Shown here: piece by piece, positions 1 to 64,000 of the stretch
How positions within the stretch are numbered: position 1 is the stretch's first letter
Layout: every line of letters begins with the position of its first letter
Source of the DNA: Enterobacter hormaechei subsp. hoffmannii
GTDB lineage: Bacteria > Pseudomonadota > Gammaproteobacteria > Enterobacterales > Enterobacteriaceae
Assembly (NCBI RefSeq): GCF_001729745.1
Contig: NZ_CP017186.1
Location: forward strand, 1,488,001-1,552,000
Direction of reading: 5' to 3'
Length of the DNA: 64,000 bases
The notes under the pieces: generated by a model
The model's database searches: none
The model's input: the letters and a program-made list of their open reading frames with translations, nothing else
Told to the model about the DNA's origin: nothing
Made by a program: the position numbers and the translations under genes

Positions 1-2
1 TA

Positions 3-1211
3 ATGGCTTTCTACGCCTGGACGGCGACGAGTGCCGCGGGAAAAACCCAGCGCGGGACGTTACAGGCCGAGGGACAGAAGCAGGTTCGCCAGTGGCTTCG
101 CGAGCAAAAGCTGATGCCCGTGAGTATCACCGAAACCCGCGAAACGGCGACAGGCGGGAAAGCGAAAACCGGGGCGAAGCTCTCTACCCCGGTGCTGTCG
201 ATGTTTACCCGTCAGCTTTCGACGCTGGTGAACGCCGCGCTGCCGCTGGAAAGTGCGCTGAAGGCGATCTCTAAGCAGACGGAAGATAAAAAGCTGGCGG
301 CGATGGTGGTGGAGATCCGCGAGAAGGTGGTCGAGGGGCATACGCTGTTCGACGCCTTTAGCCAGTTTCCACGCACCTTCGACAAACTTTACTGCACGCT
401 GGTGATGGCCGGTGAAAAGACCGGCCACCTGGGCGACGTGCTGGAGAAGCTGGCGGAGTACAACGAGCAGCGCCAGAAGATGAAAAGCAAGCTGACACAG
501 GCGATGGTCTACCCGATTACCCTCACCGTGGTCGCTATCGCGGTGATCGGCATTCTGCTGGTGGCGGTGGTGCCGCAGGTGATTGAGCAGTTTACCCACA
601 TGAAACAGCAACTGCCGATCACCACCCGGACGCTGATTGCGGTAAGTGATTTCCTGCAAGCCTGGGGTATCTATATTGTCGGCAGCCTGGCGGGGGCGTT
701 CGTCGGCTTCAAAACCTGGGTGCGAAACGTGAAAAACCGTTTTCGCTGGCACAGCTGGCTGGTGAACGGCTCGCCGATTAAAAAGCTGGTGTGCGCCATC
801 AACAGCGCCCGCTATATCCGTACCCTGAGCATTTTGCAGGCCAGCAGCGTGCCGCTGCTGGAGGGGATGTATATCGCGATGGACGGTATTGAAAATCTCT
901 ATGCCCGGCAGGTGCTTGAGCAGGCCGCCGATACCGTACGTCAGGGGGCGTCGCTGTATGCGGCGCTGGAACAGGCGAAATTATTCCCGCCAACCATGCT
1001 GTATATGATTGCCTCCGGTGAAGAGAGCGGGGAATTAGGTAATTTAATGGATCGCGCGGCGGAAAATCAGGAATCGGCATTACAGCATCGAATTACATTA
1101 ACGCTGTCGGTATTTGAACCGGCGCTGGTGGTATCCATGGCGACGATTGTTTTATTCATCGTTCTTTCAATATTACAACCGCTTCTGCAACTTAATAATA
1201 TGGTAGGTTAA
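3..1211 (+). CDS. gspF: Type II secretion inner-membrane platform protein GspF
   Basis: GspF is the polytopic inner-membrane platform protein of the type II secretion system; it couples the cytoplasmic ATPase GspE to pseudopilus assembly. The 402-residue protein has the usual family length and two repeated T2SS-F domains (about residues 70-195 and 270-395). Hydrophobic segments lie near residues 168-190, 218-240 and 375-395. The first three bases of the window, TAA, overlap the ATG (TAATG), which is how gspE would end if it lies just upstream as in other gsp operons. The gene is followed 3 bases later by gspG. The family assignment is firm; the upstream gspC-D-E genes are outside the window and inferred. 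Confidence 0.95.
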   Translation: MAFYAWTATSAAGKTQRGTLQAEGQKQVRQWLREQKLMPVSITETRETATGGKAKTGAKLSTPVLSMFTRQLSTLVNAALPLESALKAISKQTEDKKLAAMVVEIREKVVEGHTLFDAFSQFPRTFDKLYCTLVMAGEKTGHLGDVLEKLAEYNEQRQKMKSKLTQAMVYPITLTVVAIAVIGILLVAVVPQVIEQFTHMKQQLPITTRTLIAVSDFLQAWGIYIVGSLAGAFVGFKTWVRNVKNRFRWHSWLVNGSPIKKLVCAINSARYIRTLSILQASSVPLLEGMYIAMDGIENLYARQVLEQAADTVRQGASLYAALEQAKLFPPTMLYMIASGEESGELGNLMDRAAENQESALQHRITLTLSVFEPALVVSMATIVLFIVLSILQPLLQLNNMVG

Positions 1212-1214
1212 ATC

Positions 1215-1664
1215 ATGGCTCTAAAACGTAAAAACCTGGCTCGCCAGGCGGGCTTCACATTGCTCGAATTAATGGTGGTGATTGTTATTCTTGGCGTTCT
1301 GGCGAGTATGGTAGTGCCAAACTTAATGGGTAATAAAGAAAAAGCGGATACGCAAAAGGCGACCAGCGATATTGTCGCGCTCGAAGGCTCGCTGGATATG
1401 TATAAGCTGGACAACCACCGCTACCCGACCACAGAGCAGGGTTTGCAGGCGCTGGTGACGAAGCCGGAAATCGCACCAATCCCGAACGGCTATCGCGCGG
1501 ATGGCTATATTCGCCGCCTGCCGCAGGATCCATGGGGCAGCGATTATATTCTGGTCAGCCCAGGTGAACACGGTGCGGTGGACATTTTCTCTGCGGGTCC
1601 GGACGGCGAAGCGAATACTGCCGATGACATTACCAACTGGTCTCTGGATAAGAACGAGAAGTAA
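1215..1664 (+). CDS. gspG: Major pseudopilin GspG
   Basis: GspG is the major subunit of the T2SS pseudopilus, the periplasmic filament that pushes folded exoproteins through the secretin. The 149-residue protein has a short basic leader ending at Gly13, then a type IV pilin N-terminus (FTLLELMVVIVILG) with Glu at mature position 5, so GspO should cleave after Gly13 and methylate Phe14. The GspG hallmark YPTTEQGLQALV follows, and the C-terminus has the calcium-loop type DGEANTADDI. Its stop overlaps the gspH start (TAATG at 1662-1666). It is the second gene of the visible operon. Confidence 0.96.
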   Translation: MALKRKNLARQAGFTLLELMVVIVILGVLASMVVPNLMGNKEKADTQKATSDIVALEGSLDMYKLDNHRYPTTEQGLQALVTKPEIAPIPNGYRADGYIRRLPQDPWGSDYILVSPGEHGAVDIFSAGPDGEANTADDITNWSLDKNEK

Positions 1665-2149
1665 TGAAAAATCAACGCGGCTTTACGTTGCTGGAAATTA
1701 TTCTGGCGCTGGTGATATTTGCCAGCTGCGCCATGATGGTGGTGTCCACCATTCCTTCGCGCAGCGGCGCGGATATATTTGGCCAGCAATTAAAAGCGCT
1801 CGTTGATTATGGTTCAGACCGTGCGGTGATGGACGGAAATATTGTCGGGCTGGTGATCGCCACTGATAAATATCAGCTGGTGACGATCGCGGATAAAAAT
1901 GGCGAGCGTCACTGGGTGCCATTATCTGCCGGACGTATTACCACCAAAGGTGATTTTCCGGAAGAGATGCACGTGTCGCTCTCGCCGCAGCGCCTGGCCG
2001 CGACGGTGGCGTCCGAGCCACAGGTGATCTTTTTACCGGACGGTGAAATCAGCCGCTTTACGCTGACGCTGCAAAGTTACGACAAACAGCACCATTTCCG
2101 CGTGGTGTCGCAGGGTGCGGCGCCGGTATCGGTAGAAAACGATGGCTAA
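1664..2149 (+). CDS. gspH: Minor pseudopilin GspH
   Basis: This is a minor pseudopilin of the type II secretion system, 161 residues. The very short leader MKNQRG is followed by FTLLEIILALVIF, a prepilin cleavage site with Glu5 and a hydrophobic N-terminal helix of about 20 residues. The remainder is a GspH-type beta-rich periplasmic domain with little conserved sequence. It overlaps gspG at its start and gspI at its end (2142-2149), consistent with translational coupling in one operon. GspH is thought to join the pseudopilus below the GspI-J-K tip. The assignment rests on order plus the pilin signature. Confidence 0.93.
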   Translation: MKNQRGFTLLEIILALVIFASCAMMVVSTIPSRSGADIFGQQLKALVDYGSDRAVMDGNIVGLVIATDKYQLVTIADKNGERHWVPLSAGRITTKGDFPEEMHVSLSPQRLAATVASEPQVIFLPDGEISRFTLTLQSYDKQHHFRVVSQGAAPVSVENDG

Positions 2150-2522
2150 CGACAACACAAAGCAAAAGGGGATGACGCTGCTGGAGGTGATGGTCGCGCT
2201 GGTGATTTTCTCCACCTCCGCGCTGGCGCTAATGAACTCGGTCTCCCTGAACGTGCGTTTTACCCATGGTCTGGCCGATACCTTGCAGGCCAGTTGGGTG
2301 GCGGAAAATCAGCTGGCGGAAGCGCAACTCACCAAAACCGACTTCCCGGATGCTGAGCAGCAGGGGACGGAAATCATGGGCGGGCGCAGCTGGAACTGGC
2401 GTAAGCAGCGGGTGAAAACCGCCGACAACGGCTGGGCGAACTCCATTCGCGTCTATGCGGAAGGCGATGAGAGCCAGCCGGTTGTTTCCCTGCACATCAT
2501 TCCGCCGGGAGAGAGCAAGTGA
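2142..2522 (+). CDS. gspI: Minor pseudopilin GspI
   Basis: GspI is a minor pseudopilin of 126 residues and part of the GspI-J-K complex that nucleates the T2SS pseudopilus tip. The leader ends at Gly10 and is followed by MTLLEVMVALVIF, so the first mature residue is Met rather than Phe, which is common in GspI. Glu5 is present. A motif typical of the family follows the helix (WVAENQLAEAQL). It overlaps gspH by 8 bases and gspJ by 4 (ATGA-type junction), so all pseudopilins should be made in a coupled way. Confidence 0.93.
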   Translation: MANDNTKQKGMTLLEVMVALVIFSTSALALMNSVSLNVRFTHGLADTLQASWVAENQLAEAQLTKTDFPDAEQQGTEIMGGRSWNWRKQRVKTADNGWANSIRVYAEGDESQPVVSLHIIPPGESK

Positions 2523-3172
2523 AGAAAACGCGACGCCAGCGCGGATTTACCCTGCTGGAGATCATGATTGCGCTGACTATTTTCGCGGTAATCAGCACCC
2601 TGGCCTGGCAAATTCTGGACGGCGCGATGCGTACCAGCTCGGCCACCGATGCCAGTGCCGCTAAGCTCAACCAGCTTCAGCGCGGCTGGAGTCTGATGGA
2701 GCGCGACTTTTTCCAGCTACAGGCGCGAGCGCCGCGTAATGAGCCAGAGCGGTTCCGTCAGGAGGGCGATGCCCTTGAACTGACCACCCTGAATGGCGTG
2801 AGCGGAACGGTCCAGCTGGAGCGCGTGCGCTGGCGGCTGGAAGAGGGGCGTTTGTACCGCGACGTCTGGCCGGTCATTGACGGCCCGGTGGACGTTAAGC
2901 CTGACGAAGTGCCGATTGTCAGCGGTGTTAAAGCATTGCAGTGGCGGTTTTATCGTCAGGGCTGGCTGACATCCTGGCACGACGCCGCCCATCTGCCGGA
3001 CGGCGTGGAGGTTACGTTGACGATGGAAAACGGGGATACCTGGCGCTGGGTGTTCACCACGCCGGGGGATATGCCGGAGGTGGCCGCTGCCGCGGCCCCA
3101 GAGAAAGCCGCCGACGCGCCTGCGACGACTCCGGACGCAGCCCCTGCGCCTTCGCCGGAGACCAGACCATGA
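2519..3172 (+). CDS. gspJ: Minor pseudopilin GspJ
   Basis: GspJ is a 217-residue minor pseudopilin, the third tip component with GspI and GspK. The start codon is GTG at 2519, overlapping the gspI stop. The leader MKKTRRQRG is followed by FTLLEIMIALTIF with Glu5 present. The GspJ hallmark LNQLQRGWSLMERDFFQL lies near residues 48-65. The C-terminal 30 residues are an Ala/Pro-rich low-complexity tail (AAAAAPEKAADAPATTPDAA), longer than a minimal GspJ core would need. The stop overlaps the gspK start as ATGA (3169-3172). Confidence 0.93.
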   Translation: MKKTRRQRGFTLLEIMIALTIFAVISTLAWQILDGAMRTSSATDASAAKLNQLQRGWSLMERDFFQLQARAPRNEPERFRQEGDALELTTLNGVSGTVQLERVRWRLEEGRLYRDVWPVIDGPVDVKPDEVPIVSGVKALQWRFYRQGWLTSWHDAAHLPDGVEVTLTMENGDTWRWVFTTPGDMPEVAAAAAPEKAADAPATTPDAAPAPSPETRP

Positions 3173-4179
3173 ACCGAATCCGTCAACAAAAGGGCGTCGC
3201 CCTGCTGGTGGTGCTGATTTTGCTGGTGATGATGTCGGCGCTGGCCGCCAAAATCAGCCAGCAGTTCTGCCGTAATTTGCAGAAAACGCATTATCAGATA
3301 AGCCAGCAGCAGCTGCGCTGGGCGATGCAGGCCCAGGAAAAAGTGGTGAAGGACAGGTTACAGACCGATGCCAGCGGCGAGAGCAAGCCGCTGGCGCTGG
3401 ACGGCGACTGGCATCAGCCGCTGGAGACGCAGGGAGAAGACTACACGGTCGTGAGCCAGGTGGAAGACGCTCAGGACTGCTTTAACGTCAATAACCTGTT
3501 GACCGCCGACGTCGCGCCCCAGGGGCAAAGCGCTCCCGCGGTGGCGGAAAAACCGCGTAAAGAGCGGATTGTTGAACAACTCCTGACGGAAAGCGGGCTC
3601 AGTCCGGGCACGGCGGAGGCGGTCTATTTCCAGCTGGTGGATTATCTCGATGGTGACAGCACCACGGCGAAAGAGGGTGCCGAAAGCGATGCGTGGGCTG
3701 GCGTCGTGCCCGCCCGGCAACCGGCAAACCAGATGATGCGCAGCATCGCGGAGATCAAACTGCTGCCAGCGTTCCCGGTTACGGCATATCCGAAGGTGAG
3801 CAAGCTTTTATGCGCGCTGCCGGACGCCGCCAGCAAGGTGGACGTTAACACCCTGCAACCGGAACAGGCCGTGGTGCTGGCGGCCATGTTTCCGGGAAAA
3901 TTCACGCAGGATGACGCGGTTCGTCTGCTGGATACACGTCCGGAATCGGGCTGGGAAAATATGGACGCGTTCAGCAAAGCGCTGGAGCAGACCTTCCCGC
4001 AGTTAAAAGACGATCTCCCGCAGGTGGCAGATCAATTTTCTATAAACAGCCGGTACTTCCGCGTGAATTACAGCGGCAATACCGATGAATTAACGCTTCG
4101 CGTGGTCAGCCAGCTTCAGATGAATAACGAAGCCGGTGAGATCGTGACGTGGCAGCGTCGTTACCGAATGATTGAATAA
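3169..4179 (+). CDS. gspK: Minor pseudopilin GspK (pseudopilus tip)
   Basis: GspK is the large minor pseudopilin that caps the pseudopilus. I chose the ATG at 3169, which overlaps the gspJ stop and gives 336 residues with the leader MNRIRQQKG followed by VALLVVLILLVMMSAL; the open frame runs further upstream but out of phase with gspJ translation. As usual in GspK, mature position 5 is not Glu (Val here), whereas the other four pseudopilins keep it. The family motifs CFNVNNL (near residue 105) and SKVDVNTLQPEQ (near residue 222) are present. The protein should recognise or gate substrate at the filament tip. Confidence 0.94.
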   Translation: MNRIRQQKGVALLVVLILLVMMSALAAKISQQFCRNLQKTHYQISQQQLRWAMQAQEKVVKDRLQTDASGESKPLALDGDWHQPLETQGEDYTVVSQVEDAQDCFNVNNLLTADVAPQGQSAPAVAEKPRKERIVEQLLTESGLSPGTAEAVYFQLVDYLDGDSTTAKEGAESDAWAGVVPARQPANQMMRSIAEIKLLPAFPVTAYPKVSKLLCALPDAASKVDVNTLQPEQAVVLAAMFPGKFTQDDAVRLLDTRPESGWENMDAFSKALEQTFPQLKDDLPQVADQFSINSRYFRVNYSGNTDELTLRVVSQLQMNNEAGEIVTWQRRYRMIE

Positions 4180-4194
4180 GAAAAGTAGAACGTT

Positions 4195-5328
4195 ATGAAA
4201 CAGGTACTTTTTGTTCGCCCCGACAGCCGCGAGGGCGGGAAAATAATGTGCTGTGAGTCCGGCAGCGAGCGCGTCGAGGTGCTCGACAGCCTGGAGATGC
4301 TGGCCGAACACCCGCTGGCTACACGCGTTTGTCTCCTGCTGCCCGCCAGCGACATGATTTTCCGCCATTTCACGCTGCCGAAAAAGGTGGCTTCTCAGGC
4401 GATGGCCTTCTCGTGGATGGCGGAAGAGACGCTGATTGGCGACGTGGACAACCTTCACTGGACAGTGCTCTACAAAAAAGGCGCTGACGTCGACGCCGTT
4501 GCCATTGACGCCGACCGCCTGCGTGCGGCATTGACCCGCTGTCACGAGGCCGGATTAAACGTGATTCAGGCCCTGCCTGATGCCTGGCTGCTGCCCGTGG
4601 CGGCAGGGGGCAGCACGCTGGTCGCACAGGATAAAGGCTACTGGCTGCGTTTATCTCCCCACGTGGCGGGTGAAATGGAGGGAACCCTGCTGCCGCTGTT
4701 GATGCAGAAAGCCGGAGACGGGGAAGTGTGTTGCTACGGCGACGCGCCCGCGGACGTTCACGTTGACGTACAGCATGCCTGGCAGCACCCGCTGGTGCTG
4801 ATCCAGCCGCAGTGGAAAACCTGTCGTGTGAATCTGCTTCACGGTGAATTCAGCCTTAAGGCCGGTCATGGCCAGGCCGCAAAAAGCATGAAAGCAGCGA
4901 TGATAGCGGCGGGCCTGCTGTCCGTTGGTCTGCTGCTGGGGCCGCGCATTGCGATGGCCTGGATGCTGGTGCAGCAGGAAAATCGGGTTCAGCAGGAGAT
5001 CGTTCAGGTTTATCAGCACCATTTCCCCAGCATGCGCCAGCAGACCAATATCAAATATCACTTTGGCCAAAGCCTGAAAAAACAGAGCAAGGGGTTCTTT
5101 CTTCAGCTTGAGGAGCTGGAGAAAGCCCGGCAGTCAGTCCCTGCGATGGAGATCGATCTGCTGGAATACGATGCGCAGCAAAACACCCTGACGCTGAGCG
5201 TTAGCGCGCAAAGCCAGCCCGCGTTGCAGGCGTTTGTGAACCAGACCAGTGAGAATTTTGATTTTACCTTACAACCTGTTTCAACAACCGAACCGTATAC
5301 CGCCATGATCGCAGGGAAACATAAATGA
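4195..5328 (+). CDS. gspL: T2SS inner-membrane/cytoplasmic linker GspL
   Basis: GspL is a bitopic inner-membrane protein of the T2SS assembly platform. Its cytoplasmic actin-like N-terminal domain binds GspE and its periplasmic domain binds GspM. The 377-residue protein has an N-terminal domain of about 225 residues (for example FRHFTLPKKVASQAMAFSW near 60-78), one membrane segment around residues 232-252 (AAMIAAGLLSVGLLLGPRIA) and a ferredoxin-like periplasmic domain. It starts 15 bases after gspK with an AGTAGAACGTT spacer and overlaps gspM by 4 bases. The sequence is divergent, as in most GspL proteins; gene order supports the call. Confidence 0.93.
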   Translation: MKQVLFVRPDSREGGKIMCCESGSERVEVLDSLEMLAEHPLATRVCLLLPASDMIFRHFTLPKKVASQAMAFSWMAEETLIGDVDNLHWTVLYKKGADVDAVAIDADRLRAALTRCHEAGLNVIQALPDAWLLPVAAGGSTLVAQDKGYWLRLSPHVAGEMEGTLLPLLMQKAGDGEVCCYGDAPADVHVDVQHAWQHPLVLIQPQWKTCRVNLLHGEFSLKAGHGQAAKSMKAAMIAAGLLSVGLLLGPRIAMAWMLVQQENRVQQEIVQVYQHHFPSMRQQTNIKYHFGQSLKKQSKGFFLQLEELEKARQSVPAMEIDLLEYDAQQNTLTLSVSAQSQPALQAFVNQTSENFDFTLQPVSTTEPYTAMIAGKHK

Positions 5329-5810
5329 AAGAGCGAATCGCGCAGCTGAAATCACGCTATCAGAATTACAGCGCCCGGGAAAAAATCATTTTAAAAATAT
5401 GTGCCGTTGCCATTGTGGGGGCTGCGGTGTATTACACAGGAGTAATTCCCCTGGATAATATGATTCAAAATAGTAAATCGACGCTTAAAAGACAAAAAGA
5501 GACGCTCAACTGGATGCGCAGTGAAATTGATAAAAATCATCTTCAGGTCCAGTTAGTTAAAACGAATAATCCGCGTACGGTGGTCGAGAACAGCGCTCAT
5601 GAAATTAATCTTTCACTGACGGATGTGCGCCAGGAGGGGCAAACTTTATCGTTCGTGGTGAATCGGGTAAATGTATATGAATTAAAAAGCTGGCTGCGTG
5701 AAATTAATCAGACCTCCGGCGTGACATTGCAAAAAATAAACCTCACGCCGGTTGACCACCTCAGCGATGTGAAAGCACAGGTGCAGCTTACCTGGTCAAA
5801 AAGCGCATGA
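5325..5810 (+). CDS. gspM: T2SS inner-membrane protein GspM
   Basis: GspM is a small bitopic partner of GspL in the T2SS inner-membrane platform. The 161-residue protein has a short basic cytoplasmic tail (MKERIAQLKSRYQNYSAREK), one membrane segment (about residues 22-42) and a periplasmic domain starting with a coiled-coil-like stretch (SKSTLKRQKETLNWMRSEID). The C-terminal ferredoxin-like fold ends in AQVQLTWSKSA. It overlaps gspL at the start and gspO at the end. No gspN lies between gspM and gspO, which matches the short enterobacterial gsp operons. Confidence 0.92.
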   Translation: MKERIAQLKSRYQNYSAREKIILKICAVAIVGAAVYYTGVIPLDNMIQNSKSTLKRQKETLNWMRSEIDKNHLQVQLVKTNNPRTVVENSAHEINLSLTDVRQEGQTLSFVVNRVNVYELKSWLREINQTSGVTLQKINLTPVDHLSDVKAQVQLTWSKSA

Positions 5811-6604
5811 ATACCTTCACGCTGATGCGGGAGGCCTGTCCGCTCGGTTTCCCGATGATGAGTGCTATCCTGGGCGGGATTATGGGCAGTTTTCTCGGCG
5901 TTGTTGCCGAGCGCGTACCGGGAATGGTGATGGATGAGGAGGGGAGCGGCAATCTGCTCTTTCCTGCCTCGCACTGCCCGGTGTGTCAGCACACGCTTGC
6001 TGCATGGGAAAATATCCCGCTGCTCAGTTGGCTGTTATTACGGGGGCGCTGCTACCAGTGCGGCAGCGCGATCCCACTGCGACTCTTTTTGGTGGAACTG
6101 TTCTCCGCGCTGTTTTTTGGCATCACGGCCTGGTGCATGCCGGACGTTCAGGCGCTGTTCTCTTTGTGGTTACTGGCGGCTTTTTTACTGCCGCTGGCCA
6201 TGATCGACTGGCAGCATCAGTTGTTGCCGGACTGCCTGACCCAGCCGCTGCTGTGGGCGGGGTTAGTGCTCCATGCTATTGACCACACATTGCCGCTACG
6301 TGATGCGCTGTTTGGCGCGGTGGCGGGCTATCTGTCGCTCTGGCTGCTCTACTGGGCTTTTCGTCTGATCGCCGGACGAGAAGGGCTGGGTTACGGGGAT
6401 TTTAAGCTACTGGCGGCGCTGGGCGCCTGGTGCGGCTGGCAGGCATTACCCTCCATTGAACTGGCGGCAGCGTTAAGCGGTATTGTCGGTTATTTCGCCG
6501 TCAATAATTTAAATAAAAATAACCTCACTATTTCTTTTGGTCCTTACCTCGCCTTTTCTGGAATCGTGGTGTTTATTAGTCAGCAGTTTGCTTTCACATT
6601 TTAA
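5807..6604 (+). CDS. gspO: Type II prepilin peptidase GspO (PilD-like)
   Basis: GspO is an inner-membrane aspartyl protease that cleaves the Gly|Phe junction of GspG-K leaders and N-methylates the new N-terminus. The 265-residue protein shows the cytoplasmic zinc loop with two CxxC pairs (HCPVCQHTL and RCYQCGSAI), about seven hydrophobic segments, and the two catalytic Asp regions MIDWQHQLLPD and GLGYGDFKLL (GxGD). It overlaps gspM by 4 bases and is the last gene of the operon. No obvious Rho-independent terminator follows within 50 bases. Confidence 0.96.
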   Translation: MNTFTLMREACPLGFPMMSAILGGIMGSFLGVVAERVPGMVMDEEGSGNLLFPASHCPVCQHTLAAWENIPLLSWLLLRGRCYQCGSAIPLRLFLVELFSALFFGITAWCMPDVQALFSLWLLAAFLLPLAMIDWQHQLLPDCLTQPLLWAGLVLHAIDHTLPLRDALFGAVAGYLSLWLLYWAFRLIAGREGLGYGDFKLLAALGAWCGWQALPSIELAAALSGIVGYFAVNNLNKNNLTISFGPYLAFSGIVVFISQQFAFTF

Positions 6605-9560
<2,956 letters not shown>

Positions 9561-9570
9561 TCTAACCCAT

Positions 9571-9603
9571 TAATTACTCCCCCCTTCTGAGGGGGAGTAA
9601 TTA
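9571..9603 (+). terminator. Strong hairpin after the GH18 chitinase gene
   Basis: A perfect 13-bp inverted repeat (TAATTACTCCCCC / GGGGGAGTAATTA) begins 10 bases after the chitinase stop codon. No T-run follows directly on + (TTAAAAATTC), so it may be a weak terminator or a 3'-end protecting structure rather than a full stop to transcription. The next gene begins 60 bases further on. Confidence 0.55.
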
Positions 9604-9662
9604 AAAATTCATTTTACAGGATGTTTCTAAGGAGAAATAACCAATAAAGTCAGCAGGTAAAA

Positions 9663-10103
9663 ATGAAAAAGCTCATTTTGTTGTTATTAATAATAAGCCA
9701 GGGTGCTCTGGCAAACTGTTGGGATAAAGCGGCGCGTTATTATCATGTCGACCCTTATTTACTGTACGCGATAGCGAATGTGGAATCCGGTATGAATCCG
9801 TACGCGGTTGGGAAAAACCGCGATGGCACGCGGGATGTCGGGCTGATGCAAATCAACAGCTCGCATTTTACCGCGCTGGAAAGCAGAGGCATCGATGAGT
9901 ATCGCTTAATGACCGAGCCGTGTACCTCCATCATGGTGGGTGCCTCCATTCTCTCCGGAATGATAAGAGTATATGGCTATAACTGGGAAGCGGTAGGCGC
10001 TTATAACGCCGGGTTGAAGAAAGAGAATTATCCGCAGCGGATGAAATATGCCCATAAGGTCTGGGCTAAATATCAGCAATTAAAATTAGCAGCACGCGAT
10101 TAA
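9663..10103 (+). CDS. Small exported lytic transglycosylase (SLT domain)
   Basis: This is a 146-residue periplasmic or secreted lytic transglycosylase of the SLT family, which cleaves the MurNAc-GlcNAc bond of peptidoglycan. The signal peptide is MKKLILLLLIISQGALA (cleavage probably after Ala17). The catalytic Glu is Glu41 in AIANVESGMNPYAVG; the other family motifs are GLMQINSSHF and VGAYNAG. Size and motifs match the specialised transglycosylases found with secretion systems and conjugative pili (IagB/IpgF/VirB1 type) rather than housekeeping Slt or Mlt enzymes. It lies between two chitinase genes on the same strand, next to the gsp operon, which suggests a role in passage through the cell wall or co-secretion; that role is inference. 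Confidence 0.9.
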   Translation: MKKLILLLLIISQGALANCWDKAARYYHVDPYLLYAIANVESGMNPYAVGKNRDGTRDVGLMQINSSHFTALESRGIDEYRLMTEPCTSIMVGASILSGMIRVYGYNWEAVGAYNAGLKKENYPQRMKYAHKVWAKYQQLKLAARD

Positions 10104-10237
10104 CGTTTTTTATTTTTGAAGAATTCCTGAAGGTGTTCTTCGAAAAGTGAAAACAGCTGAATGTGGTTTATGTATTAACGGAATAATACCTAAGCCGGGA
10201 TATTAACATTTAATTTGAAACGAACAGGAAAACTGAA

Positions 10238-12064
10238 ATGAACAAAAGGACGTTACTGAGTGTACTTGTTGCTGGTGCTTGCGTTGCACCTTTTATGGCG
10301 CAGGCCGCCTCTTTGCAGGCGACCACCGGCGAGCCGTACACCATGAAAGCCAGCGATCTGGCGAAGAAAGAGCATGAGCTCACTAACTTCCCGCTGATGG
10401 CCTCCGTTAAAGAGACTATTCAGACCCTGGACAACGCGCAGGTCGAACTGATTGAGCCAGGCCGCGCGGCGAACCCGGACAACGTCAAACGCGTTGAAGG
10501 GATTGTGAAAGCCAGCGACTGGGAATATCTCTTCCCGCTGCGTGCACAGGCTTATACCTACAGCAACTTCCTGAAAGCCGTGGGTAAATTCCCGGCGCTG
10601 TGTAAGACCTACAACGACGGTCGTGACAGCGACGCTATCTGCCGCAAAGAGCTGGCGACCATGTTTGCCCACTTTGCCCAGGAAACCGGCGGCCACGAAA
10701 GCTGGCGTCCGGAAGCCGAATGGCGTCAGGCGCTGGTCCACGTGCGTGAAATGGGCTGGAGCGAAGGGCAAAAGGGCGGCTATAACGGCGAATGTAACCC
10801 GGACGTCTGGCAGGGACAGACCTGGCCTTGCGGTAAAGACAAAGACGGCGATTTCCTGAGCTATTTCGGACGCGGTGCGAAACAGTTGTCCTACAACTAC
10901 AACTACGGTCCATTCTCTGAAGCGATGTACGGCGACGTGCGTACCCTGCTCGATAAACCTGAGCTGGTGGCGGACACCTGGCTGAACCTGGCCAGTGCTA
11001 TCTTCTTCTTCGCCTATCCACAGCCGCCAAAACCAAGCATGTTGCAGGTGATCGACGGTACATGGCAGCCGAACGATCACGATAAAGCCAACGGCCTGGT
11101 CCCGGGCTTCGGTGTAACAACCCAGATCATCAACGGCGGCGTTGAGTGCGGCGGCCCGACTGAAATTGCGCAGTCTCAGAACCGTATCAAGTATTACAAA
11201 GAATTTGCGAACTACCTGAAAGTACCTGTTCCGGCGAACGAAGTGTTGGGTTGCGCCAACATGAAGCAGTTTGACGAAGGTGGCGCAGGCGCCCTGAAGA
11301 TTTACTGGGAACAGGACTGGGGATGGAGCGCGGATACCCCGGACGGCAAGACTTACTCTTGCCAGCTGGTGGGCTATCAGACACCGTTCAGCGCGTTCAA
11401 AGAGGGCGACTACAGCAAGTGCGTGCAGAAGTTCTATAACGTGAATATCGTGAATGACGACGGTTCCTCGGTGACGCCGGACGAAACCCCGGTCACGCCA
11501 ACGCCAACACCTTCTGAAGATGTTACGCCGGCCCCAACGCCAGCGCCAGTTCCGGATGAAACTCCGGTTGAACCTGTCGCGGTGAACCACGCGCCGGTTG
11601 CGCAGATTGCGGGCCCAATCGGTGCCGTTGAAGCGGGCGCGCAGGTTTCTCTGAGCGCGGAAGGCTCTACCGACGCAGACGGCAACAAGCTGACCTACAC
11701 CTGGCGTTCTCAGGATGGCCAGACCGTGACCGGCGAAGATAAAGCGGTGGTGACCTTTAAGGCGCCTGAGTCTGCAACGGCGCAGCAGTATGAAGTGAGC
11801 CTGACCGTCAGCGATGGCGAGCTGAGCAGCACCACGTCTTACCTGCTGAACGTGAAAGCGAAAGCGGCAACGCCATCCGGAGAAGATACGTCTTACCCGG
11901 CATGGAGCGCGAACAGCAAGTACAACGCCGGTGATATCGTGAACAACCACGGTAAACTGTTCCAGTGCAAACCGTTCCCGTACAGCGGCTGGTGTAACAG
12001 TGCGCCGACGTACTATGAGCCGGGTGCAGGCCTGGCATGGGCTGAAGCCTGGACGGCTCTGTAA
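10238..12064 (+). CDS. Secreted GH19 chitinase with PKD and chitin-binding modules
   Basis: This is a family 19 chitinase, an inverting enzyme unrelated in fold to GH18. The 608-residue protein has a signal peptide (1-23, ending AQA-A), an N-terminal region, a GH19 catalytic domain (about 95-400, with [14 protein letters not shown] and catalytic Glu149), and a Thr/Pro/Glu-rich linker (about 410-448). A PKD-like domain (about 450-545) and one C-terminal CBM5/12 module (about 555-608, [14 protein letters not shown]) follow. GGAECGGPT-like and [14 protein letters not shown] segments are typical of GH19. The ribosome binding site CAGGAA lies before the ATG. The domain plan mirrors the GH18 neighbour, so both are likely exported by the same T2SS and act together on chitin. 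Confidence 0.92.
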
Positions 12065-12150
12065 AAGCAAACGGCAACCCTCGGGTTGCCGTTTTAATGT
12101 TTGCACCCTCTACCTGTGGGAGAGGGCCGGGGTGAGGGCATCAGTCCGCA
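12062..12150 (+). repeat. Composite terminator-plus-palindrome repeat, copy 1
   Basis: This 89-base unit contains a TAAAAGCAAACGGCAAC-type terminator, a spacer (TGTTTGC), and the palindromic block CCCTCTACCTGTGGGAGAGG followed by CCGGGGTGAGGGCATCAGTCCGCA. An 89-base copy with the same order and only a modest number of differences lies at 31618-31706 behind clpA. The palindromic block resembles a short dispersed repeat I associate with Enterobacter/Klebsiella genomes, but I know no accepted name for the combination. Confidence 0.75.
12069..12095 (+). terminator. Rho-independent terminator after the GH19 chitinase
   Basis: Stem AAACGGCAACC / GGTTGCCGTTT with a CTCG loop, followed by TTAATGTTTG, five bases after the chitinase stop. 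It closes the chitinase region and is part of the 89-base composite unit listed separately. Confidence 0.85.
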
Positions 12151-12163
12151 CTCTCTGTTTTTT

Positions 12164-12193
12164 GCCGGGTGGCGCTGCGCTTACCCGGCCTAC
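12164..12193 (+). repeat. REP (palindromic unit)
   Basis: A single REP sequence with GCCGGGTGGCGCTGCGCTTA and CCCGGCCTAC arms, ending 15 bases before the converging ybjS stop codon. It lies between two converging genes, the usual place for such elements. Confidence 0.85.
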
Positions 12194-12208
12194 ATGAGGC
12201 TGGAACGC

Positions 12209-13222
12209 TTACCGGTGCAACTTCCCGTGATCCCGTAACCACGCCGCCGTACGCACTATCCCTTCATCGAGCGAGATAATCGGTTTATACCCCAGCTCGT
12301 TCTCCGCCCGAGAAATATCCAGCGTAAAATCGAAGTTGAGCTTCGACACACCGTAATGCGTCAGCGCAGGCTCTTTCGCCGATTTACTGCCAAAGCGCTC
12401 CATGCTGCGGGCAATCATGTCCAGCATCGGGTAGGGAACGGAACGGATCCGGCAGTCGATTTTTAACTCATCAATCAGCCTTTGCACAATGCTGCGCAGG
12501 GTACAGGGTTCGCCGTTGGTGATGTTATAGGCGCGGCCCGACACCAGCTTATCGCACTCCGGCTGGCTCGCCAGCCACATGGCGTGAACGGCATTTTCGT
12601 AATAGGTCATGTCTACCAGCGCATCGCCGCCGCGCGGTAACAGCACGCTGCCGTAATGGTGCATCATCTGGGCCAGTCGCGGGATAAAGACTTTGTCGTG
12701 CGGCCCAAACAGGCTCTGTGGTCGCAGCACGGTAAAGCGGGTGTGCGGATTTGACTGGGCCAGCAGGTCGATCACCTCTTCGCCAGCCGCTTTACTGCGG
12801 GCAAATTCACAGGCAAAGCGCGCAGGGCGGAAATCTTCCTGAATATCACGATGATGGTGATAATCAAAATAGAGCGACGGGGAAGAGATATGAATAAAGT
12901 TACGCACGCCCCAGGCGACGGCCCATTCGCCCAGACGGCGCGTGGCGCGCACGTTGGCGAGATCGAAGGCTTCCTGGGTACCCCACGGGGAGGTAAAACT
13001 GGAGCAGTGCCACAGCGTATCGATACCGGCGAGCATCACCTTGGCCTGAGAGGAGACCAGCTCCGTCAGGTCGGCATGGACAAACTCAGCGCCCATTTTT
13101 TGCAAGAGCTTGCCCATCGCCTCGTTGCGACCGGTGGCCCTCACGCTGATGCCTTTGTTGCGCAGAAATTCGACCGCATTTCGGCCTAAGCCGCTGGTCG
13201 CCCCGGTAACCAGTACCTTCAT
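12209..13222 (-). CDS. ybjS: NAD(P)-dependent epimerase/dehydratase-like protein YbjS
   Basis: This is an extended short-chain dehydrogenase/epimerase family protein with a Rossmann motif [15 protein letters not shown] at residues 6-20. I chose the ATG at 13222 ([11 protein letters not shown]), giving 337 residues as in E. coli YbjS; the longer frame to 13285 lacks conserved sequence. A FDYHHH stretch sits where many family members have the YxxxK active site, and [11 protein letters not shown] follows, so catalysis may be atypical. The substrate is not established. It is first in the ybjS-ybjT-ltaE group in E. coli order and is read leftward. Confidence 0.9.
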
Positions 13223-13314
13223 AACAATCCACTGTGTTGAAAAGAATTTCGTGCGCATTCTTTCGTGAATTACGATGTGTTGCAATGGGAAAGGTGAAAG
13301 AAAAAGGGTTTTAT

Positions 13315-14751
13315 TTAATTACTTTCCCGCTTTTCTTCTGCCAGTTGCGCAATCCTTTTCGCCATTCCGCGGAAGATAAACAGGTGTGCCGGGATCATCA
13401 GCAGCCAGTAGAACAGCCCGGGCATTCCGTGCGGGTGCCACCACGCCCGAACGTCCAGCTCGCGGTGATCGCCTTTGTCTTTAAGGGTGAAGCAGAGCCG
13501 CCCCAGCCCCGGTGCCTTCATGCCAAACAGCAGCGCCAGCTGTTTTTCCGGCTCAACGATGATCACCTTCCAGCTGTCGACCGTATCGCCCACGTTCAGA
13601 TACGGGGCGGCAGGACGGCCTTTTGCCAGCCGGTGACCCACCAGCAGATCCAGCGCGCCGCGCGTTTGCCAGAGGATATTGCCGAAGAAATAGCGCTCTT
13701 TGCCGCCGATCTGGTTCACAACGTCCCACAGCGCTGAGAGGCTGGCAGTGGTTTTTACCGTACAGCCCGCCTGTTTTGGGTAATAGCCGTACTCGGGCCG
13801 CCAGCGGGCAAACGCCTGCGCATCGTAGCCCCAGTCGCTGGAGTTCACCAGCTTCTCTTCTTCTTTCAGCGTATTGCGTACGGCATCGTCGAAGGGGATC
13901 AATTCCTGAGGGATCAAGGCACGCAGTTCACGATCGTCCGCCAGCAGATCGTGTTTCAGTCCCTGTATAAGCGCTTTGGCAGTCGTCGGCGGCACGGAGG
14001 TGATCACATTCAAAAACCACACCGAAATCCAGCGGGTCGGGAAGGGGACGGGCACCAGCCAGCGGCGGCGGCCACTCACCCGCATAAAATGTTCGAACTG
14101 CGCCTGATAGCTCAACACTTCCGGGCCAGCCGCCTCCAGCACACGATGCGCCGCCGCCGGATGATCCAGCAATGCCACCAGATAGTGGAGTAAATTCTCC
14201 AGCGCAATGGGCGTGGTGCGCGAGCGTACCCAGCGCGGCGGTGTCAGCACAGGCAGGTTGTAGACCATATCGCGCATCACTTCGAACGCGGCGGAACCCG
14301 CGCCGACGATGATCCCTGCCCGCAGTTCGGTGACGGGGATACGGGCGCTTCGCAATGTCTCTGCCGTCAGTTGCCGGGCGCGCAGATGGTCTGACTGCTC
14401 GTTCTCAGGCGCCTGAAGCGAGCTTAGAAAGATCACCTGCTTTACCGGCGTTTGCAGCAGCGTATCACGTACGTTCATCGCCACCTGACGCTCGTGGGCG
14501 ATAAAATCGCCGCCTTCGCCCATGCTGTGAACAAGGTAGTAAAGCGTATCGACCCCTTCCAGCAGCGCAGGAAGCGCTTTCGGCCAGTTAAGGTCAACGT
14601 TGTGACACGTCACGCCAGGCAAATGTAGCTTTTGCAGGCGTTCCGTGTTGCGTGCCACTGCCAGCACCTGGTGCCCCTGCTGGCTTAACGCAGTGGTCAG
14701 ATGCTGACCGATATACCCGCTGGCACCGAGCACCAGAATACGTTGCGGCAC
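13315..14751 (-). CDS. ybjT: NAD(P)-binding protein YbjT with DUF2867 domain
   Basis: The 478-residue protein has an N-terminal NAD(P)-binding Rossmann domain ([11 protein letters not shown] at residues 7-17) related to NmrA/SDR proteins, followed by a C-terminal DUF2867 domain (about residues 330-470). A hydrophobic segment near the C-terminus ([19 protein letters not shown]) suggests membrane contact. It lies 10 bases downstream of ltaE and about 90 bases upstream of ybjS, in the E. coli order ltaE-ybjT-ybjS. Function is not established; E. coli YbjT has 476 residues. Confidence 0.9.
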
Positions 14752-14761
14752 GGTATGCTCC

Positions 14762-15763
14762 TTAACGCTGTAAAAACGCCTGCCAGTGTTTCACCACCTC
14801 GGTCAACTGCTCGCGGTTAACGTCAAGATGCATCACCAGTCGCACGACCGGGGAGGCGTTGATCAGCACGCCTCGGGCTTTCATAAATTCGCCCAGCGCG
14901 GCAGCATGCTCATTGCCGACGCGGACAAACAGCATGTTGGTGTCATGACGCATGACATCAGCGCCGATTTCATGCAGTTGCGCTGCCATCCACGCCGCAT
15001 TGTCGTGATCGTCTTTCAGGCGTGACACGTTATTTTTCAGGGCGTACAGTCCGGCAGCCGCCAGAATACCCGCCTGACGCATCCCGCCGCCGGTCATTTT
15101 GCGCCAGCGGTTGGCGCGTCTGATGTAGTCCGCGCTGCCAACCAGCAGGGAACCTACCGGCGTGCCCAGCCCTTTAGAGAGGCAAATGGTGAACGAGTCG
15201 CAATATTGGGTGATCTCTTTCAGCTCGCAGCCGTACTCCACCACGGCGTTGAAGATACGTGCGCCGTCAACGTGCAGGCCGAGCTTGCGCTCGCGGGTAA
15301 AATCCCATGCCGCTTTCAGGTATTCGCGCGGCAGAACTTTACCGTTATGGGTGTTTTCGAGGCTCAGCAGTTTAGTGCGGGCGAAGTGAATATCATCGGC
15401 TTTAATTTTTGCCGCGACTTTGTCCAGCGGCAGCGTACCGTCCGGCGCGGCATCGATCGGCTGCGGCTGAATGCTGCCAAGCACCGCCGCGCCGCCAGCT
15501 TCGTACAGGTAGTTATGCGCCCCCTGGCCGACGATATACTCTTCGCCGCGCTCGCAGTGGCTCAGCAGCGCCACCAGGTTAGCCTGCGTGCCGGTGGGCA
15601 GGAACAGGGCAGCCTCTTTACCGCTCAGCTCGGCCGCATAGCGCTGGAGTTCGTTGACCGTCGGGTCATCGCCGTAGACGTCGTCCCCGACCGGGGCGGC
15701 CATCATCTCTTCGAGCATGGCGCGGCCCGGACGGGTAACGGTATCACTACGTAAATCAATCAT
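14762..15763 (-). CDS. ltaE: Low-specificity L-threonine aldolase
   Basis: LtaE is a PLP-dependent enzyme that cleaves L-threonine and L-allo-threonine to glycine and acetaldehyde; it acts in the cytosol and offers a minor glycine route. The 333 residues equal E. coli LtaE. The N-terminus [13 protein letters not shown] is diagnostic, and the PLP lysine lies in [13 protein letters not shown] (near residue 197). It is read leftward as the first gene ahead of ybjT, with only 10 bases between them, so the pair is probably cotranscribed. The start is preceded by GAAAGGGATGTGAA as ribosome binding site. Confidence 0.96.
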
Positions 15764-15801
15764 TTCACATCCCTTTCATTTAAGAGGTCTTGTGAAATGT
15801 T

Positions 15802-17520
15802 TTACCTGAGCCAGTTGGTTTTTGCCAGTTCGATCACTTCGTCACCGCGCCCGCTGATGATGGCGCGCAGCATGTAGAGGCTAAAACCTTTAGCCTGTTC
15901 CAGCTTGATTTGAGGCGGGATTGCCAGCTCTTCTTTGGCGACCACCACATCCACCAGCACCGGGCCGTCGATGGCGAAGGCACGTTGCAGGGCTTCGTCC
16001 ACCTCTGAGGCTTTCTCCACCCGAATACCGGTGATACCGCAGGCTTCGGCGATGCGGGCGAAGTTGGTGTCGTGCAGCTCGGTGCCATCCGTGAGGTAGC
16101 CTCCGGCCTTCATCTCCATCGCCACAAAGCCCAGCACGCTGTTGTTAAAGACCACGATTTTCAGCGGAAGCTTCATCTGCGCCACCGACAGGAAATCCCC
16201 CATCAGCATACTGAACCCGCCGTCGCCGCACATCGCCACCACCTGCCGTTCCGGTGCCGTCGCTTTTGCGCCCAGCGCCTGCGGCATGGCGTTGGCCATT
16301 GAGCCATGGTTGAACGACCCAAGCAGGCGTCGTTTGCCGTTCATTTTCAGATAGCGCGCGGCCCAGACGGTGGGCGTACCCACGTCGCAGGTGAAGATGG
16401 CATCGTCGTCGGCGAAGTGGCTGATCTGCTGCGCCAGATACTGCGGGTGGATCGCTTTTTCGCTCGGTTTGGCGAGATCGTCCAGCCCCTTACGCGCATC
16501 GCGATAGTCGCTCAGGGCTTTATCGAGGAATTTGCGGTCCGTTTTTTCTTCCAGCAGCGGCAGGAGGGCGGCGAGGGTGGATTTAATATCGCCGATAAGC
16601 GCCATATCCACCTTGCTGTGCGCGCCGATGCTACCGGGATTAATGTCGATCTGGATAATTTTCGCATCCGTCGGGTAGAACGCGCGGTACGGGAACTGGG
16701 TGCCGAGCAGGATCAGCGTATCGGCGTTCATCATGGTATGGAAGCCGCTGGAAAAACCGATCAGCCCGGTCATGCCCACATCGTACGGGTTATCGTATTC
16801 AACGTGCTCTTTGCCGCGCAGGGCGTGCACAACTGGCGCCTTCAGCTTAGCGGCAAATTCCACCAGCTCTTTATGCGCGCCAGCACAGCCGCTGCCGCAC
16901 ATCAGGGCGATATTGCTGGAGTATCGCAGCAGTTGCGCCAGCTTTTTAAGTTCTTCATCCGCAGGGGTAATGGTTGGCTGTGGCGCAGAGTACCAGTGGG
17001 TGGTGGCGGTTTCAGGTGCGGCCTTCAGCGCCACGTCCCCCGGCAGCACAACCACCGAAACCCCGCGATTCAGGATCGCCTTACGCATGGCTATCGCCAG
17101 CACCTGTGGGATCTGCTCCGGCGACGAGACCAGCTCGCAGTAGTGGCTGCATTCACGGAACAGCTCCTGAGGATGCGTCTCCTGAAAATAGCCGCTGCCG
17201 ATTTCGGATGACGGAATATGTGCGGCAATCGCCAGCACCGGAACATGGTTGCGGTGACAGTCGAAAAGACCGTTGATAAGGTGCAGGTTTCCCGGTCCGC
17301 AGGAACCTGCACAGACGGCGAGTTCGCCCGTGAGCTGCGCTTCGGCACCCGCGGCAAAGGCGGCGACCTCTTCATGGCGGGTGGGCATCCATTCAATGGT
17401 CTTCATCTTGTTAAGGCTGTCGCTGAGTCCGTTCAGCGAATCGCCGGTGACGCCCCAGATACGCTTTACGCCAGCCTGCTCCAGGGTTTTCGCTATGTAT
17501 GCAGCCACGGTTTGTTTCAT
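15802..17520 (-). CDS. poxB: Pyruvate dehydrogenase (ubiquinone), pyruvate oxidase
   Basis: PoxB is a peripheral membrane flavoprotein that uses TPP and FAD to decarboxylate pyruvate to acetate and CO2, passing electrons to ubiquinone; in E. coli it works in stationary phase. The 572 residues equal the E. coli length. The TPP motif [20 protein letters not shown] (near residues 433-452) and the N-terminal catalytic region [16 protein letters not shown] are clear. The C-terminal lipid-binding tail is kept ([17 protein letters not shown]). The ribosome binding site AAAGGAGAAGG is strong, and a sigma-S-like -10 element lies just upstream. Confidence 0.97.
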
Positions 17521-17553
17521 GGTGGTCCTTCTCCTTTATGTGATATCGCTTAC

Positions 17554-17561
17554 AAGCTTAG
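17554..17561 (-). promoter_or_regulatory. Candidate sigma-S-type -10 element of poxB
   Basis: On the - strand the sequence reads CTAAGCTT, 7 of 8 with the RpoS-preferred -10 CTA(C/T)(A/G)CTT. A start site about 7 bases downstream would give a leader of roughly 27 bases, in line with what I recall for E. coli poxB, a classic RpoS-dependent gene. Inferred from sequence only. Confidence 0.5.
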
Positions 17562-17618
17562 AAGAAAGTCACTGTATTGGCTGCCTGGTATTCCATACGC
17601 ACAGGCAGTAGGCACAAC

Positions 17619-17734
17619 GTAAGCCGGGTAAACGCAGTGCCACCCGGCAAAAAGCCCGGTGGCGCTAACGCTTACCGGGCCTACGAAGAGCCAACATGTA
17701 CAAAGTAGGCCGGGTAAACGCAGTGCCACCCGGC
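17619..17734. repeat. BIME: three REP units in alternating orientation
   Basis: Three palindromic units lie between hcr and poxB. 17619-17648 and 17705-17734 read GTA(A/G)GCCGGGTAAACGCA... on +, and the middle unit 17654-17684 is inverted (GCCCGGTGGCGCTAACGCTT...). The outer two are nearly identical over 30 bases. The arrangement is a bacterial interspersed mosaic element; it may bind IHF/gyrase or protect the 3' end of the hcp-hcr message. Confidence 0.88.
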
Positions 17735-17758
17735 AACAAATGGGGGCACTGCGCCAGA

Positions 17759-18727
17759 TTATGCCAGCACCAGGTCTCCCTGCGGATGGCATGAACACGC
17801 CAACACGTAACCCTCTGCAATTTCCGCATCGGTCAGCGTCATGGTGCTGGTGACGGTGTATTCACCGGAAACCACCTTCGTCTTACAGCAGCCGCACACA
17901 CCCGCGCGACAGGCTGCCGCTACCGGCACGTTATTGCTTTCGAGCGCTTCAAGCAGCGTGGTGCCCACGCGACCAAAGAAGGTCTGCGCCGGTTGCAGCT
18001 TCGTGAACTTCATCCCGCTGGTCGCCGCTGCCGCTACAGGCGTGAAGAACTGCTCTTTAAAGAAGCGGGTCACGCCGAGCGCTTTCACTTCTTTCTCCAC
18101 GATCTCCATGTACGGCGCCGGGCCGCAGGTCATCACGGTACGATCCGCAATGTCCGGCACGCTTTGCAACATTTCGCGGCTCAGACGCCCCGCGACAAAA
18201 CCGTGCGTCGCGTTGTGCTCAGCCACCAGGGTCACCGGATAATTTCGCCATTCCTCGGCAAAAATCACATCTTCCGGGGAACGCACGCTAAAGATCACCT
18301 GCACGTCGGCCTGAGGACGGTATTTCGCCAGCCAGCGGCGCATCGACATAATCGGCGTTACGCCACAGCCTGCCGCCAGAAGCAGGAATTTGTCTTCCTT
18401 CTTGTCGTCACAGGTGAACTCGCCCTGCGCGTCAGACAGCCAGATGTAATCCCCGCGCTTCACGTCACGGGTCAGCCACCGGGAGCCTGCGCCGTCATCA
18501 ATACGACGGACGGTGAGCGTTATGTATTCGCTCACGCCCGGCGTGGAGGAGATCGTGTAGGCGCGCAGGGTATCCGCCGAATTACGCACACTCACCAGCG
18601 CATACTGACCTGCGCGGTACGGGTAGTAGTCATGGCACAGCAGCGACAGTGTCCACACATCCGGCGTCTCCTGTTGGATGTGATGAACCTGCATCCGCCA
18701 CGGACATTGTGAGGTTGGCATGGTCAT
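17759..18727 (-). CDS. hcr: NADH oxidoreductase Hcr (hybrid cluster protein reductase)
   Basis: Hcr reduces the hybrid cluster protein Hcp with electrons from NADH. The 322 residues equal E. coli Hcr. There is an N-terminal FAD/NAD ferredoxin-reductase module (RAYTISSTPG for FAD, LLLAAGCGVTPIMSMRRWL for NAD) and a C-terminal 2Fe-2S plant-type ferredoxin domain with CRAGVCGCCKTKV followed by a distant Cys in LACSCHPQGD. It lies 10 bases after hcp in the same direction, so the pair is an operon used under nitrosative, anaerobic conditions. Confidence 0.96.
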   Translation of the reverse strand: MTMPTSQCPWRMQVHHIQQETPDVWTLSLLCHDYYPYRAGQYALVSVRNSADTLRAYTISSTPGVSEYITLTVRRIDDGAGSRWLTRDVKRGDYIWLSDAQGEFTCDDKKEDKFLLLAAGCGVTPIMSMRRWLAKYRPQADVQVIFSVRSPEDVIFAEEWRNYPVTLVAEHNATHGFVAGRLSREMLQSVPDIADRTVMTCGPAPYMEIVEKEVKALGVTRFFKEQFFTPVAAAATSGMKFTKLQPAQTFFGRVGTTLLEALESNNVPVAAACRAGVCGCCKTKVVSGEYTVTSTMTLTDAEIAEGYVLACSCHPQGDLVLA

Positions 18728-18737
18728 GAGTTACTCC

Positions 18738-20390
18738 TTACGCGCTCAGCAGTTGCTTCATATCATCTTCAACGTTGGTCACGGAACGCAGACCAAATTT
18801 CTCGTTCAGGATGGCCAGCAGGTCCGGCGTCAGGAAGCCTGGCGCGGTCGGCCCGGTGACGATGTTGGTCACGCCGAGAGAGAGCAGGGTCAACAGAATA
18901 ACGATCGCTTTCTGCTCGAACCAGGAGAGCACCAGCGACAGCGGCAGATCGTTCACGCCGCAGCCCAGTTTCTCTGCCAGCGTGACCGCCAGAATGATGG
19001 CTGAATATGCATCGTTACACTGACCAGCATCCACCAGGCGTGGCAGACCTTCGATGTTGCCGAAGTCCAGCTTGTTGAAACGGTACTTACCGCAGGCCAG
19101 GGTCAGGATCAGACAGTCTTCCGGAACGCGGGTGGCGAAATCGGTGAAATAGTTACGTTCCCCGCGCGCGCCGTCACAGCCGCCGATCAGGAAGATGTGA
19201 CGTAGTTTTTCACGGCTGACGAGGTCAATCAGGGAATCCGCCGCACCCAGCAGGGTTTCACGGCCAAAACCGACGGTGATGAGGTGCGGAATTTCGCTGT
19301 ACGGGAAGCCTGCCATCTGCTGCGCCTGTGCGATAACCGGACCGAAATCATCGCCTTCAAGGTGGCTCACGCCCGGCCAGCCGACGATGCTGCGGGTCCA
19401 GATACGGTCGTCATACGCGCCCACGGTAGGGTCGATGATGCAGTTAGAGGTCATGACGATTGGGCCAGGGAAGCGGGCGAACTCCACCTGCTGGTTCTGC
19501 CAGCCGCTGCCGTAGTTACCGATCAGATGCTTAAATTTACGCAGTTCCGGGTAGCCGTGCGCGGGCAACATTTCGCCGTGGGTATAGACGTTAACGCCGG
19601 TGCCTTCGGTCTGCTTCAGCAGGTTGTAGAGATCTTTCAGGTCGTGGCCGGAGATCAGGATGCATTTACCTTCGGTCGCTTTGACGTTGACCTGCGTCGG
19701 CGTTGGGTGGCCGTAGGTGCTGGTTTCACCGGCATCCAGAATGCTCATCACTTTGAAGTTCATCTGGCCGATTTCCATCGAGCATTCCAGCAGGGCGTTC
19801 ATGTCGGAAGGCCAGGTGCCCAGCCATGCCATGATTTTGTGGTACTGGGCATAAATGTCGTTGTCGTACTGGCCGAGTACGTGCGCGTGCTCCATATACG
19901 CCGCAGCACCTTTCAGACCGTACAGGCACAGCAGGCGCAGGCCGAGGATGTTCTCGCCAATCGCCGCTTTGTCTTTATTGGGAGTAAATTCGGCGGCCTG
20001 ACGCTGTAGCTCGCCCAGGTCGTCGCTCACCAGCTGTAGTTCCGCCATCGGGTTGTCCACGCGGGCGCTGGCGTCGGCATTCAGGCATTGCGCTTTCAGG
20101 GCTTCACGCAGGGCAATCGCTTCGCGGGCATAGCCCACAATGCGTGGCGAATCGAAGTTAACGTTAGTCAGCGTGGAGAAAAATGCGCGCGGCGCAAAGC
20201 TGTCGACATAGTGATCGACAAGGCCATATTCACGGGCCTTGAAGGCCCAGGCGGATAAGCCTTGCAGCGCCGCAATCAGCAGGTCCTGGAGATCGGACGT
20301 TTCTGCGGTTTTGCCGCACATACCCTGCGCGTAAGAGCAGCCGTTGCCTGCCGGGGTACGGATGGTTTGTTCACATTGCACACAAAACAT
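18738..20390 (-). CDS. hcp: Hybrid cluster protein (NO/hydroxylamine reductase)
   Basis: Hcp carries a 4Fe-4S cluster and the unusual 4Fe-2S-2O hybrid cluster. In E. coli it reduces NO to N2O at low NO levels and drives protein S-nitrosylation. I prefer the ATG at 20390 ([10 protein letters not shown], 550 residues as in E. coli, with AGGTG at the right distance) over an in-frame GTG two codons upstream. The N-terminal cysteines are C3, C6, C18 and C25, the longer-spaced enterobacterial type. Hybrid-cluster ligand regions such as [13 protein letters not shown] and [11 protein letters not shown] are intact. It is followed by hcr and preceded by candidate NsrR and FNR sites. Confidence 0.97.
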
Positions 20391-20404
20391 AATCACACCT
20401 GTTA

Positions 20405-20427
20405 AAGTTATATTTCAGATACATGTT
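20405..20427 (-). promoter_or_regulatory. Candidate NsrR operator of hcp-hcr
   Basis: A 23-base 11-1-11 imperfect inverted repeat; the upstream half reads AACATGTATCT and the downstream half AAATATAACTT on the - strand, close to the NsrR pattern. It lies just 5' of the hcp ribosome binding site, where the NO-sensing repressor would block transcription. E. coli hcp is a known NsrR target. Confidence 0.6.
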
Positions 20428-20486
20428 TAAGGTTATGCCTGTGCCACAACGGAGAAAAGTGCTTTCTTATACTAAGTGGAGGGTTA

Positions 20487-20500
20487 TTGATTTAGCGCAA
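20487..20500 (-). promoter_or_regulatory. Candidate FNR box upstream of hcp
   Basis: On the - strand the sequence reads TTGCG-CTAA-ATCAA, 8 of 10 with TTGAT-N4-ATCAA. Its centre lies about 103 bases before the hcp ATG; with a leader of about 31 bases that puts it near -72, the position I recall for FNR at E. coli hcp. Confidence 0.55.
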
Positions 20501-20501
20501 T

Positions 20502-20528
20502 TTTGGCGGCAGGTTCACTACCGCCAAA
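20502..20528 (-). terminator. Hairpin after lysO
   Basis: An 8-bp stem TTTGGCGG / CCGCCAAA lies 7 bases downstream of the lysO stop, read leftward. There is no clear T-run after it on -, so terminator activity is uncertain. Confidence 0.4.
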
Positions 20529-20534
20529 GCAGTA

Positions 20535-21434
20535 TCAGGCTGAGAAGAACGCCATCAGGATGGGGACCAGCAGGCTCAGAATAAAGCCGTGTACAATAGC
20601 GGCAGGAACCATCTCCAGACCTCCCGAGCGCTGTAACACCGGCAGGGTAAAGTCCATTGAGGTGGCCCCGCACAGGCCCAGCGCGGTAGAGCGGCTGCGG
20701 CGTACCAGGCCGGGGATCAGCATGATGGCTATCAGTTCGCGCGCCAGATCGTTAAAGAAGGCGGCGCTGCCGATCACCGGACCAAACGATTCGGTCAGCA
20801 GAATACCGGACAGCGAATACCAGCCAAAACCGGATGCCATCGCCAGGCTGGTTTTCAGCGGAAGATCGAGAATAAAGGCGTTAATCACTCCCCCCGCCAT
20901 TGAGCTGGCCACAACGATAACGGCAACCATCATGCCCCGGCGGTTAAGGACAATCTGTTTCAGCGTCATGCCATTATTTCGCAACTGAATACCGATCAGG
21001 AAGAGCAGGAAAATCAGCGTATATTCGCTGGCTTCCGTAGCGTGCTGTAAAAAAGCCCATCCGGTTAGCCCCAGTAAAAAACCGAGCACCACCACGCCGC
21101 ACAGCTTTAATGATTCCAGCGCCATCGCAATTCGGGAGGGAAGCTTTTCCTGATGGTGGTGATTTTTCCAGGGAATAGTGCGTTCCAGCCAGAACAGCGC
21201 GGCAATATTGCACAGCAGAATAACCACTACCGTAACCGCAGAATAATGCAGGATGGAAAGCAAGTTCGTCGCCAGATTATCCAGGAAGGCCAGGCTGATC
21301 CCCATAAAGAACAGAATGACGTAAACAATCCAGCTGAGAAAACGATTAATAAGCTTTAAGGCCGATTCATGACGCAGCGGAATAAGGTAGCCCACAATCA
21401 GGGGCAGAAGAATGATGAGGAGTCCTGAGAACAT
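20535..21434 (-). CDS. lysO: L-lysine exporter LysO (YbjE)
   Basis: LysO is an inner-membrane exporter of L-lysine, also active on thialysine, of the LysE-unrelated DUF340 family. The 299 residues equal E. coli LysO. About eight hydrophobic segments are visible, and the conserved block GFGWYSLSGILLTESFGPVIGSAAFFNDLARELIA (around residues 200-235) includes charged residues inside a membrane region, as expected for the transport path. It is read leftward, separate from hcp (144 bases) and from aqpZ. I could not identify an ArgR box with confidence in the 80 bases upstream. Confidence 0.93.
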   Translation of the reverse strand: MFSGLLIILLPLIVGYLIPLRHESALKLINRFLSWIVYVILFFMGISLAFLDNLATNLLSILHYSAVTVVVILLCNIAALFWLERTIPWKNHHHQEKLPSRIAMALESLKLCGVVVLGFLLGLTGWAFLQHATEASEYTLIFLLFLIGIQLRNNGMTLKQIVLNRRGMMVAVIVVASSMAGGVINAFILDLPLKTSLAMASGFGWYSLSGILLTESFGPVIGSAAFFNDLARELIAIMLIPGLVRRSRSTALGLCGATSMDFTLPVLQRSGGLEMVPAAIVHGFILSLLVPILMAFFSA

Positions 21435-21514
21435 GAACAGCCGGTCCTTTTGAGTATCATTTAAGCGCCAGAGACACTACCCAATAAAGGCTGTGAGGTA
21501 AAGCTACAAAAAAA

Positions 21515-21592
21515 GCCGGGTGGCGGCTGCGCCTTACCCGGCCTACAAAGTGCACACTCACGTAGGTCGGGTAAGCTTTAGCGCCACCCGAC
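21515..21592. repeat. Pair of inverted REP units between lysO and aqpZ
   Basis: Unit 21515-21546 reads GCCGGGTGGCGGCTGCGCCT... on +, and unit 21562-21592 is in the opposite orientation (GTAGGTCGGGTAAGCTTTAG...). They are separated by 15 bases and form a small BIME in the aqpZ 3' region, 18 bases from the aqpZ stop. Confidence 0.85.
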
Positions 21593-21610
21593 ATTACAGG
21601 CCGCACTTAA

Positions 21611-22306
21611 TTAATCGCGTTTTTCCAGTAGGGTGCGATACAGCACGCCGCCCAGAATACCGCCAATAATTGGCATCACCCAGAACAGCCACAGCTGTTC
21701 AAGCGCCCAGCCGCCCTGGAAAATAGCCACCGCGGTGCTACGTGCCGGATTAACGGAGGTATTGGTCACCGGGATGGAGATCAGGTGGATAAGCGTCAGC
21801 GCCAGACCAATAGCAATGGGGGCAAAGCCCGCAGGCGCGTATTTGTCCGTTGCGCCGTGGATCACCAACAGGAAACCTGCGGTGAGCACAATTTCAATCA
21901 CGATAGCAGACAGCATTGAGTAGCCGCCTGGAGAGTGTTCGCCGAAGCCGTTTGACGCAAATCCGCTGGCCGCGGCGTCAAACCCGGCTTTCCCGCTGGC
22001 AATGACGTACAACACCGCCGCGGCAATAATACCGCCAATAACCTGGGCAATAATATAGCCAATAATATCTTTCGCCGGGAAACGTCCGCCCGCCCATAAA
22101 CCTAACGTGACGGCCGGGTTGAAATGACCGCCGGAAATATGCCCCACGGCGAATGCCATGGTTAATACGGTTAAACCGAATGCCAGCGCGACGCCGACAA
22201 ATCCAATACCTAATTCCGGAAATGCGGCTGCGAGTACTGCGCTACCGCAGCCACCAAACACCAGCCAGAATGTACCAAAGCATTCTGCCGCTAATTTTCT
22301 GAACAT
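21611..22306 (-). CDS. aqpZ: Aquaporin Z
   Basis: AqpZ is a water-selective inner-membrane channel. I chose the ATG at 22306 ([21 protein letters not shown]), preceded by GAGGTGGTT, giving 231 residues as in E. coli; the open frame extends 39 codons further but that part is not AqpZ-like. Both NPA motifs are present ([13 protein letters not shown] and [13 protein letters not shown]). The latter includes the Arg of the selectivity filter, and HISGGH lies before the first. Six membrane helices are evident. It is read leftward; REP units lie downstream. Confidence 0.96.
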
Positions 22307-22597
22307 AACCACCTCAATAATAAACGTCCGCGCCCATTCCTGCGCGCGGGTTATATCGCCATAAAGGGATGACGACTCAAAGAGCCAGTATTTTGAAACC
22401 ATCAACATCCCTTCGCCACTCAAATAAATTCACTAAATTTGATTTAAGGCAATGTGATGTCAATCCTTGTTCAGAACGGAGGTAATTAGAGCATAGCCCA
22501 ATATTTAAGGGGGCGTATATTCTGCTGTCGTGACCTACAGCCTGCCGCTATACTGCTGATAACTTGAAGGAAAAAGTGGCCGAAATGCGGGGGATGT

Positions 22598-24256
22598 ATG
22601 CTACTCGAACGTGTGGAGATTGTCGGGTTTCGCGGGATTAACCGCCTGTCGCTGCAACTGGAACAGAACAACGTCCTGATAGGCGAAAACGCCTGGGGTA
22701 AATCCAGCCTGCTGGATGCCCTGACGCTGCTGCTTTCGCCCGAAGAGAACTTGTACCACTTTGTCCATGATGACTTCTGGTTTCCGCCGGGGGATGTCAA
22801 TGGGCGCGAGAAACACCTGCATATCATTCTGACCTTCCGCGAATCCGAGCCCGGTCGCCATCGCGTGCGTCGTTTTCGCCCTATGTCGCCCTGCTGGGTG
22901 CCCTGTGAAGATGGGTTCCAGCGTATTTTCTATCGCCTTGAGGGCGAAATGGCGCAAAACGACGGGGTATTAACCCTGCGTGAATTTCTTGATGAGAAGG
23001 GGAATCCGATCCCGCTCGATAATATTGACGAGCTTGCCCGCCATCTTATCCGCCTCTCCCCCGTGTTGCGCTTACGAGACGCGCGCTTTATGCGGCGGAT
23101 CCGTAACGGCACCGTACCGAATATGCCCGAGGTGGAAGTAACCGCCCGCGAGCTGGATTTCCTCGCCCGTGAACTGGTCTCGCGGCCGCAGAACCTCACC
23201 GACGGCCAGATCCGTCAGGGGCTGTCTGCCATGGTGCAACTGCTGGAGCACTACTTCTCTGAGCAGGGAACGGGGCAGGCGCGCCACCGCCTGATGCGCC
23301 GCCGCTCGCACGACGAGCAACGAAGCTGGCGCTATCTCGATATTATCAACCGCATGATCGACCGCCCCAGCGGGCGCACGCATCGGGTGATCCTGCTGGG
23401 ATTATTCTCCACGCTGTTACAGGCGAAAGGGACGGTGCGCCTGGATCGGGACGCGCGCCCGTTGCTGCTGGTAGAAGATCCGGAAACGCGGCTGCACCCG
23501 ATTATGCTTTCCGTGGCGTGGCATCTTCTTAATCTACTGCCGTTGCAGCGTGTCACCACCACGAATTCCGGCGAGCTGCTCTCCCTGACGCCGGTGGAGT
23601 ATGTCTGCCGCCTGGTGCGTGAATCCTCGCGGGTCACCGCCTACCGGCTCGGGCCCGGCGGGTTAAATGCCGAAGATGGCCGACGCATTGCGTTTCATAT
23701 CCGTTTTAACCGTGCCTCTTCCCTGTTTGCCCGCTGCTGGTTGCTGGTGGAAGGGGAAACCGAAACCTGGGTGATAAACGAGCTGGCTCGCCAGTGCGGA
23801 CACCACTTTGATGCCGAAGGGATCAAAGTGATCGAATTTGCTCAGTCTGGCTTAAAGCCGCTGATCAAATTTGCGCGCCGGATGGGGATAGAGTGGCACG
23901 TGCTGGTGGATGGCGATGAGGCGGGTAAAAAATATGCGGCGACCGTGCGCAGCCTGCTCAATAACGATCGTGAAGAGGAGCGGGAACATCTGACCACGCT
24001 GCCCGCGATGGACATGGAGCACTTTATGTACCGCCAGGGATTTGACGACGTCTTTCACCGCGTGGCGATGATCCCGGTGGATGTGCCCATGAATATGCGT
24101 CGGGTGATCGCCAAAGCTATCCATCGGTCGTCAAAACCGGATTTGGCCATTGAAGTCGCGACGGAAGCGGGCAGGCGGGGCGTGGAGTCGGTGCCCACGC
24201 TGCTGCGTAAAATGTTCTCCCGCGTCCTCTGGCTGGCACGCGGGAGAGCCGATTAA
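22598..24256 (+). CDS. ybjD: OLD-family ATP-dependent endonuclease YbjD
   Basis: This is an overcoming-lysogenization-defect (OLD) family protein with an ABC-type ATPase and a C-terminal TOPRIM nuclease domain. The 552 residues equal E. coli YbjD. The Walker A motif GENAWGKSS is at residues 29-37. The TOPRIM motifs are LLVEGETETWVINEL (near residue 384) and DGDEAGK (438-444). The cellular role is unknown; class 1 OLD proteins from phage P2 attack RecBCD-deficient hosts, and related genes are found in defence systems. It stands alone as a class 1-like gene without a UvrD-type partner. Its stop codon overlaps that of the converging ybjX. Confidence 0.92.
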   Translation: MLLERVEIVGFRGINRLSLQLEQNNVLIGENAWGKSSLLDALTLLLSPEENLYHFVHDDFWFPPGDVNGREKHLHIILTFRESEPGRHRVRRFRPMSPCWVPCEDGFQRIFYRLEGEMAQNDGVLTLREFLDEKGNPIPLDNIDELARHLIRLSPVLRLRDARFMRRIRNGTVPNMPEVEVTARELDFLARELVSRPQNLTDGQIRQGLSAMVQLLEHYFSEQGTGQARHRLMRRRSHDEQRSWRYLDIINRMIDRPSGRTHRVILLGLFSTLLQAKGTVRLDRDARPLLLVEDPETRLHPIMLSVAWHLLNLLPLQRVTTTNSGELLSLTPVEYVCRLVRESSRVTAYRLGPGGLNAEDGRRIAFHIRFNRASSLFARCWLLVEGETETWVINELARQCGHHFDAEGIKVIEFAQSGLKPLIKFARRMGIEWHVLVDGDEAGKKYAATVRSLLNNDREEEREHLTTLPAMDMEHFMYRQGFDDVFHRVAMIPVDVPMNMRRVIAKAIHRSSKPDLAIEVATEAGRRGVESVPTLLRKMFSRVLWLARGRAD

Positions 24257-25209
24257 CGGGCAGTCGCCTGCGATACCTGTTGATGCAGGCTATCAAGCAG
24301 GATATAGCGGCGGCGGTACTCGGACCGTTTTTTACTCGCAATCTCTTCCATCGGTTTGCGTGGCATGGTCAGTGGCAGGGCAAAGTTGCCGTTCTCCTGC
24401 TGCTGTCCGCCAAGGGAGCGCCAGAAGCTGTCATAGTCAGCCAGCAATTTTCCCTCTTTTTTCTTGCGATAGCGCCAGCTGCGGTAGATGTGGGTGGCGT
24501 TACTCACCGCGAGGATCTGCTCGACGGGGAAGGCGCCTGCCAGCGTCATGACCGCTTCAACCAGCAGACGTTTTGGGAACAGTCCGTGACAGGCTTTGGT
24601 CGCCAGCTGAATGTGCTCGTGCGGGACATGCGCTTTCGCCCCCTGCATTCCGCCGATGAAGAGCGTTGACTTGCCCTGGTATTTGCACAGCGTAAAGGTC
24701 AGCTCGGCCAGCACCGTGTTCTGGTGGTCACAAAAAGTGAGGGTCGCTTCCCCTTCTTTGTCCAGAAACGCATCCGCGCTCAGGCGAACGCTAAACTGCT
24801 GCTCCTCTTTGCCCGTTAACGTCACCAGCGTGATGCCCTGGCTGGAAAGGTAGCCGTTCAGCAGTGACGCCGGAAGATGGCGGCTCATCATCTGATAGTG
24901 ATTGTCCAATGCGTCCAGCGTAGTCTGACGGCCCATATTGACGGTCAGCCAAGGTCGGTGCAGGCGGCACGGCAGGCCGGGCTGCACGCGCAGGATCTGC
25001 ATCAGACGGGGCTGTTTTGCAAGGTTTCCGAGCAGGCGCGCAGTGGTGAACGGCGTTGCCAGCGAGCGCAACATAAACTTACGTCGATAGGCCGGATTTT
25101 GCCACGCCAGCCCCGGCGTGAGGGAACCCGATGCCAGGCTTTTAAACAGTTGCCAGCCCGATTTAGGCTGGGACAGCGTTGAATAAGGTGTATCGACGAT
25201 GGAAGACAT
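24253..25209 (-). CDS. ybjX: VirK/YbjX family protein (DUF535)
   Basis: This 318-residue member of the DUF535/VirK/YbjX family is slightly shorter than E. coli YbjX (about 330). Salmonella homologues are PhoP-regulated and add to resistance against antimicrobial peptides; the biochemical function is unknown. Conserved features visible here include GLPCRLHRPWLTVNM, FIGGMQGAKA and a basic C-terminus (KKRSEYRRRYILLDSLH). No signal peptide or membrane helix is evident. It is read leftward, divergent from macA with 159 bases between them, and its stop overlaps the ybjD stop. I did not find a convincing PhoP box. Confidence 0.88.
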   Translation of the reverse strand: MSSIVDTPYSTLSQPKSGWQLFKSLASGSLTPGLAWQNPAYRRKFMLRSLATPFTTARLLGNLAKQPRLMQILRVQPGLPCRLHRPWLTVNMGRQTTLDALDNHYQMMSRHLPASLLNGYLSSQGITLVTLTGKEEQQFSVRLSADAFLDKEGEATLTFCDHQNTVLAELTFTLCKYQGKSTLFIGGMQGAKAHVPHEHIQLATKACHGLFPKRLLVEAVMTLAGAFPVEQILAVSNATHIYRSWRYRKKKEGKLLADYDSFWRSLGGQQQENGNFALPLTMPRKPMEEIASKKRSEYRRRYILLDSLHQQVSQATAR

Positions 25210-25368
25210 GTTAGATCCTGCTTCTGGTGGAATTTCGCTATTTCAGCAGGCGCTTTATCAACATCGGGTAAACAATTCCCGACGATTACGGGGATCGGGG
25301 GTTTCGTTGAGGAGTGGTTTAGATAAAATCAACGGTGATGATAGCCAGAACAATTATTTGGAATATTT

Positions 25369-26484
25369 ATGAACCTGAAGGGAAAACGCAGAAAGCTGTT
25401 TCTGCTGCTGGCGGTAGTGGTGTTAGCAGGCGGATTCTGGTTATGGAAGGTACTGAACGCGCCGGTACCACAGTATCAAACGCTGATTGTTCGTCCGGGC
25501 GAGCTGCAACAAAACGTGCTGGCGACGGGGAAGCTGGATGCCCTGCGTAAGGTTGACGTGGGCGCGCAGGTCAGCGGTCAGCTTAAAACCCTGTCGGTTG
25601 AGATTGGCGATAAGGTTAAAAAAGGCCAGTTGCTGGGCGTGATCGATCCTGAGCAGGCGCAAAACCAGATCCGCGAAGTGGAAGCGACGCTGATGGAGTT
25701 GCGCGCGCAGCGCGCTCAGGCTCAGGCGGAGCGTAATCTCGCTCAGGTCACCCTGTCGCGCCAGCAGGCGCTGGCGAAAACGCAGGCCATCTCGAAACAG
25801 GATTTGGACACAGCCGCCACGGAGCTGGCGGTGAAGCAGGCGCAGATTGGCACCATCGATGCGCAAATCAAGCGGAATCAGGCCTCGCTGGATACGGCGA
25901 AAACCAACCTCGATTACACGCAAATCGTTGCGCCAATGGCCGGGGAAGTGACGCAGATAACCACCCTGCAAGGCCAGACGGTCATCGCCGCGCAGCAGGC
26001 GCCGAACATCCTGACCCTGGCGGATATGAGCACCATGCTGGTGAAAGCCCAGGTATCTGAAGCGGACGTCATTCACCTTAAGCCGGGGCAGAAAGCCTGG
26101 TTTACGGTGCTGGGCGATCCGCAAACCCGCTATGAAGGGGTGCTGAAAGATATCCTGCCGACGCCGGAGAAGGTCAACGACGCCATCTTCTACTATGCGC
26201 GTTTTGAGGTGCCTAACCCGCAGGGCGTGCTGCGTCTGGACATGACCGCTCAGGTGCATATCCAGCTGACCGGCGTGAAAAACGTGCTGACGGTTCCGCT
26301 CTCCGCGCTGGGCGAATCCGCCGGGGACAATCGCTACAAGGTGAAAGTGCTGCGCAACGGTGAAACCCGCGAGCGGGAAGTGGTGATTGGCGCACGTAAC
26401 GACACCGACGTGGTGGTGGTAAAAGGGCTGGAAGAGGGTGAGGAAGTGGTCACCAGCGAAAGCCTGCCTGGAGCCGCGCAATGA
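25369..26484 (+). CDS. macA: Macrolide efflux periplasmic adaptor MacA
   Basis: MacA is the membrane-fusion protein of the MacAB-TolC efflux pump, which exports macrolides, enterotoxin and protoporphyrin in E. coli. The 371 residues equal E. coli MacA. It has an N-terminal membrane anchor ([18 protein letters not shown]), a lipoyl domain in two halves, a long helical hairpin (about residues 100-180, rich in QAQAERN and [10 protein letters not shown]) and beta-barrel and membrane-proximal domains. The stop overlaps the macB start (26481-26484), so the two are translationally coupled. Confidence 0.96.
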
Positions 26485-28421
26485 CGGCGCTGCTTGAGCT
26501 GAATGACATTCGTCGCAGCTATCCGTCCGGCGACGGGCCGGTGGAGGTGCTGAAAGGCATCTCCCTGCGCGTTGAAGCCGGTGAAATGGTGGCGATTGTC
26601 GGGGCATCGGGCTCGGGTAAATCAACGCTGATGAACATTCTCGGCTGTCTGGATAAGCCTACCAGCGGCACCTATCGCGTGGCCGGGACGGATGTTTCCA
26701 CCCTGGACGGCGACGCGCTGGCGAAGCTGCGTCGCGAGCATTTTGGCTTTATCTTCCAGCGTTACCATCTGCTTTCACACCTGAGCGCGGCGCAGAATGT
26801 GGAAGTGCCAGCGGTGTATGCGGGCGTCGAGCGCAAAAAACGCCTCGAACGCGCGAAGGCGCTGTTAACGCGTCTTGGGCTGGCGGAGCGTGTTGATTAT
26901 CAGCCTTCGCAGCTTTCCGGCGGTCAGCAGCAACGCGTGAGTATTGCCCGCGCGCTGATGAACGGTGGGCAGGTGATCCTCGCCGATGAGCCAACCGGTG
27001 CGCTCGACAGCCATTCCGGTGAAGAGGTGATGGCGATCCTGCATCAGCTTCGCGATCAGGGGCATACGGTGATTATCGTCACCCACGATCCGCAGGTGGC
27101 AGCGCAGGCGGAACGCATTATCGAGATCCACGACGGCGAGCTGGTCAGCAACCCGCCGCCACGTCAGTCCAGAGCGGCGGCGGCGAAAGAGGCGCTGCCG
27201 GCCGCAACCGGCTGGGGCCAGTTTTCCAGCGGTTTCCGCGAGGCGCTGACCATGGCCTGGCTGGCGATGGCGGCCAACAAAATGCGCACTCTGCTGACCA
27301 TGCTTGGCATCATTATTGGTATTGCCTCAGTGGTGTCGATTGTGGTGGTGGGCGATGCGGCGAAACAGCTGGTGCTGGCAGATATTCGCGCCATCGGGAC
27401 TAACACCATCGACGTTTATCCCGGCAAAGATTTTGGCGACGACGAGCCGCAGTATCAGCAGGCGCTGAAGTATGACGATCTGGCGGCTATTCAGAAGCAG
27501 CCGTGGGTGAACTCCGCCACGCCTGCCGTCTCGCAAAACCTGCGTCTGCGCTACGGCAACATCGACGTGGCGGCCAGCGCTAACGGCGTCAGCGGAGATT
27601 ACTTCAACGTCTACGGCATGACCTTCAGCGAAGGGGCGACCTTCAACGCTGAACAGCTGGCGGGCAGGGCGCAGGTGGTGGTGTTAGACGCTAACTCCCG
27701 CAGGCAGCTGTTCCCGAATAAGACCAATGTGGTGGGGGAAGTGATCCTCGTAGGCAACATGCCAGCGACGGTGATCGGCGTGGCGGAAGAGAAGCAGTCG
27801 ATGTTCGGCAGCAGCAAAATCCTGCGCGTCTGGCTGCCGTACACCACCATTTCCGGGCGCATCATGGGGCAGTCCTGGCTTAACTCTATTACCGTTCGAG
27901 TGAAGGAGGGCTACGACAGCGGGCTGGCGGAACAGCAGCTGGAGCGGCTGTTAACCCTGCGCCACGGGAAAAAGGATTTCTTCACCTGGAATATGGATGG
28001 CCTCTTGAAAACGGCGGAAAAGACCACACGTACTCTTCAGCTGTTCCTGACGCTGGTGGCGGTGATTTCGCTGGTCGTCGGCGGGATAGGGGTGATGAAC
28101 ATTATGCTGGTGTCGGTGACCGAACGTACGCGGGAGATCGGCATCCGCATGGCGGTCGGAGCCAGAGCCAGCGACGTGCTGCAGCAATTTTTGATTGAAG
28201 CGGTGCTGGTGTGTCTGGTGGGCGGTGCGATGGGGATTGCGCTCTCGATGATGATCGCCTTTGCGCTCCAGCTCTTCTTACCGGGCTGGGAGATTGGCTT
28301 CTCGCCGATGGCGATCCTGACGGCGTTTTTATGTTCCACCTTCACCGGTATTCTGTTCGGCTGGCTACCGGCGCGAAACGCGGCGCGGCTGGATCCGGTG
28401 GATGCGCTGGCGCGCGAATAA
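26481..28421 (+). CDS. macB: Macrolide export ATP-binding/permease protein MacB
   Basis: MacB is the ABC-type half of the MacAB-TolC tripartite pump and works as a homodimer by mechanotransmission. The 646 residues are close to E. coli MacB (648). The N-terminal nucleotide-binding domain has Walker [10 protein letters not shown] at residues 41-49, signature [15 protein letters not shown] and Walker [14 protein letters not shown] membrane segment near residues 273-295, a large periplasmic MacB domain and three C-terminal membrane segments ending in [21 protein letters not shown] follow. It ends at a bidirectional terminator shared with cspD. Confidence 0.97.
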
Positions 28422-28431
28422 CCCGAAAATA

Positions 28432-28460
28432 AAAATGCCAGCCGATCGGGCTGGCATTTT
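28432..28460. terminator. Bidirectional terminator between macB and cspD
   Basis: Stem AAAATGCCAGCC / GGCTGGCATTTT with a 5-base loop. The flanking A- and T-runs let it act on both converging transcripts; it starts 11 bases after the macB stop. Confidence 0.85.
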
Positions 28461-28491
28461 GCCTGCAGGGTGTACACAATGAATCAGAGAG

Positions 28492-28713
28492 CTATGCAAC
28501 CGCTTCTGCTTCAACGGGGACGATCAGACTGGCATGATTGCCTTTTGGCCCCTGGTGTACATCGAACCGGACGGACTGCCCGGCTTTGAGCGTCCTGTAA
28601 CCATCCATCTGAATGGTGGAATAGTGAGCGAAGATATCCTCGCCGCCGCCTTCGGGGCAAATGAAGCCAAACCCCTTGGCGTTGTTGAACCACTTAACAG
28701 TACCCATTTCCAT
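28492..28713 (-). CDS. cspD: Cold-shock-like protein CspD
   Basis: CspD is a single-stranded nucleic acid binding protein that inhibits replication in stationary-phase E. coli. The 73 residues form one cold-shock domain with RNP1 KGFGFICPEGGGEDI and RNP2-like IFAHYSTI. It is one residue shorter than E. coli CspD (74), starting MEMGTVKWFNN where E. coli has MEKGTVKWFNN. It diverges from clpS across 267 bases, the same layout as in E. coli, where the product is degraded by Lon. Confidence 0.95.
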   Translation of the reverse strand: MEMGTVKWFNNAKGFGFICPEGGGEDIFAHYSTIQMDGYRTLKAGQSVRFDVHQGPKGNHASLIVPVEAEAVA

Positions 28714-28980
28714 GCTTCGACATCCTTCGTAAATCTTATAAATTAAGATGGAATGAACCGGTGGTGGAGTGGGGGCTGTTCAAAACCTCGCCAACTCACG
28801 CTTGTACAATTTAGAGAAACGGAAGAAGCCGTCAAGCGTTTGGCGCTGGAGTTGGGACAATAATCAACCAAAATTTGAGGCAGTTAACGCTATTGCAACA
28901 GTTTGTGACAGACATCGCGGATGACAGTAATAGATGATTGTTATCTAACATCTGAGGTAGATTCAAAGTGGTTATGCATA

Positions 28981-29301
28981 ATGGGTAAGACCAACGATTG
29001 GCTGGATTTTGACCAGCTGGCGGAAGATAAAGTGCGCGACGCGCTAAAACCGCCATCTATGTATAAAGTTATGTTAATGAACGATGATTACACGCCGATG
29101 GAATTTGTTATTGACGTGCTACAAAAGTTCTTTTCTTATGATGTTGAACGTGCAACGCAACTGATGCTTACCGTTCATTATCGTGGCAAAGCGATCTGCG
29201 GCATCTTTACTGCCGAAGTAGCGGAAACCAAAGTAGCGATGGTGAACGACTATGCAAGGGAGAACGAGCATCCGTTGCTGTGTACGCTGGAAAAGGCCTG
29301 A
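28981..29301 (+). CDS. clpS: ClpA adaptor protein ClpS
   Basis: ClpS is the N-end rule adaptor that binds destabilising N-terminal residues (Leu, Phe, Trp, Tyr) and delivers them to ClpAP. I chose the ATG at 28981 ([15 protein letters not shown]), giving 106 residues as in E. coli; the frame is open 20 codons further upstream without conserved sequence. Key binding-pocket elements are present ([12 protein letters not shown] and TAEVAETKV). clpA begins 27 bases downstream with its own ribosome binding site. Confidence 0.96.
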
Positions 29302-29328
29302 TAAGGCATAAAATTGGGGGAGGTGCCT

Positions 29329-31608
29329 ATGCTCAATCAAGAACTGGAACTCAGTTTAAACATGGCTTTCGCCAGAGCGCGTGAGCACCGACATGAGTTT
29401 ATGACCGTCGAGCATTTGCTGCTCGCACTGCTTAGCAACCCATCTGCCCGCGAAGCGCTGGAAGCCTGCTCCGTGGATCTGGTGGCGCTACGTCAGGAAC
29501 TCGAAGCCTTCATCGAACAAACCACACCGGTGCTGCCAGCCAGTGAAGAAGAGCGCGACACACAGCCGACGCTCAGCTTCCAGCGCGTGCTGCAGCGCGC
29601 GGTTTTCCACGTCCAGTCTTCCGGACGTAGCGAAGTGACGGGCGCCAATGTGCTGGTCGCCATCTTCAGTGAGCAGGAGTCCCAGGCGGCCTACCTGCTG
29701 CGTAAACACGAAGTCAGCCGGCTCGACGTGGTCAACTTCATCTCTCACGGAACGCGAAAAGACGAGCCTAACCAGGCATCGGATCCCAGCGGACAGATCA
29801 ACAGCAATGAAGAGCAAGCAGGCGGGGAGGATCGTATGGAAAACTTCACCACCAACCTTAACCAGCTTGCTCGCGTTGGCGGTATCGACCCGCTGATTGG
29901 CCGCGACAAAGAGCTGGAGCGTGCCATACAGGTGCTGTGCCGTCGCCGCAAGAATAACCCGCTGCTGGTGGGGGAATCTGGCGTGGGTAAAACCGCGATT
30001 GCCGAAGGTCTGGCCTGGCGCATTGTGCAGGGCGACGTGCCGGAAGTGATTGCCGACTGCACCATCTACTCACTGGATATCGGCTCGCTGCTGGCGGGCA
30101 CCAAATACCGCGGTGATTTTGAAAAACGTTTCAAAGCGCTGTTAAAACAGCTGGAGCAGGACACCAACAGCATCCTGTTTATCGATGAGATCCACACCAT
30201 CATCGGCGCAGGCGCGGCTTCCGGTGGTCAGGTAGATGCCGCCAACCTGATCAAACCGCTGCTCTCCAGCGGCAAGATCCGCGTGATGGGCTCTACGACG
30301 TACCAGGAGTTCAGCAACATCTTTGAGAAGGATCGTGCGCTGGCGCGTCGTTTCCAGAAAATCGACGTAACCGAGCCGTCGGTTGACGAAACGGTGCAGA
30401 TCATCAACGGCCTGAAAACCAAGTACGAAGCGCACCATGACGTGCGTTACACCGCGAAAGCGGTGCGTGCGGCGGTGGAGCTGGCGGTGAAATACATCAA
30501 CGATCGTCATCTGCCGGATAAAGCGATCGACGTGATTGATGAAGCGGGTGCGCGTGCGCGCCTGATGCCAGCGAGCAAGCGTAAGAAAACCGTGAACGTA
30601 GCGGATATCGAGTCCGTGGTGGCCCGTATCGCACGTATCCCTGAGAAGAGCGTCTCTCAGAGCGACCGTGATACGCTGCGCACCCTCGGCAATCGCCTGA
30701 AAATGCTGGTCTTTGGTCAGGATAAAGCTATTGAGGCCTTAACCGAAGCGATCAAGATGGCCCGTGCTGGCCTGGGGCATGACCACAAGCCTGTCGGTTC
30801 CTTCCTGTTCGCCGGCCCGACCGGTGTGGGTAAAACCGAGGTAACGGTGCAGCTCTCCAAAGCGCTGGGCATTGAGCTGTTGCGCTTTGATATGTCCGAG
30901 TATATGGAGCGTCACACCGTCAGCCGTTTGATTGGTGCGCCTCCGGGCTACGTGGGCTTTGACCAGGGCGGCCTGCTCACCGACGCGGTGATCAAGCATC
31001 CGCACGCGGTCCTGCTGCTCGATGAAATCGAGAAAGCGCACCCGGACGTGTTCAACATCCTGTTGCAGGTGATGGACAACGGGACGCTGACCGATAACAA
31101 CGGGCGCAAGGCCGATTTCCGCAACGTGGTGCTGGTGATGACCACCAATGCCGGGGTGCGTGAAACCGAGCGCAAATCCATCGGCCTGATCCACCAGGAT
31201 AACAGCACCGATGCGATGGAGGAGATCAAGAAGATCTTCACGCCGGAGTTCCGTAACCGTCTGGACAACATTATCTGGTTCGATCACCTGTCTACCGAGG
31301 TGATCCATCAGGTGGTGGATAAGTTCATCGTCGAGCTGCAGGTTCAGCTGGATCAGAAAGGCGTGTCGCTGGAAGTGAGCCAGGAGGCCCGCAACTGGCT
31401 GGCCGAGAAAGGCTACGACCGTGCGATGGGTGCCCGTCCGATGGCGCGCGTGATTCAGGACAACCTGAAGAAACCGCTGGCGAACGAGCTGCTGTTTGGC
31501 TCGCTGGTGGACGGCGGCCAGGTGACCGTGGCGCTGGATCAGGCGAAGAACGAACTGACGTACGATTTCCAGAGTGCGGCGAAGCACAAGCCGGAAGCGG
31601 CTCACTGA
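29329..31608 (+). CDS. clpA: ATP-dependent Clp protease ATPase subunit ClpA
   Basis: ClpA is a hexameric AAA+ unfoldase that feeds substrates to ClpP. I chose the ATG at 29329 ([11 protein letters not shown]) after GGGGGAGG, giving 759 residues (758 in E. coli). It has an N-terminal ClpS-binding domain (1-140), a first AAA+ module with Walker A GESGVGKT at 215, and a second with GPTGVGKT at 496. The IGL loop (KSIGLIHQD) that docks on ClpP is present. A UUCG-capped terminator follows. Confidence 0.97.
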
Positions 31609-31617
31609 GTTGAAAGG

Positions 31618-31706
31618 TAAAAGCAAAACGGCAACTTCGGTTGCCGTTTTTTTTGTTTGCTCCCTCTCCCAGTGGGAGAGGGCTGGGGTGAGGGCATCAG
31701 GCCGCA
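31618..31706 (+). repeat. Composite terminator-plus-palindrome repeat, copy 2
   Basis: Second copy of the 89-base unit seen at 12062-12150, with the same order: TAAAAGCAAAACGGCAAC terminator, TGTTTGC spacer, CCCTCTCCCAGTGGGAGAGG palindrome, then CTGGGGTGAGGGCATCAGGC and CGCA. It begins 10 bases after the clpA stop codon. Confidence 0.75.
31625..31654 (+). terminator. Rho-independent terminator of clpSA
   Basis: Stem AAAACGGCAAC / GTTGCCGTTTT capped by a TTCG tetraloop, followed by a run of Ts. A canonical strong terminator; it also forms the first part of composite repeat copy 2. Confidence 0.93.
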
Positions 31707-31861
31707 GAGGAATTTTGCGAGGCGCTTTCCAGTTTCTTTCGAAGTCAGTTGCTGGATAAATCTACAGTAATAAAATGGCGTCGCACCTGCAAAATCGGGT
31801 GCTGGGATTGGCGTCCTGAAAGTGTGTGCACAGACAATCTTGCGTGCATAAAGGATTACAT

Positions 31862-32311
31862 ATGACTAATATTAATAGCTTCGCCCAGCTCTACACCGAA
31901 CTCTCCCTCAACCCCGATCTCCCAACCCTGGCCGAGCGCTGCAAGCTGCTCACCGAAATCCTTCTCGACTGCAAATCTCTCCCGCAAACGCAGCCCGTTT
32001 GCCGCTGTCTCGGAGCTTATCTGGAAGAGGTAAAATCCGGCCTCACAGAATCCATGCGTGATTTTCAGGTGGTGGAATTTGAGGACGAAGCGGAACAGCC
32101 GCGACAAAAAGAGTGGTTGCTGGAAGATACAGAAACGAAATGTGACTACTGCCGGGCGTTAAACCACGTGCTGCTGGTTTCGCATTTTGACCGCGATATG
32201 TTGCCGCACCTGACGGGACTGTTGCATGACATTACCCACGCGATAGCTGAAGATTTAATCGTACCCATGAACCCGTGCATGACAATACATCTGCCGACAC
32301 AGCCACACTAA
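31862..32311 (+). CDS. Hypothetical protein at the serW position
   Basis: I do not recognise this 149-residue ORF. The start MTNINSFAQLYTEL at 31862 is preceded by AAAGGATTACAT, a good ribosome binding site; an upstream in-frame start at 31826 is less likely. The protein looks soluble and acidic, with no signal peptide or membrane helix. It has eight cysteines, some in short-spaced pairs (CRC near residue 52 and CDYC near residue 98), plus several His residues near the C-terminus (LPHLTGLLHDITHAI), so metal binding is possible but unproven. It lies between clpA and infA, where E. coli has only the tRNA gene serW, and is followed by a bidirectional terminator. Codon use is not obviously foreign. 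Confidence 0.75.
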   Translation: MTNINSFAQLYTELSLNPDLPTLAERCKLLTEILLDCKSLPQTQPVCRCLGAYLEEVKSGLTESMRDFQVVEFEDEAEQPRQKEWLLEDTETKCDYCRALNHVLLVSHFDRDMLPHLTGLLHDITHAIAEDLIVPMNPCMTIHLPTQPH

Positions 32312-32323
32312 GGCCATAAATAA

Positions 32324-32350
32324 AAAAGGCCGGGATTGTCCCGACCTTTT
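32324..32350. terminator. Bidirectional terminator between the hypothetical gene and infA
   Basis: Stem AAAAGGCCGGGA / TCCCGACCTTTT with one mismatch and a TTG loop, flanked by A- and T-runs. It can end both the + transcript of the hypothetical gene and the - transcript of infA. Confidence 0.85.
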
Positions 32351-32382
32351 AAATATTCATCTGCCATTACAGGCGAAAACAA

Positions 32383-32601
<219 letters not shown>

Positions 32602-32849
32602 CTAATCCTCTGGGGTATCACTACCAAGTTTTGAACCGGCAAGATAATGCCGAAATTCATCAATTAAGTAAAGAATTGCGCGTTTAAAACGCAGCAAAAC
32701 AATTTCAGCGTATTGCCCAAGCGTCACGGTACAACCGAACGGAAAGCGCATTCGTAAAGGGGATACGACAGGATAAACGTCAGGACGTTATCTGAAGCGA
32801 GGGTCCCAAACGGCGGCGGGGCAACAGGCAGAAGCTACTCTGCGGCGTA

Positions 32850-32855
32850 ATTATA
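32850..32855 (-). promoter_or_regulatory. Candidate -10 element of an infA promoter
   Basis: A consensus TATAAT on the - strand, 249 bases upstream of the infA ATG, within the 284-base gap between aat and infA. The -35 region is poor. The downstream GC-rich leader (GCGGCG...) resembles stringently controlled discriminators. The gap otherwise shows no ORF or tRNA. Confidence 0.4.
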
Positions 32856-32885
32856 ACACCCTCATAAAAAATATGCGGAAAACAT

Positions 32886-33590
32886 TTAGGCATTGGGCAT
32901 AAAGAGCATTCTGGGAACCCAAAAATCGCGCGGAAGAGTCTCCTGTCGGCACTGTTCAAGGTGTTCGATATAGCGTCGGCGGGAAATTTCAACCGCGCCG
33001 AGCGAGGCGGTGTGCTCATTCAGCACCTGACAATCCATCAGTTGTCCGCCGCGTTGGGCAAATTCCTGGCTAAAAACCAGCAGCGCGGTTTTCGACGCAT
33101 TCGTGGCGCGGGAGAACATCGACTCGCCGCAGAACAGCGTGCCCTGCGCCACCCCGTACATCCCCCCAACGAGGTTATCCTCTTTCCATACTTCGATGGA
33201 GTGCGCGTAGCCCAGCTCATGAAGCTGGTGGTAGGCGATAATGATGTCGCGGGTTATCCAGGTGCCTTCATGACGATCTTCAGCGCAGCCTTCGATAACC
33301 TGCCCGAAGGCATGATTGAGCGTGACGCGATAGGGCGAATTTGCGTGAAAACGTTTCATGCTGCGGCTCAGGTGAAACTGCCCGGGCCACAGCACGGCTC
33401 GCGGGTCCGGAGACCACCATAAAATCGGGTCGCCGGGAGAAAACCACGGGAAGATGCCGCGCTGGTAAGCCATTAAGAGACGCGCCGGGCTGAGATCGCC
33501 GCCCAAAGCCAGCAATCCGTTAGGTTCACGCAGCGCCCCCTCCGGAGAAGGGAACGCAATATTATGGCGAGAAAGCTGCACCAGGCGCAT
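32886..33590 (-). CDS. aat: Leucyl/phenylalanyl-tRNA-protein transferase
   Basis: Aat adds Leu or Phe from aminoacyl-tRNA to proteins with N-terminal Arg or Lys, creating N-degrons. The 234 residues equal the E. coli enzyme. The family core is intact ([23 protein letters not shown] and [17 protein letters not shown]). It is read leftward, 45 bases after cydC. Together with clpS-clpA close by, the region holds both the writer and the reader of the Leu/N-degron pathway, as in E. coli. Confidence 0.97.
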
Positions 33591-33635
33591 GACAACAGAA
33601 CTCCAGTACGCGAGAGAGGACGCTACAAATATAGT

Positions 33636-35357
33636 CTACAGGCGCTGTTTAAACTGGTAGTAGCGACCCTGTTTTGCCAGCAGCTCTGCGTGATTACCTT
33701 GCTCAATTATGTGTCCGTTGTCCATCACAATTATTCGATCGAAATTCACCAGCCCGCGCAGGCGGTGAGTGACCATCAGCACGGTTTTGCCTTTCATCAC
33801 CTTTGTCAGTAAATCAAGAATTTGACTCTCGGTTGTCGCATCCAGACCTTCTGTCGGTTCATCCAGCAACATCAGCGGCGCATCGTGCAGTAAGGCGCGC
33901 GCGATGGCCAGACGACGCAGTTCGCCGCCGGAAAGCTGTCGGCCCCCTTCACCCAGCCAGCTGTTCAACCCGTCGTCCTCAAGCAGCTTGTGCAGCCCAA
34001 CCTGTTCCAGCATCGCCCGCAGCGTATCGTCAGAGGCGTCCGGTGCCGCCAGAAGAAGATTATCGCGCAGCGTAGCGCTGAACAGGTGCACACGCTGGGG
34101 CACGACGCTGACCGTTTTACGCAAGGCCGCTTCGCTAAAATCAGACAGCGGAAGGTCGTTAAACCGAATCTCGCCCTGCTGCGGGTCCCAGGCGCGCGTG
34201 AGGAGTTGCAGAAGCGTCGATTTGCCACATCCCGTACGGCCAAGGATCGCAATGCGCTGCCCGGCATCAACAGAAAGGCTGATATCTTCCAGCGCGTTTT
34301 GCGCCTGCTTGTCGTAGGCGAAGGTGACGTTGCTGAGCGTCAGCGCGACCTGCTCCGGCACGATGGTTTGACCCGCGCTGAACTTCACTTCCGGCTCCTG
34401 CTCTGCAATATCCGTAATGCGCAGCGCAGAGGCAATCACCTGGCCGAGATGCTGAAAGGCGCCGGTGACCGGGGCTAAGGCTTCGAAGGCTGCCAGGGCA
34501 CAGAAAACAAACAGCGCAATCAGCGGGCCAGGCTGCGGGTTACCGCCCACGCCACCGGAGGCCATCCAGAGCATGGCGATAACGGCAAACCCACCGATTA
34601 ACATCATCAGCGCCTGAGAAAACGCGGTCAGTTCAGACTGGCGACGCTGGGCTTCATGCCAGTTCAGTTCCGTATTTTCCATACGGGTGCGGTAGCGCTT
34701 GCTGGCACCAAAAATGGTGAGCTCGGCCTGACCCTGCAACCAGGAGGTGAGCTGCTGGCGGTATTCCCCGCGCAGACGCGTCAGGTTTTCCCCGGTGGTT
34801 TTACCTGCACGATAAAACAGGGGCGGCAGAATAATCAGCGTCATCAGCATGATGCCGCCGAGCGTCAGTGCGATGGGAACATCCAGGAAACTCAACCCCA
34901 GCGTGACCACGACAATCACCACAAACGCGCCCACCATGGGCGAGATGACGCGCAGATAGAGGTGATCCAGCGTATCCACATCCGCAACTACGCGGTTGAG
35001 TAATTCGCCCTGCCGAAAACGTGCCAGCCCGGCAGGGGAGAGGGGCAGCAATTTGCTGAACGTATAAATACGCAGGTGTTGCAGCACGCGGAAGGTCGCG
35101 TCGTGGCTGACCAGGCGTTCGAAGTAGCGCCCGGCAGTTCGCGTAATCGCCGTGCCGCGCACCCCGGCGGCAGGCAGCATGTAGTTAAAGCTGTATAGCC
35201 CGGCAAAGCCTGCGGCCGCAGACGCGGAGAGGAACCAGCCAGAAAGCGTAAGCAGGCCGATGCTGGCGAGCAGAGTGATAATCGCCAGTACGATCCCGAG
35301 CGTCAGCATCCATTTGTGGCGTTTATACAAAGCAAGATAGGGAAGCAGGGCGCGCAT
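33636..35357 (-). CDS. cydC: ABC transporter CydC (cytochrome bd assembly, thiol export)
   Basis: CydC is one half of the heterodimeric CydDC ABC exporter, which is needed for cytochrome bd assembly and moves haem or reductants (cysteine/glutathione in older work) at the inner membrane. The 573 residues equal E. coli CydC. It has six N-terminal membrane helices and a C-terminal ATPase with Walker A ILGRTGCGKSTLL (near residue 370), signature LSGGELRRLAIARALL and Walker B LMLLDEPTEGLD. Its first base coincides with the last base of cydD (shared position 35357), indicating translational coupling. Confidence 0.96.
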   Translation of the reverse strand: MRALLPYLALYKRHKWMLTLGIVLAIITLLASIGLLTLSGWFLSASAAAGFAGLYSFNYMLPAAGVRGTAITRTAGRYFERLVSHDATFRVLQHLRIYTFSKLLPLSPAGLARFRQGELLNRVVADVDTLDHLYLRVISPMVGAFVVIVVVTLGLSFLDVPIALTLGGIMLMTLIILPPLFYRAGKTTGENLTRLRGEYRQQLTSWLQGQAELTIFGASKRYRTRMENTELNWHEAQRRQSELTAFSQALMMLIGGFAVIAMLWMASGGVGGNPQPGPLIALFVFCALAAFEALAPVTGAFQHLGQVIASALRITDIAEQEPEVKFSAGQTIVPEQVALTLSNVTFAYDKQAQNALEDISLSVDAGQRIAILGRTGCGKSTLLQLLTRAWDPQQGEIRFNDLPLSDFSEAALRKTVSVVPQRVHLFSATLRDNLLLAAPDASDDTLRAMLEQVGLHKLLEDDGLNSWLGEGGRQLSGGELRRLAIARALLHDAPLMLLDEPTEGLDATTESQILDLLTKVMKGKTVLMVTHRLRGLVNFDRIIVMDNGHIIEQGNHAELLAKQGRYYQFKQRL

Positions 35358-37123
35358 CAGATATCCTCCTGACGGTTCGCCAGCAGGGTCGCAAAGGGCC
35401 CCTGCGCGGCAACAAGCGCGGCGTAATCGCCTTGCTCAACAATGTGTCCGTTTTCCATCACCCAGATCTGATCCCAGTCGGCAATACCTTCCAGCTGGTG
35501 GGTCACCATCAGGGTAGTTTGCTGGCGTGAGGCTGCGTTAAGCGCATCCATCACGCGCTGCTCGCTGTGAGCGTCCAGGCTGGCGGCGGGTTCGTCCAGC
35601 AGCATTAACGAACAGGGGTTCAGCAGCGCACGGGCAACCGCGACGCGCTGTGCCTGGCCCACTGACAGCCCGGCAGACTGATCGCCAATGACGGTATCGA
35701 CACCCTGCGCAAGCAGCGGCAAAAACTCGCTGACCCAGGCGCGGTCGAGGACAGATTGCAGCTCATCGTCACGTGCATCCGGCCTTGCCAGCAGCACATT
35801 CTCGCGCAGCGTCGGGGCAGGCAGCTGAGGGTTTTGACCCACCCAGCTTAGCTGTTTACGCCAGGCATCAGGATCGAGCTCGCGTAGCTCCGTTTTGTTG
35901 ATACGCAGCGATCCGGTGTACGCCATAAAACCTGACAGCGCATTCAACAATGAGCTTTTACCTGAGCCGCTGGTACCCACCAGCACCACACGTTGCCCGG
36001 CAGGCAGGGTGAAGTTCAGCGGGCCGGCCAGCACTTTGCCTTCAGGCGACAGAACAGAAAAATCCTGTGCTTCAATGGTCACCGGATCGTTCGTATTCAG
36101 CGTCACCTCACCACGCTCCGGATGCGCCAGCGGCGTTTCCATAAAGGTTTTCAGGCTGTCGGCAGCACCCACCGCCTGCGCTTTGGCATGGTAAAAGGTG
36201 CCGAGATCGCGAAGCGGCTGGAAAAATTCCGGGGCCAGGATCAGCGCCAGGAACCCGGCGGAAAGCGTGACCGCCGTACCGTAGTGGCCAAAGTCCAGCG
36301 CGCCGAGGTAGGAGAAGCCAAAGTAAACCGCCACAAGCGCAATCGACAGGGAGGTAAAGAACTCGAGCACGCCGGAAGAAAGGAAGGCCATGCGCAACAC
36401 TTCCATGGTGCGCTGACGAAAATCCTGCGACGCCAGGCGAATGTTTTCGGTTTCCGCTTCACCACGACCAAAGATCCGCAGGGTTTCCATTCCGCGCAGA
36501 CGGTCCAGGAAATGACCGCTCAACCGACCCAGCGCAAGGAAGTTGCGACGGTTAGCATCTGCCGCACCCATGCCGACCATCGCCATAAACAGCGGGATGA
36601 GCGGGGCGGTCCCCATCAGGATCAGAGCCGCTACCCAGTTAACAGGGAAGATGGCGATAACAATCATCAGAGGCACAAACACTGCCAGCGCCATCTGTGG
36701 AAGATAACGCGCATAGTAATCGTGCATATCGTCGATTTGCTCCAGGATCAGCGTCGCCCAGCTACCGGCCGGTTTGCCCTGGATCCACGCAGGCCCGGCT
36801 TCCGAAAGCCGGTCGAGCACTTTGCGGCGGATCTCATAGCGGATGTGCTGGCCGGCATGGAACCCAACCCGTTCGCGCAGCCAGACCACCCACGCACGCA
36901 GGACGAAAACCAGCACCAGAACGATAAACGGCAGCAGCAGCGCTTCGCGCGGGATGCTCTCCATGATCATATGATTGAGAATGCGGGCCAGCAGCCATGC
37001 CTGGGCAACAATCAACAGACCGCTGATAAATCCCAGAACGCGGGAAATCATAAGCCAGCGGCGGGACAGAACGCTTTGCTGTTTCAGCCAGCGCGTTAAC
37101 TCTTGTTGACGGGTTTTTTCCAT
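35357..37123 (-). CDS. cydD: ABC transporter CydD (cytochrome bd assembly, thiol export)
   Basis: CydD is the partner half-transporter of CydC. The 588 residues equal E. coli CydD. A transmembrane domain (about 1-330) is followed by an ATPase with Walker A LVGTSGSGKSSLLNALSG (near residue 380), a variant signature LSVGQAQRVAVARALL (Val in place of Gly) and Walker B LMLLDEPAASLD. The substituted signature, against the canonical LSGG in CydC, implies asymmetric ATP sites. It is the first gene of the leftward cydDC unit, downstream of trxB. Confidence 0.96.
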   Translation of the reverse strand: MEKTRQQELTRWLKQQSVLSRRWLMISRVLGFISGLLIVAQAWLLARILNHMIMESIPREALLLPFIVLVLVFVLRAWVVWLRERVGFHAGQHIRYEIRRKVLDRLSEAGPAWIQGKPAGSWATLILEQIDDMHDYYARYLPQMALAVFVPLMIVIAIFPVNWVAALILMGTAPLIPLFMAMVGMGAADANRRNFLALGRLSGHFLDRLRGMETLRIFGRGEAETENIRLASQDFRQRTMEVLRMAFLSSGVLEFFTSLSIALVAVYFGFSYLGALDFGHYGTAVTLSAGFLALILAPEFFQPLRDLGTFYHAKAQAVGAADSLKTFMETPLAHPERGEVTLNTNDPVTIEAQDFSVLSPEGKVLAGPLNFTLPAGQRVVLVGTSGSGKSSLLNALSGFMAYTGSLRINKTELRELDPDAWRKQLSWVGQNPQLPAPTLRENVLLARPDARDDELQSVLDRAWVSEFLPLLAQGVDTVIGDQSAGLSVGQAQRVAVARALLNPCSLMLLDEPAASLDAHSEQRVMDALNAASRQQTTLMVTHQLEGIADWDQIWVMENGHIVEQGDYAALVAAQGPFATLLANRQEDI

Positions 37124-37180
37124 TGCGTACTTTGCAGGTGACGTTATAAGAAATTAGACATCTGCATGTTACACGTGAGC

Positions 37181-37213
37181 AAAAATAAAGGCGACCAGTG
37201 GCCGCCTTTATTT
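37181..37213 (-). terminator. Rho-independent terminator of trxB
   Basis: On - the sequence reads AAATAAAGGCG...CGCCTTTATTTTT: an approximately 10-bp stem with a short loop, followed by a T-run. It lies 25 bases after the trxB stop and separates trxB from cydDC. Confidence 0.85.
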
Positions 37214-37237
37214 ACGTTTGTTACTGACTTGTAAAGA

Positions 37238-38305
<1,068 letters not shown>

Positions 38306-38440
38306 TCACGCCCTATGGATCAGACACGGTCATATCACGTCTGCTACTGAAAATCGCGCGTTTATAAGGCAATAAAATGATGATTAATACCCCCCCGTAA
38401 TGAATATCCGGCATCTTGTACTAAAAATCGATGTTTTGCT

Positions 38441-38749
38441 TTGACAATCCCCTGCGCTTTTGCGAAAACATTCAAGGAAGAAAAAAAGACGCATGAACTG
38501 CATGCCGAATAGACATGCACGTAAATGCCATTTTTACCGGGTCAGTGAAATCTACGCATGGTGTGGACAGACGCCATACGTGATGTCTGTGACTGCTTTC
38601 GGGCAACGGTCTTCTTACCGCAGACCCCGAATCCACATCGCGTCTAATACATAACCAGGCGATGTGATGAATAATGGGTGCAGGCTCTGAACAGTGATGT
38701 GCACAGGGTCCAGGCAGGAGTAGGGAAGGAATACAGAGAGACAATAATA
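38441..38749 (+). promoter_or_regulatory. lrp promoter candidate and long 5' leader
   Basis: The trxB-lrp gap (38207-38749) has a perfect -35 TTGACA at 38441-38446 and a weak -10 around 38464-38469, which would start transcription near 38476-38483. That leaves a leader of about 267-274 bases, matching the 267-base leader I recall for E. coli lrp. The leader holds a small ORF (38493-38654, see findings), and the ribosome binding site region is a purine-rich AGGGAAGGAATACAGAGAGA. The rest of the gap, 38207-38440, is AT-rich and presumably carries trxB promoter and Lrp/H-NS binding sites that I cannot resolve by eye. Confidence 0.55.
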
Positions 38750-39244
38750 ATGGTAGATAGCAAGAAGCGCCCTGGCAAAGATCTCGACCGTATCGATCGT
38801 AACATTCTTAATGAATTGCAAAAGGATGGGCGTATTTCCAACGTCGAGCTTTCAAAACGTGTGGGACTTTCCCCGACGCCGTGCCTTGAGCGTGTGCGTC
38901 GACTGGAAAGACAGGGTTTTATTCAGGGCTATACGGCTCTGCTAAACCCGCATTATCTGGATGCCTCACTTCTGGTATTTGTTGAGATTACTCTGAATCG
39001 TGGTGCGCCGGATGTGTTTGAGCAATTTAACGCCGCTGTACAAAAACTTGAAGAAATTCAAGAGTGTCATCTGGTTTCCGGAGATTTTGACTACCTGTTA
39101 AAAACCCGTGTGCCCGATATGTCCGCCTACCGTAAGCTGCTGGGTGAAACCCTGCTGCGTCTGCCAGGCGTGAACGACACCCGTACTTATGTGGTGATGG
39201 AAGAGGTCAAACAGAGCAATCGTCTGGTTATTAAGACGCGCTAA
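38750..39244 (+). CDS. lrp: Leucine-responsive regulatory protein Lrp
   Basis: Lrp is a global feast/famine regulator of amino-acid metabolism, pili and stationary-phase genes. I chose the ATG at 38750 (MVDSKKRPGKDLDRIDRNIL), giving 164 residues as in E. coli; the frame is open 24 codons upstream but that part is leader. The AsnC-type helix-turn-helix (NVELSKRVGLSPTPCLERVR, about 31-50) and the C-terminal RAM effector domain are essentially identical to E. coli. In that species serC-aroA and pflB-region genes, also in this window, have been linked to Lrp or global control. Confidence 0.98.
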   Translation: MVDSKKRPGKDLDRIDRNILNELQKDGRISNVELSKRVGLSPTPCLERVRRLERQGFIQGYTALLNPHYLDASLLVFVEITLNRGAPDVFEQFNAAVQKLEEIQECHLVSGDFDYLLKTRVPDMSAYRKLLGETLLRLPGVNDTRTYVVMEEVKQSNRLVIKTR

Positions 39245-39300
39245 CACGGAACAGGTGCAAAATCAGTGTAGTTTGATTACACTCCTGTTAATCCATACAG

Positions 39301-39337
39301 CAACAGTGCCGGGGATACCCGGCGCTGTTGTCCGTTT
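39301..39337 (+). terminator. Terminator after lrp
   Basis: A strong 13-bp stem CAACAGTGCCGGG / CCCGGCGCTGTTG with a GATA loop and one mismatch, followed by TCCGTTTTA. It lies 57 bases after the lrp stop and before ftsK. Confidence 0.75.
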
Positions 39338-39379
39338 TAGCACACAGGCAGGACATGCCTGATACCTGGAGAGCCTTTC

Positions 39380-42300
39380 TTGAGCCAGGAATACACTGAA
39401 GACAAAGAAGTCACATTATCTAAGCTAAGCAGCGGACGTCGTCTCCTCGAGGCGTTACTGATTGTTATTGCCCTTTTTGCCGTCTGGCTGATGGCCGCCT
39501 TACTCAGTTTCAACCCCTCAGATCCCAGCTGGTCGCAAACCGCATGGCATGAGCCTATTCATAACTTAGGTGGCGTTCCCGGTGCCTGGCTTGCGGACAC
39601 GCTCTTTTTCATTTTCGGAGTGATGGCTTATACCCTTCCCGTCATCATTATTGGCGGATGCTGGTTTGCCTGGCGTCATCGACAGAACGACGACTACATC
39701 GATTATTTTGCCGTTTCGCTGCGCCTGATTGGCGCCCTGGCGCTGATCCTCACCTCCTGTGGGCTGGCGGCGATCAACGCCGATGATATCTGGTACTTCG
39801 CCTCCGGCGGGGTGATCGGCAGCCTGTTGAGCTCCGCGCTGCAACCGATGCTTCATAGCAGCGGCGGCACGCTGGCGCTGCTCTGTATCTGGGCGGCGGG
39901 CCTGACGCTGTTTACCGGCTGGTCCTGGGTGAGCATTGCTGAGAAGATCGGCAGCTTTATTCTGACGCTGCTGACGTTCGCCAGCAACCGTACCCGTCGT
40001 GACGATACGTGGGTCGATGAAGACGAGTATGAAGATGAGTACGAAGAGGAAGACGAGGCGCCTGTACAGCGGCGTGAATCTCGCCGCGCGCGTATTCTGC
40101 GCGGTGCTCTGGCGCGCCGCCAGCGCGTCGCTGAAAAATTTGCTAACCCGTTAGGCCGTAAAACGGATGCCGCGCTGTTCTCCGGCAAACGTATGGATGA
40201 AGACGAGCAGATTGAGTATCGCGGTGCGGCCGTCGACCCTGATGACGTACTGTTCTCTGGCCATCGAGCCACGCCGGGAGAGTATGACGAATACGATCCG
40301 CTGCTGAATGGCCACTCCGTGACTGAACCAGTAGCCGCTGCTGCTGCCGCAACGACGGCTGCGCAGGCCCATGTTGCGCCTGTTGAAGCCGTGATGCCGT
40401 CCTCGCCTGTTCCGGCACCGGAGTCCGCGATCCAGCAACCGCAGGTAGACTGGCAGACTGCGCCAGGCGTCCATACGCCTGAACCGACCATTGCACCTGA
40501 GCCTGAAAGTTATATTCCTGTGCAGCAGGAACAGTGGCAGCAAACGTCTCAGCCGCCTGAGCCTGCCAGCGTGCCGCAACAACCGTATCAGGCTTATACG
40601 CCCGAACCCGCTGTACCTGAACAGCCATACGTTGCACCGGTGTCTGAACCCGAAGTGGTGGAGGAAGCGAAGCCATCCCGTCCGCCATTATACTATTTTG
40701 AAGAAGTGGAAGAGCGCCGCGCCCGTGAGCGCGAGCAGCTTGCCGCCTGGTATCAGCCCGTGCCCGAGCCGGTACAGGAGCCCATTGCAAAAGCGCCTTC
40801 GGTCAGCGTTCCACCTGTAGAACCTACGCCAGCCGTTGCGTCGGGTGCAGAAGCCGTGAAGCAGGCAACGGCAGCCGCTGCCGCGTCCGCTCCGCTATTC
40901 AGCCCGGCAGCCGACAGCGCCCCGCGTCCTCAGGTGAAAGAGGGCATTGGTCCACAGCTGCCGCGCCCTAACCGCGTGCGCGTACCGACTCGCCGGGAGC
41001 TGGCCTCTTATGGCATTAAACTGCCTTCCCAGCGTATGGCGGAAGAAAAAGCCCGTGAGTCCGACTACGAAGATGATGCCGACGAACTGCATCAGGATGA
41101 GCTGGCGCGTCAGTTTGCTGCCCAGCAGAATCAGCGTTACGGCGAAGAGTATCAGCATCACGTGCCTTCACAGCAGGACGACGATGATGCGGCCGAAGCG
41201 GAGCTGGCGCGCCAGTTTGCAGCAACGCAGCAGCAGCGTTATTCCGGTGAGCAACCTTCGGGGGCAAACCCGTTCTCGCTGTCGGATTTCGAATTCTCAC
41301 CAATGAAAGATCTGGTGGATGATGGCCCAAGCGAACCGCTGTTCACGCCGAGCGTAATGCCGGAAGCGGAGCCGGTGCGTCAGCCGCCTGCACCACAGGC
41401 TTACGTGCAGCCGCAACAGCCGGCGCCGCAGGCGTATGCGCAGCCGCAGACACCTTCTCAACCGCCTCAGCCACAGTTCCAGCAGCCAGCACCACAGCCG
41501 CAGGAGAGCCTGATTCACCCACTGCTGATGCGTAACGGAGACAGCCGACCGCTGCAACGACCAAGTACGCCGCTGCCGTCGCTGGATCTGTTAACGCCAC
41601 CGCCAGCGGAAGTCGAGCCGGTGGATACCTTTGCCCTTGAGCAGATGGCCCGTCTGGTGGAAGCGCGTCTGGCTGACTTCCGCATTAAAGCGGACGTGGT
41701 GAACTACTCACCGGGCCCGGTGATCACCCGTTTCGAACTGAACCTGGCACCGGGCGTAAAAGCGGCGCGTATTTCTAACCTCTCCCGCGACCTGGCGCGT
41801 TCTCTGTCCACCGTGGCGGTACGCGTGGTGGAAGTGATCCCAGGCAAGCCTTACGTTGGCCTTGAGCTGCCAAACAAGAAACGCCAGACCGTTTATCTGC
41901 GTGAAGTTCTGGATAACACCAAATTCCGCGACAACCCGTCTCCGCTGACCGTGGTGTTGGGTAAAGATATCGCCGGCGATCCGGTGGTTGCCGATCTCGC
42001 AAAGATGCCGCACCTGCTGGTTGCGGGTACAACAGGCTCGGGTAAATCGGTCGGTGTGAACGCCATGATCCTCAGTATGCTCTACAAAGCGCAGCCTGAA
42101 GACGTGCGTTTCATCATGATCGACCCAAAAATGCTCGAACTGTCCGTCTACGAAGGCATTCCGCATCTGTTAACGGAAGTGGTTACCGACATGAAGGACG
42201 CCGCCAACGCATTACGCTGGAGCGTCAATGAAATGGAGCGTCGCTACAAGCTGATGTCGGCGCTGGGCGTGCGTAACCTGGCCGGTTATAACGAGAAAAT

Positions 42301-43045
42301 CGCCGAGGCGGCGCGTATGGGCCGTCCGATTCCGGACCCATACTGGAAGCCGGGTGACAGCATGGATGCCCAGCATCCGGTGCTGGAAAAACTGCCTTAC
42401 ATCGTGGTGCTGGTGGATGAATTTGCCGACCTGATGATGACCGTTGGCAAGAAAGTGGAAGAGCTGATTGCGCGTCTGGCACAGAAAGCGCGTGCGGCGG
42501 GCATCCACCTGGTACTGGCAACGCAGCGTCCGTCCGTGGATGTAATCACCGGTCTTATTAAGGCAAACATCCCGACCCGTATCGCGTTTACCGTGTCGAG
42601 TAAAATTGACTCCCGTACTATCCTTGACCAGGGCGGAGCAGAGTCGCTGCTGGGGATGGGTGATATGCTCTATTCCGGGCCGAACTCCACCTCGCCGGTG
42701 CGTGTTCACGGTGCGTTTGTTCGCGACCAGGAAGTGCACGCGGTTGTGCAAGACTGGAAAGCGCGCGGGCGACCGCAATATGTTGACGGCATCACCTCTG
42801 ACAGCGAAAACGAAGGTGGCGGCGGTGGTTTTGACGGCGGCGAAGAGCTGGATCCGTTATTCGACCAGGCGGTTAATTTCGTCACCGAAAAACGCAAAGC
42901 GTCCATCTCCGGCGTGCAGCGCCAGTTCCGTATCGGTTACAACCGCGCGGCGCGTATCATTGAGCAGATGGAAGCCCAGGGCATCGTGAGCGAACAGGGG
43001 CACAACGGTAACCGTGAGGTGCTGGCGCCACCGCCTTTTGAGTAA
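39380..43045 (+). CDS. ftsK: DNA translocase FtsK
   Basis: FtsK couples septum formation to chromosome segregation: it pumps DNA toward dif following KOPS and activates XerCD. Translation starts at a TTG (39380; [16 protein letters not shown]), like E. coli. The 1221 residues comprise an N-terminal domain with about four membrane segments (1-200), a long acidic then Pro/Gln-rich linker (about 210-740), the RecA-like motor with Walker [14 protein letters not shown] near residue 885, and the gamma winged-helix domain ([20 protein letters not shown] near 1175). The protein is about 100 residues shorter than E. coli FtsK (1329), the difference lying in the linker. Confidence 0.96.
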
Positions 43046-43172
43046 TCTTCAGCGATTGCAAAGAAGGGTAAATCAGCAAAAATTAAGCATATTCTTCTGT
43101 CGCCTGCCTTCGGGCAGGTACAGAATAGAAACGGAACCCCCATATCGGGAAGACGTATTTTAAGGAATAACA

Positions 43173-43787
43173 ATGAAAAAAATCGCCATCGCCTGTGCAT
43201 TACTCTCCAGTTTTGTTGCCAGCAGCGTCTGGGCTGATGCAGCCAGCGACCTTAAAAGCCGACTGGATAAAGTGAGCAGTTTCCACGCCAGCTTCACGCA
43301 AAAAGTGACTGACGGCAGCGGCAACGCGGTGCAGGAAGGCCAGGGAGATTTGTGGGTGAAACGCCCAAATCTGTTCAACTGGCACATGACCCAGCCGGAT
43401 GAAAGCGTTCTGGTGTCTGACGGTAAAACCCTGTGGTTCTACAATCCGTTTGTTGAGCAGGCGACCGCCACCTGGCTAAAAGACGCGACCAGCAATACGC
43501 CGTTTATGCTCATTGCCCGTAACCAGTCCAGCGACTGGCAGCAGTACAACATCAAACAAAACGGTGATGAGTTCGTCCTTACGCCAAAAGGCAGCAACGG
43601 TAATCTGAAGCAGTTCACCATTAACGTGAGCAGCAACGGTACCATCAATCAGTTCGGCGCGGTTGAGCAGGACGATCAGCGCAGCAGCTATCAGTTGAAG
43701 TCTCAGCAAAACGGCGCCATTGATGCATCGAAATTCACCTTTACCCCGCCGCAGGGCGTAACGGTGGACGACCAACGCAATAAGTAA
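43173..43787 (+). CDS. lolA: Outer-membrane lipoprotein carrier protein LolA
   Basis: LolA is the periplasmic chaperone that takes lipoproteins from LolCDE and passes them to LolB. The 204 residues include a signal peptide ([21 protein letters not shown], cleavage after Ala21). The mature start [20 protein letters not shown] and the conserved [14 protein letters not shown] with the functional Arg match E. coli LolA (203 residues). It lies between ftsK and rarA; rarA begins 9 bases later, so they are probably cotranscribed. Confidence 0.97.
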
Positions 43788-43796
43788 GAGGCATGA

Positions 43797-45140
43797 GTGA
43801 GCAACCTGTCGCTCGATTTTTCAGATAATGCGTTTCAACCTCTGGCCGCCCGTATGCGGCCAGAAAATTTAGCGCAGTACATCGGTCAGCAACATCTGCT
43901 GGCTGCGGGGAAACCCTTGCCGCGCGCTATTGAGGCGGGGCATCTGCACTCCATGATCCTCTGGGGGCCACCCGGCACCGGAAAAACCACGCTCGCTGAA
44001 GTGATCGCCCGCTATGCCAACGCGGACGTTGAGCGCATCTCGGCGGTCACGTCGGGGGTGAAAGAGATCCGCGAGGCGATCGAGCGGGCGCGACAAAACC
44101 GCAATGCCGGACGTCGCACCATTCTGTTTGTCGACGAAGTTCACCGCTTCAACAAGAGCCAGCAGGACGCCTTTCTGCCGCACATTGAAGACGGTACGAT
44201 TTTCTTTATCGGCGCCACCACGGAAAACCCGTCGTTTGAACTGAACTCTGCGCTGCTCTCCCGGGCGCGCGTGTATCTGCTTAAATCGCTGACCACGGAA
44301 GATATCGAAAAAGTTCTGACGCAGGCGATGGAGGACAACGCGCGTGGTTACGGCGGACAGGATATCGTTCTGCCGGACGAGACGCGTCTTGCTATCGCCG
44401 AACTGGTTAACGGTGATGCCCGTCGTGCGTTGAACACGCTCGAAATGATGGCCGATATGGCCGAAGTGGACGATGCGGGCAAGCGCGTATTAAAGCCTGA
44501 ACTGCTCACCGAAATTGCCGGTGAGCGCAGCGCGCGCTTCGATAATAAAGGCGATCGTTTTTACGACCTCATCTCTGCATTACACAAGTCCGTGCGCGGC
44601 AGCGCTCCGGATGCGGCGCTCTACTGGTATGCGCGTATCATCACCGCCGGTGGCGATCCGTTATATGTCGCGCGTCGCTGCCTGGCGATTGCGTCAGAAG
44701 ATGTCGGTAATGCCGATCCACGCGCCATGCAGGTCGCTGTTTCCGCCTGGGACTGCTTTACCCGCGTCGGGCCTGCGGAGGGCGAGCGTGCCATTGCGCA
44801 GGCAATTGTCTATCTGGCTTGCGCACCGAAAAGTAACGCGGTGTATACCGCCTTCAAAGCGGCGATGTCGGATGCACGTGAACGTCCGGACTACGATGTG
44901 CCGGTTCATCTGCGCAATGCGCCAACCAAATTGATGAAAGAGATGGGTTACGGGCAGGAGTATCGCTACGCCCATGACGAACCCAACGCCTACGCCGCCG
45001 GCGAGGAGTATTTCCCGCAGGAGATGGCACAAACCCGCTATTATCACCCCACAAACAGAGGTCTTGAGGGTAAGATTGGCGAAAAGCTCGCCTGGCTTGC
45101 CGGACAGGATCAAAATAGCCCTATAAAACGCTACCGTTAG
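43797..45140 (+). CDS. rarA: Replication-associated recombination protein RarA (MgsA)
   Basis: RarA is an AAA+ ATPase related to clamp loaders and WRNIP1 that acts at stalled forks. The 447 residues equal E. coli RarA. The start is a GTG ([22 protein letters not shown]); an ATG four bases earlier is out of frame. It has Walker [10 protein letters not shown] (near residue 60), Walker [12 protein letters not shown], sensor-like [17 protein letters not shown] and a C-terminal tetramerisation domain. It follows lolA in the conserved lolA-rarA-serS cluster. Confidence 0.97.
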
Positions 45141-45211
45141 TTCAATCGTTGCGGTAATGTTGGCAATATATCTCTGTGGCCGCAGGCTGTGGTCACTTTT
45201 TCCTCTTTTAA

Positions 45212-46525
<1,314 letters not shown>

Positions 46526-46542
46526 TATTTTGCTGCAAAACA

Positions 46543-46568
46543 AAAAAGCGCCTCAGGGCGCTTTTTTT
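46543..46568 (+). terminator. Rho-independent terminator of serS
   Basis: Stem AAAAAGCGCC / GGGCGCTTTTT with a TCA loop and a T-run, 17 bases after the serS stop. Confidence 0.93.
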
Positions 46569-46579
46569 ATATCTTTGAT

Positions 46580-46620
46580 TTGATACGACGCAATATTCCC
46601 TCCCTCTAAAGTAGTAATAC
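46580..46620 (+). promoter_or_regulatory. FNR-dependent promoter of dmsABC (candidate)
   Basis: TTGAT-ACGA-CGCAA at 46580-46593 matches the FNR box at 8 of 10 positions, and TAATAC at 46615-46620 is a plausible -10. The spacing puts the FNR box centre at about -41.5 from a start near 46628, a class II activation geometry, as at E. coli dmsA. The dmsA ATG would be about 110 bases further on. Confidence 0.6.
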
Positions 46621-46736
46621 TCCTCCGAACGAAAGTTAGCATAAAACACCTGTAACGAAGCAATTCGTTATATATAAAACTACATAGCGGTATGCGCCGC
46701 CTCTCTTTTCTTTGTGAGCAACCAAAGTGAGTCTTT

Positions 46737-49181
46737 ATGAAAATCAAAGCGCCTGAAGCGTTAATGGCTGCCGAGGTCACTCGCCGTGGGTTGATGAAAA
46801 CCACGGCAATAGGTGGTCTGGCGGTTGCCAGCAGCGCCTTTACGCTTCCTTTTACCCGTCTGGCGTCGGCGGCGGAGGCTCTGTCTCCCGCTTCAGCCCC
46901 GGAAAAAGTGGTGTGGAGTGCCTGTACCGTTAACTGTGGTAGCCGTTGTCCCCTGCGTATGCATGTTGTGGACGGTGAAATCAAATACGTTGAAACCGAC
47001 AATACCGGCGATGATAACTACGAATGGTTACACCAGGTTCGTGCCTGTCTGCGTGGCCGCTCAATGCGCCGTCGCGTTTATAACCCGGATCGTCTGAAAT
47101 ATCCGATGAAGCGTGTCGGTAAGCGTGGGGAAGGGAAGTTCGAGCGCATTAGCTGGGACGAAGCCTACGATATTATCGCGACCAACATGCAGCGCCTGAT
47201 TAAAGAGTACGGCAACGAATCCATCTACCTGAACTATGGCACCGGGACGCTGGGCGGCACCATGACCCGCTCCTGGCCGCCGGGTAAAACGCTGGTAGCG
47301 CGCCTGATGAACTGCTGCGGCGGCTATCTCAACCATTATGGCGACTACTCTTCCGCACAGATTGCCGCGGGCCTGAACTACACCTATGGCGGCTGGGCAG
47401 ACGGTAACAGCCCGTCGGATATAGAAAACAGCAAGCTGGTGGTATTGTTCGGCAACAACCCGGGCGAAACGCGTATGAGCGGCGGTGGGGTAACCTATTA
47501 TCTTGAGCAGGCGCGCGCCAAATCCAACGCACGTATGATCATCGTCGATCCGCGCTACACCGATACCGGCGCGGGGCGAGAAGACGAGTGGATCCCTATC
47601 CGCCCTGGTACCGATGCGGCGCTGGTCAATGCGCTGGCGTATGTGATGATCACTGAAAACCTCGTCGATCAGCCGTTCCTTGATAAATACTGCGTCGGCT
47701 ATGACGAGAAGACGCTGCCAGCCAGCGCACCGGCTAACGGGCATTACAAAGCGTATATACTTGGTCAGGGCAGCGACGGGGTAGCGAAAACCCCTGAGTG
47801 GGCATCCACCATCACCGGCATTCCAGTCGAACGTATTGTTCAGCTGGCCCGTGAAATTGGTTCAGCAAAGCCAGCCTATATCAGCCAGGGCTGGGGACCG
47901 CAGCGTCACGCGAACGGCGAAATTGCCACCCGCGCTATTTCTATGCTCTCGATTCTGACTGGCAACGTCGGCATTCACGGCGGTAATAGCGGGGCGCGTG
48001 AAGGCTCGTATGAAGTACCGTTTGAACGTATGCCAACGCTGGATAACCCGGTTCAGACCAGCATCTCCATGTTTATGTGGACGGACGCGATCGAGCGCGG
48101 CCCGGAAATGACCGCGCTACGCGACGGTGTTCGGGGCAAAGATAAGCTGGATGTGCCGATCAAAATGATCTGGAACTATGCCGGTAACTGCCTGATCAAC
48201 CAGCACTCAGAGATCAACCGCACCCACGAAATTTTGCAGGACGACAAGAAGTGCGAAATGATTGTGGTGATCGACTGCCACATGACCTCATCGGCGAAGT
48301 ATGCCGATATTCTGCTCCCAGACTGCACCGCGTCTGAGCAGATGGATTTCGCGCTGGACGCCTCCTGCGGCAACATGTCCTATGTGATCTTCACAGACCA
48401 GGCCATCAAACCGCGCTTCGAGTGCAAAACTATCTATGAGATGACGTCCGAGCTGGCGAAACGTCTTGGCGTTGAGCAGCAGTTCACAGAGGGGCGTACT
48501 CAGGAAGGGTGGATGCGCCATCTGCACGAGCTCTCACGGAAAGCCATTCCAGACCTGCCGGACTTCGATACCTTCCGCAAGCAGGGCATGTACAAGCAGC
48601 GCGATCCGGAAGGGCATCACGTGGCGTATAAAGCCTTCCGCGACGATCCGCAGGCCAATCCGCTGACCACGCCGTCGGGCAAAATCGAGATCTACTCCGA
48701 AGAGCTGGCAAAAATTGCCGCAACGTGGGAATTGCCGGAAGGGGACGTTATCGATCCGCTGCCGATCTATACGCCTGGCTTCGAAAACTACAACGATCCG
48801 CTGACGGAGAAATTCCCACTTCAGTTAACCGGTTTCCACTACAAAGCGCGTGTTCACTCCACCTACGGCAACGTTGACGTTCTGAAAGCGGCCTGCCGAC
48901 AGGAGATGTGGATCAACCCGATGGATGCGAAAGCGCGCGGCATCAGTAATGGCGATCGCGTACGTATCTTCAACGGACGTGGCGAAGTGCATATCGAAGC
49001 TAAAGTGACTCCGCGCATGATGCCTGGCGTTGTCGCGCTGGGGGAAGGGGCCTGGTATAACCCGGATGCGAACCGTATCGATCAGGCGGGCTGCATCAAC
49101 GTTCTCACTACGCAGCGTCCATCGCCGCTGGCGAAGGGCAACCCATCCCACACAAACCTCGTTCAGGTTGAAAAGGCGTAA
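46737..49181 (+). CDS. dmsA: Dimethyl sulfoxide reductase catalytic subunit DmsA
   Basis: DmsA is a Mo-bisMGD enzyme that reduces DMSO and amine N-oxides as anaerobic electron acceptors; it faces the periplasm and is exported by Tat with DmsB. The 814 residues include a twin-arginine leader (EVTRRGLMKTTAIGGLAVASSA). The iron-sulfur motif CTVNCGSRCPLRMH lies near residue 61, and NYGTGTLGGTMTRSW bears the likely Mo-ligand serine. The rest follows the DMSO reductase family to GNPSHTNLVQVEKA. It is first in dmsABC, with dmsB 10 bases downstream. Confidence 0.97.
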   Translation: MKIKAPEALMAAEVTRRGLMKTTAIGGLAVASSAFTLPFTRLASAAEALSPASAPEKVVWSACTVNCGSRCPLRMHVVDGEIKYVETDNTGDDNYEWLHQVRACLRGRSMRRRVYNPDRLKYPMKRVGKRGEGKFERISWDEAYDIIATNMQRLIKEYGNESIYLNYGTGTLGGTMTRSWPPGKTLVARLMNCCGGYLNHYGDYSSAQIAAGLNYTYGGWADGNSPSDIENSKLVVLFGNNPGETRMSGGGVTYYLEQARAKSNARMIIVDPRYTDTGAGREDEWIPIRPGTDAALVNALAYVMITENLVDQPFLDKYCVGYDEKTLPASAPANGHYKAYILGQGSDGVAKTPEWASTITGIPVERIVQLAREIGSAKPAYISQGWGPQRHANGEIATRAISMLSILTGNVGIHGGNSGAREGSYEVPFERMPTLDNPVQTSISMFMWTDAIERGPEMTALRDGVRGKDKLDVPIKMIWNYAGNCLINQHSEINRTHEILQDDKKCEMIVVIDCHMTSSAKYADILLPDCTASEQMDFALDASCGNMSYVIFTDQAIKPRFECKTIYEMTSELAKRLGVEQQFTEGRTQEGWMRHLHELSRKAIPDLPDFDTFRKQGMYKQRDPEGHHVAYKAFRDDPQANPLTTPSGKIEIYSEELAKIAATWELPEGDVIDPLPIYTPGFENYNDPLTEKFPLQLTGFHYKARVHSTYGNVDVLKAACRQEMWINPMDAKARGISNGDRVRIFNGRGEVHIEAKVTPRMMPGVVALGEGAWYNPDANRIDQAGCINVLTTQRPSPLAKGNPSHTNLVQVEKA

Positions 49182-49191
49182 GGAGTAACCG

Positions 49192-49809
49192 ATGACAACC
49201 CAGTATGGATTTTTTATTGATTCCAGCCGCTGCACCGGGTGTAAAACCTGCGAGCTGGCCTGCAAGGATTATAAAGACCTGACCCCGGACGTCAGCTTCC
49301 GTCGTATTTATGAATACGCGGGCGGCGACTGGCAGGAGGATAACGGCGTCTGGCATCAGAACGTCTTCGCCTATTACCTGTCGATTGCCTGCAACCACTG
49401 CGAAGATCCGGCCTGCACTAAGGTCTGCCCGAGCGGGGCAATGCACAAGCGCGACGACGGTTTTGTGGTGGTGGACGAGGATGTCTGCATTGGCTGTCGC
49501 TACTGCCACATGGCCTGCCCGTACGGTGCGCCGCAGTATAACGCGGCTAAAGGCCACATGACCAAGTGCGACGGCTGCCACAGCCGCGTGGCGGACGGCA
49601 AAAAGCCCATCTGCGTCGAGTCCTGCCCGCTGCGCGCGCTGGACTTTGGCCCGATTGAAGAGCTGCGTAAAAAACACGGTCAGCTTGCTGCGGTCGCGCC
49701 GCTGCCGTCTGCGCACTTCACGAAGCCGAGTATTGTGATTAAACCTAACGCCAACAGCCGTCCGACGGGTGATACCACCGGCTACCTGGCAAACCCGAAG
49801 GAGGTGTGA
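49192..49809 (+). CDS. dmsB: DMSO reductase iron-sulfur subunit DmsB
   Basis: DmsB carries four 4Fe-4S clusters that pass electrons from DmsC to DmsA. The 205 residues contain four Cys groups: CTGCKTCELACKDY, CNHCEDPACTKVCPSGAMHK, CIGCRYCHMACPYGAP and CDGCHSR with CVESCPLRAL. This matches E. coli DmsB (205 residues). It sits between dmsA and dmsC, and dmsC starts one base after its stop codon, so the operon is tightly coupled. Confidence 0.97.
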   Translation: MTTQYGFFIDSSRCTGCKTCELACKDYKDLTPDVSFRRIYEYAGGDWQEDNGVWHQNVFAYYLSIACNHCEDPACTKVCPSGAMHKRDDGFVVVDEDVCIGCRYCHMACPYGAPQYNAAKGHMTKCDGCHSRVADGKKPICVESCPLRALDFGPIEELRKKHGQLAAVAPLPSAHFTKPSIVIKPNANSRPTGDTTGYLANPKEV

Positions 49810-49810
49810 G

Positions 49811-50674
49811 ATGGGAAGTGGATGGCATGAATGGCCGCTTATGATCTTCACGGTCTTTGGGCAGTGCGTGGCAGGCGGGTTTATCGTCCTTGCGCTGGCG
49901 CTGTTAAAAGGGAACCTCAATGCTGAACAGCAGCAGCGTTTAGTGTTGAGCATGTTTGGCCTGTGGGTGTTGATGGGGATTGGGTTTATCGCCTCTACGC
50001 TGCACTTGGGCTCACCGATGCGCGCGTTTAACTCCCTGAACCGCGTAGGTGCCTCTTCGCTGAGTAACGAGATTGCCAGCGGCGCAATCTTCTTTGCAGT
50101 TGGCGGGCTGGGGTGGTTACTGGCAGCGCTGAAAAAGCTGCCGTCAGGGTTACGTGCGTTGTGGCTCATCGTCACCATGGTACTGGGCGTTGTCTTCGTC
50201 TGGATGATGGTCCGGGTGTACAACACCATTGATACCGTTCCGACCTGGTACAGCGTCTGGACGCCGATGAGCTTCTTCCTGACCATGTTTATTGGCGGGC
50301 CGCTGCTGGGTTATCTGCTTCTGCGTGTAGCTGGCATTAATGGTTGGGCGATGCGCCTGCTGCCCGCGGTCTCGCTGCTGGCACTGGTCATCAGTACCGT
50401 TGTAGCGCTTATGCAGGGAGCGGAGCTGGCGACGATTCACAGCTCTATCCAACAGGCTTCGGCGCTGGTACCGGATTACGGTTCTCTGATGGCCTGGCGT
50501 GTGGTGCTGCTGACGGCGGCGCTGGTGTGCTGGATTGCCCCTCAGCTTAAAGGTTACGCGCCTGCGCTACCGTTGCTGTCACTGGCCTTTGTGCTGGTGC
50601 TGGCAGGGGAGTTAATTGGTCGCGGCGTATTTTACGGTCTGCATATGACGGTCGGTATGGCTGTCGCCAGCTAA
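49811..50674 (+). CDS. dmsC: DMSO reductase membrane anchor DmsC
   Basis: DmsC anchors DmsAB in the inner membrane and oxidises menaquinol. I chose the ATG at 49811 (MGSGWHEWPLMIFTVFGQCVAG), preceded by GGAGGTG, giving 287 residues as in E. coli; the upstream frame overlaps dmsB. Eight hydrophobic segments are visible, and HLGSPMRAFNSL contains the His (near residue 65) implicated in quinol binding. A terminator follows 17 bases downstream. Confidence 0.96.
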   Translation: MGSGWHEWPLMIFTVFGQCVAGGFIVLALALLKGNLNAEQQQRLVLSMFGLWVLMGIGFIASTLHLGSPMRAFNSLNRVGASSLSNEIASGAIFFAVGGLGWLLAALKKLPSGLRALWLIVTMVLGVVFVWMMVRVYNTIDTVPTWYSVWTPMSFFLTMFIGGPLLGYLLLRVAGINGWAMRLLPAVSLLALVISTVVALMQGAELATIHSSIQQASALVPDYGSLMAWRVVLLTAALVCWIAPQLKGYAPALPLLSLAFVLVLAGELIGRGVFYGLHMTVGMAVAS

Positions 50675-50691
50675 TTTTAGATTTTGTCATA

Positions 50692-50726
50692 AAAAGCCGG
50701 GACATAGTGCCCGGCTTTTCTTTTTT
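50692..50726 (+). terminator. Rho-independent terminator of dmsABC
   Basis: Stem AAAAGCCGGG / CCCGGCTTTT with an 8-base loop, followed by CTTTTTT. The stretch after it (50727-50948) is AT-rich and non-coding; E. coli ycaC, which sits here in that species, is absent. Confidence 0.9.
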
Positions 50727-50883
50727 CATTCATGAAATTTTTCGACTGATGTTTCGCTGTTAAAATTCCCGGAAATAAATAAAAACAAATAGATAATTAA
50801 TATTGGTAGCAGGCTTTGCATTAGCAGGATGAGTTTTTTAAATCGACAAGGCGCATATCGTGCGTGACGCCTGAATCGGTGGA

Positions 50884-50912
50884 TTGACTTTGTTTTTGCC
50901 AGTGGCATGATG
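50884..50912 (+). promoter_or_regulatory. Candidate ycaD promoter
   Basis: TTGACT at 50884-50889, a 17-base spacer and ATGATG at 50907-50912, 36 bases before the ycaD ATG. The -35 is good and the -10 weak. Confidence 0.35.
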
Positions 50913-50948
50913 CGCACGAAATCTGAACTTCCTCACGGTTTTTAATCC

Positions 50949-52097
50949 ATGACCACCTATACCCGCCCGGTGCTTTTGTTGCTCTGTGGCCTGCTTTTGC
51001 TGACCCTGGCGATCGCGGTGTTGAACACACTCGTCCCGCTATGGCTCGCCCATGAAAACTTACCAACCTGGCAGGTGGGTATGGTCAGCTCGTCCTTTTT
51101 TACGGGCAATCTGCTGGGCACCTTATTAACGGGCAGCCTTATTAAGCGCTTTGGTTTTAACCGCAGTTATTATCTGGCGTCACTGATCTTTGCCGTCGGA
51201 TGCGCCGGTTTAGGACTGATGGTCGGCTTCTGGAGCTGGATGGTCTGGCGCTTTATTGCGGGCGTTGGCTGCGCCATGATCTGGGTGGTGGTTGAAAGTG
51301 CGCTGATGTGCAGCGGCACGTCCCGTAATCGCGGGCGTCTGCTGGCGGCTTATATGATGGTTTACTACGTCGGTACCGTTCTGGGACAACTGATGGTCAG
51401 CAAATTCCCAACCGACCTGATGAGCGTTCTGCCATGGGTAACAGGGATGGTGCTGGCCGCAATTCTGCCGCTGCTCTTTACCCGTATCGTGAACCAGAGC
51501 AGTGAGCATCAGGAGGCCACCCACGTCTGGCCGATGCTGAGACTGCGCCATGCGCGCCTGGGGATTAACGGCTGTATTATTTCCGGGATTGTGCTGGGCT
51601 CGCTCTATGGCCTGATGCCGCTCTATCTTAACCATCAGGGTGTCAGTGATTCCGGGATCGGTTTCTGGATGGCGGTGATGGTCAGCGCGGGGATTGTCGG
51701 CCAGTGGCCGATTGGCCGCCTGGCGGACCGCTTTGGTCGTCTGCTGGTGCTGCGCGTCCAGGTTTTCGTGGTCATCATGGGCTGTCTCGCTATGCTCAGC
51801 AACGCCGCGATGGCGCCTGCGCTGTTCATTCTGGGGGCTGCGGGTTTTACGCTCTATCCGGTCGCGATGGCCTGGGCCTGTGAGAAAGTTGAGCATCACC
51901 AGCTGGTGGCGATGAACCAGGCATTGTTGCTGAGTTACACCATCGGCAGTTTACTGGGGCCGACTTTTACCGCTATGCTCATGCAAAATTACTCTGATAA
52001 TCTGCTGTTTATCATGATCGCCAGCGTATCGTTTATTTATCTGTTAATGCTGCTGCGCAAAGCGGGCGAGCACCCAACGCCAGTGGCACATGCCTGA
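50949..52097 (+). CDS. ycaD: MFS-type transporter YcaD
   Basis: This is a major facilitator superfamily permease of unknown substrate, 382 residues as in E. coli YcaD. About twelve hydrophobic segments are visible. The MFS loop motif between helices 2 and 3 is degenerate ([17 protein letters not shown]), and the half-repeat version is well kept ([16 protein letters not shown] near residue 255). It stands alone with its own promoter candidate and terminator. Family identity is certain; function is not known. Confidence 0.94.
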
Positions 52098-52103
52098 TTA
52101 AAT

Positions 52104-52132
52104 AAAAGCCTGTCGATGACAGGCTTTTTTGT
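52104..52132 (+). terminator. Rho-independent terminator of ycaD
   Basis: Stem AAAAGCCTGTC / GACAGGCTTTT with a GAT loop and a T-run, 7 bases after the ycaD stop. Confidence 0.92.
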
Positions 52133-52220
52133 CCCTGTCACATATAAGACTTTTACTTATTGTGAGTTTTTACTGCCTGGCGATAATTCAAATGAGTTCT
52201 ACCACTAAAAGGCAGCAATC

Positions 52221-52742
52221 ATGTCTACTCGTCGTTTTTCCACTACCGCACTTGCCGTAGTGTTGGCTTTAACGTTTGCAACGGCTCCGGCCATGGCTAA
52301 TCCTGGAAACGGGAATGGCGGTGGCCACGGAAACGGTGGCGGACAAGGTAATAGCGGCAATCATGGTAACGGGAACGCTGGTAACCATGGTAATAAGCAC
52401 AATACCGGCCAGGATAATCCAGGGAAATCGGATAAGAGCTTTAAAAACAGCAACGATGTTGGTCATGATGTTGACGTCCGCGTGAGCTTCGATCATGCCC
52501 GCCATCTGGCACTGAATTACGGCTTAACGGGCTACGACTCTCTGCCTCCGGGTATTGCGAAAAACCTGGCGCGCGGTAAGCCACTGCCTCCGGGCATTTC
52601 GAAGAAAACCGTGCCAGCCGATATGCTGGGTCAGCTTCCTTCTTATCCGGGCTATGAATGGCGCGTGGTGGGTGACGACCTGGTCTTAATTGCGCTGAGT
52701 ACCGCGATTGTGACTTCCGTGATTAACGGCGTCTTTAAATAG
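52221..52742 (+). CDS. CigR/RcnB-like exported protein
   Basis: The 173-residue exported protein has a signal peptide (about 1-26, ending PAMA), a Gly/Asn/His-rich low-complexity stretch (about 28-65) and an RcnB-type domain (about 80-155, with LPPGIAKNLARGKPLPPGI and YEWRVVGDDLVLI). A hydrophobic C-terminal segment (LVLIALSTAIVTSVINGVF) ends the protein. This layout matches the family of Salmonella CigR, an anti-virulence factor and T3SS2 effector encoded on SPI-3, and periplasmic RcnB. The His/Asn-rich stretch could bind metal. No type III secretion genes are in the window, so an envelope role is more likely. It sits between ycaD and pflA, where E. coli has ycaM-ycaN-ycaK. Confidence 0.78.
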   Translation: MSTRRFSTTALAVVLALTFATAPAMANPGNGNGGGHGNGGGQGNSGNHGNGNAGNHGNKHNTGQDNPGKSDKSFKNSNDVGHDVDVRVSFDHARHLALNYGLTGYDSLPPGIAKNLARGKPLPPGISKKTVPADMLGQLPSYPGYEWRVVGDDLVLIALSTAIVTSVINGVFK

Positions 52743-52748
52743 AATATA

Positions 52749-52776
52749 AAAAGGCCCGGTTTTCACCGGGCCTTTT
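52749..52776. terminator. Bidirectional terminator between cigR-like gene and pflA
   Basis: A perfect 12-bp stem AAAAGGCCCGGT / ACCGGGCCTTTT with a TTTC loop, located between converging genes; it ends 3 bases before the pflA stop codon. Confidence 0.93.
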
Positions 52777-52778
52777 CG

Positions 52779-53519
52779 TTAATACATGACCTTGTGGCCA
52801 TACTGCTCAAGAATACCTTTGACGCGCTCCATCGTCTCTTTTTTCGGCGGCTTCACGCCATCGAGCTTGTACTCTTCACCCATTGCCACCCATTTGTGTT
52901 TACCCAGCTCGTGATAGGGCAGGAGTTCAATTTTCTCCACGTTACCCATATCCCGGGTAAATTCGCCCAGACGATGTGCAGAATCATCATCATCTGACCA
53001 GCCCGGTACTACCACGTAGCGGATCCAGGTCTTGACGCCTTTGTTGGCAATGTATTTGGCAAATTCCAGCGTACGGTGGTTTGAGACGCCAACCAGATTC
53101 TGGTGGATCTCATCGTTCATCTGCTTGAGATCGAGCATCACCAGATCGGTCACTTCAAGCAGTTCATCAATAACCGGATCGTAACGGCGCACAAAGCCGT
53201 TGGTGTCGAGGCAGGTATGAATACCTTCTTTATGGCAGGCGCGGAACCAGTCGCGCACAAATTCAGCCTGAAGAATAGCTTCACCGCCGGATGCCGTCAC
53301 GCCACCACCGGACGCGTTCATGAAGTGGCGATAGGTCACCACCTCTTTCATCAGATCCTCAACGGTGACTTCTTTACCGCCATGGGTGTCCCAGGTGTCA
53401 CGGTTATGGCAGTACAGGCAGCGCATCAGGCAGCCCTGGAAGAAAGTGATAAAGCGGATCCCCGGGCCATCGACGGTGCCACAGGATTCAAAGGAGTGAA
53501 TGCGACCAATAATTGACAT
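52779..53519 (-). CDS. pflA: Pyruvate formate-lyase activating enzyme
   Basis: PflA is a radical SAM enzyme that installs the glycyl radical on PflB. The 246 residues equal the E. coli enzyme. The cluster motif [10 protein letters not shown] (Cys-x3-Cys-x2-Cys, near residue 30) and the SAM-binding GG region ([14 protein letters not shown] near 72) are intact. It is read leftward, 203 bases after pflB, with a terminator in between, so it probably also has its own promoter, as in E. coli. Confidence 0.98.
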
Positions 53520-53657
53520 TGCGGTGATATCTCCGAATTTGGCCCATCCGGGGGCCTATGTAGATGCACAGCTCAAAGGCTATGTCGAGTCTGTTTTGGC
53601 TGTTATCCATTAAGTATAGATAGCGGACAAAAGAGACTGATGAAGCGAGGGTGTTAA

Positions 53658-53683
53658 AAAGGCCCCACTTGCGTGGAGCCTTT
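53658..53683 (-). terminator. Terminator of focA-pflB
   Basis: On - the stem is AAAGGCTCCAC / GTGGGGCCTTT with one mismatch and a GCAA loop, followed by TTAAC. It lies 40 bases after the pflB stop and before pflA. Confidence 0.8.
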
Positions 53684-53722
53684 ATTGTACGCTTTTTAAC
53701 GCGTGATTTCAGTCAATTCCAC

Positions 53723-56005
<2,283 letters not shown>

Positions 56006-56056
56006 GTAACACCTACCTTCTTAAGTGGATTTTTTATTTACTGCCTGAGACAACCA

Positions 56057-56914
56057 TTAATGATGATCGCCGCCACGCAGGTAAATGACCCAGTATGTCA
56101 ACCCAACTAACAGACCCCCACCGATAATGTTCCCGATAGTGACGGGGATCAGGTTATCAGTAATGAAATTCATAATAGTCAGGTGTGAAAAACTTTCCGG
56201 GGTTGAACCAACAGCAGTCCAGAACTCCGGGCTTGCAAAGTTGCGGATAACAATCCCCATCGGGATCATGAACATATTCGCAATACTGTGCTCAAAGCCG
56301 CTGGCAACAAACATCGCAACCGGCAGAACCATAATCATGGCTTTATCCATCAGGCTACGACCAGAGTAGCTCATCCAGACCGCCAGGCAGACCATCAGGT
56401 TTGCAAGGATGCCGAGAGCAACGGCTTCGATAAATGTATGGTGCATTTTGTGGTCGGCGGTTTGCAGGACGTTAAGCCCCCAGCCGCCGTTGGCGGTCAT
56501 GTACTCGCCAGAAAGCCACATCAACAGAACAAAGAGCAGACAGCCAATCAGGTTGCCAACGTAGACGTTGAGCCAGTTGCGCCCCAGTTGACCCCAGGTA
56601 ATTCTTCCGCTGGCTTTTGCCACAACAATCAGCACCGTTGAGGTGAAGAGGTCGGCGCCGCAGATGACGCAGAGGATCAGGCCCAGTGAGAAGCAAATAC
56701 CACCAATCAGTTTCGCTATGCCGAAAGGCATCCCGGCAGTGCCGGTGGTGGCTGTGATATAGAAGACGAAAGCGATGGAGATGAACACCCCAGCCGTAAT
56801 GGCCAGAAAGAACGTCGTCATCGGATGTTTCGTTGCTTTGTAGACACCCGCTTCTTCGGCAACTTTCGCCATCGCAGCGGGGAGTAATAGATCAAAAGGG
56901 TTGTCAGCTTTCAC
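56057..56914 (-). CDS. focA: Formate channel FocA
   Basis: FocA is a pentameric inner-membrane formate/nitrite-transporter family channel that exports formate made by PflB and re-imports it at low pH. I place the start at a GTG (56914), giving VKADNPFDLLLPAAMAKVAEE read with Met and 285 residues as in E. coli, with AAGAGAGAG before it; the frame is open to an ATG 14 codons earlier. Six helices and the central pore His (LQTADHKMHHTF region; GFEHSIANMFMIP) are clear. It is first in focA-pflB. Confidence 0.95.
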   Translation of the reverse strand: MKADNPFDLLLPAAMAKVAEEAGVYKATKHPMTTFFLAITAGVFISIAFVFYITATTGTAGMPFGIAKLIGGICFSLGLILCVICGADLFTSTVLIVVAKASGRITWGQLGRNWLNVYVGNLIGCLLFVLLMWLSGEYMTANGGWGLNVLQTADHKMHHTFIEAVALGILANLMVCLAVWMSYSGRSLMDKAMIMVLPVAMFVASGFEHSIANMFMIPMGIVIRNFASPEFWTAVGSTPESFSHLTIMNFITDNLIPVTIGNIIGGGLLVGLTYWVIYLRGGDHH

Positions 56915-57235
56915 ACTAACTCTCTCTTTATTAAGTCGGCGACGAGATACTAACAAAGCATTATAGAAGAGAAATTGATATAGATCATATCTCGCCTGGC
57001 TTATAGGCCCGCAGTGTGTATGGTTTTACAGCAAAAGCGGAGTAAGTATTTGATTATCCTTATAAAAATAAATTTTAAAAGTTATGAAAAGAGTTGAATT
57101 TTTTCCTTCAGCCTCCCGTGGAACAGTTAATTAAAATGGAGTATTTATTAGAATTAGTAACAGTAAAGCCCAGGTAAGCGTTTTTATATTTACCCGTGGT
57201 TAACTTAATTATTACAATTAAACGTCATTGCGGAA
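56915..57235 (-). promoter_or_regulatory. focA-pflB upstream regulatory region with FNR box
   Basis: An AT-rich 320-base stretch lies between focA and the ycaO terminator. TTGAT-ATAG-ATCAT at 56975-56988 is a 9-of-10 match to the FNR box and lies 61 bases before the focA start, so it could activate the nearest promoter. E. coli focA-pfl is driven by several FNR- and ArcA-dependent promoters. The rest, 57030-57235, has many A/T tracts that could bind IHF or ArcA, but I see no ORF and cannot place further sites. Confidence 0.6.
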
Positions 57236-57266
57236 AAATAAAAAAAAGGGGCAATGAAATTGCCCC
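57236..57266 (-). terminator. Rho-independent terminator of ycaO
   Basis: On - the 8-bp stem GGGGCAAT / ATTGCCCC with a three-base loop is followed by a long T-run (complement of the A-tract at 57236-57247), about 54 bases after the ycaO stop. Confidence 0.9.
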
Positions 57267-57319
57267 GTAATATAGCTCAGGCGATTGAATACGCCTACAG
57301 CCATTAATGTTATATGCGC

Positions 57320-59080
57320 TTATTTTGACCAGTAAGCGGCTTTAGCCTTCTGCAATTTTTCATACGCATTCAGCAGCGACTGATGCGCCGGGAAGGCTTT
57401 CAGATCGCTGTCAACCGCTTGCAGGCCATAGAACGGTTCTTCACCGCTCAGCGCCGCGCTGGCAGCTTCAACGGCATCTGCACCGTACATGCGGACGAAG
57501 GCGTTCAGATACAGCAATGGCTCGCGGTCGTCTTCCTGAGAAAGCAAGAGCAGCGTTTGCAGGCAACGGTAATAGTTAGTGCGCTCGGCGGAGAAGACGG
57601 ACTGGTTAAACTCCATCGTCCACTCGGTCCAGGCCAAAGCCTGATCCAGATCGCCGCCCGCCAGCGCCAGCATCGCTTTTAGCTCGCCGATGCGCAGCGT
57701 GTACCAGCCGTTATCTTTTCCGGTTGCTAGACCCAGCAGTTCGCGTACGCGGGTGAAATCATCGTGTCCTTCTTCGTCCAGTTGGGCGATCAGGTTCAGA
57801 TAATCTTCTTTATCCCACTCGCTGCCCGGCAGGGCCAGCAGGGTTTCACGCAGATGCGCGCCCATGCTGTTGTTCGCCAGCCACAGATCTTCTGCCGGAT
57901 AGATGTCCGACATACCCGGCACAATAATACGGCACGCATAAACGCCGAGGTGTTCATAGTCGGCAATATAGACTTCCTGATCTTCCGCGTTGAAGATCGC
58001 CATCAGGGTGGCGAACTCTTCTTCCGTCGTACCGGCAAAGCTCCAGTCCACGAACGGATAGTCCGCGTCCTGTTTGAACATATCCCAGGAGATCAAACCG
58101 CTGGAGTCGATGAAGTGCGTTTCGAGGTTGGTGTGCTCGGCGACTTCTTCGTCATCAAAGGTTGGCGGGGTGAAGACGTCGAGATCTTTCAGGCTACGAC
58201 CTTGCAGCAGTTCGGTCACGGTACGCTCCAGCGCCACGCCGAAGTCCGGGTGCGCGCCGAAAGAGGCGAAGCAGGTGCCATTTGCCGGGTTAAACAGTAC
58301 CACGCAGATAACCGGATATTTGCCGCCCAGAGAGCCGTCATAAGCAAAGATTGGGAAACCTTCCGCTTCCAGTTTGGCGATGGATTCCACCACGCCCGGG
58401 TAGCGCGCCAGCACGTCAGCCGGGATCTCCGGCAGGCTGATGGATTCAGCAATAATACGGTTTTTGATGTGACGCTCGAAAACTTCAGACAACCCCTGTA
58501 CACGCGCTTCGTTACGGGTGTTACCGGCAGACATACCGTTAGACACATACAGATTGCCAACGATGTTCATTGGAATGTAAACGGTCTGCTCGTCAGACTG
58601 ACGGGTGAACGGCAGGGCGCAGATACCACGATCCTCATTGCCGGATTGCAGGTCGATCAGCATGCTGGCGGTCAGTTCGTTTTCCGGATCGTAGAACGCG
58701 CGCAGGCGGGCATCAAGAATGCCTTCCGGCAGTTCGTCGTCTTCGGGTAGCGGGAACCATTTTTCGTTCGGGTAGTGAACGAACGGGCCGTTGGCAATCG
58801 TTTCACCCAGCCAGAAGTCGGCGAAGAAATAGTTGGTGGACAGACGCTCAAAATACTCACCCAGCGCAGAGGCCAGTGCCGCTTTTTTGGTCGCGCCTTT
58901 GCCGTTGGTGAAGCACAGCGCACAGTCTTTGTCGCGAATATGCACGGACCAGACGTGAGGCACCGGATTCAGCCAGGAGGCTTCTTCGATATTAAAGCCC
59001 AGGTCGGTCAGTTTCTGCTGGAAGCGAGCGATGGAATCTTCCAGAGCGGCGTCTTTGCCGGGGATAAACGTTTGAGTCAT
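57320..59080 (-). CDS. ycaO: YcaO protein (S12 methylthiolation factor/cyclodehydratase family)
   Basis: YcaO is the founding member of the YcaO superfamily, whose ATP-dependent enzymes activate peptide backbone amides (azoline and thioamide formation). E. coli YcaO helps RimO methylthiolate ribosomal protein S12. I chose the ATG at 59080 (MTQTFIPGKDAALEDSIARF), giving 586 residues as in E. coli; the longer frame to 59326 overlaps the ycaP promoter region. The ATP-binding residues lie in the region around ALASALGEYFERLSTNYF and GLSEVFERHIKN. The C-terminal TPR-like extension (about 430-586) is present. No peptide precursor gene is adjacent. It diverges from ycaP. Confidence 0.94.
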   Translation of the reverse strand: MTQTFIPGKDAALEDSIARFQQKLTDLGFNIEEASWLNPVPHVWSVHIRDKDCALCFTNGKGATKKAALASALGEYFERLSTNYFFADFWLGETIANGPFVHYPNEKWFPLPEDDELPEGILDARLRAFYDPENELTASMLIDLQSGNEDRGICALPFTRQSDEQTVYIPMNIVGNLYVSNGMSAGNTRNEARVQGLSEVFERHIKNRIIAESISLPEIPADVLARYPGVVESIAKLEAEGFPIFAYDGSLGGKYPVICVVLFNPANGTCFASFGAHPDFGVALERTVTELLQGRSLKDLDVFTPPTFDDEEVAEHTNLETHFIDSSGLISWDMFKQDADYPFVDWSFAGTTEEEFATLMAIFNAEDQEVYIADYEHLGVYACRIIVPGMSDIYPAEDLWLANNSMGAHLRETLLALPGSEWDKEDYLNLIAQLDEEGHDDFTRVRELLGLATGKDNGWYTLRIGELKAMLALAGGDLDQALAWTEWTMEFNQSVFSAERTNYYRCLQTLLLLSQEDDREPLLYLNAFVRMYGADAVEAASAALSGEEPFYGLQAVDSDLKAFPAHQSLLNAYEKLQKAKAAYWSK

Positions 59081-59207
59081 GGCGTTCACTTTTATCGTAC
59101 GTAAAGCGCGCAATGATACGGGTTTTGCGTGACGGGTGCTATCTCCGGCGAAAATAAATGGCTGGGCTATGCTTATAAGCAGTAACCTACTGTTAAGGCA
59201 TAAAAAA

Positions 59208-59900
59208 ATGAAAGCATTTGATCTCCAGCGGATGGCGTTTGATAAAGTCCCACCTGAGTTTTTAGGCGAAGTGGCGTTGCGTAGCCTGTACACCTTTGTA
59301 CTCGTCTTCCTGTTTCTGAAAATCACCGGACGTCGCGGCGTGCGGCAGATGTCACTGTTTGAAGTGCTGATTATCCTGACGCTGGGTTCGGCGGCAGGGG
59401 ACGTAGCCTTTTATGACGATGTGCCGATGGTGCCGGTTTTTATCGTCTTCGTGACGCTTGCGCTGCTGTACCGGCTGGTCATGTGGCTGATGTCGAAAAG
59501 TGAAAAACTGGAAGATCTGTTCGAAGGAAAACCGGTGGTGATTGTCGAAGATGGTCAACTGGCCTGGGAGAATGTGCAAAGCGCCAATATGACGGAGTTT
59601 GAGTTCTTTATGGAGCTACGTATAAGCAGCGTTGAACAACTGGGGCAGGTGCGTCTGGCGATTATGGAAACGAACGGTCAAATCAGCGTCTATTACTATC
59701 CTGACGATGAGGTCAAGCCGGGCCTGTGCATACTGCCGGATATGCTTATCGAGCGATACAAAACCGTCCCTGATGCGGGCCAGTATGCTTGCATAAAATG
59801 CAGCCATGTGGTGGTCATGCAGGCGGGCGATCATCAATTATGCCCTCGCTGTACAAATCCAGAATGGACGAAGGTTAGCCGGGCTAAACGCATTACCTGA
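59208..59900 (+). CDS. ycaP: UPF0702/DUF421 membrane protein YcaP
   Basis: YcaP is a membrane protein of unknown function, 230 residues as in E. coli. I chose the ATG at 59208 (MKAFDLQRMAFDKVPPEF); the frame is open 24 codons further. Three N-terminal hydrophobic segments (about 20-95, including GRRGVRQMSLFEVLIILTLG) are followed by a cytoplasmic DUF421 domain. A C-terminal zinc-ribbon-like pair follows (CIKCSHVV and CPRCTNPEW), conserved in the E. coli protein. It lies between ycaO (divergent) and serC. Confidence 0.92.
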   Translation: MKAFDLQRMAFDKVPPEFLGEVALRSLYTFVLVFLFLKITGRRGVRQMSLFEVLIILTLGSAAGDVAFYDDVPMVPVFIVFVTLALLYRLVMWLMSKSEKLEDLFEGKPVVIVEDGQLAWENVQSANMTEFEFFMELRISSVEQLGQVRLAIMETNGQISVYYYPDDEVKPGLCILPDMLIERYKTVPDAGQYACIKCSHVVVMQAGDHQLCPRCTNPEWTKVSRAKRIT

Positions 59901-60062
59901 CAGCGATTTTGTCGGTTTTGCGACAACGGTACGGCAGATTGTTTTGTGTGACGAGGGGCACATTTCTTCGGCCATAAGTTTTAGACATTGCGGCGCGTGT
60001 CACTGAATGATAAAACCGATATCCACAGTTATAACTTATGGCTTTTAGCGTGGTGAGGGGAA

Positions 60063-61151
60063 ATGGCTCAAGTCTTTAATTTCAGTTCAGGTCCGGCAAT
60101 GTTACCGGCAGACGTGCTCAAACAGGCTCAACAGGAGCTGTGTGACTGGAACGGTCTGGGTACGTCGGTGATGGAAGTTAGCCACCGGGGTAAAGCGTTT
60201 ATTCAGGTGGCGGAAGAGGCAGAAAAGGATTTTCGCGATCTGCTGAACATTCCCTCGAACTACAAAGTATTGTTCTGTCACGGCGGTGGACGCGGTCAGT
60301 TTGCGGGTATTCCGCTCAATCTACTGGGCGACAAATCCACCGCTGATTACGTTGATGCCGGCTACTGGGCGGCCAGTGCGGTAAAAGAAGCGCACAAATA
60401 TTGCACGCCGAACGTTATCGATGCCAAAGTGACCGTTGACGGTATGCGCGCCGTGAAGCCGATGAGTGAGTGGCAGCTTTCTGACAACGCCGCGTATCTT
60501 CATTACTGCCCGAACGAAACCATCGACGGTATCGCTATTCACGAAGAGCCAGACTTTGGCGAAAATGTCATTGTGACGGCGGACTTCTCCTCCACCATTC
60601 TGTCCACGCCGCTGGACGTCAGCCGCTACGGCGTCATCTACGCGGGTGCCCAGAAAAACATCGGTCCTGCGGGTCTGACTATCGTTATCGTGCGTGAAGA
60701 CCTGCTGGGGAAAGCCCATAAGTCTTGCCCGTCAATTCTGGATTACACCGTCCTGAACGACAACGATTCCATGTTCAACACTCCACCAACGTTCGCCTGG
60801 TATCTCTCCGGCCTGGTCTTCAAATGGCTGAAGCAAAAAGGCGGCGTGGCGCAGATGGACAAGATCAATCAGCAAAAAGCTGAACTGCTGTACGGCGTGA
60901 TCGACAAGAGCGATTTCTACCGTAACGATGTCGCCAAAACTAACCGTTCGCGCATGAACGTGCCGTTCCAACTGGCGGACAACAACCTGGATAACGTGTT
61001 CCTGGAAGAGTCCTTCGCGGCGGGTCTGCATGCGCTGAAAGGTCACCGTGTGGTAGGCGGTATGCGTGCCTCTATCTATAACGCGATGCCGCTGGAAGGC
61101 GTTAAAGCCCTGACTGATTTCATGATCGACTTCGAACGTCGTCACGGTTAA
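60063..61151 (+). CDS. serC: Phosphoserine aminotransferase
   Basis: SerC is a PLP enzyme that makes 3-phosphoserine for serine synthesis and 4-phosphohydroxythreonine for pyridoxal phosphate. The 362 residues equal E. coli SerC. The N-terminus [15 protein letters not shown] and the PLP lysine in [12 protein letters not shown] (near residue 198) are diagnostic. It is the first gene of serC-aroA; the two are separated by a terminator-like hairpin. Upstream is a 162-base region with a spaced inverted repeat (see findings). Confidence 0.98.
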
Positions 61152-61166
61152 TTGGCTGTTTTTCAC

Positions 61167-61194
61167 CCCCGCAGCGTTCCTGCGGGGTTTTTAT
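61167..61194 (+). terminator. Intercistronic terminator/attenuator between serC and aroA
   Basis: Stem CCCCGCAG / CTGCGGGG with a CGTTC loop and TTTTTATTAT, 15 bases after serC. In E. coli a similar structure reduces aroA expression relative to serC while letting part of the transcription through. Confidence 0.85.
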
Positions 61195-61219
61195 TATGTT
61201 GAGTTGAGAGTTAAGTTTC

Positions 61220-62503
61220 ATGGAATCCCTGACGTTACAACCTATCGCGCGGGTAGATGGCACCATTAATCTGCCTGGTTCAAAAAGTGTCTCGAACCGC
61301 GCTCTGCTGCTGGCAGCTCTGGCAAACGGCACCACCGTCCTTTCCAACCTGCTGGACAGCGATGACGTGCGCCATATGCTCAATGCACTGAAAGCGTTGG
61401 GCGTTCAGTACGCGCTGTCAGACGATCGTACCCGTTGTGAAGTCACCGGTAACGGCGGCGCATTACATTCCGCTGAAGCGCTGGAGCTTTTCCTGGGTAA
61501 CGCCGGTACGGCGATGCGTCCTCTGGCCGCTGCGCTGTGTCTTGGGAGCAACGATATTGTGCTGACCGGCGAGCCGCGCATGAAAGAGCGTCCGATCGGC
61601 CACCTGGTCGATGCCCTGCGTCAGGGCGGCGCGCAGATTGATTATCTTGAGCAAGAAAATTACCCGCCACTGCGTCTGCGCGGTGGTTTCACTGGCGGTA
61701 ATGTTGAGGTTGACGGTAGCGTCTCCAGCCAGTTCCTGACGGCACTGCTGATGACCGCACCACTGGCTCCAAATAATACCGTGATTAGCATTAAAGGCGA
61801 TCTGGTCTCTAAGCCGTACATTGATATCACGCTGCACCTGATGAAAACCTTCGGCGTTGAGGTGGAAAACCAGTCTTATCAGCGCTTCGTGGTGCGCGGG
61901 GCACAGCAGTACCAGTCTCCGGGCAACTACCTGGTTGAAGGGGATGCGTCATCCGCCTCCTATTTCCTTGCCGCAGGCGCGATTAAAGGCGGTACGGTAA
62001 AAGTGACGGGCATTGGCCGCAACAGCGTGCAGGGCGATATCCGTTTTGCTGACGTGCTGGAAAAAATGGGCGCGGTGGTGACCTGGGGCGATGACTTCAT
62101 CTCCTGCACCCACGGTGAGCTGAACGCCATCGACATGGACATGAACCATATTCCTGACGCGGCAATGACCATCGCCACCGCTGCGCTGTTTGCGAAAGGC
62201 ACCACCACGCTGCGCAACATCTATAACTGGCGCGTAAAAGAGACTGACCGCCTGTTCGCAATGGCAACCGAGCTGCGTAAAGTGGGGGCGGTGGTAGAAG
62301 AGGGCGAAGACTACATTCGCGTCACGCCGCCGGCAAAACTGCAATTTGCAGAAATTGGCACCTACAACGATCACCGCATGGCGATGTGTTTCTCGCTGGT
62401 GGCGCTGTCAGATACGCCAGTCACCATCCTTGACCCGAAGTGCACGGCGAAAACCTTCCCGGACTACTTCGAACAGCTGGCGCGCATTAGCACCCTGGCC
62501 TGA
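61220..62503 (+). CDS. aroA: 3-phosphoshikimate 1-carboxyvinyltransferase (EPSP synthase)
   Basis: AroA joins phosphoenolpyruvate and shikimate 3-phosphate in the shikimate pathway and is the target of glyphosate. The 427 residues equal the E. coli length. The substrate motifs [17 protein letters not shown] (near residue 20) and [14 protein letters not shown] (near 94-107) are unaltered, with Gly, Thr and Pro at the positions where resistant class I variants differ, so this is an ordinary glyphosate-sensitive class I enzyme. E. coli ycaL, between aroA and cmk there, is missing here. Confidence 0.98.
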
Positions 62504-62510
62504 CGATCGT

Positions 62511-62540
62511 ATGCCGCATCTCCTGATGCGGCATTTCCTT
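62511..62540 (+). terminator. Hairpin after aroA
   Basis: A perfect 10-bp stem ATGCCGCATC / GATGCGGCAT with a TCCT loop, followed by TTCCTT, 7 bases after the aroA stop. A likely terminator, though the T-run is weak. Confidence 0.7.
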
Positions 62541-62637
62541 ACGCTTTCTGACAGTCATCCTCTTTCATTTCTTCTACACTCTGCTTCAATCATTCCGTAA
62601 TTTGCACGCAAAGGTAACAGTTGCGCACGTTGGCGCG

Positions 62638-62643
62638 TATAAT
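62638..62643 (+). promoter_or_regulatory. cmk promoter -10 element
   Basis: A consensus TATAAT preceded by GCGCG and followed by GCGCGGC, a GC-rich discriminator typical of growth-rate-regulated promoters. The -35 region is poor. It lies 45 bases before the cmk ATG. Confidence 0.55.
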
Positions 62644-62688
62644 GCGCGGCGTTCATGTAAACGGTATGCCTTAATTAAGGAGAAAAAG

Positions 62689-63372
62689 ATGACGGCAATT
62701 GCCCCGGTAATCACCATTGATGGGCCAAGTGGCGCAGGGAAAGGTACTCTGTGCAAAGCGATGGCGGAAGCATTGCAATGGCATCTTTTAGATTCGGGAG
62801 CAATCTATCGCGTGCTGGCGCTGGCTGCGCTGCATCATCATGTAGATGTTGCGTCTGAAGAAGCGCTGGTACCGCTGGCTGCACATCTGGATGTGCGCTT
62901 TGTCTCTACTGATGGCAACCTTGAAGTGATCCTGGAAGGGGAAGATGTCAGCGGTGAAATCCGTACGCAGGAAGTGGCCAATGCGGCCTCTCAGGTGGCG
63001 GCTTTCCCACGCGTTCGTGAAGCGCTGTTACGTCGCCAGCGCGGTTTCCGCGAAGCGCCGGGGCTGATCGCCGACGGCCGCGACATGGGAACCGTGGTAT
63101 TCCCTGATGCGCCAGTGAAAATTTTCCTTGACGCTTCTTCGGAAGAACGTGCTCAACGCCGCATGCTTCAGTTGCAGGAAAAGGGGTTTAGTGTTAACTT
63201 TGATCGCCTTTTATCCGAGATAAAAGAGCGCGATGACCGCGATCGTAACCGCGCCGTCGCACCACTTGTTCCCGCGCAAGACGCATTAGTGCTGGATTCA
63301 ACCAGTTTAACTATTGAGCAAGTGATTGAAAAAGCGCTACAATATGCGCGCCAAAAACTGGCACTCGCGTAA
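62689..63372 (+). CDS. cmk: Cytidylate kinase
   Basis: Cmk phosphorylates CMP and dCMP with ATP and recycles cytidine nucleotides. I chose the ATG at 62689 ([20 protein letters not shown]) after AAGGAGAAAAAG, giving 227 residues as in E. coli; the frame is open further upstream across the promoter. The P-loop GPSGAGKGT (residues 12-20), the LDSGAIYR region and the CMP-binding [15 protein letters not shown] are intact. rpsA follows 111 bases later, and the two are partly cotranscribed in E. coli. Confidence 0.98.

Positions 63373-64000
<628 letters not shown>

Follow-up and report, generated by a model that had tools for sequence, protein, structure and literature searches.

The window, i.e. 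the whole 64,000-nucleotide stretch of Enterobacter hormaechei subsp. hoffmannii DNA that was analyzed, begins within the genes of a type II secretion system (T2SS), all of them on the + strand. gspF (positions 3–1211) encodes the inner-membrane platform protein (TIGR02120, 478.2 bits, cut-off 424) and gspG (1215–1664) the major pseudopilin (TIGR01710, 176.5, cut-off 88.85). Four minor pseudopilin genes follow, gspH (1664–2149; PF12019, 32.5, cut-off 21), gspI (2142–2522; PF02501, 65.9, cut-off 25), gspJ (2519–3172; PF11612, 85.4, cut-off 28) and gspK (3166–4179; NF037980, 243.9, cut-off 130); GspG, GspH, GspI and GspJ display the N_methyl motif. The run ends with gspL (4195–5328; TIGR01709, 215.6, cut-off 65), gspM (5325–5810; PF04612, 115.5, cut-off 27.8) and the prepilin peptidase gene gspO (5807–6604), whose product matches PF06750 and PF01478 above their cut-offs. 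GspF, GspG, GspK and GspL pass NCBIfam equivalog cut-offs.

The other genes of this locus (designated L003) lie upstream of the window, gspC, gspD and gspE on the + strand and gspA and gspB on the − strand. Pfam also supports gspA, gspC, gspD and gspE; gspB has no Pfam match and is named from its position and linked relatives. GspA carries a peptidoglycan-binding domain. By gene order and profile matches the T2SS set is complete, with a divergent gspAB pair, gspC to gspM and gspO, and secretin, ATPase, platform, pseudopilins and prepilin peptidase share one locus. A first-pass annotation of this DNA had listed gspF–O; genes F to M and O are present, but gspN was not found among the open reading frames of the window. 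A GspS pilotin (PF16549) was not found in the genome, the PulS/OutS type being outside that search. A single further GspF-family gene exists in the genome, at another site, and is taken to be hofC.

The three enzyme genes downstream of gspO

Downstream of gspO the order is GH18 chitinase, small lytic transglycosylase (LT) and GH19 chitinase, all on the + strand. Coordinates and Pfam, which backs every window gene from gspF to gspO and all three enzymes, agree with the order first proposed, and each enzyme has the signal-peptide-like N-terminal stretch (judged by eye) that had been claimed for it. That the secretion genes run directly into the enzyme genes is correct as to order, but "directly" is an overstatement, as the gaps are 253 bp (gspO to GH18), 102 bp (GH18 to LT) and 134 bp (LT to GH19) and hairpins are present. 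A terminator-like hairpin with a 14-pair stem is located between the GH18 and LT genes (9570–9604, + strand), with similar inverted repeats, seen by eye, in several relatives. A second, found by the terminator scan, follows the GH19 gene at the island end (12069–12094, + strand). The scans display no overall excess of terminators (8 sites, 6.8 expected) or of promoters (3 found, 4.5 expected). Because gaps and terminator-like hairpins intervene, a single operon is only a candidate arrangement.

The GH18 chitinase (6858–9560) is of the Serratia ChiA type, with ChitinaseA_N (PF08329, 194.7 bits), GH18 and PKD/Ig domains, a proline-rich linker and two CBM5/12 stretches (PF02839, 54.8 bits, above the Pfam cut-off). 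The DxxDxDxE motif is present as DGVDIDWE at residue 306, and the protein matches Serratia ChiA structures 8w96 and 1edq. It is not the E. coli type of ChiA; its catalytic domain has no match at 1e-5 in the gsp–chiA region of E. coli K-12. An Rfam match to MIR1432 at 9126–9195 on the − strand scores 31.9 against a gathering threshold of 90 and is taken as chance.

The leader of the GH18 gene contains a conserved hairpin at positions 6798–6820 (+ strand), where CCATG and a loop with GGA are followed by CATGG. In 48 distinct leaders 90.2% of cells are paired, compared with 18.8–50.0% when the pattern is slid; four base pairs are changed on both sides, and the covariation score exceeds that of all 500 shuffles. 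The pattern has one match in the whole window (0.05 expected), and GGA is found by eye in the hairpin of 47 of the 48 leaders. By consensus, a CsrA site presents GGA in the loop of a hairpin that is conserved and close to the start codon. The hairpin is a candidate CsrA-type site, or alternatively a palindromic operator.

The GH19 chitinase (10238–12064) scores 132.6 bits against PF00182 (cut-off 25.5). PKD/Ig domains, which had been overlooked, are present in both chitinases, GH19 having a PKD domain. Both had been said to end in CBM5/12 modules. This holds for GH18, but the GH19 tail scores 23.6 bits against PF02839, below the cut-off of 26.2, and instead matches CbpD (7sqx, 2.9e-13), GbpA (8gul) and the module 6z41, presumably a CBM73.

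Site and distribution of the island

The island is flanked on the left by amiD, upstream of the window, and on the right by ybjS (12209–13222, − strand). The amiD and ybjS genes of E. coli K-12 share 4 bp; here a regulator, gspBA, gspC–O and the GH18, LT and GH19 genes lie between them. The junction comparison supports the reading of the block as an island beside ybjS. Positions 6858–12064 have no megablast match in the E. coli collection.

An intact island GspK is present in 48 of 61 genomes of the genus. The LT and GH18 genes are linked in 48 of these 48 and GH19 is found in 40 (coordinates compared by eye); this co-occurrence mostly reflects presence or absence of one island and not independent events. 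Eight of nine island loci from the search for LT relatives were already in the genus sample and were therefore left out of these counts. All eight island genomes that lack GH19, among them G150 (locus L065), have kept the LT. At locus L066 the LT is directly 3′ of gspO, with no GH18 gene between. In G003 and G099 the flanks differ, GH19 is replaced by a ChiA of the E. coli type (61% identity) and the LT is again retained. In G178 much of the T2SS is lost and the LT and GH19 frames are still open.

Of the 45 genus genomes that carry GH19, four (G155, G193, G200 and G206) have neither island GspK nor the LT nor a full GH18. In G206 and G193 the GH19 gene adjoins holin (LydA-type) and endolysin (GH108) genes. 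With 40 of 48 island genomes and four T2SS-less genomes, GH19 is only loosely attached to the island. A match of the GH19 query in L157 does not cover the catalytic domain and was set aside.

Chitinase-linked T2SSs can do without the LT. The family sample has 27 GspK loci above the cut-off, from 26 of 149 genomes; 19 loci (18 genomes), plus one below the cut-off, were fetched with flanks of about 10 kb, some ended by contig ends. No LT is present in the fetched stretch of 19 of the 27, at least four of these 19 (L151, L152, L154, L155) having a GH18 gene, and no LT homologue was matched in the E. coli K-12 gsp–chiA region.

The lytic transglycosylase and its possible role

The LT gene (9663–10103, + strand) encodes an enzyme of IagB/EtgA type (NF011856, 243.6, cut-off 208). 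EtgA is its best match in both sequence and fold. The putative catalytic residues Glu41 and Asp58 are invariant in 106 of 106 alignment rows; the role of Asp58 is one that we assume. The reading frame is free of internal stops in all 50 genus matches, and dN/dS is about 0.065, with dS near saturation. The gene has a GC content of 47.2%, its neighbours 54–58%. Beyond the island, its closest neighbours in the LT tree are for the most part LTs of enterobacterial type III secretion systems (T3SS). It is not a T3SS gene of this genome, where no SctV is found above the cut-off (599 against 692 bits). Nor was the cassette found on plasmids among the 5,000 records listed, all of which are below 60% identity, the best being an annotated T3SS iagB.

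A second T2SS-like lineage, in other Proteobacteria, was detected among the best 80 of 521 LT relatives. There the LT is located between gspG and gspF in 21 of 21 loci, many of them from related Pseudomonas; as the lineage was found through its LT, this figure speaks of position and not of how frequent the LT is. Within the same best 80, the fetched stretch displays lytic polysaccharide monooxygenase (LPMO) or GH18 genes in 17 of the 21 loci, against none of 28 T3SS loci and none of the 25 named loci that lack an assigned system (0 of 53 together). A survey across the taxonomic order detected the GspF of this lineage in 3 of 394 genomes; in one of them, the more distant relative L217, no LT separates G from F. 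A single clade uniting both groups of T2SS LTs is rejected (AU test, p = 5.75e-7) in a tree of 124 columns whose bootstrap had not settled, which includes some genomes twice and leaves out two incomplete LTs, a partial one at L057 and a remnant at L161.

From its gene content the island can be described as a chitin-use island of Enterobacter-type bacteria, with a GspAB-type T2SS. This system would export the ChiA-type GH18 and probably the GH19 enzyme, as judged from linkage, signal-peptide-like starts, domain architecture and the known T2SS export of related proteins. The status of dedicated cargo that the first-pass annotation had given to the chitinases is an inference, and GH19 also occurs apart from the island. 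The LT had been placed with them in a three-enzyme cassette for degrading chitin and cell wall, which is probably wrong for this member, since it belongs to a family of secretion-machine LTs. We consider it, with a probability of about 0.6, to be a periplasmic assembly factor that opens the peptidoglycan for the T2SS of the island and is not cargo, a same-family LT having been separately acquired by the second lineage. The island LT would stem from the family of LTs that serve T3SSs. It would cut glycan strands locally, and the opening would let secretin and pseudopilus cross the wall, as EtgA does for a T3SS.

However, the LT gene lies among cargo genes, behind a terminator-like hairpin and outside the gsp genes, so that it may be transcribed from a separate promoter or may itself be cargo. 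As a third secreted enzyme it would act like a lysozyme against the walls of competitors or aid the attack on chitin. Its place between two cargo genes and its signal-peptide-like N-terminus fit this proposal, as do the lysozymes that match it, less well than EtgA, in sequence and fold. Yet Pfam detects no CBM or PKD domain in the LT and no chitin-binding or linker domain of the kind seen in both chitinases, the named proteins closest to it are LTs of secretion machines, the gene is inside the machinery genes in the second lineage, and it is retained where either chitinase is absent. Export as cargo appears unlikely.

Alternatively the LT may loosen peptidoglycan for release of the chitinases and not for T2SS assembly, in the manner of a type X secretion system (T10SS). 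Release of Salmonella ChiA requires a holin and a peptidoglycan hydrolase, as stated in available portions of PMC10109510, and the homologous GH19 genes of G206 and G193 are beside such a pair. But a search with the holin of L171 finds no homologue in the window, the LT begins with a signal-peptide-like stretch of its own, a full T2SS adjoins it, and 8 of 48 islands keep the LT without GH19, which makes this explanation quite improbable. Least credible is a passenger without a T2SS role, left over when a T3SS or conjugation locus was lost, which is in keeping with the T3SS affinity of its closest outside relatives, the low GC content and the broken T2SS of G178 but at odds with the open frame in all 50 genus matches, the conserved residues, the low dN/dS and the same-family LT in another T2SS-like lineage.

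If the assembly role is correct, the T2SS gains the kind of wall-crossing enzyme usually thought missing from it. Its passage through the peptidoglycan layer is little understood, and a T2SS that has an LT of its own, in an easily grown, mutable genus, would allow wall crossing to be tested by deletions and a simple chitinase assay. GH19 genes beside a T2SS and LT, or beside a holin and endolysin, within one genus make it possible to compare a single enzyme family in two naturally occurring export settings. There is an even chance that chitin-devoted T2SSs have at least twice recruited a dedicated peptidoglycan-opening LT from a T3SS/T4SS-type family, perhaps since quick insertion of the machine is needed for large multi-domain chitinases or under fast induction.

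Comparison with known systems

Liu et al. (2013, PMC3771936) described a T2SS with two adjacent chitinases in Enterobacter cloacae ENHKU01. The arrangement is the same, with the T2SS at ECENHK_07365–07425 and chitinases at 07430 (ChiA-like) and 07440 (PMC3771936). The numbering would leave space for one gene, 07435, between the chitinases, and the word "transglycosylase" is absent from the main text (PMC3771936). The adjacency of T2SS and chitinases in E. cloacae is thus already published; the LT between them was overlooked.

The annotated E. coli K-12 gsp–chiA system is similar in having divergent gspBA, gspC–M, gspO and, close to the T2SS, a gene for a chitinase. However, it occupies another chromosomal site (rpsJ–bfr–chiA), and its chiA encodes another GH18 type on the opposite strand, in a region without an LT match. 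The comparison with E. coli ChiA, drawn earlier, is therefore loose. The E. coli locus is reportedly treated by Francetic et al. in 2000.

Envelope machines are stated in general terms to recruit specialized or housekeeping transglycosylases (extracts of PMC9239104), and the portion of PMC13059805 consulted lists LTs for type IV pili and type III, IV and V systems, type II not being listed there. A literature search of limited depth, covering parts of the sources, found no paper linking an LT with a T2SS locus. A 2003 paper by Koraimann deals with LTs in macromolecular transport systems; its abstract is said to name type II secretion among them, and the general idea may therefore be in print.

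EtgA and IagB, the T3SS LTs, share enzyme family, fold and active-site residues with the island LT (PMC9250224 and PMC11834469, each in part). The partner machine here is instead a T2SS, in a genome without SctV above the cut-off. The T10SS, a holin with a peptidoglycan hydrolase, is similar in that chitinase genes are linked to a peptidoglycan-cleaving enzyme (PMC10109510, in the sections available). In contrast, a T2SS is present here, the window has no homologue of the L171 holin, and the LT combines an SLT domain with a start that resembles a signal peptide. The Txc system of Pseudomonas aeruginosa PA7 was reportedly described by Cadoret in 2014. This T2SS secretes the chitin-binding protein CbpE (PMC12369383, in the part consulted), which is like the role that the second lineage may have.

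The island and its distribution in the genus

The 5′ end of the window falls within the type II secretion (T2SS) locus. The upstream stretch, L003, contains amiD (named from its place), a regulator gene with a Pfam HTH_46 domain at the island edge (L003 4658–5344), the minus-strand genes gspB and gspA, and on the plus strand gspC, gspD and gspE, the last three passing Pfam cut-offs. GspA has C39-like and peptidoglycan-binding domains (Pfam). The window continues with gspF through gspM and gspO, identified by profiles and ending at position 6604 (+), followed by the GH18 chitinase gene (6858–9560, +), a lytic transglycosylase (LT) gene encoding 146 aa (9663–10103, +), the GH19 chitinase gene (10238–12064, +) and ybjS on the minus strand. 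Outside this locus, a single further GspF-family gene occurs in the genome and is taken as hofC. A pilotin GspS of family PF16549 was not found in the genome, thus GspA/GspB may help the secretin. HTH_46 regulator genes edge the T2SS island at two chromosomal sites (L003 4658–5344 and, in another fetched locus, L046 10230–10883), and the protein is a possible island regulator.

The first-pass annotation had the gsp genes running directly into the enzyme genes. The gene order holds; the direct run does not, as there are gaps of 253 bp (gspO-GH18), 102 bp (GH18-LT) and 134 bp (LT-GH19), with terminator-like hairpins 3′ of GH18 and of GH19. Terminator-like sites are not in excess across the region as a whole. 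A single gspO-GH18-LT-GH19 operon is neither shown nor excluded.

A hairpin of 6–7 bp with GGA in the loop recurs a short way upstream of the GH18 start codon; in the window it occupies positions 6798–6820, at a distance of 37 nt. Across the 48 distinct sequences among 55 GH18 leaders (window, L059–L067 except L066, which has no GH18, L039–L043, L163–L165 and L177–L214), 90.2% of hairpin cells are paired vs 18.8–50.0% with the partner slid, and GGA is absent in one leader, L067. Four pairs have changed on both sides, with as many in 28 of 500 shuffles. The covariation score exceeds all 500 shuffles, a type of score that relatedness inflates. L187 and L194 display one G-C to A-U change, and the L183 stem, by eye, is apparently different yet complementary. 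Rfam gave no match to the hairpin. The sequence makes it a candidate CsrA-type site; it is also a candidate palindromic operator, which would likewise change on both sides. An imperfect palindrome (TTTTTGAAGAATTCC..GGTGTTCTTCGAAAA) is found at about 10114–10146, right after the LT stop codon and before GH19, and a similar sequence is present in most of 14 aligned leaders.

In a sample of 61 genus genomes (coordinates compared by eye), 48 have a full-length island GspK at ≥60% identity, and all 48 have LT (≥75%) and GH18 matches with the expected spacing on one contig, the GH18 match being partial in G190, G194 and G167. GH19 is present in 40 of the 48. Nine of the remaining 13 genomes show no GspK or LT match. 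In G178 the island is decayed (L160 10572–14843): gspD–F are lost, gspC, gspG, gspH and GH18 are truncated, and LT and GH19 are open. G149 (78% complete) has the island in fragments and an LT match of 55%. G200 has a 58% LT match (L162) next to genes taken for T3SS genes and a 31% GspK adjoining an E. coli-type chitinase (L173); G201 has a 31% GspK only.

Four genomes (G155, G200, G206 and G193) carry GH19 without island GspK, LT or full GH18. In G155 it still occupies the amiD-ybjS interval, where an IS1 transposase gene separating amiD from GH19 (L169 3101–3604) apparently marks loss of the remaining island. In the other three it is sited elsewhere. In G206 and G193, GH19 sits among genes for a LydA-type holin, a GH108 endolysin, a LysR regulator and a GH18-like protein, plus one more small gene, i.e. 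a T10SS-like set (Pfam on the G206 copies; G193 copies are 77–85% identical). GH19 in such a set is found at L171 3617–8228, L172 and L176, in genus genomes without island GspK.

The transglycosylase and a second T2SS-like lineage

The LT scores over the IagB equivalog cut-off (243.6 vs 208 bits). Among solved structures, the transglycosylase EtgA from the type III secretion system (T3SS) of enteropathogenic E. coli (EPEC) is the best relative, both by sequence (8urn, 3.9e-22) and by predicted fold (8urn, 3.2e-8; model pLDDT 90.7). No T3SS SctV is over the cut-off in this genome. Glu41 and Asp58, which we take to be the catalytic residues, are invariant in 106 of 106 aligned LTs; structure 4xp8 is titled EtgA D60N. 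A rough count indicates purifying selection (median dN/dS 0.065, 16 comparisons, dS near saturation).

The LT stays when the cargo changes. It is kept in the eight of 48 island genomes without GH19. In L066 it directly follows gspO, GH18 is missing and the region reads T2SS-LT-GH19-ybjS; this record carries the label Chryseobacterium, yet matches of its genes to Enterobacteriaceae reach 89%, thus it is probably contaminated. G003 and G099 display the order gsp-GH18-E. coli-type chitinase-LT with different flanks.

The best 80 of 521 LT relatives were named by locus: nine are of island type, 18 lie in a second T2SS-like cluster, 28 count as T3SS loci on their marker genes, and the remaining 25 have no assigned system. 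The 18, together with three loci of the family sample (two in one genome), give 21 second-lineage loci. The gene order is GspG, LT, GspF-like, GspE-like, a secretin whose start is lipoprotein-like, and more pseudopilin-like genes; in all 21 the LT separates G from F and shares their strand. GspG passes the TIGR01710 cut-off in both loci tested; at L071, the one locus where they were tested, GspF, GspE and GspD fall below T2SS equivalog cut-offs, therefore "T2SS-like" is the safe name. An AA10 LPMO or GH18 gene is in the fetched stretch of 17 of the 21 loci (Pfam identified the LPMO in L071, L081, L099 and L128), and of none of the 28 T3SS or 25 unassigned loci. Hosts among the matches listed include Pseudomonas, Pandoraea, Burkholderia, Trinickia, Glaciimonas and Rouxiella. 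When 394 Enterobacterales genomes were surveyed without the LT as starting point, three had the GspF-like gene; the LT adjoins it in two, and the third copy (37% identical) has none beside it. The island-bearing genus genome G194 additionally carries a second-lineage locus that has an LT of its own (L216 615–2670). G032 has two such loci (L053, L051) near ORFs that by eye seem fimbrial or usher-like; the fetched stretches gave no match to a chitinase or LPMO.

Island LTs cluster with mostly enterobacterial T3SS LTs (a node of 38 rows: 22 island, 15 T3SS, one unassigned; 96/91), and second-lineage LTs are placed elsewhere. A single clade of island LTs is not rejected (p 0.471); one clade of island plus second-lineage LTs is rejected (p 5.75e-7). 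Separate recruitment is the simplest reading of a tree of 124 columns with unsettled bootstrap, which leaves the order of events ambiguous. What merits an experiment here is the LT that accompanies T2SS genes in two lineages.

T2SS loci without the transglycosylase

Of the 149 genomes in the family sample, 26 carry a GspK that passes the cut-off, 27 loci in total. The LT adjoins eight of these; none was found in the fetched stretches of the other 19, at least four of which have a GH18 gene (L151, L152, L154, L155). The E. coli K-12 gsp-chiA region likewise has no LT match. Thus T2SSs, even chitinase-linked ones, do not generally need the LT, and the perfect co-occurrence of LT and GspK in the genus mainly reflects one island inherited or lost whole. 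Housekeeping LTs may do this work instead, as losing etgA cuts the injectisomes of EPEC by no more than about 40% (PMC9250224).

Chitinases and comparison with E. coli K-12

The genome has one GH19 and two GH18 genes. Both island chitinases had been described as ending in CBM5/12 modules. This applies to the GH18 enzyme, which is of the Serratia ChiA type and carries two CBM5/12 modules besides PKD/Ig domains; the GH19 enzyme combines a PKD domain with a C-terminal module whose nearest solved structures are CbpD and GbpA. These two are T2SS substrates, thus GH19 as cargo fits, as a fit and not as proof.

The island of secretion and chitinase genes is genuine and not new: T2SS-chitinase linkage in E. 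cloacae was reported in 2013 (PMC3771936). With these corrections the original observation is sound. Its placement beside ybjS is borne out by the amiD-ybjS junction, which is closed in E. coli K-12, where the two genes overlap by 4 bp, and occupied here. The K-12 gsp genes are instead between rpsJ and bfr, with chiA past bfd on the opposite strand. K-12 ChiA is a GH18 of another type than the island enzyme, and its relatives (61–70% identity, about 560 residues) are found at L044, L046, L152, L154, L173 and L174.
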